The notes under the pieces are model-generated. The model searched no databases. It worked only from the letters and a program-made list of their open reading frames with translations, and was not told where the DNA came from. A program made the translations under genes and the position numbers. Source: Phycisphaerae bacterium (GTDB taxonomy: Bacteria; Planctomycetota; Phycisphaerae; Sedimentisphaerales; SM23-30). Taken from it: a stretch of DNA of 37,489 nt. Positions 1 to 37,489 of the stretch are shown here, in pieces; positions within the stretch are counted from its first letter, which is position 1; each line of letters begins with the position of its first letter. Where the stretch lies: positions 1-37,489 of the forward strand of contig JAEIOG010000046.1 of assembly GCA_016342495.1 (NCBI GenBank), written 5' to 3'.

Positions 1-54
1 ATTGCCCAGATTATAAACGAAAAGCTGGAATTATTCACTTGTAAAAAGAACTAA
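1..54 (+). CDS. C-terminal tail of an upstream gene (partial)
   Basis: Frame 1 is open from the window edge for 17 codons and ends in TAA at 52-54, reading IAQIINEKLELFTCKKN. It sits four bases from the stop of the convergent lipoprotein gene, which is the tight convergent spacing seen elsewhere in this window (for example 27 bases between 29561 and 29589). Too little is visible to name a family. It could also be a chance open stretch. Confidence 0.4.
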   Translation: MAQIINEKLELFTCKKN

Positions 55-58
55 TTAT

Positions 59-1126
59 TTATGCAACAGGCTCAAATGCAGCCTTTAATAAACGAATGGC
101 TTTTTTGTATTCAGCGGCGGGCAGCTTTCGCTTAAGCTGTTTGCTTATGCTATCAATACGCTCTGGCGACCACCGATTGGTTTTTAAATATTTCACTATT
201 GCTTCATAATCACTGGTGGGCTGGTCGATTAGCTGTCTGACCAGGTCTGATTCTGCATCGTTGATCTCGGCTAATCGTTCATGATACCTGACATTGGTCT
301 GCTGCCTTTGATTTTCCAGTTCTTTTAATTTATCTTCTTTATCTTGCTGTGCCTGTTGCCTTTTAGAGTCAAACTGTTCTGTCTGCTCGATCAAGATTGT
401 TCCTAATCTGGCAACATTATCAATATCGGCAGGGGTATTTTCAAATTCAATTAATTTAACCCATATGCCATCGGCCCTGGCTGGCGTTGGCTCAAATTCA
501 GTCAATGAAAGTAAAGGGGTAGCAGCGGTATTCCAAACCAACCCCAAAGCAGTTACGCCACAGCCTTCGACTCCGCCATTGAATACAGCCCGACCAGTTG
601 GCTCAAAACCATACCATGCTGGAACAATAACCGAACCAACAACTCCGCCGGCACTGCCAATTAGTCCGATTGGAACCCGGAAAACATTATCCACGGTGCT
701 CTTGGTCAAAGCCCACGGATAAGCCAGCCACCAACCAAAAGATTTTCGGTTAACCTGTCGATTAGCAATAGTCAGATTATCATCCCATACTTTTTTGCCA
801 TCCTTAACTATAAAATCTCTGAGACAATCTTCATAGCTGAATTCCAGGCAATCTTTAGTCTCGCTGCCCATCTTCGCCCAACGGGGTTTTGAAGTATATA
901 ATGTAAAATCCTTGCCCGCCTGAATAAAATTATCTCGACTGTATTCCAGCACCGGCTCATAGCCCGGACACAGATAAATATCATAGGTGAGGTTCTGACT
1001 ATCAGTTATTCTGCCTTGCCAGATTAGCTGACCTTTTTGCCGGGCATTTAATGGCTTTGATGCCCCGCAGCCAAAACAAAAGATTGTTAATAATAAACAC
1101 GCGATTGTAAGTTTCAAACTTTTCAT
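59..1126 (-). CDS. Predicted lipoprotein with glycine-rich hydrophobic segment and coiled coil
   Basis: The 355-residue product starts with a basic, hydrophobic leader followed by FCFGC, a lipobox that would place the lipidated Cys at about residue 20. An outer- or inner-membrane-anchored periplasmic lipoprotein is therefore likely. Around residues 145-210 there is a Gly- and Val-rich hydrophobic stretch that could touch a membrane. Residues about 250-300 are rich in Gln, Lys and Glu and should form a coiled coil. A basic tail follows. A GGAGAAA ribosome binding site lies 5 bases upstream of the ATG. I do not recognise the family. The gene stands alone, divergent from the dehydrogenase gene across a 167-base gap. 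Confidence 0.8.
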   Translation of the reverse strand: MKSLKLTIACLLLTIFCFGCGASKPLNARQKGQLIWQGRITDSQNLTYDIYLCPGYEPVLEYSRDNFIQAGKDFTLYTSKPRWAKMGSETKDCLEFSYEDCLRDFIVKDGKKVWDDNLTIANRQVNRKSFGWWLAYPWALTKSTVDNVFRVPIGLIGSAGGVVGSVIVPAWYGFEPTGRAVFNGGVEGCGVTALGLVWNTAATPLLSLTEFEPTPARADGIWVKLIEFENTPADIDNVARLGTILIEQTEQFDSKRQQAQQDKEDKLKELENQRQQTNVRYHERLAEINDAESDLVRQLIDQPTSDYEAIVKYLKTNRWSPERIDSISKQLKRKLPAAEYKKAIRLLKAAFEPVA

Positions 1127-1166
1127 TTAATTTCTCCATATATTGTGACCTTTTGCAAGTATAATA

Positions 1167-1253
1167 TGCTATTGAAACTATCAGATCAATATAAAAATAC
1201 ATTGCTATTGAAAATATATCAATATATACTTAAAGTTATAAATGCTACTGAAA
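1167..1253 (+). repeat. Three direct copies of TGCTAYTGAAA in the divergent promoter region
   Basis: TGCTATTGAAA occurs at 1167-1177 and 1203-1213, and TGCTACTGAAA at 1243-1253, all in the same orientation, with starts 36 and 40 bases apart. They fill the gap between the divergent lipoprotein and dehydrogenase genes. The surrounding DNA is very AT-rich. Spacing near three to four helical turns would suit a regulator binding site, but no regulator is identified. Confidence 0.5.
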
Positions 1254-1293
1254 TAACTAATATAAAGTTAAATATTATACAAGGAATAGAAAT

Positions 1294-2250
1294 ATGAATA
1301 TTGTTTTACTGGACAGCTATACATTGAATCCCGGGGACCTGAGTTGGGGGCCATTGGAAACTCTGGGTGAATTTATCAGGTATGAACGAACCAAGCCAAC
1401 TGATATAATCGAACGGGCCAAAGATGCCGAGATCATCTTAACCAATAAAACCGTGATAACAAAAGAAATCATTTCATCATTGAAAAAACTTCGTTATATT
1501 GGCGTATTGGCTACCGGGTATAATGTTATCGATGTTGATGCTGCCAGGGCCGCCGGTGTAATTGTGACTAATGTCCCGGCTTACAGTACCGATTCAGTAG
1601 CCCAGACAGTTTTTGCCCATGTCCTGGCCCATTGCCAGCATGTCGGTGATCATGACAAGGCCGTCCATCAGGGACGCTGGTCTGATTGCAAGGATTTTAG
1701 CTATTGGGATTATCCTCTGATCGAACTGGCTGATTTGACTTTGGGGATTGTTGGCCTGGGCCATATTGGCCGCGCTGTTGGTCGCATCGGTTATGCCTTT
1801 GGCATGAGAGTCACAGCATTTAATCGTTCGGAGCTAAATGATGTCCCGCCCTATATAACGATGACTAGCCTGGCTGAAATTTTCAACGATAGTGATATAA
1901 TAAGCATAAACTGCGCTTTAACCGCTGAAACTGAAAAGATGGTTAGCCGGAAATTGATAGCGCAGATGAAGCCATCGGCCCGAATTTTTAATGCCAGCCG
2001 GGGCGGAATTATTGATGAACAGGGACTGGCCGATGCTCTGAATCAGGGCCAGATAGCCGGGGCGGGCCTGGATGTTTTATCAACCGAGCCGCCTAGTGCT
2101 GACAATCCTCTGCTGACAGCGAAAAACTGCACCATCACCCCGCATATTGCCTGGGCAACCAAAGCCGCCCGGGGAAGATGTCTGCGAGCGGTTGCCGACA
2201 ATATCGCTGCTTTTATTGATGGCAAACCGGCCAATGTAGTTAATAGATAA
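1294..2250 (+). CDS. D-2-hydroxyacid dehydrogenase, glycerate/hydroxypyruvate-reductase-like
   Basis: This 318-residue cytosolic enzyme of the D-isomer-specific 2-hydroxyacid dehydrogenase family reduces a 2-keto acid with NAD(P)H or runs the reverse reaction. The Rossmann motif GLGHIG is at residues 154-159. The three catalytic residues are visible: Arg236 in NASRGG, Glu265 in LSTEPP and His284 in TPHIAW. The C-terminal PHIAWATKAARGR stretch and the overall length resemble glycerate dehydrogenase (HprA-type) more than SerA, and no ACT domain is present. An AAGGAATAG ribosome binding site precedes the ATG. The gene is monocistronic, with convergent ThuA-like gene downstream. The exact substrate cannot be read from the sequence. 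Confidence 0.92.
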   Translation: MNIVLLDSYTLNPGDLSWGPLETLGEFIRYERTKPTDIIERAKDAEIILTNKTVITKEIISSLKKLRYIGVLATGYNVIDVDAARAAGVIVTNVPAYSTDSVAQTVFAHVLAHCQHVGDHDKAVHQGRWSDCKDFSYWDYPLIELADLTLGIVGLGHIGRAVGRIGYAFGMRVTAFNRSELNDVPPYITMTSLAEIFNDSDIISINCALTAETEKMVSRKLIAQMKPSARIFNASRGGIIDEQGLADALNQGQIAGAGLDVLSTEPPSADNPLLTAKNCTITPHIAWATKAARGRCLRAVADNIAAFIDGKPANVVNR

Positions 2251-2272
2251 ACCAGAAATTAATCAGCTCACA

Positions 2273-3223
2273 TTAATCCTGATCTTTTTCAACTGGGAAA
2301 CCTTCAGGGATTTCGATTGTGACCTTCTGGGTTGCTGCCCATTGAGCACCACGCAGGAAAGGAATCCTGAAACAATCTTTTCGAATTTGTTGCACAGCAT
2401 GACCTAAAACAGTGTGGAATATGTGGCCTTTGCCATAAGTAATAGTCATCAGCATGGGCTCTTCGTGGCCTGTGCCACCATTATTCTTATCAGAATGAGC
2501 TGTAGCCAGAATAGTCACATTGAGTGCTGGTCCTCTTAAGAAAGCGTACATTTCATCCGGGCAATACATAAATGTAGCGGGCATACCTTTTGTTATCGGG
2601 TGATTTTTATCCCGAATGGTAATCTCAAACTCGACTTGTCTGCCATGACCACCACCTTTACCTTTGGAAGTATCCCGAATAATATTACCATCAGTATCCA
2701 TGTAAAGATAAGGCCCACTTTTTTCATTGCGACCACCCCAGCCACCGATAGCAATCATTTCATTATAAGCTTGCCATTGAGGCCATGCGTTGTCAGCCGC
2801 ATGATAAATCACCACACCGCCACCATCAGAGACAAACTTTTCAAAGGCAATTTCTGTTTCACGCGGCCATGAATCGGCTCCATAGCCATCATTAACCACC
2901 ACAAGATCATAAGCATTAAAATCTGGTCGATAACCGCTCATGTCCTGGCCTTTAGCCGGGCAGGTGGATACATCAACAGTAAAACAGCCACAAGCCTCCA
3001 TCATTTCTTTGATAACAGGGGTTGTTTTGGTCCAGTCATGGTTGTTCTGGCCATCTACAATAAGAGTTTTTATCAAAGCAGGAGGATTTTGAGTCGAAAT
3101 CGAGTCACAGCCCGCCATTACAGTCAATAAAACCATCAAGCTGCATAAAGTCATTAAACCCTTGACCGTTTCCAAATTTAGCAGTGACAGACCTTGTTTC
3201 ATTTTTGTAGATGTCTCTAACAT
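2273..3223 (-). CDS. ThuA-like domain lipoprotein
   Basis: The 316-residue product has a signal segment ending in LTVMAGC (lipobox), then a class I glutamine-amidotransferase-like fold of the ThuA family starting at about residue 50 (TLIVDGQNNHDW). Typical family features are visible: the YDLVVVNDG strand, GGGVVIYHAAD, the HPITKGMP segment and the C-terminal GKGHIFHTVLGH. ThuA-like proteins in planctomycetes are usually exported and found among carbohydrate-degradation genes; their reaction is poorly defined. AAAGGAAC upstream supports the ATG at 3223, although a second Met at residue 8 could also serve. The ABC ATPase gene lies 54 bases upstream on the same strand, but no functional link is evident. 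Confidence 0.88.
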   Translation of the reverse strand: MLETSTKMKQGLSLLNLETVKGLMTLCSLMVLLTVMAGCDSISTQNPPALIKTLIVDGQNNHDWTKTTPVIKEMMEACGCFTVDVSTCPAKGQDMSGYRPDFNAYDLVVVNDGYGADSWPRETEIAFEKFVSDGGGVVIYHAADNAWPQWQAYNEMIAIGGWGGRNEKSGPYLYMDTDGNIIRDTSKGKGGGHGRQVEFEITIRDKNHPITKGMPATFMYCPDEMYAFLRGPALNVTILATAHSDKNNGGTGHEEPMLMTITYGKGHIFHTVLGHAVQQIRKDCFRIPFLRGAQWAATQKVTIEIPEGFPVEKDQD

Positions 3224-3277
3224 AATAGTTCCTTTTAAGTTATTTACATTTGTGATTAGAACACAGTTATTCGTTTT

Positions 3278-4090
3278 TTAGATTTTATCAATTTTCAGTG
3301 AGTAATTATTATTATCATTTAATACTTTGCAATTACAGTTGAAAGCCTGACTAAGAATTTCATTGCTTAAGACATTGCCGGTATGGCCATCGGCAAGTTT
3401 TTGGCCATCTTTTATAATGAAAACATTCGTAATCCACTCGCGTATTTCATCGATGTGATGTGTCACAAAAATAATGCCGGGGGCGTCATGATGACTTACA
3501 AGGTTTTCAATGTCTTTGAGGAACAGTTCCTTTGCCGCGGGGTCAAGTCCGCTGCATGGCTCATCGAGTACGAGTAGTTTTGGCTTGTTGACCAGGGCAC
3601 GGGCAATCAGAGTTTTTTGCTGCTCACCCTGAGAAAGTGTCACATAAGACTGGTTCGCAAAGTTTGCCGCAGAAAGCATGTTCAATGCCGACAGTGCCCG
3701 GTTGTATTCATCTTGACTATATTCACGATAAAGCCCCATAGAAGCCTCTAAGCCAGAGACAACGATTTCGATAGCGGTATCATTATTTGGAATATTCGAA
3801 GATATATTGAAACTGACCCAGCCGATCATTTTACGCACTTCCCGCAAATCACATCGCCCGTATATGTTACCAAGCACCGATACTGTACCGCTTGTCGGCC
3901 ATTCATAACCGGTGATGATTTTTAAGAATGTGGTTTTACCCGAACCGTTTGCGCCAAGAAGTGCCCAATTCTGGCCCTGCTGGATTTTCCACGAAATATC
4001 CTGCAAGATATCCTTTTCGCCGCGACGAAAGGAAATCTTATTACAATTAACTATAGTTGTATATCCAGAAATTTCAGTGTTGTTTTGCAT
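3278..4090 (-). CDS. Orphan ABC transporter ATP-binding protein
   Basis: The 270-residue product is a single nucleotide-binding domain. Walker A GANGSGKT is at residues 46-53, the signature LSQGEQQ near 152, Walker B LLVLDEP near 171 and the switch His in VTHHIDE near 204. The sequence resembles the ModF/YlmA-type subgroup, related to the ATPases of iron-complex and molybdate importers. No permease or binding protein is encoded nearby, so partners must lie elsewhere, or it may act as a soluble ATPase as some ModF-like proteins may. No strong ribosome binding site is visible before the ATG at 4090. It may be co-transcribed with the ThuA-like gene 54 bases downstream. Confidence 0.9.
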   Translation of the reverse strand: MQNNTEISGYTTIVNCNKISFRRGEKDILQDISWKIQQGQNWALLGANGSGKTTFLKIITGYEWPTSGTVSVLGNIYGRCDLREVRKMIGWVSFNISSNIPNNDTAIEIVVSGLEASMGLYREYSQDEYNRALSALNMLSAANFANQSYVTLSQGEQQKTLIARALVNKPKLLVLDEPCSGLDPAAKELFLKDIENLVSHHDAPGIIFVTHHIDEIREWITNVFIIKDGQKLADGHTGNVLSNEILSQAFNCNCKVLNDNNNYSLKIDKI

Positions 4091-4259
4091 AAAAGTATTA
4101 TTTATCGGGTTGCTGCCAGTTTCGATGCCAAACTTGTTTTCAATAAGATACTAAATCTACCTGAAAAGTTCAATAAGAAAAGTTATGCTATTATCATCAT
4201 CTAATTGACAGTGAATTTCTCAACCGCCCCCGATAGCAGCGATACCATACTGTTCATGA

Positions 4260-4469
4260 TTATGACTCATAATGAAAGCCCTCAAGCACATTCTTACCGA
4301 TAACACGACCGCTCTCTTGCTGCAAATGGGTAGCCTTAAGCGTTTCGGCACTGATTCTCCCGAGATTACCGGTAACAGTGGAAATCAGCATGCCATCGTC
4401 AATGAGCTGTGATACCCGATTCAGCAATTCATGCTGTTTTTTAAGATTCCCAGCTAAACCAATAATACA
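4260..4469 (-). pseudogene. Decayed C-terminal fragment of a zinc-type alcohol dehydrogenase
   Basis: On the minus strand a frame ending in TAA at 4260-4262 reads [20 protein letters not shown], continues with [19 protein letters not shown], and ends [15 protein letters not shown]. This matches, from memory, the C-terminal end of the medium-chain zinc-type alcohol dehydrogenase family (TIGR02817-like), where a LVDAG...LT...INA.NL..AH..IESG...GK.VLEGF pattern is usual. The open frame covers only 69 codons, is closed upstream by TGA at 4470-4472, and has no start or catalytic domain. It is a gene remnant between the ABC ATPase and the secreted protein gene. The rest of the 4091-4513 gap shows nothing else. 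Confidence 0.65.
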
Positions 4470-4513
4470 TCAGAACCAGTAATTCTTCTGGTGCTGTAGA
4501 AACAATTAAAAAA

Positions 4514-4536
4514 GGCGACCGCTATTAACGATCGCC
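4514..4536 (-). terminator. Rho-independent terminator of the TGA-containing gene
   Basis: Minus-strand reading gives an 8-bp stem with one G-T wobble (GGCGATCG with CGGTCGCC), a 7-base loop and then TTTTTTAATT. It lies 13 bases after the TAG at 4549-4551, not directly after the TGA at 4693. Its position fits the extended reading of the gene. Confidence 0.8.
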
Positions 4537-4548
4537 CTATTGATTACA

Positions 4549-6042
4549 CTATTTTGTTATTGTGACAGTTTTCTTGCCGGAAATTTTACCACAAAGCCCT
4601 TTAGTGTCATAATAAGCTTCGATAGTAATTTTTTTGCCATTGTCGAGTTTCATATCTTCTGGTACACGCCACGTGTACCCGCAAGTTCCTCCTCAGCCAA
4701 AGGGCATTTTGCCCTGAGCAATTTCTTTACCTGTGCTGTCGAATATTTTAACGGCAGGTTCGAGCCTTTCATAATACTTATAGGTGCCATTGCCGCTTTT
4801 TACCTCCCTGACTACTTTACTTTTATCTTGGATACTGGAAAGCTTAACGCCCAGCTTGGGATTACAAAAATAAGCACTGACATACATACTGTTATTTTTG
4901 ATTTTAACATTATCTTTTGCCGGAGCATTAAAGACAGCTTTTAATGATTTGATATCTAAATCTATTGTTTTGTCAGCAGTAATTTCCAGTGGAAATGCAG
5001 CAGTAGAATCATCGCTGTAATTGGCAAGACGAACATCATAATCGCCAGCAATTAGAGATACGCCACTGATTTTGTACTTGCCCACCGGCAAAGTCAAAGT
5101 AGAATCTTTTAAGAATCCGCTATTAGCATCCACTCTTAAATAGCTGGCACTGGATGTCAAAGTAACATTGCTGGCATTGACATTAAGATCACCACAGGAC
5201 AGTTTAAGTTTACCAAGTTTACCCATATAAGGATTAACGGCAAGTTTGTCACCATTTTCTGAAGGAGCAAAAGTCCAATACATACCATCGGCCAGATGAT
5301 ATTGGCCAGCTACCACAGAAGAATAGCGATCCTTATTCATGAAAAAAATATGTGTGGCAGGACTGTCAAATGCTATAGAGATGCATTGCGATTGAGTTAC
5401 AAGAACATCTTTGGTTTTACCAATCAATTTAATCTTGCCAACATAAGCATTTTCACAGAAAAAACCTACACGAAACATATCATTGTTATACTTAACAACC
5501 AAAGGCCAAATGGTAAGTTCCTGACCTTGCGGTTTGATTTTCAAGCTATCAAATAACAAAGTGTTATTTCTGCTACCGCTATTCATGAAATCAAGGGGAG
5601 ATTTTTTAGCAATATTAACAGCCTTATCATTGGTCAGGTCATTATCGAAGTTGGCATCAACAGTAATAGTGTCATAGCCTTTACCTGTCCCTTTTGACTC
5701 ATCCAGAACAAAAAACATTTTTTTGTTTCGGGAATCACTGATGGTATAAGAACTACCCAGAAGAAGATGGCCATAAAGTGGTTTATCCGATTTTAGTTTT
5801 GGATAAGCTTTAACATTATCATCTTTTGGGGATTTTGACGTTAAAATTCCGGGAGCATAATGTGGGGCCATTACCATATATCTGGAACTGGGGGGAATAT
5901 CGATGTCTAAAAGCGAAACTTTCTTAAGGTCAAAAGTTTGAGCTTTTTCGGCAGCGAAAGCCTTGGTTACCGGGCCAGGTAGTGCCAACATGGTCAATAT
6001 GACCAGACAGGCAATAGCCCTTGCGATAGAGAGATGTTTCAT
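4549..6042 (-). CDS. Candidate exported selenoprotein of unknown family (in-frame TGA at 4693-4695)
   Basis: The product would have 497 residues with the TGA as codon 450. The start at 6042 (MKHLSIARA) is chosen because AGAAAGGA lies 7-8 bases upstream and a clear signal peptide follows (AFA-AEK, cleavage near residue 31); an in-frame ATG at 6108 has neither. The body looks like a beta-rich periplasmic protein: repeated Tyr/Asn-rich strands, an acidic VDANFDNDLTND segment and, before the TGA, an Ig-like stretch. After the TGA the frame continues 47 codons with ordinary composition (GGTCGYTWRVPEDM, then LDNGKKITIEAYYDTKGLCG) to TAG, followed by a terminator. Decoding as selenocysteine would give a U-x-x-x-C pair. 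A nonsense mutation of a Cys codon or a sequencing error (TGC/TGT to TGA) is the main alternative. I do not know the family. Confidence 0.65.
4661..4695 (-). promoter_or_regulatory. Candidate bacterial SECIS element with its UGA codon
   Basis: On the minus strand TGA (4695-4693) is followed by 13 bases, then a perfect 8-bp stem GGTACACG (4679-4672), loop TGG (4671-4669) and CGTGTACC (4668-4661). The first loop G lies 22 bases after the UGA. Known bacterial SECIS elements are stem-loops just 3' of the UGA with a small apical loop, a G among the first two loop bases and roughly 16-37 bases of spacing; all three hold here. The hairpin is inside coding sequence (YTWRVP), as expected for this class. 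It is not a terminator, since no T-run follows. Confidence 0.55.
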
Positions 6043-6154
6043 GAGTAAATCCTTTCTGAAACTCGATTTAGGAAAAACAGGCAAGCCACAAAGCGAGCCT
6101 GCAGGCAAGAAAAGATTAGATTAAGAGATATGAAATAAAATTGCAAATAAAAAA

Positions 6155-6176
6155 GGTCGCCGATTAAACGACGACC
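6155..6176 (-). terminator. Rho-independent terminator of the HTH-receiver gene
   Basis: Read on the minus strand, an 8-bp stem with one G-T pair (GGTCGTCG with CGGCGACC), a 6-base loop and TTTTTTATTT follow the stop of the regulator gene by about 150 bases. The stem closely resembles the one at 4514-4536. The remaining sequence between 6043 and 6325 shows no gene. Confidence 0.75.
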
Positions 6177-6325
6177 CTGGATCTATGGATCTCTGTTACT
6201 GCTAAATAGAAACCGAAGTTTCTGCCTCCAAGCAATAACGAGCCAGATTATAATTTTAATTGCCTTTTATATATACTTAGGCCTCATTTATTATAAATTC
6301 AAGTAAAAATCTTATTTATTATATT

Positions 6326-6904
6326 TTAATATACAATTGCCAGAGAATCTTCAATGCAGTCAATCATTTGTTTCATATCAAACGGTCGGCACAGATAAGC
6401 ATCAAAGCCCTGCTGCAACAGTGCATTACCTTCACCTTCGGTCAAATTAGAGGTAATAGCAACGATTCTGGCACCCTGCAACTCGATACTGTCACGAACT
6501 ATACTGCAAATACGTTTTACATTAATATCTTCCAGCATCAAATCAATAAAGATGATGTGGGGCCTAAACTGATCAGCGAGAATACCTGCATCAAAACCAC
6601 ATTCAGCGGTTTGAACTTCGAATCGGTCAGATTTTCCCAGTTCAGCAGCTACAGCATCGCGGATATCCGCTTTATTATCAACAAGCAGGACCCGGGTAGC
6701 ACCTCCATCAAGGCCATTGAGTGGAATACCGTGAGCTCGCATGAACCTAACCAGTTGCGACACCGGTATACGGCGGTCTTTGCTGCCTGGTATTCTATAG
6801 CCCCGTAATTGACCAGAGTCAAACCATTTGGAAACGGTGCGTGGTGCGACATTACAGATTTTGGCTACCTGTCCAGTTGTTAATACATCTTTTCTCTTAT
6901 CCAT
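6326..6904 (-). CDS. DNA-binding HTH fused to a degenerate receiver domain
   Basis: The 192-residue cytosolic regulator has an N-terminal MerR/BldC/excisionase-like helix-turn-helix (residues 8-60: TTGQVAKICNVAPRTVSKWF, then a GYRIPGSKDRRIP wing) and a receiver-like domain from about residue 70. The phosphoacceptor Asp121 (IFIDLML) and Thr151 (AITSN) are present. However, the acidic pair is Asp76-Asn77 (VDN), and the invariant Lys of the KPF motif is Arg173 (CRPF). Domain order is reversed relative to most response regulators. No histidine kinase gene is nearby. With these substitutions it may be regulated by something other than phosphorylation. No strong ribosome binding site is visible upstream of the ATG. 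Targets are unknown. Confidence 0.85.
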   Translation of the reverse strand: MDKRKDVLTTGQVAKICNVAPRTVSKWFDSGQLRGYRIPGSKDRRIPVSQLVRFMRAHGIPLNGLDGGATRVLLVDNKADIRDAVAAELGKSDRFEVQTAECGFDAGILADQFRPHIIFIDLMLEDINVKRICSIVRDSIELQGARIVAITSNLTEGEGNALLQQGFDAYLCRPFDMKQMIDCIEDSLAIVY

Positions 6905-7447
6905 AGCACTTCACAATCGGTTATGTAAGCTAGCAGCCCCCCATGGCAACTACGCTTTGTTGAGTTTTCTTACCTCGTACACGCTAATGCAAGTCAAAGC
7001 TATGCTTCAACCTTACATAATATTTTTCGGCACGATAGAGACGTGAATTAACCATGTATTAAGATAATTTGAAGATTTTTCCCGTTAAAAACCCAAGATT
7101 AGGCAGGTCCATAAGAGCCAGGACTCAAAACAACCATAAAATCCATAAAAACCGGTTTATCAGCTTAAATCTTAGGATAAATTTATAAAAAATGTTAATT
7201 ACACAAAATTATCACTATTATTTTTTTAAGGCTTTTGTTACTAAATTTTCTAAAAATCAGCTTTTTGCTGACAATAATTTGTTTATCGGACCAAGATAGA
7301 TGTAAAATCAATAACATGATTATCAAATGTTAAATATATGACAAAAACAATATTTACTCAATTTCAAGATTATGTCTTTGAAATCAATCAATATTTAAGG
7401 ATAATTGAAATCTGAAATAAAGCCCACAACTATCGAGGTAAGCCCAG
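6905..7447. other. Divergent intergenic region, no gene seen
   Basis: This 543-base AT-rich stretch separates the divergent regulator and glycosidase-like genes. I see no convincing open frame. A short hairpin (TCAGC, five T, GCTGA) lies near 7257-7271. A GAGGT ribosome binding site for the gene at 7448 lies at its right end. No confident promoter pair could be assigned by eye. Confidence 0.6.
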
Positions 7448-9247
7448 ATGAAGAGCCAACATTTATTATTTAATACTTTTCTATTTATTGCCCTTCCAAT
7501 GATTTCAAACGCCGCTCTGGCGACTGACATTACTGGCCAGCTAAAAATATGGCATAAAATCACGTTTACCTTCGCTGGCCCGGCCAGCAGCGAAACTGCT
7601 AATCCCAACCCTTTTCTTGATTATCGTTTGAATGTGACTTTCAGTAATGGCAAAAAACATTATATAATACCTGGCTATTATGCCGCTGATGGTGATGCCG
7701 CCAACACCTCAGCTGATTCTGGAAATAAATGGCGTGTTCATTTTGCCCCTGACAATACCGGCAGCTGGCAGTACAAAGTCTCATTTCGCAAAGGTAAAAA
7801 TATCGCAGTCTCTAACGATGTTAATATCGGTGAAAGTGCTGGCTACATGGATAATCAAACTGGAACTTTTCAAGTAAACCAAACAGATAAAAAAGGTCGC
7901 GATATGCGGGCTAAAGGTCTGCTGCAATATGTGGGCAAAGGACATTTACGCTTTGCCGGAACAGGAAAATATTTTCTGAAGTGCGGAACTGATGCACCTG
8001 AAAATTTCCTTGCATATGCAGATTTCGATGGAGATTTTAAGACTGATGGCCAAAAAGATCAATTAGTCAAAAACTGGCAGCCCCATATTAAAGACTGGCA
8101 AAAAGGTGATCCAACCTGGCAAAACGGTAAAGGCAAAGGTATTATCGGGGCGGTCAATTATCTGGCCGGCCAGGGCTTAAATGTATTTTCTTTTATCACA
8201 ATGAACATCGAAGGTGATGACCGCAATGTCTTTCCTTATATAAATTATAATGAACGAAATCGCATGGATTGTTCAAAGCTGGACCAATGGGAAATCGTCT
8301 TTGCACATGGCAATAACAAAGGTATGTATCTGCATTTTAAGACTTTGGAAACTGAAAATGAATTATTGCTAAACAAAGGCGATCTTGGCAGAGAACGCAA
8401 ATTATATTATCGAGAATTAATAGCTCGATTTGGTCATCATTTAGCATTAAACTGGAACCTCGGTGAAGAAATTAATAATGCGACCACGGCCCAAAAAATC
8501 GCATGGGCAAAATATTTTCATGATAATGACCCCTATAAACACCCTATCGTAATTCATAATATGAATGACCCGCATTATGACCTTTTAGGTAATAAATCTG
8601 AATTGACGGGCTTTTCGCTTCAAACTAATCAGCCCGACTTCAGCAAAGTGCATGATCAGGTTAAAAATTATATAGATCGGTCAATTGCCGCTGGGAAAAC
8701 CTGGGTTGTCGCCTGCGATGAACCGGGCGACGCTCAACATGCATTAATTACCGATGCAGAAGACCCAGACCATGATAATGCCCGCAAAAACGCATTATGG
8801 GGTGCAATTATGGCAGGCGGCGCTGGCATCGAATGGTACTTTGGCTATAAACATCCAAATAGCGATTTAACCTGCCAGGATTTCCGCAGCCGTGAAAAAA
8901 TGTGGCAACAGTGTCGTTATTGCCTGGATTTCTTTGATAAATATCAAATTCCATTCTGGGATATGAAATGCCAGGATGAGCTGACTAATAACAAAGATGA
9001 TTATGTGCTATGTAAATCTGGTGAAATATATCTTGTTTACCTAAAAAATGGTGGCAAAGTAAGTGTTGCCGCAAATGAAGGTAAATTTAATTGTGGGTGG
9101 TATAATCCTCGCACAGGCGATGGTCTGGAAAGCCTGCTGGCAAAATGCGAAATATCTAAAGGAAACAAAATAGAATTAAGTACACCTGATAAAAATGACT
9201 GGCTCTTAGTGATAAGAGGTAATGGTGAACTTAACTTTGATAATTAA
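7448..9247 (+). CDS. Secreted glycosidase-like protein with DUF5060-type N-terminal domain
   Basis: The 599-residue product has a signal peptide (cleavage near ALA-TDITG, residue 26). It then has a beta-sandwich like DUF5060 (about residues 28-135; RVHFAPDNTGSWQYKVSF is typical), a TIM-barrel region like DUF4038/apiosidase-type glycoside hydrolases (about 155-500) and a C-terminal segment like the putative collagen-binding domain (YLVYLKNGGKVSV, CGWYNPRTGDG). Candidate acidic catalytic residues are Glu in NLGEEINN (about 339) and Glu in ACDEPGDA (about 422). The likely role is hydrolysis of a plant or algal polysaccharide outside the cytoplasm. The gene is monocistronic with a GAGGT ribosome binding site. 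The family call is from recognition, not a search, and the substrate is unknown. Confidence 0.8.
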   Translation: MKSQHLLFNTFLFIALPMISNAALATDITGQLKIWHKITFTFAGPASSETANPNPFLDYRLNVTFSNGKKHYIIPGYYAADGDAANTSADSGNKWRVHFAPDNTGSWQYKVSFRKGKNIAVSNDVNIGESAGYMDNQTGTFQVNQTDKKGRDMRAKGLLQYVGKGHLRFAGTGKYFLKCGTDAPENFLAYADFDGDFKTDGQKDQLVKNWQPHIKDWQKGDPTWQNGKGKGIIGAVNYLAGQGLNVFSFITMNIEGDDRNVFPYINYNERNRMDCSKLDQWEIVFAHGNNKGMYLHFKTLETENELLLNKGDLGRERKLYYRELIARFGHHLALNWNLGEEINNATTAQKIAWAKYFHDNDPYKHPIVIHNMNDPHYDLLGNKSELTGFSLQTNQPDFSKVHDQVKNYIDRSIAAGKTWVVACDEPGDAQHALITDAEDPDHDNARKNALWGAIMAGGAGIEWYFGYKHPNSDLTCQDFRSREKMWQQCRYCLDFFDKYQIPFWDMKCQDELTNNKDDYVLCKSGEIYLVYLKNGGKVSVAANEGKFNCGWYNPRTGDGLESLLAKCEISKGNKIELSTPDKNDWLLVIRGNGELNFDN

Positions 9248-9267
9248 AAGGAAGAAAACAAAGAAAA

Positions 9268-9288
9268 ACCCCAACATAAAGTTGGGGT
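9268..9288. terminator. Bidirectional terminator between convergent genes
   Basis: A perfect 8-bp stem (ACCCCAAC with GTTGGGGT) and a 5-base loop sit between the convergent glycosidase-like gene and nfnB. T-runs lie on both sides: TTTTTC follows on the minus strand, and ATATTCTTTTTA on the plus strand. Confidence 0.85.
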
Positions 9289-9313
9289 ATATTCTTTTTA
9301 GAAATCTGTATAA

Positions 9314-10720
9314 TTATAAAGTTTTCAGATAATTATCGATTGACTTGGCAGCTTTTTTGCCGTCGCCCATCGCCAGAATAACCGTTGCTGCACCCCGAAC
9401 AATATCACCGCCAGCAAACACACCGGGAATCGATGTCGCCAAATCATCGTTGGCCTGAATATAACCCCATTTATTAAGATTCATATCTGGAGTAGCCTGA
9501 GTTAGAATCGGGTTAGCATTAATACCAATCGCTACGATAACCATATCGCAATCGATAACAAAATCTGAACCTTCAATTGGAACCGGTCTTCTTCGTCCAG
9601 AATCATCGGGGGCACCAAGTTCCATCCGAACACATTTAAGGCCTTCGACCCAGCCATCATCGCTTCCGAGGACTTCTATAGGAGCGGTAAGAAATTCAAA
9701 GCAAATACCCTCTTCTTCGGCATGATGTGCTTCTTCAACACGGGCTGGCATTTGTTCACGGCCCCGACGATAGACCAATGTGGAAGTTGCAGCTCCCATA
9801 CGTTTTGCGGTACGGACAGCATCCATCGCGGTATTACCGCCACCGACAACACAGACTTTATCGCCACGCAGCACCGGAGTCTCAGCATCGCGACGATGAG
9901 CTTCCATGAGATTGCTGCGAGTTAAATATTCATTAGCCGAATATACGCCCTTGAGGTTTTCTCCCGGGACATTCATAAAGGTTGGCAGCCCTGCGCCATT
10001 TGCCACAAATATTGCATCAAAACCTTCTACAAATAATTGATCAATAGTAACAGTCTTGCCGACAATTACATTCTTTTCAATCTTAACACCCAGAGCTAAT
10101 ACATTTTTGATTTCATGCTCGACAACCTTATTAGGCAAACGAAATTCAGGTATACCATAGATAAGCACCCCGCCGGCTTTATGGAAAGCTTCAAATAAAG
10201 TCACATCATGACCCATAGATGCCAATTCACCCGCACAAGTAATACCGGCTGGCCCAGCACCAATGCAAGCAACTTTTTTTCCAGTTGAAGCTGAAACTTC
10301 TTTTGGCTTTTCAAGATTATTTTCTCTTGCATAGTCAGCGACAAATCTTTCCAGATAACCAATTGCAACAGGTGTATCAGTTTTGCAGCGAACACAAACG
10401 CATTCGCACTGAGTTTCCTGCGGGCATACCCTGCCGGTAACTGCGGGTAAATCATTGGAACTGCGTAAGATTTCAGCGGCGGCTGCGACATCGCCATCCG
10501 CTAATTTGCTGATAAAACCCGGTATATCAATCCCAACCGGGCAACCTGCGATACATTTTGCATTTTTACATTGCAGACAACGCTGAGCTTCTTTAATGGC
10601 AGTTTCAAGATCATAGCCAGTATTGACTTCGTCGAAATCCTTACAACGCTCAAGGCCATCGCGTTGAGGCATGGGTTGACGCTGAATAGCCATCCGCTGT
10701 TTGGCGGTAATATCAGACAT
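9314..10720 (-). CDS. nfnB: NfnB, large subunit of NADH-dependent ferredoxin:NADP oxidoreductase (GltD-like)
   Basis: The 468-residue protein belongs to the GltD/NfnB family. N-terminal Cys clusters (CLQCKNAKCIAGCP near residue 48; RVCPQETQCECVC near 97) bind two [4Fe-4S] clusters, with the Glu of CPQE a likely non-Cys ligand as described for NfnB. FAD- and NADPH-binding glycine motifs follow (GAGPAGITCAGE near 153; VVGGGNTAMDA near 290). The C-terminal FAGGDIVRGAATVILAMGDG is typical. GltD alone would look similar, but the PyrK-like gene directly upstream identifies the Nfn (SudAB) pair, which bifurcates electrons from NADPH to ferredoxin and NAD, or the reverse. AAAGGAAT precedes the ATG. 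The gap to nfnA is 33 bases, so the two form an operon. Confidence 0.93.
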   Translation of the reverse strand: MSDITAKQRMAIQRQPMPQRDGLERCKDFDEVNTGYDLETAIKEAQRCLQCKNAKCIAGCPVGIDIPGFISKLADGDVAAAAEILRSSNDLPAVTGRVCPQETQCECVCVRCKTDTPVAIGYLERFVADYARENNLEKPKEVSASTGKKVACIGAGPAGITCAGELASMGHDVTLFEAFHKAGGVLIYGIPEFRLPNKVVEHEIKNVLALGVKIEKNVIVGKTVTIDQLFVEGFDAIFVANGAGLPTFMNVPGENLKGVYSANEYLTRSNLMEAHRRDAETPVLRGDKVCVVGGGNTAMDAVRTAKRMGAATSTLVYRRGREQMPARVEEAHHAEEEGICFEFLTAPIEVLGSDDGWVEGLKCVRMELGAPDDSGRRRPVPIEGSDFVIDCDMVIVAIGINANPILTQATPDMNLNKWGYIQANDDLATSIPGVFAGGDIVRGAATVILAMGDGKKAAKSIDNYLKTL

Positions 10721-10753
10721 TATTTATTCCTTTTACTTTTATATATTATGAAT

Positions 10754-11602
10754 TTATTCTTTAATTTTATCAGCAGCTTTGAGCATTCGACATTGATCTT
10801 TATGGCGTTCGTGGCTTTGATAAGTAGTCAAACGGTCCGCCAGTTCATCAAAGTCAACTTTATGACCATCAAATTCCGGACCATCAACACAAGCAAATTT
10901 AGTTTCACCACCAACAGTAACGCGGCATCCACCACACATTCCTGTACCATCAACCATAACCGGATTCAAGCTGACTACAGTGTGAATATCATATTTAGCG
11001 GTAAGATCTGCGACAGCTTTCATCATAACAACCGGACCAACACAATAGACAGCGCCAATATTCATATCAGGATTATCGATCAGTTGTTGAAGCGCATCGG
11101 TAACAAAACCTTTAATACCTTCGGATCCATCATTGGTTGTTACCATTACTTTATCGCTAACAGCACCGAGTTGATCTTTCATAATCACCAGGTCGCTGGA
11201 ACGGGCACCAATAATACTGATAACCTTATTACCCAGTTCTTTAAGAGCGACGGCCTGAGGATAAACCACCGCGGTTCCAAGACCGCCACCGATAACAACT
11301 ACTGTACCAAAATTATCCAGATGGCTGGGTTGGCCCAAAGGGCCAGCTACATCACAAAAACCGCCGCCAACTTCTAAGGTTTCCATTTCAGCGGTTGATT
11401 TGCCCACTGTCTGAACGATAATCGTAACTGTACCGGTATCTTTATTAACATCAGCTATTGTCAATGGGATTCGCTCGGAATGGTCAAAGGCCCTGACAAT
11501 GACAAATTGCCCTGGCTTCCGTGAGCTGGCTATCCGCGGAGCCTGAACCTCATAAAGGGTTAGATTGGGCCCTAAATTTCGCTTATCTACTAATTTATAC
11601 AT
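10754..11602 (-). CDS. nfnA: NfnA, small subunit of NADH-dependent ferredoxin:NADP oxidoreductase (PyrK-like)
   Basis: The 282-residue product is a ferredoxin-reductase-type FAD/NAD-binding protein. The FAD-binding barrel is at the N-terminus (PGQFVIVRAFDHSERIPLTI). The NAD-binding part contains GGGLGTAVVYP and YCVGPVVMMKAV. The C-terminus DGTGMCGGCRVTV...FACVDGP binds a [2Fe-2S] cluster; the Asp plus three Cys arrangement matches that reported for NfnA. The ATG at 11602 is preferred because AGAGGAAT lies 6 bases upstream; a GTG 24 bases earlier lacks this. It is the first gene of the nfnA-nfnB operon and forms a cytosolic heterodimer with NfnB. A dihydroorotate dehydrogenase PyrK role is less likely without pyrD. 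Confidence 0.92.
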   Translation of the reverse strand: MYKLVDKRNLGPNLTLYEVQAPRIASSRKPGQFVIVRAFDHSERIPLTIADVNKDTGTVTIIVQTVGKSTAEMETLEVGGGFCDVAGPLGQPSHLDNFGTVVVIGGGLGTAVVYPQAVALKELGNKVISIIGARSSDLVIMKDQLGAVSDKVMVTTNDGSEGIKGFVTDALQQLIDNPDMNIGAVYCVGPVVMMKAVADLTAKYDIHTVVSLNPVMVDGTGMCGGCRVTVGGETKFACVDGPEFDGHKVDFDELADRLTTYQSHERHKDQCRMLKAADKIKE

Positions 11603-11692
11603 ATATATTCCTCTACTGCTAAGCACATATCTGGTTGCTTTAAGCCATTATTAAGATAACAAACCCAATATCAAAGCATTATTTACCCCTGT

Positions 11693-11723
11693 TTGTCAAG
11701 TATCATTTTACCAACTATATAAT
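11693..11723 (+). promoter_or_regulatory. Candidate sigma-70-type promoter for rsmB
   Basis: TTGTCA (11693-11698) is followed after 17 bases by TATATA, or after 19 by TATAAT (11718-11723). On the opposite strand the same site contains TTGACA (11700-11695), a perfect -35 hexamer facing nfnA, though no good -10 is visible at 17 bases. The two divergent promoters may share this -35 site. Confidence 0.45.
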
Positions 11724-11811
11724 AAGTTTCAACATAACATCTTGACCTGCAATGTTTTACCGCATAGAATCGTGGCATATATTGAAATATCCACGAAAAA
11801 CAGGAAATAAA

Positions 11812-13224
11812 ATGGCCAAAAAACAGAAAATCGCTATCTCCAACGACACCGCAAGAGACATTGCCGTTAATTGCATAATTGATTTTGAATATAATAAAAT
11901 CAGGATTTCTGACAGTCTGGATGAAATTTGTAGCGAAAACGATACTGAACCACGCGAAAGAAGCTTTGCCAACGAACTGGCACTGGGCACATGCCGTCGC
12001 ATGCTCACTCTAGACCATATTATTCAAAAATACAGCAAAAGGCCCCTACGCGGGCTGGAACCTGCTATACACAATATCCTTCGCGTTGGTCTTTATCAAT
12101 TATTATACATGACTGGTACGCCCGACCATGCTGCCATCAGTCAGGCCGTCGATCAGGCCAAAAAAGCCGGACTGATTTTTCCTTCAAAATTTATTAATGG
12201 CCTATTACGTTCGGTACAACGTGACATCGCAGCTACAACTGATTACCCCAACGATCTGCCTCTACGCCGAACATTGCCAATTAGCCATAAAGAATGTATA
12301 GCTTTTCGCAAAGATATTTTTCCTGACCCTAAGACTTCACTAGCTAAGTATTTGACAGCTGTCCATAGCATACCAAAATGGATAATCGAACGTTTGCTAA
12401 AACAGCTGGGCCCGGACAATACCACCAAACTTTGTATTGCCTATAATCATCGTCCGCCATTAACACTGAGACCCAATAGCCTCAAAACTGATATTGCACA
12501 ATTCTCCCAGATGCTGGCCGATGTTGATATTGAATTTCAGGTTGTCGAACCTGTTATCCAGCTGCTTAGCAATATAGCAGTGCGGGATATCCCCGGTTTT
12601 GATGAGGGACTGTTTTATGTCCAGGATATTACCGCTGCCAAAGTTTCAGAATTACTGGAAGCCAAAGCTGGCCAGCGAATTCTGGATCTTTGCGCTGCCC
12701 CCGGTGGCAAGGCCTGCCATATCGCTGAATTAACCGCAGATAAGGCCACTATCCTGACCTGCGATATTAATGATGATAAGCTTGCAACCATCAAAGAAAA
12801 TTGCCAGCGACTTGGCATTAAATCAATTGAAACTATCAGCGCCGATGACCTTAATGCCAAAATGGAAAGCATCGAAGCTTTTGATATAATCTTAGCTGAT
12901 GTACCATGTTCTAATACCGGGGTATTAGCCAAACGGGTTGAAGCTCGTTATGTTTTAAAACCATCGGATATTTCACGCAATGCCAAAACCCAGTTGGCCC
13001 TGCTTGAAAAAGCCATCAAGTTGCTCAAACCCAATGGGAGATTATTATATTCAACCTGCAGTATCGACCATGGCGAAAATGCCGGACTTGTCGATAAACT
13101 ATTAGCCGAAAATAGTAATATAGAATTAATAGCCCAGGAACTTACATTGCCAGATGTTCAGCTTATCCAGGACAAAACCATATATAATGATGGCGGCTTT
13201 ACCGCCCTGTTTGCCAAAAAATAA
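11812..13224 (+). CDS. rsmB: RsmB, 16S rRNA cytosine-5 methyltransferase (m5C967)
   Basis: The 470-residue enzyme combines an N-terminal NusB-like RNA-binding domain (about 1-140; RSFANELALGTCRR, LRVGLYQLLYM) with a RsmB/NOP2/Sun methyltransferase domain. SAM motif I is DLCAAPGGK (about 292-300). The two catalytic Cys are in ADVPCSNTG (about 364) and YSTCSI (about 413). It methylates C967 of 16S rRNA. The start at MAKKQK is chosen over an in-frame ATG 60 bases upstream because family members begin here and CAGGAAAT precedes it. The gene is monocistronic and converges on the sulfatase with only 23 bases between stops; no terminator is visible there. Confidence 0.93.
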   Translation: MAKKQKIAISNDTARDIAVNCIIDFEYNKIRISDSLDEICSENDTEPRERSFANELALGTCRRMLTLDHIIQKYSKRPLRGLEPAIHNILRVGLYQLLYMTGTPDHAAISQAVDQAKKAGLIFPSKFINGLLRSVQRDIAATTDYPNDLPLRRTLPISHKECIAFRKDIFPDPKTSLAKYLTAVHSIPKWIIERLLKQLGPDNTTKLCIAYNHRPPLTLRPNSLKTDIAQFSQMLADVDIEFQVVEPVIQLLSNIAVRDIPGFDEGLFYVQDITAAKVSELLEAKAGQRILDLCAAPGGKACHIAELTADKATILTCDINDDKLATIKENCQRLGIKSIETISADDLNAKMESIEAFDIILADVPCSNTGVLAKRVEARYVLKPSDISRNAKTQLALLEKAIKLLKPNGRLLYSTCSIDHGENAGLVDKLLAENSNIELIAQELTLPDVQLIQDKTIYNDGGFTALFAKK

Positions 13225-13247
13225 ATATTATGGCAACAACTATTATC

Positions 13248-14636
13248 TTAATGATTCACTTTGGTAGGATCTGTCCCCGGCTTTTCAAAGGGGACTGCTC
13301 CGGCTTTTATGATATGATCACGTAGCTTGCCAAAAAGTTCCTTATACATCGGGTGCTTATCGGATAAAGGGCTTTGCTCTTGCGGGTCAGCCTTGAGATT
13401 ATATAATTGCATGGGCTCAAACGGATTGGAATGCTGAAGCTTGAAATCACCTTTACGGATAGCATAAAAAGCTCTGCCGCCAAAGTGCCAGCCTTCCCGC
13501 CTGACCCAGATCAGATAGCGATTATCCAGGGCCTGTTGTTTGCCCAATAGCATCGGTAAAAATGAAACTCCTTCTATTTCATGGTCAAAGCTAATGCCAG
13601 CGGCCTGGCAGACTGTCGGAAAAATATCCATGGTCATAAATATACGGTCATCATTAACAGCAGGCTTAATCTTGCCGGGCCACACCGCACACATCGGCAC
13701 CTTGATCCCGCCTTCGAGCATTTGTCCTTTATTGCCATTTAGCGTTCCATTTGAAGCACCAACATTTTTTTGCCCGCCATTATCCGAGGTAAAAATAATC
13801 AGGGTATTTTCATATTGACCAGTTTGTTTTAAGCCATCAATCACCCGGCCAATATTATAATCAAGATGTTCAACGAAAGCTACATTCCTGGCACGTTTCT
13901 CACTTATGCCGGTTTCACGTTTGTTAACCTTGTCCAGCCAATCCTGTGGTGGCTGAATCGGAAAATGCGGAGCATTATAAGCCAGATACATAAAGAAAGG
14001 CTTTTCCTTATCCTTAAAATCATCAAAGTATCTGATCGCTGCATCGGAGAAAATGTCTGTGGCATGTCCTTTGGGGTCAATTTCCTTTTCATTTTCGCGC
14101 ATATAATTATAATTAGCCCGCTTGTGGTCCCAGTAGTCATCCATCATATCACCGATAAAGCCATAGAAATGCTTAAATCCTCTTTCATTAGGGAGATTCG
14201 GCGAACTAAGACCCAGATGCCATTTGCCCACGCAGGTCGTTTCATATTCGCCACGATTTAAGACATCAGGTAAAGTCACAGCCTCAGGATCAAAGTAACC
14301 AAAATTATCATTCATAAAGGTACGAATAACACCGCCGACGCCGACAAGGTCAGGATACCGCCCGGTAAGCAGCGCCGCCCGGGTAGGAGAACAAACCGGG
14401 CAATTGGCATAAAAATTATTAATCCGCAAACCGCTAGCCATCAGCTTATCAATATGCGGTGACTTCAAATCCGTCGCACCATAGCTGGATAAGTCGCCAT
14501 AACCCAGGTCATCAACCAGGATTACCAGAATATTAGGCTTGCTGGGTTTGCCCTTGGGCCGGGCCATATTACAAGATGCCAAAACCGACAAAGCCGCCGC
14601 TGCAGCTGACCTTTTTAAAAATGCACGACGATTCAT
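13248..14636 (-). CDS. Tat-exported sulfatase
   Basis: The 462-residue product begins MNRRAFLKRSAAAAALSVLA, a twin-arginine signal ending near SC (possibly a lipoprotein). The sulfatase domain has metal-binding Asp42-Asp43 (LVDDLGYGD), the formylglycine motif CSPTR with Cys82, GKWHLG, and SDNGG. Cys82 needs oxidation by a formylglycine-generating enzyme, which is not in the window. Arylsulfatase-A-like family members in planctomycetes remove sulfate from algal polysaccharides. The start at 14636 has GAGGTAAAAATT upstream. A longer frame to 14732 reads DKQDACPT, which is translated intergenic repeat, and is rejected. The gene is monocistronic. Confidence 0.93.
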   Translation of the reverse strand: MNRRAFLKRSAAAAALSVLASCNMARPKGKPSKPNILVILVDDLGYGDLSSYGATDLKSPHIDKLMASGLRINNFYANCPVCSPTRAALLTGRYPDLVGVGGVIRTFMNDNFGYFDPEAVTLPDVLNRGEYETTCVGKWHLGLSSPNLPNERGFKHFYGFIGDMMDDYWDHKRANYNYMRENEKEIDPKGHATDIFSDAAIRYFDDFKDKEKPFFMYLAYNAPHFPIQPPQDWLDKVNKRETGISEKRARNVAFVEHLDYNIGRVIDGLKQTGQYENTLIIFTSDNGGQKNVGASNGTLNGNKGQMLEGGIKVPMCAVWPGKIKPAVNDDRIFMTMDIFPTVCQAAGISFDHEIEGVSFLPMLLGKQQALDNRYLIWVRREGWHFGGRAFYAIRKGDFKLQHSNPFEPMQLYNLKADPQEQSPLSDKHPMYKELFGKLRDHIIKAGAVPFEKPGTDPTKVNH

Positions 14637-14695
14637 AATTTTTACCTCAAAATAATAGAAATTAATAGCATTAGTCTGCTTGATGCTCATTCCAT

Positions 14696-14779
14696 AAGTA
14701 GGACAAGCATCTTGCTTGTCATTAAATTCCAATCAGCGCGACAATGAAACTAATGTCAAGCAAGATGCTCAACCTACTT
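14696..14779. repeat. Inverted repeat carrying the AAGCATCTTGCTTG element
   Basis: Arms at 14696-14723 and 14752-14779 are inverted copies matching at 24 of 28 positions, with a 28-base loop. Each arm itself contains a CAAGCATCTTGCTTG palindrome. I recall this motif, translated as DKQDACPT, as a dispersed intergenic repeat in many bacterial genomes including planctomycetes. It may be a REP-like element or a small transposable derivative. Confidence 0.75.
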
Positions 14780-14930
14780 TGCTGGTTGCCAGTGTCGCAT
14801 TGAGTTTCATGTAAGACCACGGGCACCCGGGGCACACATGGCATTTCTATCAGCGTGGGCATGGCCCACCCTTGTATATTATATAAGTAAGCGATAAGAT
14901 ATAATTGTTGTTTTAGAATTAATCGTTCGG

Positions 14931-14962
14931 GCCAGTGCTTTGATGGCCATCAAAGCACTGGC
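14931..14962. repeat. 32-bp perfect palindrome
   Basis: GCCAGTGCTTTGATGG at 14931-14946 is followed at once by its exact reverse complement at 14947-14962, with no spacer. It would extrude as a cruciform or act as a dyad binding site. No T-run follows on either strand, so it is not an obvious terminator. Confidence 0.85.
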
Positions 14963-15070
14963 GGCGGTGGTGAGATCGACCCACCCTGGAGCCTCGAGCT
15001 ACGTTTAGCCCAACCCACTAATTCGTATCAAAGCCACATAGATTGTAAACCATTGATAACAATATTTTAT

Positions 15071-15087
15071 ATCCTGTTAATCCTGTC
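15071..15087. repeat. ATCCTGTTAATCCTGTC dispersed repeat
   Basis: The sequence holds two ATCCTGT units 10 bases apart (15071-15077 and 15081-15086 partly offset by TTA) and matches a widespread intergenic repeat motif that I recall from many environmental genomes. Its function is unknown. Confidence 0.45.
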
Positions 15088-15177
15088 AAAAATATTTTTT
15101 ACGCCCTATCTTTTTGATGATCGCCAGAAATAATTCTCACACATCTAGTCTGCCCGAAATGGACATCGCTTACAAAA

Positions 15178-15205
15178 AAAGCACAGCTTTTTGAAGCCGT
15201 GCTTT
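15178..15205 (-). terminator. Rho-independent terminator downstream of accC
   Basis: Read on the minus strand, a 12-bp stem with one G-T pair (AAAGCACGGCTT with AAGCTGTGCTTT), a 4-base loop and a run of seven T follow the accC stop by about 20 bases. Confidence 0.9.
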
Positions 15206-15226
15206 GTTTATATTCATGTTATTTTT

Positions 15227-16564
15227 TTAGAAAGTTCTTTCAATCCAGCCGGTATCTATATTGCCTTTTATATAATCTGGATGGTTCATAATATTCATAC
15301 AAAGCGGAATACTGGTTTTAATCGGATCAATCTTGAATTCGTGCAGGGCACGTTTCATGGTCGCTATCGCTTCTTGCCGGTTGGGCTTATGCACGATGAG
15401 CTTGCCAATCATTGAATCATAATGAGGAGAAATGGTATAGCCGCCATAAGCGTGAGTATCAACACGAACACCAATGCCACCCGGTGCGACAAAATGTTCA
15501 ATCTTGCCCGGACAAGGTCGGTAATTACAAGCCGGGTCTTCGGCATTAATCCGGCATTCTATAGCCGAACCATTCACTTTAATATCTTTTTGTTTGAGCG
15601 TGAGCTTTTGACCAGATGCGATCAATATCTGCCACTTAACCAGATCAACACCGGTAACCATTTCAGTCACAGGATGTTCAACCTGAATACGGGTATTAAC
15701 TTCGCCAAAATAAAACTCGCCATTGTCAGCTACCAGATATTCCACTGTACCGGCATTGATATATTCAGATTCCTTGACCAGACGCAAAGCAGATTTACAC
15801 AGCGCTTCGCGGGTTTCCTGTGAAATGCCCGGACTTGGAGCCTCTTCAATAACTTTTTGATAACGTCGCTGCATTGAACAGTCGCGTTCCCACAAATGCA
15901 CAGCATTGCCATGTTCATCAGCTAAAACCTGCACTTCAACATGACGGGCTTTAGAGATATATTTTTCCATGAACACTTCTGAATTATTGAATGCCGCCCC
16001 TGCTTCGGTTTGAGCTGAATGGAAAGCGGTTCGCAGATTCACTTCATTATGAGCAATACGCATGCCACGTCCACCGCCGCCAGCCGAGGCTTTGATCATA
16101 ACAGGATAGCCAATTTTCTCCGCCAACTCAACTGCGTGTTCTTCGGAAGTAACTGCTCCATCAGAACCAGGTACAACCGGCACCTTAGCGCGAATTGCAC
16201 AATCACGAGCGGCAACTTTATCACCCAATAGTTTCATGGATTCTGGTGATGGGCCAATGAATTTAATTTTACAGTCGCGGCAGACTTCAGCAAAATGGGC
16301 ATTTTCAGCCAGAAAGCCATAACCCGGATGGATAGCTTCTACATTAGTAATCTCAGCGGCACTGATAATACGCGGGATATTCAAATAGCTTTCGGTAGCA
16401 AGAGCTGGGCCTATACAAACAGACTCATCTGCAGCTTTGACATATTCAGCATCCTTATCCGCCTGAGAATAGACAACCACAGAATCTATGCCAAGTTCGC
16501 GACAGGCACGAATGACACGCAAAGCAATTTCGCCACGGTTAGCAATTAAAACTTTTGAAAACAT
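15227..16564 (-). CDS. accC: AccC, biotin carboxylase subunit of acetyl-CoA carboxylase
   Basis: The 445-residue cytosolic enzyme carboxylates the biotin on AccB using ATP and bicarbonate, the first step of fatty acid synthesis. It begins [20 protein letters not shown]. The ATP-grasp glycine loop [33 protein letters not shown] and [14 protein letters not shown] are all present, and the length equals the family norm (about 449). The start at 16564 is preferred over a frame extension to 16672, which lacks family similarity. AGAGAGC is a modest ribosome binding site. accB lies 183 bases upstream, so the pair is probably co-transcribed, but that gap is unusually long and contains a hairpin. Confidence 0.96.
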
Positions 16565-16698
16565 AATTTGCTCTCTATAAAACGGACCGTTATTAGCACT
16601 GCATTCAAGCAGCACAGTAGCCCGGAAAATTCTAGTTAAACACTCAAGCAGCCAGGTTGAAAATAACAGCAAAGCTCAAGTATTATTTAAAAGCAGTG

Positions 16699-16714
16699 AT
16701 CCGCTAAAGCGGAT
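16699..16714. repeat. Small hairpin in the accB-accC gap
   Basis: ATCCGC-TAAA-GCGGAT is a perfect 6-bp stem with a 4-base loop inside the 183-base gap between accB and accC. Beside it lies ACTTTTAGTTTTTAACT (16728-16744), which recurs identically at 33604-33620 just before iorA. This looks like inserted intergenic repeat material. No other feature is seen in the gap. Confidence 0.5.
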
Positions 16715-16747
16715 GCCACAACTTTTCACTTTTAGTTTTTAACTTTT

Positions 16748-17203
16748 TTATGCCGGTTCAACCAGGAACATAGGTTGGCCAAATTCAATCGCCTGACCAT
16801 TTTCGACTAATATTTTTGTTATAGTGCCGGAAATCTCTGCTTTCACTTCATTCATAACTTTCATTGCTTCGACAATGCAAACAACATCGTCAGCGTTGAC
16901 TGTATCACCTACTTTTACGAAAGGATTTGCTGTCGGGCTCGGAGCCGAATAAAATGTTCCAACAACTGGTGCGGTAATTTCTTTAAAATTACCGACTGGA
17001 GCTAACGGTGCTGATTCGCCAGCGGCAGGTGCCGCCGCTGGTACAGGTGCTGGCACCGCAGATGCAGCAGCCGGAGCTGAGACATAAACCTGTTCGGAAC
17101 CGCGCTTAAGTGATATTTTTTCTTCACCGGTATCAATTTTAATCTCACTTAGATCATTGACCTTCATCATTTCAATAAGTTCTTTAATGGTATTTATATC
17201 CAT
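16748..17203 (-). CDS. accB: AccB, biotin carboxyl carrier protein
   Basis: The 151-residue protein has a short N-terminal segment (MDINTIKELIEMM), an Ala/Pro-rich flexible linker (about residues 42-70) and the biotinyl domain with the EAMKVMNEV motif, where the Lys (about residue 113) receives biotin from a ligase. It carries the carboxyl group from AccC to the carboxyltransferase, whose genes are not in the window. AGGAGT precedes the ATG. It is probably the first gene of accB-accC, with the peptidase gene 127 bases upstream and a hairpin between them. Confidence 0.95.
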   Translation of the reverse strand: MDINTIKELIEMMKVNDLSEIKIDTGEEKISLKRGSEQVYVSAPAAASAVPAPVPAAAPAAGESAPLAPVGNFKEITAPVVGTFYSAPSPTANPFVKVGDTVNADDVVCIVEAMKVMNEVKAEISGTITKILVENGQAIEFGQPMFLVEPA

Positions 17204-17288
17204 ATGCCTGACTCCTGGGTTTATGTTAGCAGAAATAAAACTAAATAATATTCTGCCATTACTCTTTAACTATCATATATAAAATTAG

Positions 17289-17310
17289 CCCCCAACTTAT
17301 AAATTGGGGG
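17289..17310 (-). terminator. Terminator or attenuator between the peptidase gene and accB
   Basis: A 7-bp GC-rich stem (CCCCCAA with TTGGGGG) has an 8-base loop and lies 20 bases after the peptidase stop. On the minus strand it is followed by CTAATTTTATA, a weak T-run, so termination may be partial and some transcripts may continue into accB. Confidence 0.65.
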
Positions 17311-17330
17311 ATACATCATATTTCACATTA

Positions 17331-18431
17331 TTATAAAATTACACTATCTAAACCTTTTGGCAATTTACTTAAAACCTTATGGCCTTTAGCTGTCACCAAT
17401 ATATCATCTTCAATTCTGATTCCAAATTTATCACCAATATAAATTCCTGGCTCAACAGTCAACACCATGCCTGCCTCACAATTACCTGTAGCCTTTGGCG
17501 AAAACCCTGGTGCCTCATGGACATTAAGCCCTAAGCCATGACCGGTACCATGACTATAACACATTTTAGCCGGTATCACACTGCGGGCGGCGGCATCGAC
17601 ATCGGCCAGCGGCACACCCGGGGCAATGGTATCAATTGCTTTTAATTGAGCTTCCAAAACATATTTATATGCATCAGCAAATTCAGGGCGAATTTTACCT
17701 ATACAGAAGCATCGTGTCAAGTCTGATATATATCCATTGTATTTGGCCCCGAAGTCAATCAGGAACGGAACATTCTTTTTTAGCCTGGTACTACCAGGGA
17801 CTGCGTGGCATTGAGCTGCCCGCAGACCAAAGGCCACAATCGAAGGAAAACCCGGCATCAAAGCGCCGTTCATTTGCATTTGATATTCCAGATGAGCTGC
17901 CAACTGAAGCTCGGTCATACCTGGTTTTACAATTTTAAGAGTTTCGGCAAGGGATTTTTCAGCTATTCGGATCGCTTTGGTGATTTGAGCAATTTCAAAA
18001 TCATCTTTATACATCCGAATTTTATTAATCAAACGGGAAATACCTTTGACGCCTTTGCCAAGTGATTTTTTATAAGCATTGAAATCAGCAACACTTATGT
18101 CGGCTTCATTGATAGCGACAACACCGGCGGTGCCCTTTTTGCCATCTTTTAGCAAAACAGCAGCGGCAGCGGCAGCCATCGAGCCATCGCGTAATTTAAC
18201 CTTTAATTTTGGGCATTCCTGCTTTAATTGCTCAGTAAAGCGGCTATCAGAGAGGAGTACAACCTTTTTTGCAGTGACAACAAGGACTGAATCATCGCCG
18301 GAAAAGCCTGTCATATAGGTAACATCTGCAACATTTGTAAGTATATAAGCGTCAATTTGCTCGATTTTCATCAAATTTCGCAGTTTTTTGACACGATTTT
18401 TAATACATTCACTCAATTTTATTACTGCCAT
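17331..18431 (-). CDS. M24B metallopeptidase, Xaa-Pro aminopeptidase-like
   Basis: The 366-residue cytosolic enzyme has a creatinase-type N-terminal domain (about 1-130; YMTGFSGDDSVLVV) and a pita-bread catalytic domain. The five metal ligands are visible: two Asp in LIDFGAKYNGYISD (about 224 and 235), His in SHGTGHGLG (about 300), Glu in TVEPGIYI (about 327) and Glu in RIEDDI (about 340). It likely releases N-terminal residues preceding proline. AGGATG precedes the ATG. A peptidase of this type next to accB-accC is a common arrangement, often with efp between them; efp is absent here. Confidence 0.92.
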   Translation of the reverse strand: MAVIKLSECIKNRVKKLRNLMKIEQIDAYILTNVADVTYMTGFSGDDSVLVVTAKKVVLLSDSRFTEQLKQECPKLKVKLRDGSMAAAAAAVLLKDGKKGTAGVVAINEADISVADFNAYKKSLGKGVKGISRLINKIRMYKDDFEIAQITKAIRIAEKSLAETLKIVKPGMTELQLAAHLEYQMQMNGALMPGFPSIVAFGLRAAQCHAVPGSTRLKKNVPFLIDFGAKYNGYISDLTRCFCIGKIRPEFADAYKYVLEAQLKAIDTIAPGVPLADVDAAARSVIPAKMCYSHGTGHGLGLNVHEAPGFSPKATGNCEAGMVLTVEPGIYIGDKFGIRIEDDILVTAKGHKVLSKLPKGLDSVIL

Positions 18432-18857
18432 TATAACATCCTGTTAACTGTAGAGACTCCATTTTATTTCAAAAATTTTCAATCGCTGATAAGCATAACA
18501 AAAAAACAATAACATTTCACCTGTATTTTTTTGAGAAAAACCTTTGAATTTGCATTAATATACAGTCCCCAAATGGACCGAAAATACCTTTTTTGTCCTT
18601 ATTTTATCACTTTTTTACCAAAAAAACCTTTTTTTTGCCTGTCATTACTGACATTTTTTTCGATTCAGAGCTATTAACGATGCTTTCAATACTGGCGTAG
18701 CCGAAATTATCGGACTAATCAGTAATGGAACTACCAGTTAGTTTTTCTATTAATTATGATGAAAAAATTCACCGAATTAGCAACGCTAACTCGTCGATAC
18801 GATAATATGGAATACTATATAAAAAAGTGTACTAAATACTTTGAAGGCCAATAAGTC
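18432..18857. other. AT-rich intergenic region upstream of the giant gene
   Basis: This 426-base stretch is AT-rich with several T- and A-runs. It holds the regulatory region of the 10.7-kb gene, but no confident promoter pair can be assigned. A short frame ending at about 18741 reads INDAFNTGVAEIIGLISNG and might be the tail of a lost gene, though I cannot place it. AAGG lies 11 bases before the ATG at 18858. Confidence 0.5.
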
Positions 18858-21800
18858 ATGAATGAGAATTTTCGAAAATTGAGAAAAAAACTAAGACAAA
18901 AACGTCAGAGTAATAGCCCCAAGCTCCAGCTTGAAACTTTGGAGTCTCGTACGCTGCTAATGGCTGGTGGGCCCGGTACGGTTTTGGGAAATGCCTGGCT
19001 GGTCCAAAGCTATGCTGACTTAAAGGCAATAGGTACAGGTGGCTATGATCTGGATGAATGCTATAAACTTGATGCGGACATAAATGCATCGGCAAGTATC
19101 AGCGAAAATGGTAGTCTGGGTTTCGGCCCAATTGCAGCTGATACCGATAGTGTAACTGGGGGTTTTCAGGGTACAGAATTTACCGGGATATTTGATGGTC
19201 AGGGCCATGTGATTTCCGGTTTGCAAATTAATCGCCCTACTGAAGATTTTGTTGGTTTGTTTGGCTCGGTCAATAACGCAACGATTCAGAATATCAGGAT
19301 AGAGGCAAGTTCTGTTAATGGTGATAGCAATGTTGGCAGTTTTATTGGCGCAAGTTCTAACAATTCGATATTTGCTAATCTTGCGACAACTGCAATTGTC
19401 AGCGGCAATAGTAATACCGGCGGAATCATTGGTACTTTGTTTGACTCGACTCTTGATAACAGTTTTGCAGCGGGAATAATTAACGGCGATAATGCGGTCA
19501 TTGGCAGCTTAGGCGGAACAGCCACGGCTGATAATTGTTTCTACGACAGCGACACCACTGGAACAGCCGACGGCAATGCAACTGGTAAAACTACTGCGCA
19601 AATGCGGACAAAATCAACCTTTACCGGAGCAGGCTGGGATTTTGGTAGCGACTGGTCAATAAATCAGGGCAATACCTATCCATACCTTCAAGGTGCAGAT
19701 CAAAACCTGATGGCCGCACCGGGTGAATGCATAAACTTCAACGGCAGTAATGAATATATAACTGTTGGCGACACTAATACAAATATTAAAACTATCGAAT
19801 TCTGGATTTATCCTCAGAATCTAAACGATGGTATTTTAAATCTTAATGCTGGTCAACAAATCTATATAGCCGGTGACGCAATTGACGCTTCGGATCTGAC
19901 GGCTCCAACAGTTTATGTTAATGGAGTTTCAACAACGGCTCTTACCCGCAATACCTGGCAGCATGTAGCTATTACTACAGATACCGATGTTGATTTGTCA
20001 AATTTTGATATTGGTCGGGCAGTTACTAATGAATTTGGCGGCTATCTGGACGAAGTAAGAGTGTGGACTAATGCCAGAACTCAAGACCAGATCCGAGAAA
20101 ATATGGCAAACTATGCTGCACCGGCATCTGCTAATTTAGGTGGATACTGGCGTTTCGATGAAGGTACTGGCACGACTGCTTATGATCTGACAGGGAATGG
20201 TCATCATGGCAGTTTTGTAAATATGGGAGATACTGACCGCATAGCAGCAACGACGAGTTTTAGCGTATGGGAAGGCGACGTCAGTACGAATCCAGCTACT
20301 GCTGGAAACTGGTCGATGGGCTCGGTGCCGAATTCTAGTATCAGCGTTTGTATAGCTGCCAGCGACTCAACACCAGCACTGACTGGGGGTTTTGCGGTAG
20401 AAGATCTTATTATCCAAACTGGAGCAAATTTCAATGGAAATGGCCAAACACTCCAGATTAAAAACAATGCATATAATTTTAGCACTTTTACCCATGGTAA
20501 TGGAACAGTTGATTATATTTCCAGCAATGACCAGATAGTAATGGCAGCTGACTATTACAATCTGACTTTCAGCAATGCCGGAACAAATACGCTTAATGGC
20601 GATATTGGTATAGCCAACGCATTGACAATTTCTGGGGGAAGTTTTGCTCATAATAATAAAATCGTTGATTATAATGCTTCAGGCAATCAGAATATCACTA
20701 ATACCACATATTATGACCTGACAGTATCTGGTAGCGGGACAAAAACATATACCGCTGGGATCATTGGAAATGACCTGGCGATAAATGATGCTGTCACATT
20801 TGATGCCAATGCGGCTTTGACTACGGGTAATGACTTAATATTTGACAGCACAGGCAGATTACTAGTGGGCCAGACACTGACTATTGGCAATGCTTTAACT
20901 GCTGGCAATGGCACAATTGAATTTGACAAAGCTGGTGACCAGAATATTAACAATTTATCATATAAAAACTTAGCTATTGGCGGTAGCGGCAATAAAACCC
21001 TTAGCGCTGACTTGACACTCAATGGAACATTCTCAATAACCAATGGTTCTACCGCAATATTAATCGATGGCGGTGCTGATAGAATCGTTGATTTCCAACA
21101 AGCGGTAAATACCAATGGCGGCGATGGCGGCGTGAACTTTACCGGAGCCAACAGCAGCATAACTTACAGTAGAAGCGGTAGTCAGGATATTATCGATGGC
21201 ACTTATAACCATTTTGTCATCACAGGTACAGGAACATCTGGGACCCCTATCACAAAATTATGGCAAGGCGGTACAACCAATATCAACGGCAATTTCACCT
21301 TAGGCGGTGCATACAATACAGTATTGGAAGATGCCGTGATATGCACAATTAATTTTAATGATGCTGTTGATGATGCCAGTGATACATCCGGGTTTGGCTT
21401 TGCTACCAGCGGAACAACGGTTACTTATGCTTATACTGGCGATGAAGATATTATCGATGGTACATATCGCCAATTAACTATAAACAGTACAGGCAATAAA
21501 ACCTGGGCACCGGGGATGAGCTACACCAAAGAGACTTTTAATCTCAGCAATGCGACTATCATCGACAATGGCAGCACCAGCGATTTATATTTGCAAGGTG
21601 ACGTAAACTATATCAGCGGCAGTATCAATTATACCAATGCCACCAGCACGGTATTTTATGACAGGGATGGCACTCAGGATATCATACCCGGGGTCTATAC
21701 GGAATTATTTATTGTTGGCAATAATACCAAGACCCTGCAAGGCAATGTCACAGTAAATAATAAGCTGGAAGGCTCGGAAGCGGGCTCTACTATTTCTGAT

Positions 21801-24800
21801 AATTCTGTTGCCCGAACTTTTACAATAAACGGTGTAGTCAGCGGCTATTCAGGAAGTTATAAGGACAATACCGCTTTTGATATGCAAGCCAGTATTGTGG
21901 AATATAATGACCCTGCTGATGGCAGTTTTATTCTTGGCGGTCAATATAAAGACATTGCCCTGGGCGGCAATAGCTATAAATATCTACATAATGCTGTTGT
22001 GGTCGCTGGCGATATAAGCATTGGGGGCACAGAAACTTTTGATTATTATGCGAACCCGGCATCTGTCGAATATGAAAAAGCGGGCAATCAGAGTATCGTC
22101 GAAGGTACTTATGGCAGTTTGATACTTAGTGCCAGCGGTAATAAAACTTTATCAGGTGATGTTATCATACGTGACGGCAGCATAACAGTTAACGGCACAG
22201 CGGCATTCGTTCATAATAATAAAAATGTCGAATATTATGGTTACACCAATACCAACACTCAAACAGTTACGGATCTGACCTATTATGATTTAACATTATC
22301 AACTCGCAGCGGTTCTTATGCCAGCACAAAAAATATCGCGGCCTTTACTATTGAAAATGATTTGGTTATTAATGAAATAACTACCGTAAATGCTGATATG
22401 GCCCTTGCCGTTGGCAATGACCTGACCTTTACCGGAGCTGCTGGCGGAAATCTGGTAATTGATGATACATTTAGTATAGGCGGAACTTTCACCGCAGGTA
22501 GCGGCACGGTAACTTATAATAAAGCTGGTGACCAGGCGATTAATGACTGGGCTTATAATAATCTCACGACTGCTGTTTCAGGAACAAAAACTTATACCGC
22601 CGGGGCGATCGCCAGGGACCTGACAATTAATGCTTCCAGCATCTTTGACGCAAATGCAGGGCTATCGGTTGGCAGAAATATTAATTTCCAAAACAATAGC
22701 GGCTATCTGCTGATTGGAGAAAGTCTGGCTGTTACCGGTAGTGTCGACACCGCTGCTGGCACAATCAATTATGACAAAAACGGAGCCCAGAATATTGCGG
22801 CACTGGATTATCATAATCTAACCTTATCTACCGCGGGAGTCAAGACCGCCGCCGGTGATATTGGTATCGCCGGGGCATTGACAATTATCCCGACAGCTTC
22901 TTTTGGCCATAACAATCAAACCGTTGCATATAATGATGCTGACGATCAAAATATCATAAATGCTACATATCATAATTTAACGGTTTCAGGGGGTGACACC
23001 AAAACCTATACTGGTGGGACAATCGTAAATAACATTACCATTGAAGATGATACCACCCTTGACGCTAATGCCGCTTTGACAGCTGTAAATATCATTTTTG
23101 CAGCCAACAATACCGCAAATGCTGATGGTACATTATTAGTTGGTGAAACACTTGACGCGACCACTCTGACAAAGGGTATCGGTACAGTTCATTACGATAA
23201 AGCCAACGTTCAAACGATTGATAATCTTGATTATTATAATCTCGAGCTGTCTGGAAATGCGGTCAAAACCTATACTGCCGGAACAATCGCAAATGATCTG
23301 ATTATCAATGGCAGTACAACACTGGATGCTAATGCCGCTTTATCTGTCGGAAATGATCTGACCTTTAGCGCAAACGGTACCGCATTAATCAATGACTCAC
23401 TGGCTATCGCAGGAACATTTAATACTGGAACAGGAACTATTAATTATGACAAAAACGGGGCCCAGAATATAGCTGCCCTATCTTATTACAATATCACAAT
23501 TTCAACGGCGGGAAATAAAACCTTAGCTGGCGATATTGCGGTCGCAGGAAGTTTTGGCACAGGGGGAACGGCTAATTTTGTCCATGATGGCAATTCGGTT
23601 GATTATAACAAAGCTGGTGACCAGACAATTGCATCTTTGACATATAATGATTTGATTGTATCTGGCAGCGGGACAAAAACTTATAATACCGGAGCGATTG
23701 AGAACGATCTTATCATCCAGGACAGTTGTATATTTGACGCGACAGGAAATTTAACTATTGGAAATGACCTGACATTCACCGATGATGGCGAACTGCAGTT
23801 TGCAGGTAATCTAAGCGTAGGCAATGGCTTAACAAGTGGAACCGGAACAATTTATTATGTACAGAATAATGACCAGCTGATTGCTGATCTGAATTATTAT
23901 AATATCGTTTTAGATGGTTCGGGCAATAAGACACTGGCTAATGACATAACTGTTTCTGGTGCGATGACTATAGGCGGAACCGCTACTCTGGTTCATAATA
24001 ATAAATCGGTAACCTATGATGGCACAGCTCAAACTATCACCGATGCGGCCTATTATGACCTTATTGTCAGCAATGGCAACACCAAGACATTCAATGCCGG
24101 TGATATAACTCATGACCTTATCATTGAAGGTGCAACAATTTTCGATGCCAACAGTGATCTTGATGTCAATAATCTGACCTTTACCGCCAACGGTACATTG
24201 CTGGCAGGTGCGGGCCTGAATATCAGCAATACCTTTACCAAAGGCAGCGGTACAGTGAACTATGATCAAAATGGCGACCAGACTATTCAGCAAGGGGATT
24301 ATTATAATCTTACGCTTTCAACGGCAGGGGTAAAAACTGCTGAAGGTTCAATATCTACTGAAAATATTTTCACCATTAGCGCCGGCAGTTTTGCCCATAA
24401 CAACAAGCAATTCACCTATAATGGCCCAGCTAACAGAGATGTTACAGCAACGACTTATTATGATCTTATATTGTCAGGCGGCGAAAAAGATATGCCCGCA
24501 GGGAATGTAACGGTTGCAAATAATTTCAATGCCAACAGCCAAACCGTCGATATGACAGCCAACGGTACATTGATTTTGTCAGGGACAACCACCAATTTCA
24601 CCAGTTTAACAACAGGTACTGGCACGATACAGTATAATAAAAATGGGAATCAGAATATAGCGGCTTTGACTTATTATGACCTTGACCTTAGCGGCGGCGG
24701 GACCAAAACGTTAGCTGGTGATACAACAGTTAATAATGTGTTGACTACCGATGTCGGGGTTAGCCTTGATGGCAGCAGCAGAAGCCTGACTATCAATGAA

Positions 24801-27800
24801 TCGTGGACGAATAATGGGACATTCACCGCTAATACCTCCACGGTAGACTATAACAAAAATGGAAATCAGGATATTGTTGATGTTACTTATTATAATCTTG
24901 ATTTGTCAACAGGCGGGACCAAAACCTTAGCGGGCAATATAGCAGTACAAAACGCTTTGACTACTGACCCGGGTGTAACATTAGCTGCCAGCGATAAAAC
25001 AATGATGTTGGCTGGAACCTGGAGCAATAATGGTACATTTGCCGCTGATACATCAACAGTAGACTATAATAAAAATGGCAATCAGAATATTGTTGGCATT
25101 AGCTATTATAATCTCGATTTGTCAACAGGTGGGACTAAAACTTTAGCTAATAATGTGACTGTGGAGAACATATTAACCAATGATGCGGCAGTTACGCTGG
25201 ATTCCAGTAATAAAACTTTAACCATCGGCGATGTCTGGACTAATAATGGAACCTTTACCGCCAATGCTGGAACTGTGTTGTATAATAAAAATGGCAATCA
25301 GAATGTCGCGGCGGTCAATTATAATAATCTCACGCTTTCCACTGCAGGAAATAAAACTTTAGCGGGTAATATCGGCATAGCTGATACGCTGACGATTAAT
25401 GCCCCTGCGGTTTTGGTGCATAATAGCAAAGCTGTTAGCTATAACGGTTCAAGTGATCAGGATATAACCGCAGCGGCATATTATGACCTTAATCTTTCGG
25501 GGAGCAATACCAAGAGTCATGTCGCCGGGACTAGCATAGCCAATAATTTAAGTATAGCTAATAATACAGTTTTCACCGCCAATGCGGCATTGGAAGTTGG
25601 CAATACTCTGACCATAAGTGGTGCCAGTAGCCAAATGGACTTGAATAGCCAGACATTGACACTAAATGGAACCGCTAATCTTACGGGATCGGTTACAGGC
25701 GATGGGGTTATCACCTATGCTAATAATGCCAGTCATGATGGATCGAAATTTAGTGGAACTTATGATATGCTTATCGATGGGGCCTACACTGTCTCCCTGG
25801 CGGCTGACAGCACTATCGATACATTGACTATTAATAATGCTGGTGGGGATTTAGCCTTAAACAGTAAAGTAGTGACATTTGAATCGGGGCCATCTTTAAC
25901 CGGCGATGTCAGTGGTAATGGGACTGTAATATATGCAACTACTGCGGTCCATGAGCCGGGTAAATTTAGTGGTATTTATAACTTAACGGTTGATGGCGCC
26001 AATACCGTGACTTTAGCTGGCAATACAATTATTGAAACCCTTACAGTAAACAATGCCGCCGGGAAGTTGGCTATTAATGATAAAGCTATCATACTAAATA
26101 GTCCACCAAGTTTGACTGGAACTGTGATAGACGATGGGACGATTATCTATTCGACAACAACCAGTCATAATCCGGGCAAATTTACCGGAGCATACAATCT
26201 GACTGTCAATGGCAATGAAACGGTGACGCTGGCTGATGATACTTCAGTAAACACTTTAACGATAAATAACGCCAATGGTCGAGTTGCGTTAAATGACAAT
26301 GCTTTGACGCTGAATGCCGCACCAGCTATTACCGGAGCGGTTAGTGGCGATGGCACTGTTATATATTCAATTACGGCTACTCATGACCCGGGGAAATTTA
26401 CTGGTATTTACAGTTTGACTGTTGATGGTGCCAACACTGTGACTCTGGGGGCATTGACCAGTGTTGATTTATTGACTATCAATCATATCAATGGTCGACT
26501 TGATGCGGCAGCTGATATTAAAATGGCTCAGACTCCAACTTTGACCGGAAGAATTATCAATGCCTCGGATATTTATTATACTGGTGATGCCAACCATGAC
26601 CACAGTCAAATCGATGGCAGTTATAATCTTTATGCCCAAAATGCCGCAACAGTAACACTGGTTAATGATGCTGATATCGTAAGCTTGACGGCAACGGATG
26701 CCGGCACATCGATTGACATTGATACTTACAGCTTGACTGTAAATGACACCATCAACTTAGGGGATGGGATCCTGACTGGAACCGGAACCCTGCATTATAT
26801 CAGCGAAAATGATCTGGATGGCACAAATATAACCGGGGAAATAAATCTCAGTATAGAACCGGCTGGGGATAAAACCGTTACGCTTAGTGGGCCACTTGAT
26901 ATTGCTGACCTTGTAATAGCCACAGGTGATACGCTTGATGCTGATGGCTATGATATAAACCTGTCGGGCGACTGGAGTAATAATGGAACTTTTGTCCACG
27001 GTAATAATACCGTCACTTTTGATGGCAATAATCAAAGCATTAACGCAAGTAATACGTTTTATAATTTCAATAAAACAACCGATGTCGCTGATGTCTTAAC
27101 TTTTGAAGCAGGACAGACTCAAACTATCGAAAACACCCTGACACTTACGGGGGCGACCGGTCAGACATTGTCATTGCACAGCAGTATTGATAATACCCAA
27201 TGGCAAATCGACCCACAAGGTACTTTCAATCATGGAAACCTCAATATTAAAGACAGCAACAATATCAGCGGTGCAGATATTTATGTCCGCGAAGAAGAAT
27301 ATCTCGATGAAGGCAATAATACCAACTGGGTATTTAACGCAATCCCTACAAGCGGCAATAGCAACGTTACAACTTTTGAAGAACAAAGCTATACTATTAA
27401 AGCTGATGATCTGGTTTTTGCTGACGAAAATTCATTCGATTCGCTAACCCAAATCAAAATCACAGCGATCTCGGCCAGCGGCAATTTAAAACTTAATAAT
27501 ATCAATCTGGATATTGATGATGAAGTAACTATTGACCAAATTAATAATAGTCAGTTTGTTTTTGTACCACATGAAAATGCCAATGGCTATGGCATAAATG
27601 CTTTCAGCTATTTAGTCCATGACAACACCGAGTACAGCGTTGAAACCGGATTGGTAGAAATTGATATTATCCCGGTTAATGATGCGCCTTCATTTACACC
27701 GGGTGATGACATTGATATTTTTGAAGATAATGGGCCGTTTTCCCTGATGTGGGCAAGCAATATCGACAAAGGCGCGCCTAATGAAATCCTGCAAAACATA

Positions 27801-29561
27801 AATCTCAGCATCAGCACTGATAATATTTATCTATTCGATGTCATGCCGGCAATCGACGAAAATGGAGTCATAACATTTACCCCTACCGCAAATATTTATG
27901 GTTCTGCAACTTTGACTGTCAGTATCAGTGATGATGGCGGCACAGCAAATGGGGGCATAAACATCGGCAATACTGAAACCCTGCGTTTGAATATCGGCAG
28001 TGTCAACGATGGTCCCGTTTCAGTTAATCCTGAAAATATTTCAACTATTGAAGATATACCAGTAGCTATTACACCATTTACGGTTTATGATGTCGATGCT
28101 TATGATGACCCTATCAGGATTACACTAGAAGTTGCCAACGGTACATTGAACTTTTCCACCATGTTAGCTCCGATTGTTGATATTAACGCCGCTTTAGCTG
28201 GATTAACATATACGCCCAATTCTGAATTCCATGGTATTGACACCATGCTAATCTGGCTGGACGACCTGGCTTATAGCTCTGGCAGTCCTTTGACTGGTGT
28301 TTTCACGACATCTATTATCGTTGCCGAAGTTAATGATCCGCCGGAGATAATTATTAACGCTATGCCAATAGATCCTAATCAACCAGCGGGCAATGGCCTG
28401 ATTGTTGGCCAACCGGTCAGCAATACCGATGGACAGATAAGCTATGAAATACCCACAATTGATATTGATAGCAACGATGTAGATATTAATTTCTACCTTG
28501 ATATCGACAAAGATGGAATCATAACCGAAACCGATATTGAGCTGACATCACAACAAATTGACGATACTTATACAATAAATATTGTCGATGCGGTAATGAC
28601 TGACGACGTTATCGATTATGGCTGGCATGATGTTTATCTTATCCCAGTCGATGAACAGGGCCAAGAAGGTGATTCTATCCAGACCACCATACTTGTACCA
28701 AACCGCATGGAATGCACCAGAAGAAATCCAATCACTTATATTGACTCCAACAATAACCCTGTGACCATAAAAGTAAATGGCAATAATACTCTGGAAGTTC
28801 TGCTGCCTGGTGATATTGATGAAGGCATAGACTGCTATAGCATATTTACCAATGACGCTGAAAAAGCATCTATTACAATCAAAGGGAAAGACCGTAAAGA
28901 AATCATCAATTTTGGCAGTATTGATATTAACGGCGACTTCCGCAAAATCAACGCGCCTATGCTCAATGTCAATGGCTCGATAACTATCGACTCGGAAACC
29001 CTAAAATCAATAAAAATCGATTCCTTTAATGGTCTTGACATTGGCCCAACCATCAAACCCGTTAAAATAAAGGCTAAAGGTCTGGAAGATGCCCAAATCA
29101 ATATCGAAGGTACCGTAACACTTTATGCCACCAACTTTATCAACTGCACCATTACAGCTGATAATATTAAATCTATGAAAGCTGACCGCATCGACAACAC
29201 TACCATTAAATCGCCATTCATTAAAAAGATCGATGTTAAATATGGTATAAGCAATAGCACAATTCTTGCTGGCACCGAAGCCATCCCGGCAAACAATGCT
29301 GGCTTTGCGGATATTAGCTATATTGGCAAAATCTCCAGCAAAAACAAAGAAATGATCAGTTTTAACAATACTATCGCAGCGAAAAATATCGATAAATTAT
29401 TAATTAATTTACCCGCGAACTCAACCATGACTGGTCAAATCTATTGCGATTTCATGAAGAGCTTCAGCTTAAAAGCCTTAGATACAAAAATATCACACAA
29501 AAACCTTGATGCCATCGAAATATTAAATGATTTCGACGAACTTTTACTAAATATTTTGTAA
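18858..29561 (+). CDS. Giant secreted repeat protein with LEPR-XLL-type motif (3567 residues)
   Basis: A very basic N-terminus (residues 1-22) precedes LETLESRTLL (25-34), a variant of the LEPR-XLL motif that marks exported proteins in planctomycetes. GLUG-like repeats follow (about 100-280; FVGLFGSVNNATIQNI, ending YPYL), then a LamG/concanavalin-like domain (about 289-457; GYWRFDEGTGTTAYD). Next come about 24 copies of a 70-90-residue beta unit with consensus Y.K.G.Q.I..L.YY.L.LS..G.KT, up to about residue 2270. About six copies of a different roughly 70-residue unit follow (GTVIYS...H.PGKF.G.Y.LTVDGANTVTL). Then come cadherin/VCBS-like domains (VNDAPSF, VNDPPEI; about 2830-3160), an EF-hand-like DIDKDGIITETD, and a C-terminal beta-helix-like segment. 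It is probably a cell-surface adhesin or fibre. No autotransporter barrel or sorting signal is recognised. Confidence 0.92.
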   Translation: MNENFRKLRKKLRQKRQSNSPKLQLETLESRTLLMAGGPGTVLGNAWLVQSYADLKAIGTGGYDLDECYKLDADINASASISENGSLGFGPIAADTDSVTGGFQGTEFTGIFDGQGHVISGLQINRPTEDFVGLFGSVNNATIQNIRIEASSVNGDSNVGSFIGASSNNSIFANLATTAIVSGNSNTGGIIGTLFDSTLDNSFAAGIINGDNAVIGSLGGTATADNCFYDSDTTGTADGNATGKTTAQMRTKSTFTGAGWDFGSDWSINQGNTYPYLQGADQNLMAAPGECINFNGSNEYITVGDTNTNIKTIEFWIYPQNLNDGILNLNAGQQIYIAGDAIDASDLTAPTVYVNGVSTTALTRNTWQHVAITTDTDVDLSNFDIGRAVTNEFGGYLDEVRVWTNARTQDQIRENMANYAAPASANLGGYWRFDEGTGTTAYDLTGNGHHGSFVNMGDTDRIAATTSFSVWEGDVSTNPATAGNWSMGSVPNSSISVCIAASDSTPALTGGFAVEDLIIQTGANFNGNGQTLQIKNNAYNFSTFTHGNGTVDYISSNDQIVMAADYYNLTFSNAGTNTLNGDIGIANALTISGGSFAHNNKIVDYNASGNQNITNTTYYDLTVSGSGTKTYTAGIIGNDLAINDAVTFDANAALTTGNDLIFDSTGRLLVGQTLTIGNALTAGNGTIEFDKAGDQNINNLSYKNLAIGGSGNKTLSADLTLNGTFSITNGSTAILIDGGADRIVDFQQAVNTNGGDGGVNFTGANSSITYSRSGSQDIIDGTYNHFVITGTGTSGTPITKLWQGGTTNINGNFTLGGAYNTVLEDAVICTINFNDAVDDASDTSGFGFATSGTTVTYAYTGDEDIIDGTYRQLTINSTGNKTWAPGMSYTKETFNLSNATIIDNGSTSDLYLQGDVNYISGSINYTNATSTVFYDRDGTQDIIPGVYTELFIVGNNTKTLQGNVTVNNKLEGSEAGSTISDNSVARTFTINGVVSGYSGSYKDNTAFDMQASIVEYNDPADGSFILGGQYKDIALGGNSYKYLHNAVVVAGDISIGGTETFDYYANPASVEYEKAGNQSIVEGTYGSLILSASGNKTLSGDVIIRDGSITVNGTAAFVHNNKNVEYYGYTNTNTQTVTDLTYYDLTLSTRSGSYASTKNIAAFTIENDLVINEITTVNADMALAVGNDLTFTGAAGGNLVIDDTFSIGGTFTAGSGTVTYNKAGDQAINDWAYNNLTTAVSGTKTYTAGAIARDLTINASSIFDANAGLSVGRNINFQNNSGYLLIGESLAVTGSVDTAAGTINYDKNGAQNIAALDYHNLTLSTAGVKTAAGDIGIAGALTIIPTASFGHNNQTVAYNDADDQNIINATYHNLTVSGGDTKTYTGGTIVNNITIEDDTTLDANAALTAVNIIFAANNTANADGTLLVGETLDATTLTKGIGTVHYDKANVQTIDNLDYYNLELSGNAVKTYTAGTIANDLIINGSTTLDANAALSVGNDLTFSANGTALINDSLAIAGTFNTGTGTINYDKNGAQNIAALSYYNITISTAGNKTLAGDIAVAGSFGTGGTANFVHDGNSVDYNKAGDQTIASLTYNDLIVSGSGTKTYNTGAIENDLIIQDSCIFDATGNLTIGNDLTFTDDGELQFAGNLSVGNGLTSGTGTIYYVQNNDQLIADLNYYNIVLDGSGNKTLANDITVSGAMTIGGTATLVHNNKSVTYDGTAQTITDAAYYDLIVSNGNTKTFNAGDITHDLIIEGATIFDANSDLDVNNLTFTANGTLLAGAGLNISNTFTKGSGTVNYDQNGDQTIQQGDYYNLTLSTAGVKTAEGSISTENIFTISAGSFAHNNKQFTYNGPANRDVTATTYYDLILSGGEKDMPAGNVTVANNFNANSQTVDMTANGTLILSGTTTNFTSLTTGTGTIQYNKNGNQNIAALTYYDLDLSGGGTKTLAGDTTVNNVLTTDVGVSLDGSSRSLTINESWTNNGTFTANTSTVDYNKNGNQDIVDVTYYNLDLSTGGTKTLAGNIAVQNALTTDPGVTLAASDKTMMLAGTWSNNGTFAADTSTVDYNKNGNQNIVGISYYNLDLSTGGTKTLANNVTVENILTNDAAVTLDSSNKTLTIGDVWTNNGTFTANAGTVLYNKNGNQNVAAVNYNNLTLSTAGNKTLAGNIGIADTLTINAPAVLVHNSKAVSYNGSSDQDITAAAYYDLNLSGSNTKSHVAGTSIANNLSIANNTVFTANAALEVGNTLTISGASSQMDLNSQTLTLNGTANLTGSVTGDGVITYANNASHDGSKFSGTYDMLIDGAYTVSLAADSTIDTLTINNAGGDLALNSKVVTFESGPSLTGDVSGNGTVIYATTAVHEPGKFSGIYNLTVDGANTVTLAGNTIIETLTVNNAAGKLAINDKAIILNSPPSLTGTVIDDGTIIYSTTTSHNPGKFTGAYNLTVNGNETVTLADDTSVNTLTINNANGRVALNDNALTLNAAPAITGAVSGDGTVIYSITATHDPGKFTGIYSLTVDGANTVTLGALTSVDLLTINHINGRLDAAADIKMAQTPTLTGRIINASDIYYTGDANHDHSQIDGSYNLYAQNAATVTLVNDADIVSLTATDAGTSIDIDTYSLTVNDTINLGDGILTGTGTLHYISENDLDGTNITGEINLSIEPAGDKTVTLSGPLDIADLVIATGDTLDADGYDINLSGDWSNNGTFVHGNNTVTFDGNNQSINASNTFYNFNKTTDVADVLTFEAGQTQTIENTLTLTGATGQTLSLHSSIDNTQWQIDPQGTFNHGNLNIKDSNNISGADIYVREEEYLDEGNNTNWVFNAIPTSGNSNVTTFEEQSYTIKADDLVFADENSFDSLTQIKITAISASGNLKLNNINLDIDDEVTIDQINNSQFVFVPHENANGYGINAFSYLVHDNTEYSVETGLVEIDIIPVNDAPSFTPGDDIDIFEDNGPFSLMWASNIDKGAPNEILQNINLSISTDNIYLFDVMPAIDENGVITFTPTANIYGSATLTVSISDDGGTANGGINIGNTETLRLNIGSVNDGPVSVNPENISTIEDIPVAITPFTVYDVDAYDDPIRITLEVANGTLNFSTMLAPIVDINAALAGLTYTPNSEFHGIDTMLIWLDDLAYSSGSPLTGVFTTSIIVAEVNDPPEIIINAMPIDPNQPAGNGLIVGQPVSNTDGQISYEIPTIDIDSNDVDINFYLDIDKDGIITETDIELTSQQIDDTYTINIVDAVMTDDVIDYGWHDVYLIPVDEQGQEGDSIQTTILVPNRMECTRRNPITYIDSNNNPVTIKVNGNNTLEVLLPGDIDEGIDCYSIFTNDAEKASITIKGKDRKEIINFGSIDINGDFRKINAPMLNVNGSITIDSETLKSIKIDSFNGLDIGPTIKPVKIKAKGLEDAQINIEGTVTLYATNFINCTITADNIKSMKADRIDNTTIKSPFIKKIDVKYGISNSTILAGTEAIPANNAGFADISYIGKISSKNKEMISFNNTIAAKNIDKLLINLPANSTMTGQIYCDFMKSFSLKALDTKISHKNLDAIEILNDFDELLLNIL
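24633..25303 (+). repeat. Exact 216-bp-period coding tandem repeat
   Basis: The segment TATAAYAAAAATGG.AATCAG recurs at 24633, 24849, 25065 and 25281, each exactly 216 bases (72 codons) apart. The flanking TTATTATAATCT.GATTTGTCAACAGG.GGGAC is almost identical between the second and third copies. Elsewhere in the gene the unit length varies and nucleotide identity is much lower. This points to recent tandem amplification of one 72-residue unit. Confidence 0.8.
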
Positions 29562-29588
29562 CATTTAAATAAATCAAGCAATCTGCTG

Positions 29589-30890
29589 TTACTTTGGCAG
29601 ACATAATTGAATATTTTCACTTGTATTATTGCAATCAATCAGCCAACTATTTGCCATTAACACAAAATCCTGTAAATCACAAACACAGTCATCGTTAAGA
29701 TCGCCTGTCAACTGGTAATCACAGGTAATCAGAAGCGTATTACCTTCGAGGGCATCCCAGGTATCAAAATAATCTTTGCCGAAATCATAGAGTTTTATAT
29801 CAATAGTCAACTGGGCTAATCTGCCCTGCTCAAGTGCATTTAAGACCTGGGCAAGCGGTTGATATCCAGATGCTATAACTGACTGACTCCAGGTCACATT
29901 ACTGATATTCAATGTTTTAATTGTAACCATTCGAGCCAATTCAGATATTGAATTTAACTCGGATAAGTCTGCGTTTGATAAATCAAATTCATCCAGGTCC
30001 GGATTAGCGACCAAACCATCATTGTGCCCGCCATACCAATTGCCTGCAACTAATACGGTAAGAGTATCGCCACTAAGTTTCGAATAACTTAAATCCACTT
30101 TAGTGATATAACTATTAATTGCGTTAAAATCTTTCAAATGGTTCAGCTCAGCATTTTTAAGATTCAGATTTTGAATATGATTGTGGGAAAGTGCAAGTGA
30201 TTCAAGATTAGGAAAACCTGAAAAAATACCCTCTGCGACTTCACCAATATCACTATAAACCAAACTCAGGTGTTTTAACTTATGAAGTTCATCAAAAACA
30301 CCAGCATTCACTTTAGATATCTGATTTTGGCCTAGATAAAGATATGCTAAATTGCCCAAGCCAGCAAAACTCCCCGAGGCAATACTACTTATATTATTGC
30401 GACTTAACATTAAATTCTCAAGATTAATCAATCCCACAAAAGCACCTGGTTGAATCACTTGAATATCATTATCATCAATTATTAAAGTATTAAGTTTCCC
30501 CAAACCCGCAAAGGTATTTGCTCCGATACTGGTTAGCTCATTGTCTCCCAGCATTAATACCTCAAGATCACGCATTTCAGCAAAACTGTTAGCACCAATG
30601 CCAGCAATCTGATTGCCCTGCAAAAAAAGTACACGCAGCTTATTCAAACCAGCAAAACTGCCTGCATCTATGCTTATCAATTGGTTATCATATAAATAAA
30701 GCACCTCTAATTCAGTGTATACATTCAATCCTTCAAGGTTGCTTATACCCTGTCCGCTGGCATCGGCGTCTTTGGCATCTAACGGCAAGCCTGACTGACT
30801 GGCCCACTGTCCAAATGAATAGCCATAAGCCTGAGTGTCTGCAAATATCGCTACAAATACAATTATAATTATTAACATTAACCTGTTCAT
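29589..30890 (-). CDS. Secreted leucine-rich-repeat protein with C-terminal dockerin-like segment
   Basis: The 433-residue product has a signal peptide (residues 1-24, ADTQAYGYS). At least eight 24-residue leucine-rich repeats follow, of the F.GL..L..L.L..N.I..I..G type (about 55-245), a form common in animal extracellular LRR proteins. An irregular region follows, then a C-terminal segment GDLNDDCVCDLQDF (about 394-407). That Asp/Asn-rich calcium-loop pattern plus MANSWL is the dockerin-like ending frequent in Phycisphaerae surface proteins. AGGAGATAAG supports the ATG. The gene lies 214 bases downstream of the prepilin-like gene on the same strand. A role in surface protein-protein contacts is inferred. 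Confidence 0.88.
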   Translation of the reverse strand: MNRLMLIIIIVFVAIFADTQAYGYSFGQWASQSGLPLDAKDADASGQGISNLEGLNVYTELEVLYLYDNQLISIDAGSFAGLNKLRVLFLQGNQIAGIGANSFAEMRDLEVLMLGDNELTSIGANTFAGLGKLNTLIIDDNDIQVIQPGAFVGLINLENLMLSRNNISSIASGSFAGLGNLAYLYLGQNQISKVNAGVFDELHKLKHLSLVYSDIGEVAEGIFSGFPNLESLALSHNHIQNLNLKNAELNHLKDFNAINSYITKVDLSYSKLSGDTLTVLVAGNWYGGHNDGLVANPDLDEFDLSNADLSELNSISELARMVTIKTLNISNVTWSQSVIASGYQPLAQVLNALEQGRLAQLTIDIKLYDFGKDYFDTWDALEGNTLLITCDYQLTGDLNDDCVCDLQDFVLMANSWLIDCNNTSENIQLCLPK

Positions 30891-30967
30891 AACTTATCTC
30901 CTGTTTTTGTTGTTAAATATTCGTGAAATTATGGTGATTAAAGAATCTTAGGATTAAGCAATAATCT

Positions 30968-31020
30968 GCGTTTTTTAGCTGGGCGCTGCCGCTACCAGCT
31001 TTTTGTTGGCTAACTAACGC
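30968..31020 (-). other. Structured element in the leader of the LRR gene
   Basis: An inner 6-bp stem (AGCTGG 30977-30982 with CCAGCT 30995-31000) sits inside an outer GCGTT/AACGC pairing (30968-30972 with 31016-31020). The element lies 78-130 bases before the LRR start. No T-run follows on the minus strand, so it is not a plain terminator of the upstream gene. It matches no riboswitch class that I recognise and may be a repeat. Confidence 0.35.
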
Positions 31021-31104
31021 CGTTTGCTTCATGTGGCTAAAATTTTACAAATATTCTAAAATCCAGCCAGTTACTAATAATTAATTATCTCAAAACTATA
31101 TAGT

Positions 31105-31800
31105 CTAATTAATACTTAAATATTTACGCCATCGACTTTCAAAATCTTCTGGTTCTTTAGAAACATGTCCGTCAACCCAAACGATATTCGCTGTACCATA
31201 GGGTTTTCCCCGGCGAATTCTATGCCAACGTGATTTTGTCGGATCCGGCAGTGAAGCCGGGGCAATTGCCGGGTCAAAATTAATATCACCAATTATAACC
31301 CATTTTTCATGACACATGAAATGATGAGTAGTTGCAGGGTTCTTAACGGCTGTGAGTTTGACATTACCTGTCAATGTTATCAAATCATTACCAACCGGCC
31401 TGTTATCCTTTAAGGCCAAACTGCCATTAATTCCATAAGATATAATATCTGGCGGGTTCAAACCAAAAAACTTTTCTTTGGCCGCTAACGGACAGACATA
31501 AAGATTATTTTTTTGCTGTTTAGTAAATTGCGCGCCCGGGCTATAAGCATTTTTAAGATCAACATTGGTTATTTTCGCTAAGGCTTCATCTGCATACCAT
31601 GTCGATGACAGTGACCAGTCATCATGTTCATAGCTCCAGGTCCAGGCAGCTAATCCAATCTGTTTGAGATTGCTCATATCCACCACATTTTTGCCTTGAT
31701 ACCTGGCCTGATTCAATGCAGGCATTAAAATCGAAATCAAAATGGTGATGATTGCAATAACAGTAAGAAGTTCAATCAGAGTAAAACCTTTATTTTTCAT
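31105..31800 (-). CDS. Prepilin-like protein (type II secretion pseudopilin/DUF1559-type)
   Basis: The 231-residue product begins [20 protein letters not shown], with the prepilin peptidase site between Gly5 and Phe6, followed by one membrane helix. The C-terminus has [12 protein letters not shown], the H-x-x-G/VDGH-type ending of the large planctomycete and verrucomicrobial family of prepilin-like proteins. The start ATG overlaps the last 11 bases of the sigma factor gene, and GAGGGAAAC within that gene provides the ribosome binding site, so translation is probably coupled. It is presumably exported and surface-associated; the actual function of this expanded family is unknown. Confidence 0.93.
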
Positions 31801-33097
31801 AACCGTTTCCCTCGCTTTTTGATTTTATTCTGGCATGCAATTGATGCAGTTCAAAATCATCTTTTATACTGCCTGCCACTGGCCCAACAAGTTTTATTAT
31901 TCTGGGTTCAAACTTAATTTCATATTGCGACAGATCAAATTTGCATGTTACAGGATAATTAAGAACCGCTGACCCCTGGCCCCGGCCAACCTTCGGCGAT
32001 TGAGCAAGGCCAAGATAAAGCTCATTTTCAGCTTCATCACATAGATAAACTTCGACTGCTTCACCGTCAGGACCTAATTCCGTAATGAAAATATCGAAAT
32101 CCGGTCCATTTGTTATTATACCAGGGAAAAGAAATCCTATGCTTTCACCCGGTTCAATAATAATATCTAATATTTCATAATTTTTGGTAGCAAAATACTG
32201 ATCCATATTTTCTATATTATCCAAGCTGGCATAGTTCCTACTGGATGAATGTCTGTCGTGATTGGACTTGATTGAAACCAGCTGACTTGGAACAGTTATT
32301 TTTGTTTCATATTCTTCAGCAGTAAATATACCTGCAAACTTGTCATATATATGACCAACAGGACTAAGCAACACAAGTATGACAGTCGAAACCGCCAATA
32401 AAGGTAAGCCTGAACCAATAGCAACTGCAACAGGCGATACCGACAAAGTTTGACTTGCAATAACAGGGAAGTTACTACCGGCCTTAGCATTGCTAGTTAA
32501 TTTACCAAATATCGCTAAAGCAGGCAGTAGCATCGATTTATTAAAGCCGCCGATTTTAAGCTGCTTTTTAAGGCATTGTTTAGCTTTATAAAACCGAACC
32601 TTGGCAGCCATCTGTGAACATCCTAATACCTTAGAAATATCCTTATAAGAAAGATTTTGATAAACTCTTAATATTATAATCTGACGATGTATTTCTTTAA
32701 TTGAATCCATCGCGATTGCAATTGTATCGGATAATTCCTGGTATATTAATTTCGTCAGAACATTTTTAGTATTTTTGCACAAATAATTATCAGGCATATC
32801 TTCCTGAACTGTTTCAAGCTTTTTCCTGTCCCTGAAATGCATTTGCACATTGCCTTGCGCTGTTCGATATATCCATGCCTTAAATCCCTCTGGATTACGG
32901 ATTGCATTGATATTCTCAAAAGTTTTCAATACCGTTTCCTGAGTTATATCTTCAGCTGCCTGCCAGTCATGCAGCATGCGATAGACATAAGGACCAATAT
33001 CAGACTGGATTTTAATCGCCAGCCTGTCGCGACTGAGATTATTTCCATTTTGAGATTCGATAAGCAAATTTTCATAATCATATTCTGTCAAAATCAT
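31790..33097 (-). CDS. ECF sigma factor with membrane-anchored C-terminal extension
   Basis: The 435-residue protein has an ECF sigma region 2 (about 25-95; [17 protein letters not shown]) and region 4 (about 120-180; [20 protein letters not shown]). After these, a hydrophobic segment (about 222-246; [20 protein letters not shown]) predicts one membrane helix, and roughly 190 further residues would lie outside the cytoplasm. ECF factors are normally under 200 residues, so the extension more than doubles the length. It could act as a built-in sensor or anti-sigma domain. No separate anti-sigma gene is adjacent. AGAGGCTATT precedes the ATG. The stop overlaps the start of the prepilin-like gene by 11 bases. 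Confidence 0.9.
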
Positions 33098-33638
33098 AAT
33101 AGCCTCTATAAGCTAAGTGCAGTTTTCAAGAAAAGGTTAGCAAAAAAATCTCAATATTATCATTTTTTTCTTTATTGACGTAATTCCACTAAAATCCAAC
33201 CCCGCAAAGAAAGAAAATATCTGATACTAACTCTATTTTACAGTAAGCATTAGATCTGCCAAAGGCAAATATAAAAAGTATCGCTAAGCTGGCAAGCCCT
33301 GATTAAGCCATAAAAAATCTGTTTCATTAAAAAATAATGCTATTTTTAGCAAAATCAGATAAAACTAATTCTTTAAATCAAACATATTTCTATATTACAA
33401 AAAAGATGCTACCGTCTTTTATCCCAAAGAGTTACAGCTTTTGCTATAAGTATTGTATCTACAAACAAATACAGTGAAAACTCCTCTGTCTGTTTTTCAG
33501 GTCAATTCCCGCAAAACTATCCTTGACCAGTTTCAATTATTTGTTATCATCCACAAACAATAAAGTGGAAAATATTGATAAAACAAGGAAATACAGAGCT
33601 TTTACTTTTAGTTTTTAACTTATTTATAAGGTTAGGCA
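33098..33638. other. Divergent intergenic region between sigma factor and iorA
   Basis: This AT-rich, 541-base gap has no open frame that I can support. It holds a candidate iorA promoter (33523-33550) and the 17-base ACTTTTAGTTTTTAACT (33604-33620) shared with the accB-accC gap. No ECF-type promoter could be assigned for the sigma gene. Confidence 0.55.
33523..33550 (+). promoter_or_regulatory. Candidate sigma-70-type promoter for iorAB
   Basis: TTGACC (33523-33528) and TATCAT (33545-33550) are separated by 16 bases; each matches five of six consensus positions. It lies about 90 bases upstream of the iorA start. Confidence 0.5.
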
Positions 33639-35228
33639 ATGAGCACAGAAAGACTTTTATTAAGTGGCAACGAAGCAGTCGCACGGGCATCATTTGATGC
33701 TGGCGTACACCTCGGCACGGGCTATCCGGGCACACCTTCAACTGAAATTCTCGAAAATTTTTCGGCTATTGGCGGCAAAGCCCAATGGGCACCCAATGAA
33801 AAAGTTGCATTGGAAGTCGCCCTCGGGGCGGCATTCGGTGGCGGCAGAGTCATTATGACAACCAAACATGTAGGTCTTAATGTCGCTGCTGACCCATTGT
33901 TTACCGGGGCTTATATCGGTGTAAGCGGTGCTTTGGTTATCGTCGATGCTGATGACCCAGGGATGGCTTCTTCGCAAAATGAACAGGACAACCGCAACTA
34001 CGCAAAAGCTGCGGGCTTGCCAATGCTGGAACCCGCTGATGCTCAGGAAGCTTACGATTTCACTCGTTTAGGCATAGAACTTTCCAGCAAATTCCAGATT
34101 CCTGTGCTGCTGCGTATGACCACCCGAGTCTGTCACAGTCAAACGGTAGTTAACACCCGCGCTGCTGATCAAGATATACCAGTTCCAAATTATATCAAAG
34201 ATATACCATCGAGGGTGATGATCCCCGCTTATGCCCGCCCTGCTCATCGCCGGCTGCGTAAAAAGCTGGCTGAAATAAAAGCTTATAATGAGATGACTAC
34301 TATTAATACCATCATTAAAGGCGACAGCAAACTCGGCATTATCACATCTGGGGTTAGTTATGTCCATGCTCGTGAAGCAGCACCAGATGCCAGTTTCATG
34401 AAAATTTCCATGAGCCATCCACTGCCAACAGATAAAATTAAAGCATTCGCCGAAAGCGTCGACCGCTGTCTTGTTATCGAAGAAGGCGACCCATTCCTGT
34501 TTGAATCTCTTAAAGCTGCTGATATAAATGTTGAAGGTAAAGACCAAATGTATCGCTTTGGCGAACTGAACGTTCCTCGCGTGCAACGTATTATCAACAA
34601 TGATATTTCCGAAGAAGCCACCCCGCCCAAAGGCAAACCTCCGGAGCTATGCCTGGGTTGTCCGCATCGTATCAGTTTTGAATTGCTGCGTGATATGGGC
34701 TGTATCGTCTCTGGCGATATTGGCTGTTACACATTAGGGGTTTTGCCGCCGTTTTCTGCTATGGACACCTGTGTCTGTATGGGAGCAAGTATCACCGCCG
34801 GTCTGGGCCTTCGCCACGTTCTGCCTGAAGAACAGGCACGCAAAGTTGTCAGTGTCTTAGGCGACAGCACATTTATGCATAGCGGCCCGGCGGGCTTGAT
34901 CGAAATGGTTTATAACAAACCCGCTACCGGTCATATTGTCATCATTTTAGACAATTCCATTACCGCCATGACAGGCATGCAGGAACATCCAGGTACTGGC
35001 CGTAAACTGGACCATAGCCCGGCTTATCAGGTAAACTATGAAGATTTATGCAAATCTCTGGCGATTGATAAGGTATTAACTCTGGATCCAAGAAACCAAA
35101 AAGATCTGCTGGAACAAACGCTCAAAGATGCGATGGATTCCAATGATACAACTGTTATTATCTGCCGGGAACCTTGTATTCTGGCAGCCAAAAAAATCAA
35201 GGAATTTGAAAAGAAAAATAAAAGGTAG
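33639..35228 (+). CDS. iorA: IorA, indolepyruvate ferredoxin oxidoreductase alpha subunit, lacking the ferredoxin domain
   Basis: The 529-residue subunit, with IorB, oxidatively decarboxylates aryl-pyruvates (from Trp, Phe, Tyr) to acyl-CoA and reduces ferredoxin; it is cytosolic and oxygen-sensitive. The N-terminal pyrimidine-binding domain shows LLSGNEAVARASFDAGVHLG and GYPGTPSTEI. Next comes LCLGCPHR (about 338), and the thiamine-diphosphate motif begins GDSTFMHSG (about 407) and ends near LDNSITAMTG (about 437). The family usually ends with a two-cluster [4Fe-4S] ferredoxin domain of about 60-70 residues with CxxCxxC motifs. Here the protein ends REPCILAAKKIKEFEKKNKR, so that domain is missing. 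AAGGTTAGG precedes the ATG. iorB follows after 53 bases. Confidence 0.93.
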   Translation: MSTERLLLSGNEAVARASFDAGVHLGTGYPGTPSTEILENFSAIGGKAQWAPNEKVALEVALGAAFGGGRVIMTTKHVGLNVAADPLFTGAYIGVSGALVIVDADDPGMASSQNEQDNRNYAKAAGLPMLEPADAQEAYDFTRLGIELSSKFQIPVLLRMTTRVCHSQTVVNTRAADQDIPVPNYIKDIPSRVMIPAYARPAHRRLRKKLAEIKAYNEMTTINTIIKGDSKLGIITSGVSYVHAREAAPDASFMKISMSHPLPTDKIKAFAESVDRCLVIEEGDPFLFESLKAADINVEGKDQMYRFGELNVPRVQRIINNDISEEATPPKGKPPELCLGCPHRISFELLRDMGCIVSGDIGCYTLGVLPPFSAMDTCVCMGASITAGLGLRHVLPEEQARKVVSVLGDSTFMHSGPAGLIEMVYNKPATGHIVIILDNSITAMTGMQEHPGTGRKLDHSPAYQVNYEDLCKSLAIDKVLTLDPRNQKDLLEQTLKDAMDSNDTTVIICREPCILAAKKIKEFEKKNKR

Positions 35229-35281
35229 AATGGGCTCTGCCCATGGCTGACTAGAATCATAAATTACCAAAGGATTTTATT

Positions 35282-35743
35282 ATGTCCAATGTAAAAAATA
35301 TAATCATCGCCGGCCTCGGTGGCCAGGGTGTTCTTAAAGCCTCCGACATCTTAGCTGAAGTAGTTTTCAATGCTGGATTCGATGTCAAAAAAAGTGAAAT
35401 TCATGGCATGGCCCAACGTGGCGGATCTGTCAGTAGCGATATCCGTTTTGGTCCAGAAGTGCTAAGTCCGATGGTACCGATTGGCCAGGCCGACTTTCTG
35501 GTTTGTATCGCTGAAGACCAGGTCGAACCCAACAAACACAAAGGCGGCGAAATCATCGTACCGTCTATGATCGAACAAAGCAAACTGGCAAACAAACGCA
35601 GCATCAATGTCGCCCTGCTAGGCAAGCTAAGCACAAAACTCGATATCGACAAGACCCTGTGGCTTCAGGCAATCAAAGACAAACTGCCGGAAAAACTCCA
35701 CGATATCAACATCGAAGCCTTCGAACTGGGCCGCAATTCATAA
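35282..35743 (+). CDS. iorB: IorB, indolepyruvate ferredoxin oxidoreductase beta subunit (short form)
   Basis: The 153-residue subunit belongs to the gamma-type family of 2-oxoacid:ferredoxin oxidoreductases. IIIAGLGGQGVLKASDILAE at the N-terminus and KSEIHGMAQRGGSVSSDIRFG are diagnostic. Most IorB proteins have about 190-200 residues, so this is short at the C-terminus, in parallel with the shortened IorA. AAAGGATTTTATT precedes the ATG. It is the second gene of the iorAB operon and is followed by a strong terminator. Confidence 0.92.
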   Translation: MSNVKNIIIAGLGGQGVLKASDILAEVVFNAGFDVKKSEIHGMAQRGGSVSSDIRFGPEVLSPMVPIGQADFLVCIAEDQVEPNKHKGGEIIVPSMIEQSKLANKRSINVALLGKLSTKLDIDKTLWLQAIKDKLPEKLHDINIEAFELGRNS

Positions 35744-35767
35744 ACCAGTTCTCCATTGTAAAAATCC

Positions 35768-35799
35768 AAACGCCAATGCCCAATACAGCATTGGCGTTT
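35768..35799 (+). terminator. Rho-independent terminator of iorAB
   Basis: A perfect 12-bp stem (AAACGCCAATGC with GCATTGGCGTTT), an 8-base loop and a T-run (TTTTTTG) lie 25 bases after the iorB stop. Confidence 0.95.
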
Positions 35800-36187
35800 T
35801 TTGTATCATAATTTCTATCTGATAATACCTATCCAAAAAAAAAACCAATCAAATCACCGCCAATAATGACTAAAAAAACTCTTATACTGGCCAAAAACAT
35901 AATAAAACTGTTCCTTGACAATATTTTTTTAATTTAATCAATTGTTCTATTGACTATTGCTATAAAATCTGTTAAATTTTTTGGCTCGAAGTAATTTTGA
36001 TTACTTGCTAATTTATCAGCAAACTTTTGTCGATAAATTACTTATGACAAGTTAATATTGAGCTGTCTGGCTTTGATCACTCAACCAGATGGCTTTTCAT
36101 GCGTACAGGTCTCAATACCAGGCAAAGTTTGTTTCCCAACGCATCTCCGAGTGTAAGTTATTACTGAATAACAACTTACATGCTCCA
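35800..36187. other. Intergenic region upstream of tRNA-Ser
   Basis: No gene is seen. A 9-bp perfect inverted repeat (TAATTTATC 36009-36017 with GATAAATTA 36032-36040, 14-base loop) lies about 150 bases upstream of the tRNA. TTGACA near 35915 and TATAAAAT near 35961 are too far apart to pair as one promoter. Confidence 0.5.
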
Positions 36188-37489
36188 GGAGGAGTGGCAG
36201 AGTGGTTGATCGCGGCGGTCTTGAAAACCGTTGTACCGAAAGGTACCGGGGGTTCGAATCCCTCCTCCTCCGTTTATAGTATAACCCGCTTTATGGCCTG
36301 AAAAACCTGTTTTTGGCCCCATAAAGCGGGTTTTCTGTTTCATGGTAGTAATAGTATTAAATGCTCGTCTTCGTCCATCGTTATCCACTGAATTTGATTG
36401 TTGCGTGCAGGCTATGTCACAAATTACGTCACAACTATTTTTACCGTTATCGTACTTGTATTGCTTGGGGGTTTTGGCCTCAAATACTACTTCTGTTATA
36501 TCGTCGGTTCCTGTCTTTTTTTGTTCTTGTTTAGCGGTGTTTCTAAAGTCTGGTAGGGCGGCAATTGCTTGGCTCTGCTGGCCCCTTAATGAATGGGTGT
36601 ATCGGCTCATCGTCAAATTAATATCGCTATGCCTCATTAAGTCCTGGGCGGTTTTGGGGTGTACTCCTGACGCAGCCAATAGCGTTCCAAAGGTATGACG
36701 CAAGGCGTGAAAATCCAGCTTGCCGCTGCCGGTGTCCTGATGGTCAATACTTGCGGCTTCATAATCAGCCTTTATCATTCTTGACAGGCTATGAATATCA
36801 GGCATATTAAATGCCTTTGCCTTTGGTAAGTGCTTAGATAGATATTGCTTTAATACCTCGGCAGTATCGGCTTTCAATGGCAGGCTGGCGGTGTTGCGGT
36901 TCTTTGTGTATCCAGCTTCAACTGTTACAATGTTATTATTAAAATCAAAGCTGGCAGCCGTTAAGCTGTTGAGTTCGGACGCTCTCAAGCCTGTTTCAAC
37001 TGCTAAGCGATACAATAAAGCCCGCTGGTATCCGTCCATATTGCCCCTGGGCGGCTGCTGGGCGGTCGTTTGCAATAATCTGGCTATTTCCTCCACTTCC
37101 AAAGCCCGGCGGCGTATGCTCTCGCTCTTGTCGATCTTAATAGGCTTCAAATATTCAACTGGGCTTTCGGTGGCTCGGCGATCATCTATCATAAAATTAC
37201 AAAACTGTTTACATGCCTGTAAATAGCTGTTGGCTGTCCTGCTGCCTATCCCGGTTTTACCATCAGCCTGGGCTTGTCTCAATTTACCGATATACTTTTG
37301 TAAGGTGCTGGCGCTAACATCTGACCAAAGGCGAAAACCGCAACCGTCAAAAAGTCTCTTTACCCGGTCATATTGCTGCTTGGCTTGCTTTTCGGTATTG
37401 CCCCCGGCAAGGATATTGTGCTTGAAGTCTTCAAGGTGTTCGCTAAGCTTCTTGCCACTGGCTGCCCTGGTGGCGGTGACAATATCAGC
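36176..37489 (-). CDS. Tyrosine recombinase/integrase (N-terminus beyond the window)
   Basis: The frame is open from the right edge, so 437 residues are visible and the N-terminus is missing; a TTG at 37282 is internal. A SAM-like core-binding domain ([20 protein letters not shown]) precedes the catalytic domain. Catalytic residues are Arg in TGLRASEL, Lys in YTKNRNT, His-x-x-Arg in HALRHTF, His in LMRHSD and the nucleophile Tyr in SRYTH. A long unstructured tail follows, and its last roughly 30 residues ([17 protein letters not shown], then [11 protein letters not shown]) are encoded by the antisense strand of the tRNA-Ser gene. It faces and overlaps that tRNA, as expected for an integrase whose attachment site is the tRNA 3' end. 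Confidence 0.9.
36188..36272 (+). tRNA. tRNA-Ser (anticodon UGA)
   Basis: The 85-base gene folds as a class II tRNA. Acceptor arms GGAGGAG and CTCCTCC pair perfectly with discriminator G73. The anticodon stem CGGTCTTGAAAACCG carries TGA in the loop. A variable arm TACCGAAAGGTA forms the long extra stem, and the T-loop is GTTCGAATC. The CCA end is not encoded. It decodes UCA codons and is not tRNA-Sec, whose anticodon would be UCA. Confidence 0.96.
36240..37489. mobile_element. Left edge of a tRNA-Ser-integrated element (continues past the window)
   Basis: The integrase gene starts outside the window and runs into the 3' part of tRNA-Ser, the classic edge of an integrative island or prophage. 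The attachment core should lie within the tRNA 3' half (about 36240-36272). The other end, with a second copy of that core, is not in the window, so element size and cargo are unknown. Confidence 0.6.
36283..36332 (+). terminator. Terminator of tRNA-Ser inside the integrase gene
   Basis: A 14-bp perfect inverted repeat (AACCCGCTTTATGG with CCATAAAGCGGGTT) with a 22-base loop lies 10 bases after the tRNA and is followed on the plus strand by TTCTGTTT. It lies within the integrase coding region on the other strand. Confidence 0.7.

Follow-up and report, generated by a model that had tools for sequence, protein, structure and literature searches.

Bacterial selenoproteins are covered by a catalogue of 119 prokaryotic families (PMC13188914, May 2026), in which a bSECIS model asks for a loop of 3-9 nt with a G in its first two positions, a UGA-to-loop distance of 16-37 nt and an MFE of -7.5 kcal/mol or lower, and whose authors call Cys homologues usual for selenoproteins. 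According to the deep-Sep paper (PMC12013277), Cys homologues now seem to exist for every known selenoprotein, and its own filter may discard selenoproteins that have none; such homologues have since also been reported for GrdA (glycine reductase selenoprotein A), long held to be the sole selenoprotein without them. Planctomycetes and Verrucomicrobia are not mentioned in the catalogue text, and a 2016 paper (PMC4807772) refers in general terms to selenoproteins in two planctomycetes. Here, we compare with these systems a gene from a Phycisphaerae bacterium that very probably encodes a selenoprotein, its role being treated separately and with more caution.

The UGA codon, its reading frame and the downstream hairpin

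The window is the whole stretch of DNA that was analysed, 37,489 nucleotides of contig JAEIOG010000046.1, and the features discussed are collected in Table 1. The minus-strand frame 6042-4549 runs from MKHLSIARAIACLVILTMLALPGPVTKAFA to KMPFG, reaches TGA (4695-4693) in the context MPFG-TGA-GGTCGYTWRVPED, and continues as GGTCGYTWRVPEDMKLDNGKKITIEAYYDTKGLCGKISGKKTVTITK for 47 sense codons to TAG (4551-4549), confirming the in-frame TGA at codon 450, the length of the extension and the terminator reported in a preliminary description of this DNA. A second terminator-like hairpin (6178-6153) lies upstream of the gene. Directly upstream, the window also encodes a small protein (6326-6904, minus strand) that reads by eye as a DNA-binding HTH fused to a response-regulator receiver domain.

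Table 1. Features of the candidate selenoprotein gene, in window coordinates
Feature	Position	Strand	Details	Basis
Selenoprotein gene (candidate)	4549..6042	-	497 residues with Sec450, TAG counted in	Relatives share read-through frame
TGA codon 450, probably read as selenocysteine	4693..4695	-		Frame reading and homologues
U-G-G-T-C motif	4681..4695	-	Sec450 to Cys454	Cys at +4 in 125/125 loci; invariant alignment columns
N-terminal signal peptide, predicted	5953..6042	-	~30 residues (MKHLSIARAIACLVILTMLALPGPVTKAFA)	Read from sequence
bSECIS hairpin (candidate)	4661..4679	-	8-bp stem, UGG loop, within coding sequence (YTWRVP)	
C-terminal macroglobulin/Ig-like domain, predicted	4552..4950	-	Residues ~365-497	AF2, VIA-align; Pfam MG2 weak
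Shared module			Distal part of C-terminal domain, residues ~424-497	
Terminator-like hairpin	4512..4538	-	Just 3' of TAG	

The 8-bp hairpin with a three-base loop put forward in the same description was recovered as the stem-loop GGUACACG-UGG-CGUGUACC (4679-4661), which starts 13 nt 3' of the UGA. With a UGG loop that has G at its second position, a UGA-to-loop distance of 21 nt and an MFE of -12.5 kcal/mol for a 46-nt stretch (z -2.2 against dinucleotide shuffles), it falls within all four limits of the bSECIS model. Taken alone, the hairpin is only mildly unusual; it exceeds chance because the TGA is conserved in paralogues and relatives and because the stem is kept far beyond codon constraint. 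For the seven central stem pairs, 829 of the 875 cells from 125 distinct loci are paired, compared with a mean of 517 and a maximum of 550 when codons were swapped for synonymous ones drawn from the same gene, the counts here and for compensation being of sequences and not of independent events. Full stems are present in 91 of the 125 loci (synonymous-codon expectation 2.5, maximum 9), and stem pairing, 95% in register, is no higher than 59% once the partner is slid. As the 3' arm of the stem lies outside the retrieval pattern, its pairing is free of selection by the search.

Compensatory changes at four stem pairs occupy 23 cells, whereas shuffles gave 2.0 on average and never more than 6. 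RNA element and protein motif evolve jointly, their changes tracking the stem pairs: several compensations entail amino-acid changes. Tyr to Phe is coupled with Val to Glu (GGTTCTCG/CGAGAACC), and in two paralogues from the window's own genome (L035, L047) a Gly third base changes together with Pro to Ala. Over the 48 nt that follow the UGA, folding energy shifts weakly against synonymous shuffles (mean z -0.46; control windows +0.08) because of competing structures, which leaves the stem-specific test as the informative one. An Rfam scan returned sub-threshold chance matches alone.

Conservation of the UGA and the selenocysteine machinery of the hosts

When the full read-through product was compared with 98 related genomes in a protein search, matches were obtained in 17, nearly all with exactly one internal TGA, which the alignment puts at U450. 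Rather than all ending at this position, an outcome that the preliminary description had named as damaging, homologues continue past the TGA site with flanks conserved on both sides and the read-through frame retained. That description had treated the gene as a single secreted protein, and while the gene itself stood, the scale was understated: the window protein carries the C-terminal module, some 70 residues long with TGA at the same place, of many differing exported proteins. The module is present at more than 100 loci, and a DNA pattern search for the motif with TGA, covering one genome per species in ~85,000 species, returned at least 115 stretches. Since the same TGA recurs at more than 100 independent loci, a sequencing error is untenable. 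Among the matches listed, modules come from Planctomycetota, Verrucomicrobiota, Lentisphaerota, Hydrogenedentota, Sumerlaeota/BRC1 and Riflebacteria, with one further stretch from an unclassified bacterium. Four short chance pattern matches (L062, L076, L133 and L148, from Deltaproteobacteria, Ureibacillus, Methylotenera and Pseudoalteromonas) were left out, and a viral scan with the TGA pattern yielded nothing.

The window's own genome has seven module genes on five contigs, all with TGA at the same place. Three module genes stand in tandem at one locus of this genome (L170, C26, 4477-7878), each cut at the UGA by standard ORF calling and followed by a glutathione-peroxidase-like gene with Cys (8151-8759). 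Profile searches that did not favour TGA gave the same picture, with one TGA in 39 of 40 matches among 392 genomes of the window's phylum, TGA in 23 of 23 matches in nine genomes from other clades, and TGA in 14 of 14 among 388 genomes of the phylum of a Verrucomicrobiota member. With all loci pooled, TGA occupies the site in 247 of 253 partly redundant module instances and a Cys codon in none; the exceptions are Gly, Tyr and one degenerate Thr copy. Among these rare copies, L213 (G085:C71) has Gly (GGA) in MPLGGGGTCAYSWQVP, and L211 (G147:C186) has Tyr (TAT) with an insertion beside the site. Residues that are invariant or nearly so in the module are G-U, G, C at +4, Y/F, S/T, W and R.

A search for the Cys version of the motif across the ~85,000 species genomes gave 55 stretches and no confirmed relative. 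At position 450, where Cys or U had been anticipated, U was thus borne out by UGA nearly throughout and Cys was never found. The Cys-containing homologues usual for selenoproteins are accordingly missing from the ~85,000-genome scan and from the 253 instances, and as the catalogue authors describe such homologues as usual, we read their lack as a departure and not as an exclusion.

A changed genetic code, with UGA read as Trp, Gly or Cys, would let a UGA within the frame do no harm, but TGA is the final stop of 53 of 122 module genes, so UGA is still a stop in the module hosts, and each gene has one in-frame TGA, always at the same motif position. With UGA also terminating many of these genes, we consider this reading refuted and assign it next to no probability.

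The selA, selB, selC and selD genes sought in the same genome were found, disposing of the objection that the host might have no sel genes. The genome encodes a tRNA-Sec (73.6 bits; called SeC with anticodon tca by ARAGORN), SelB (336 bits), SelA (541 bits) and two SelD proteins. The second SelD (L228, C205) carries a UGA at the active site known for SelD (APCAGUVGKL) and, as a member of a known selenoprotein family, is an internal positive control for this genome. In the window itself, 36188-36271 (plus strand) scores 42.6 bits with the tRNA-Sec model, short of the cut-off of 47, and is presumably a different tRNA whose variable arm is also long. Genes for SelA or SelB were detected in 50 of the 54 module-bearing genomes tested (the SelB of L070 included), the remaining four (G007, G086, G085 and G668) all being drafts, with G007 and G086 78% and 76% complete and G085 in 1,150 contigs; within the window's phylum, 242 of the 392 genomes sampled carry selA.

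Module genes and sel genes are also often neighbours. None of the seven module genes of the window's own genome lies on a contig stretch that holds sel genes; in relatives, module genes are often within ~2 kb of them (G109, G402, G128, G375, G013, G069, G083, G048 and others). Of 115 loci no longer than 8 kb, 31 contain at least one sel gene, 23 encode SelB and 20 encode SelA, where a chance estimate from one sel copy per ~4.5 Mb genome gives well under one locus each.

The UGA might also be a true or leaky stop at which an ordinary amino acid is inserted, selenium taking no part and the extension being rare or regulatory. Read-through by another tRNA is formally possible, a conserved hairpin 3' of the stop could stimulate it, and the single Gly, Tyr and Thr variants at the site would fit. 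However, SelB and tRNA-Sec occur in nearly all hosts, module genes cluster with selA, selB and selD, the loop, spacing and energy of the hairpin are those of the bSECIS model, and tolerance of ordinary residues predicts frequent sense codons, which are almost never seen. We give a leaky stop only a very slight chance and conclude from these sequence comparisons that UGA450 is almost certainly decoded as selenocysteine.

Predicted fold, neighbouring genes and possible roles

Module proteins fall into three forms by their length after Sec: ~41 residues, ~48 residues (the window type) or 270-320 residues. Those with ~41- or ~48-residue tails are the soluble exported proteins, and the 270-320-residue form, found at about a third of loci, has about seven hydrophobic segments after the UGA, corresponding to about seven membrane helices. 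These features could point to a selenium-dependent switch, in which a full protein (in some cases with a membrane part) is made with selenium and a shorter soluble product without it, and Sec-synthesis genes do lie nearby in a quarter of loci. Yet the Cys at +4 and the Trp and Arg that follow are conserved as in an active site, and most forms have 41-48 residues after Sec that complete the Ig-like domain, so that a truncated form would lack strands; we regard such a switch as unlikely.

In AlphaFold2 models, where Cys stands for Sec, the window protein has a pLDDT of 85.7, falling below 50 in the U-C loop, and its N-terminus is a helix at residues 2-20 followed by a low-confidence stretch at 21-28. 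A minimal family member, modelled from a 48-row alignment, reached a pLDDT of 96.4 and a pTM of 0.89. The window model is all-beta except for the signal helix and short helices, and with the U-x-x-x-C motif in place of UxxC or CxxU this led us to reject a thioredoxin-fold selenoprotein. VIA-align matches with Z up to 8.5 include alpha-2-macroglobulins, of which E. coli and Salmonella domains are among the best matches, complement and CopC; these Z values are middling, and the likeness may reflect a common arrangement alone. Pfam MG2 matched 14 of 48 members (E up to 0.1, best 6.5e-6), mostly weakly and below Pfam cut-offs where shown, and the FlgD Ig-like profile gave weak matches in six of the 48. 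The whole window protein had no Foldseek match at E <= 0.001, nor did a profile search against solved structures return anything. The C-terminal domain is predicted to be a macroglobulin/Ig-like sandwich with Sec in a Gly-rich U-x-x-x-C loop.

Other neighbours were named by profile on representatives. HGD-D/double-cubane reductases were found in 18 of 115 loci and ArsM/DVU_1556-like methyltransferases in 14. In the sel cluster of G033 (L208), a double-cubane reductase (409.7 bits, over the cut-off) adjoins a methyltransferase of this type (4558-5892 and 5792-6679, both minus strand), a pairing that recurs in other loci. NapH-like iron-sulfur membrane proteins occur in 16 loci, 14 of them paired with the seven-TM selenoprotein form; 4Fe-4S examples are found in L147 (3342-4463, minus), L069 (4069-5205, plus) and L207 (10882-11736, minus). 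CarboxypepD_reg proteins with an AhpC-TSA end are present in 11 loci, and an outer-membrane Phenol_MetA_deg protein, together with an SsuA/NMT1-type ABC transporter, in 10, only beside 41-residue forms. The SsuA/NMT1-type binding protein, present in seven loci, is weakly SaoX-related (E 2e-7, far below cut-off). In the loci with this set (L144, L082, L103, L075, L088, L095 and L106), the binding protein has a CCC motif. SelD is fused to an AhpD/CMD domain in seven of the 115 loci. Such fusions recur near module genes (L207, 15923-17545, minus; L064, 6146-7798, plus) and combine a Cys-rich N-terminus (MQRSxRLGHCxCDPKKPCPCD) with a CxxC in the C-terminal AhpD/CMD domain.

Neighbours that encode methyltransferases, reductases and transporters suggest the main functional alternative, a selenoprotein whose Sec-Cys loop mainly captures or converts an extracellular soft metal, metalloid or selenium compound instead of carrying out thiol redox chemistry. 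Besides these neighbours and the Phenol_MetA_deg proteins, the fact that Sec is never replaced by Cys suggests selenium-specific chemistry. Most loci, however, lack such neighbours, as does the locus in the window itself. The likeness to CopC reflects a common sandwich fold at middling Z and was not counted as a sign of copper binding. We view a metal or metalloid role as possible but the less probable reading.

For an extracytoplasmic redox role, the best supported of the functions considered, to which the U-x-x-x-C motif and the neighbours point, we put the chances at about even; the non-thioredoxin fold makes redox chemistry of the module uncertain, and function, unlike selenoprotein status, is the weak part of the case. 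In the overall reading that we favour, host SelB and tRNA-Sec would decode UGA450 as Sec, directed by the hairpin 13 nt downstream that is itself coding, and the product would be exported via its signal peptide. Sec450 and Cys454 in the flexible Gly-rich U-GGx-C loop could then alternate between the selenol/thiol state and a Sec-Cys selenenylsulfide; in the membrane-bound forms, NapH-like proteins might supply the electrons. More broadly, we lean toward a Sec-only macroglobulin/Ig module, shared by Planctomycetota, Verrucomicrobiota and nearby phyla, that forms the reactive end of many exported or membrane proteins, in which selenium-specific chemistry would bar Cys and the SECIS would have shaped the protein sequence.

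Comparison with known selenoproteins

No matching family was found among the 119 families of the catalogue (PMC13188914). NCBIfam (June 2026), searched with the window protein, its relatives and 48 module proteins, has no family model that covers the module, the PDZ matches in L102 falling outside it, and a Pfam scan gave no model for the module. The module behaves as a selenoprotein in the tests applied here, but its fold, setting and substitution pattern were not found listed in these three resources. Programs that look for selenoproteins depend on known families or on homologues with Cys and would filter out a family in which Cys never occurs, and standard gene callers would annotate module genes, often several per genome, as proteins ending at the UGA. 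The module is also a clear-cut case in which to ask why Sec is retained.

The module family would be an exception to the Cys-homologue rule of the deep-Sep paper (PMC12013277). It differs from GrdA in that no Cys homologue of the module was found, protein and fold being unrelated. Like the selenoprotein genes of the SAO/Tso operons of Haft and co-workers, which are cited in the catalogue (PMC13188914), module genes have methyltransferase or ABC-transporter genes as neighbours. None of the NCBIfam models for these operons matches the module, however, and its hosts are Planctomycetota, Verrucomicrobiota and relatives. The representative neighbours scanned included no other recognisable sao or tso gene. 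With MG2 (PF01835) and FlgD Ig-like (PF13860) domains, the module shares a predicted beta-sandwich and the weak profile matches described above. MG2 domains are not known to carry Sec or a conserved Cys pair at the corresponding loop.

With the catalogued bacterial selenoproteins (PMC13188914), the module has in common an in-frame UGA, a G-loop hairpin 21 nt on, hosts with selA, selB, selC and selD, and a Cys near Sec; it differs in having U-x-x-x-C where they commonly have UxxC or CxxU, and no Cys homologue of it was found. The commonest fold in that catalogue is Trx-like, whereas the module is predicted to be Ig/macroglobulin-like, and it would extend selenoproteins beyond this dominant fold to an exported Ig/macroglobulin-like domain.
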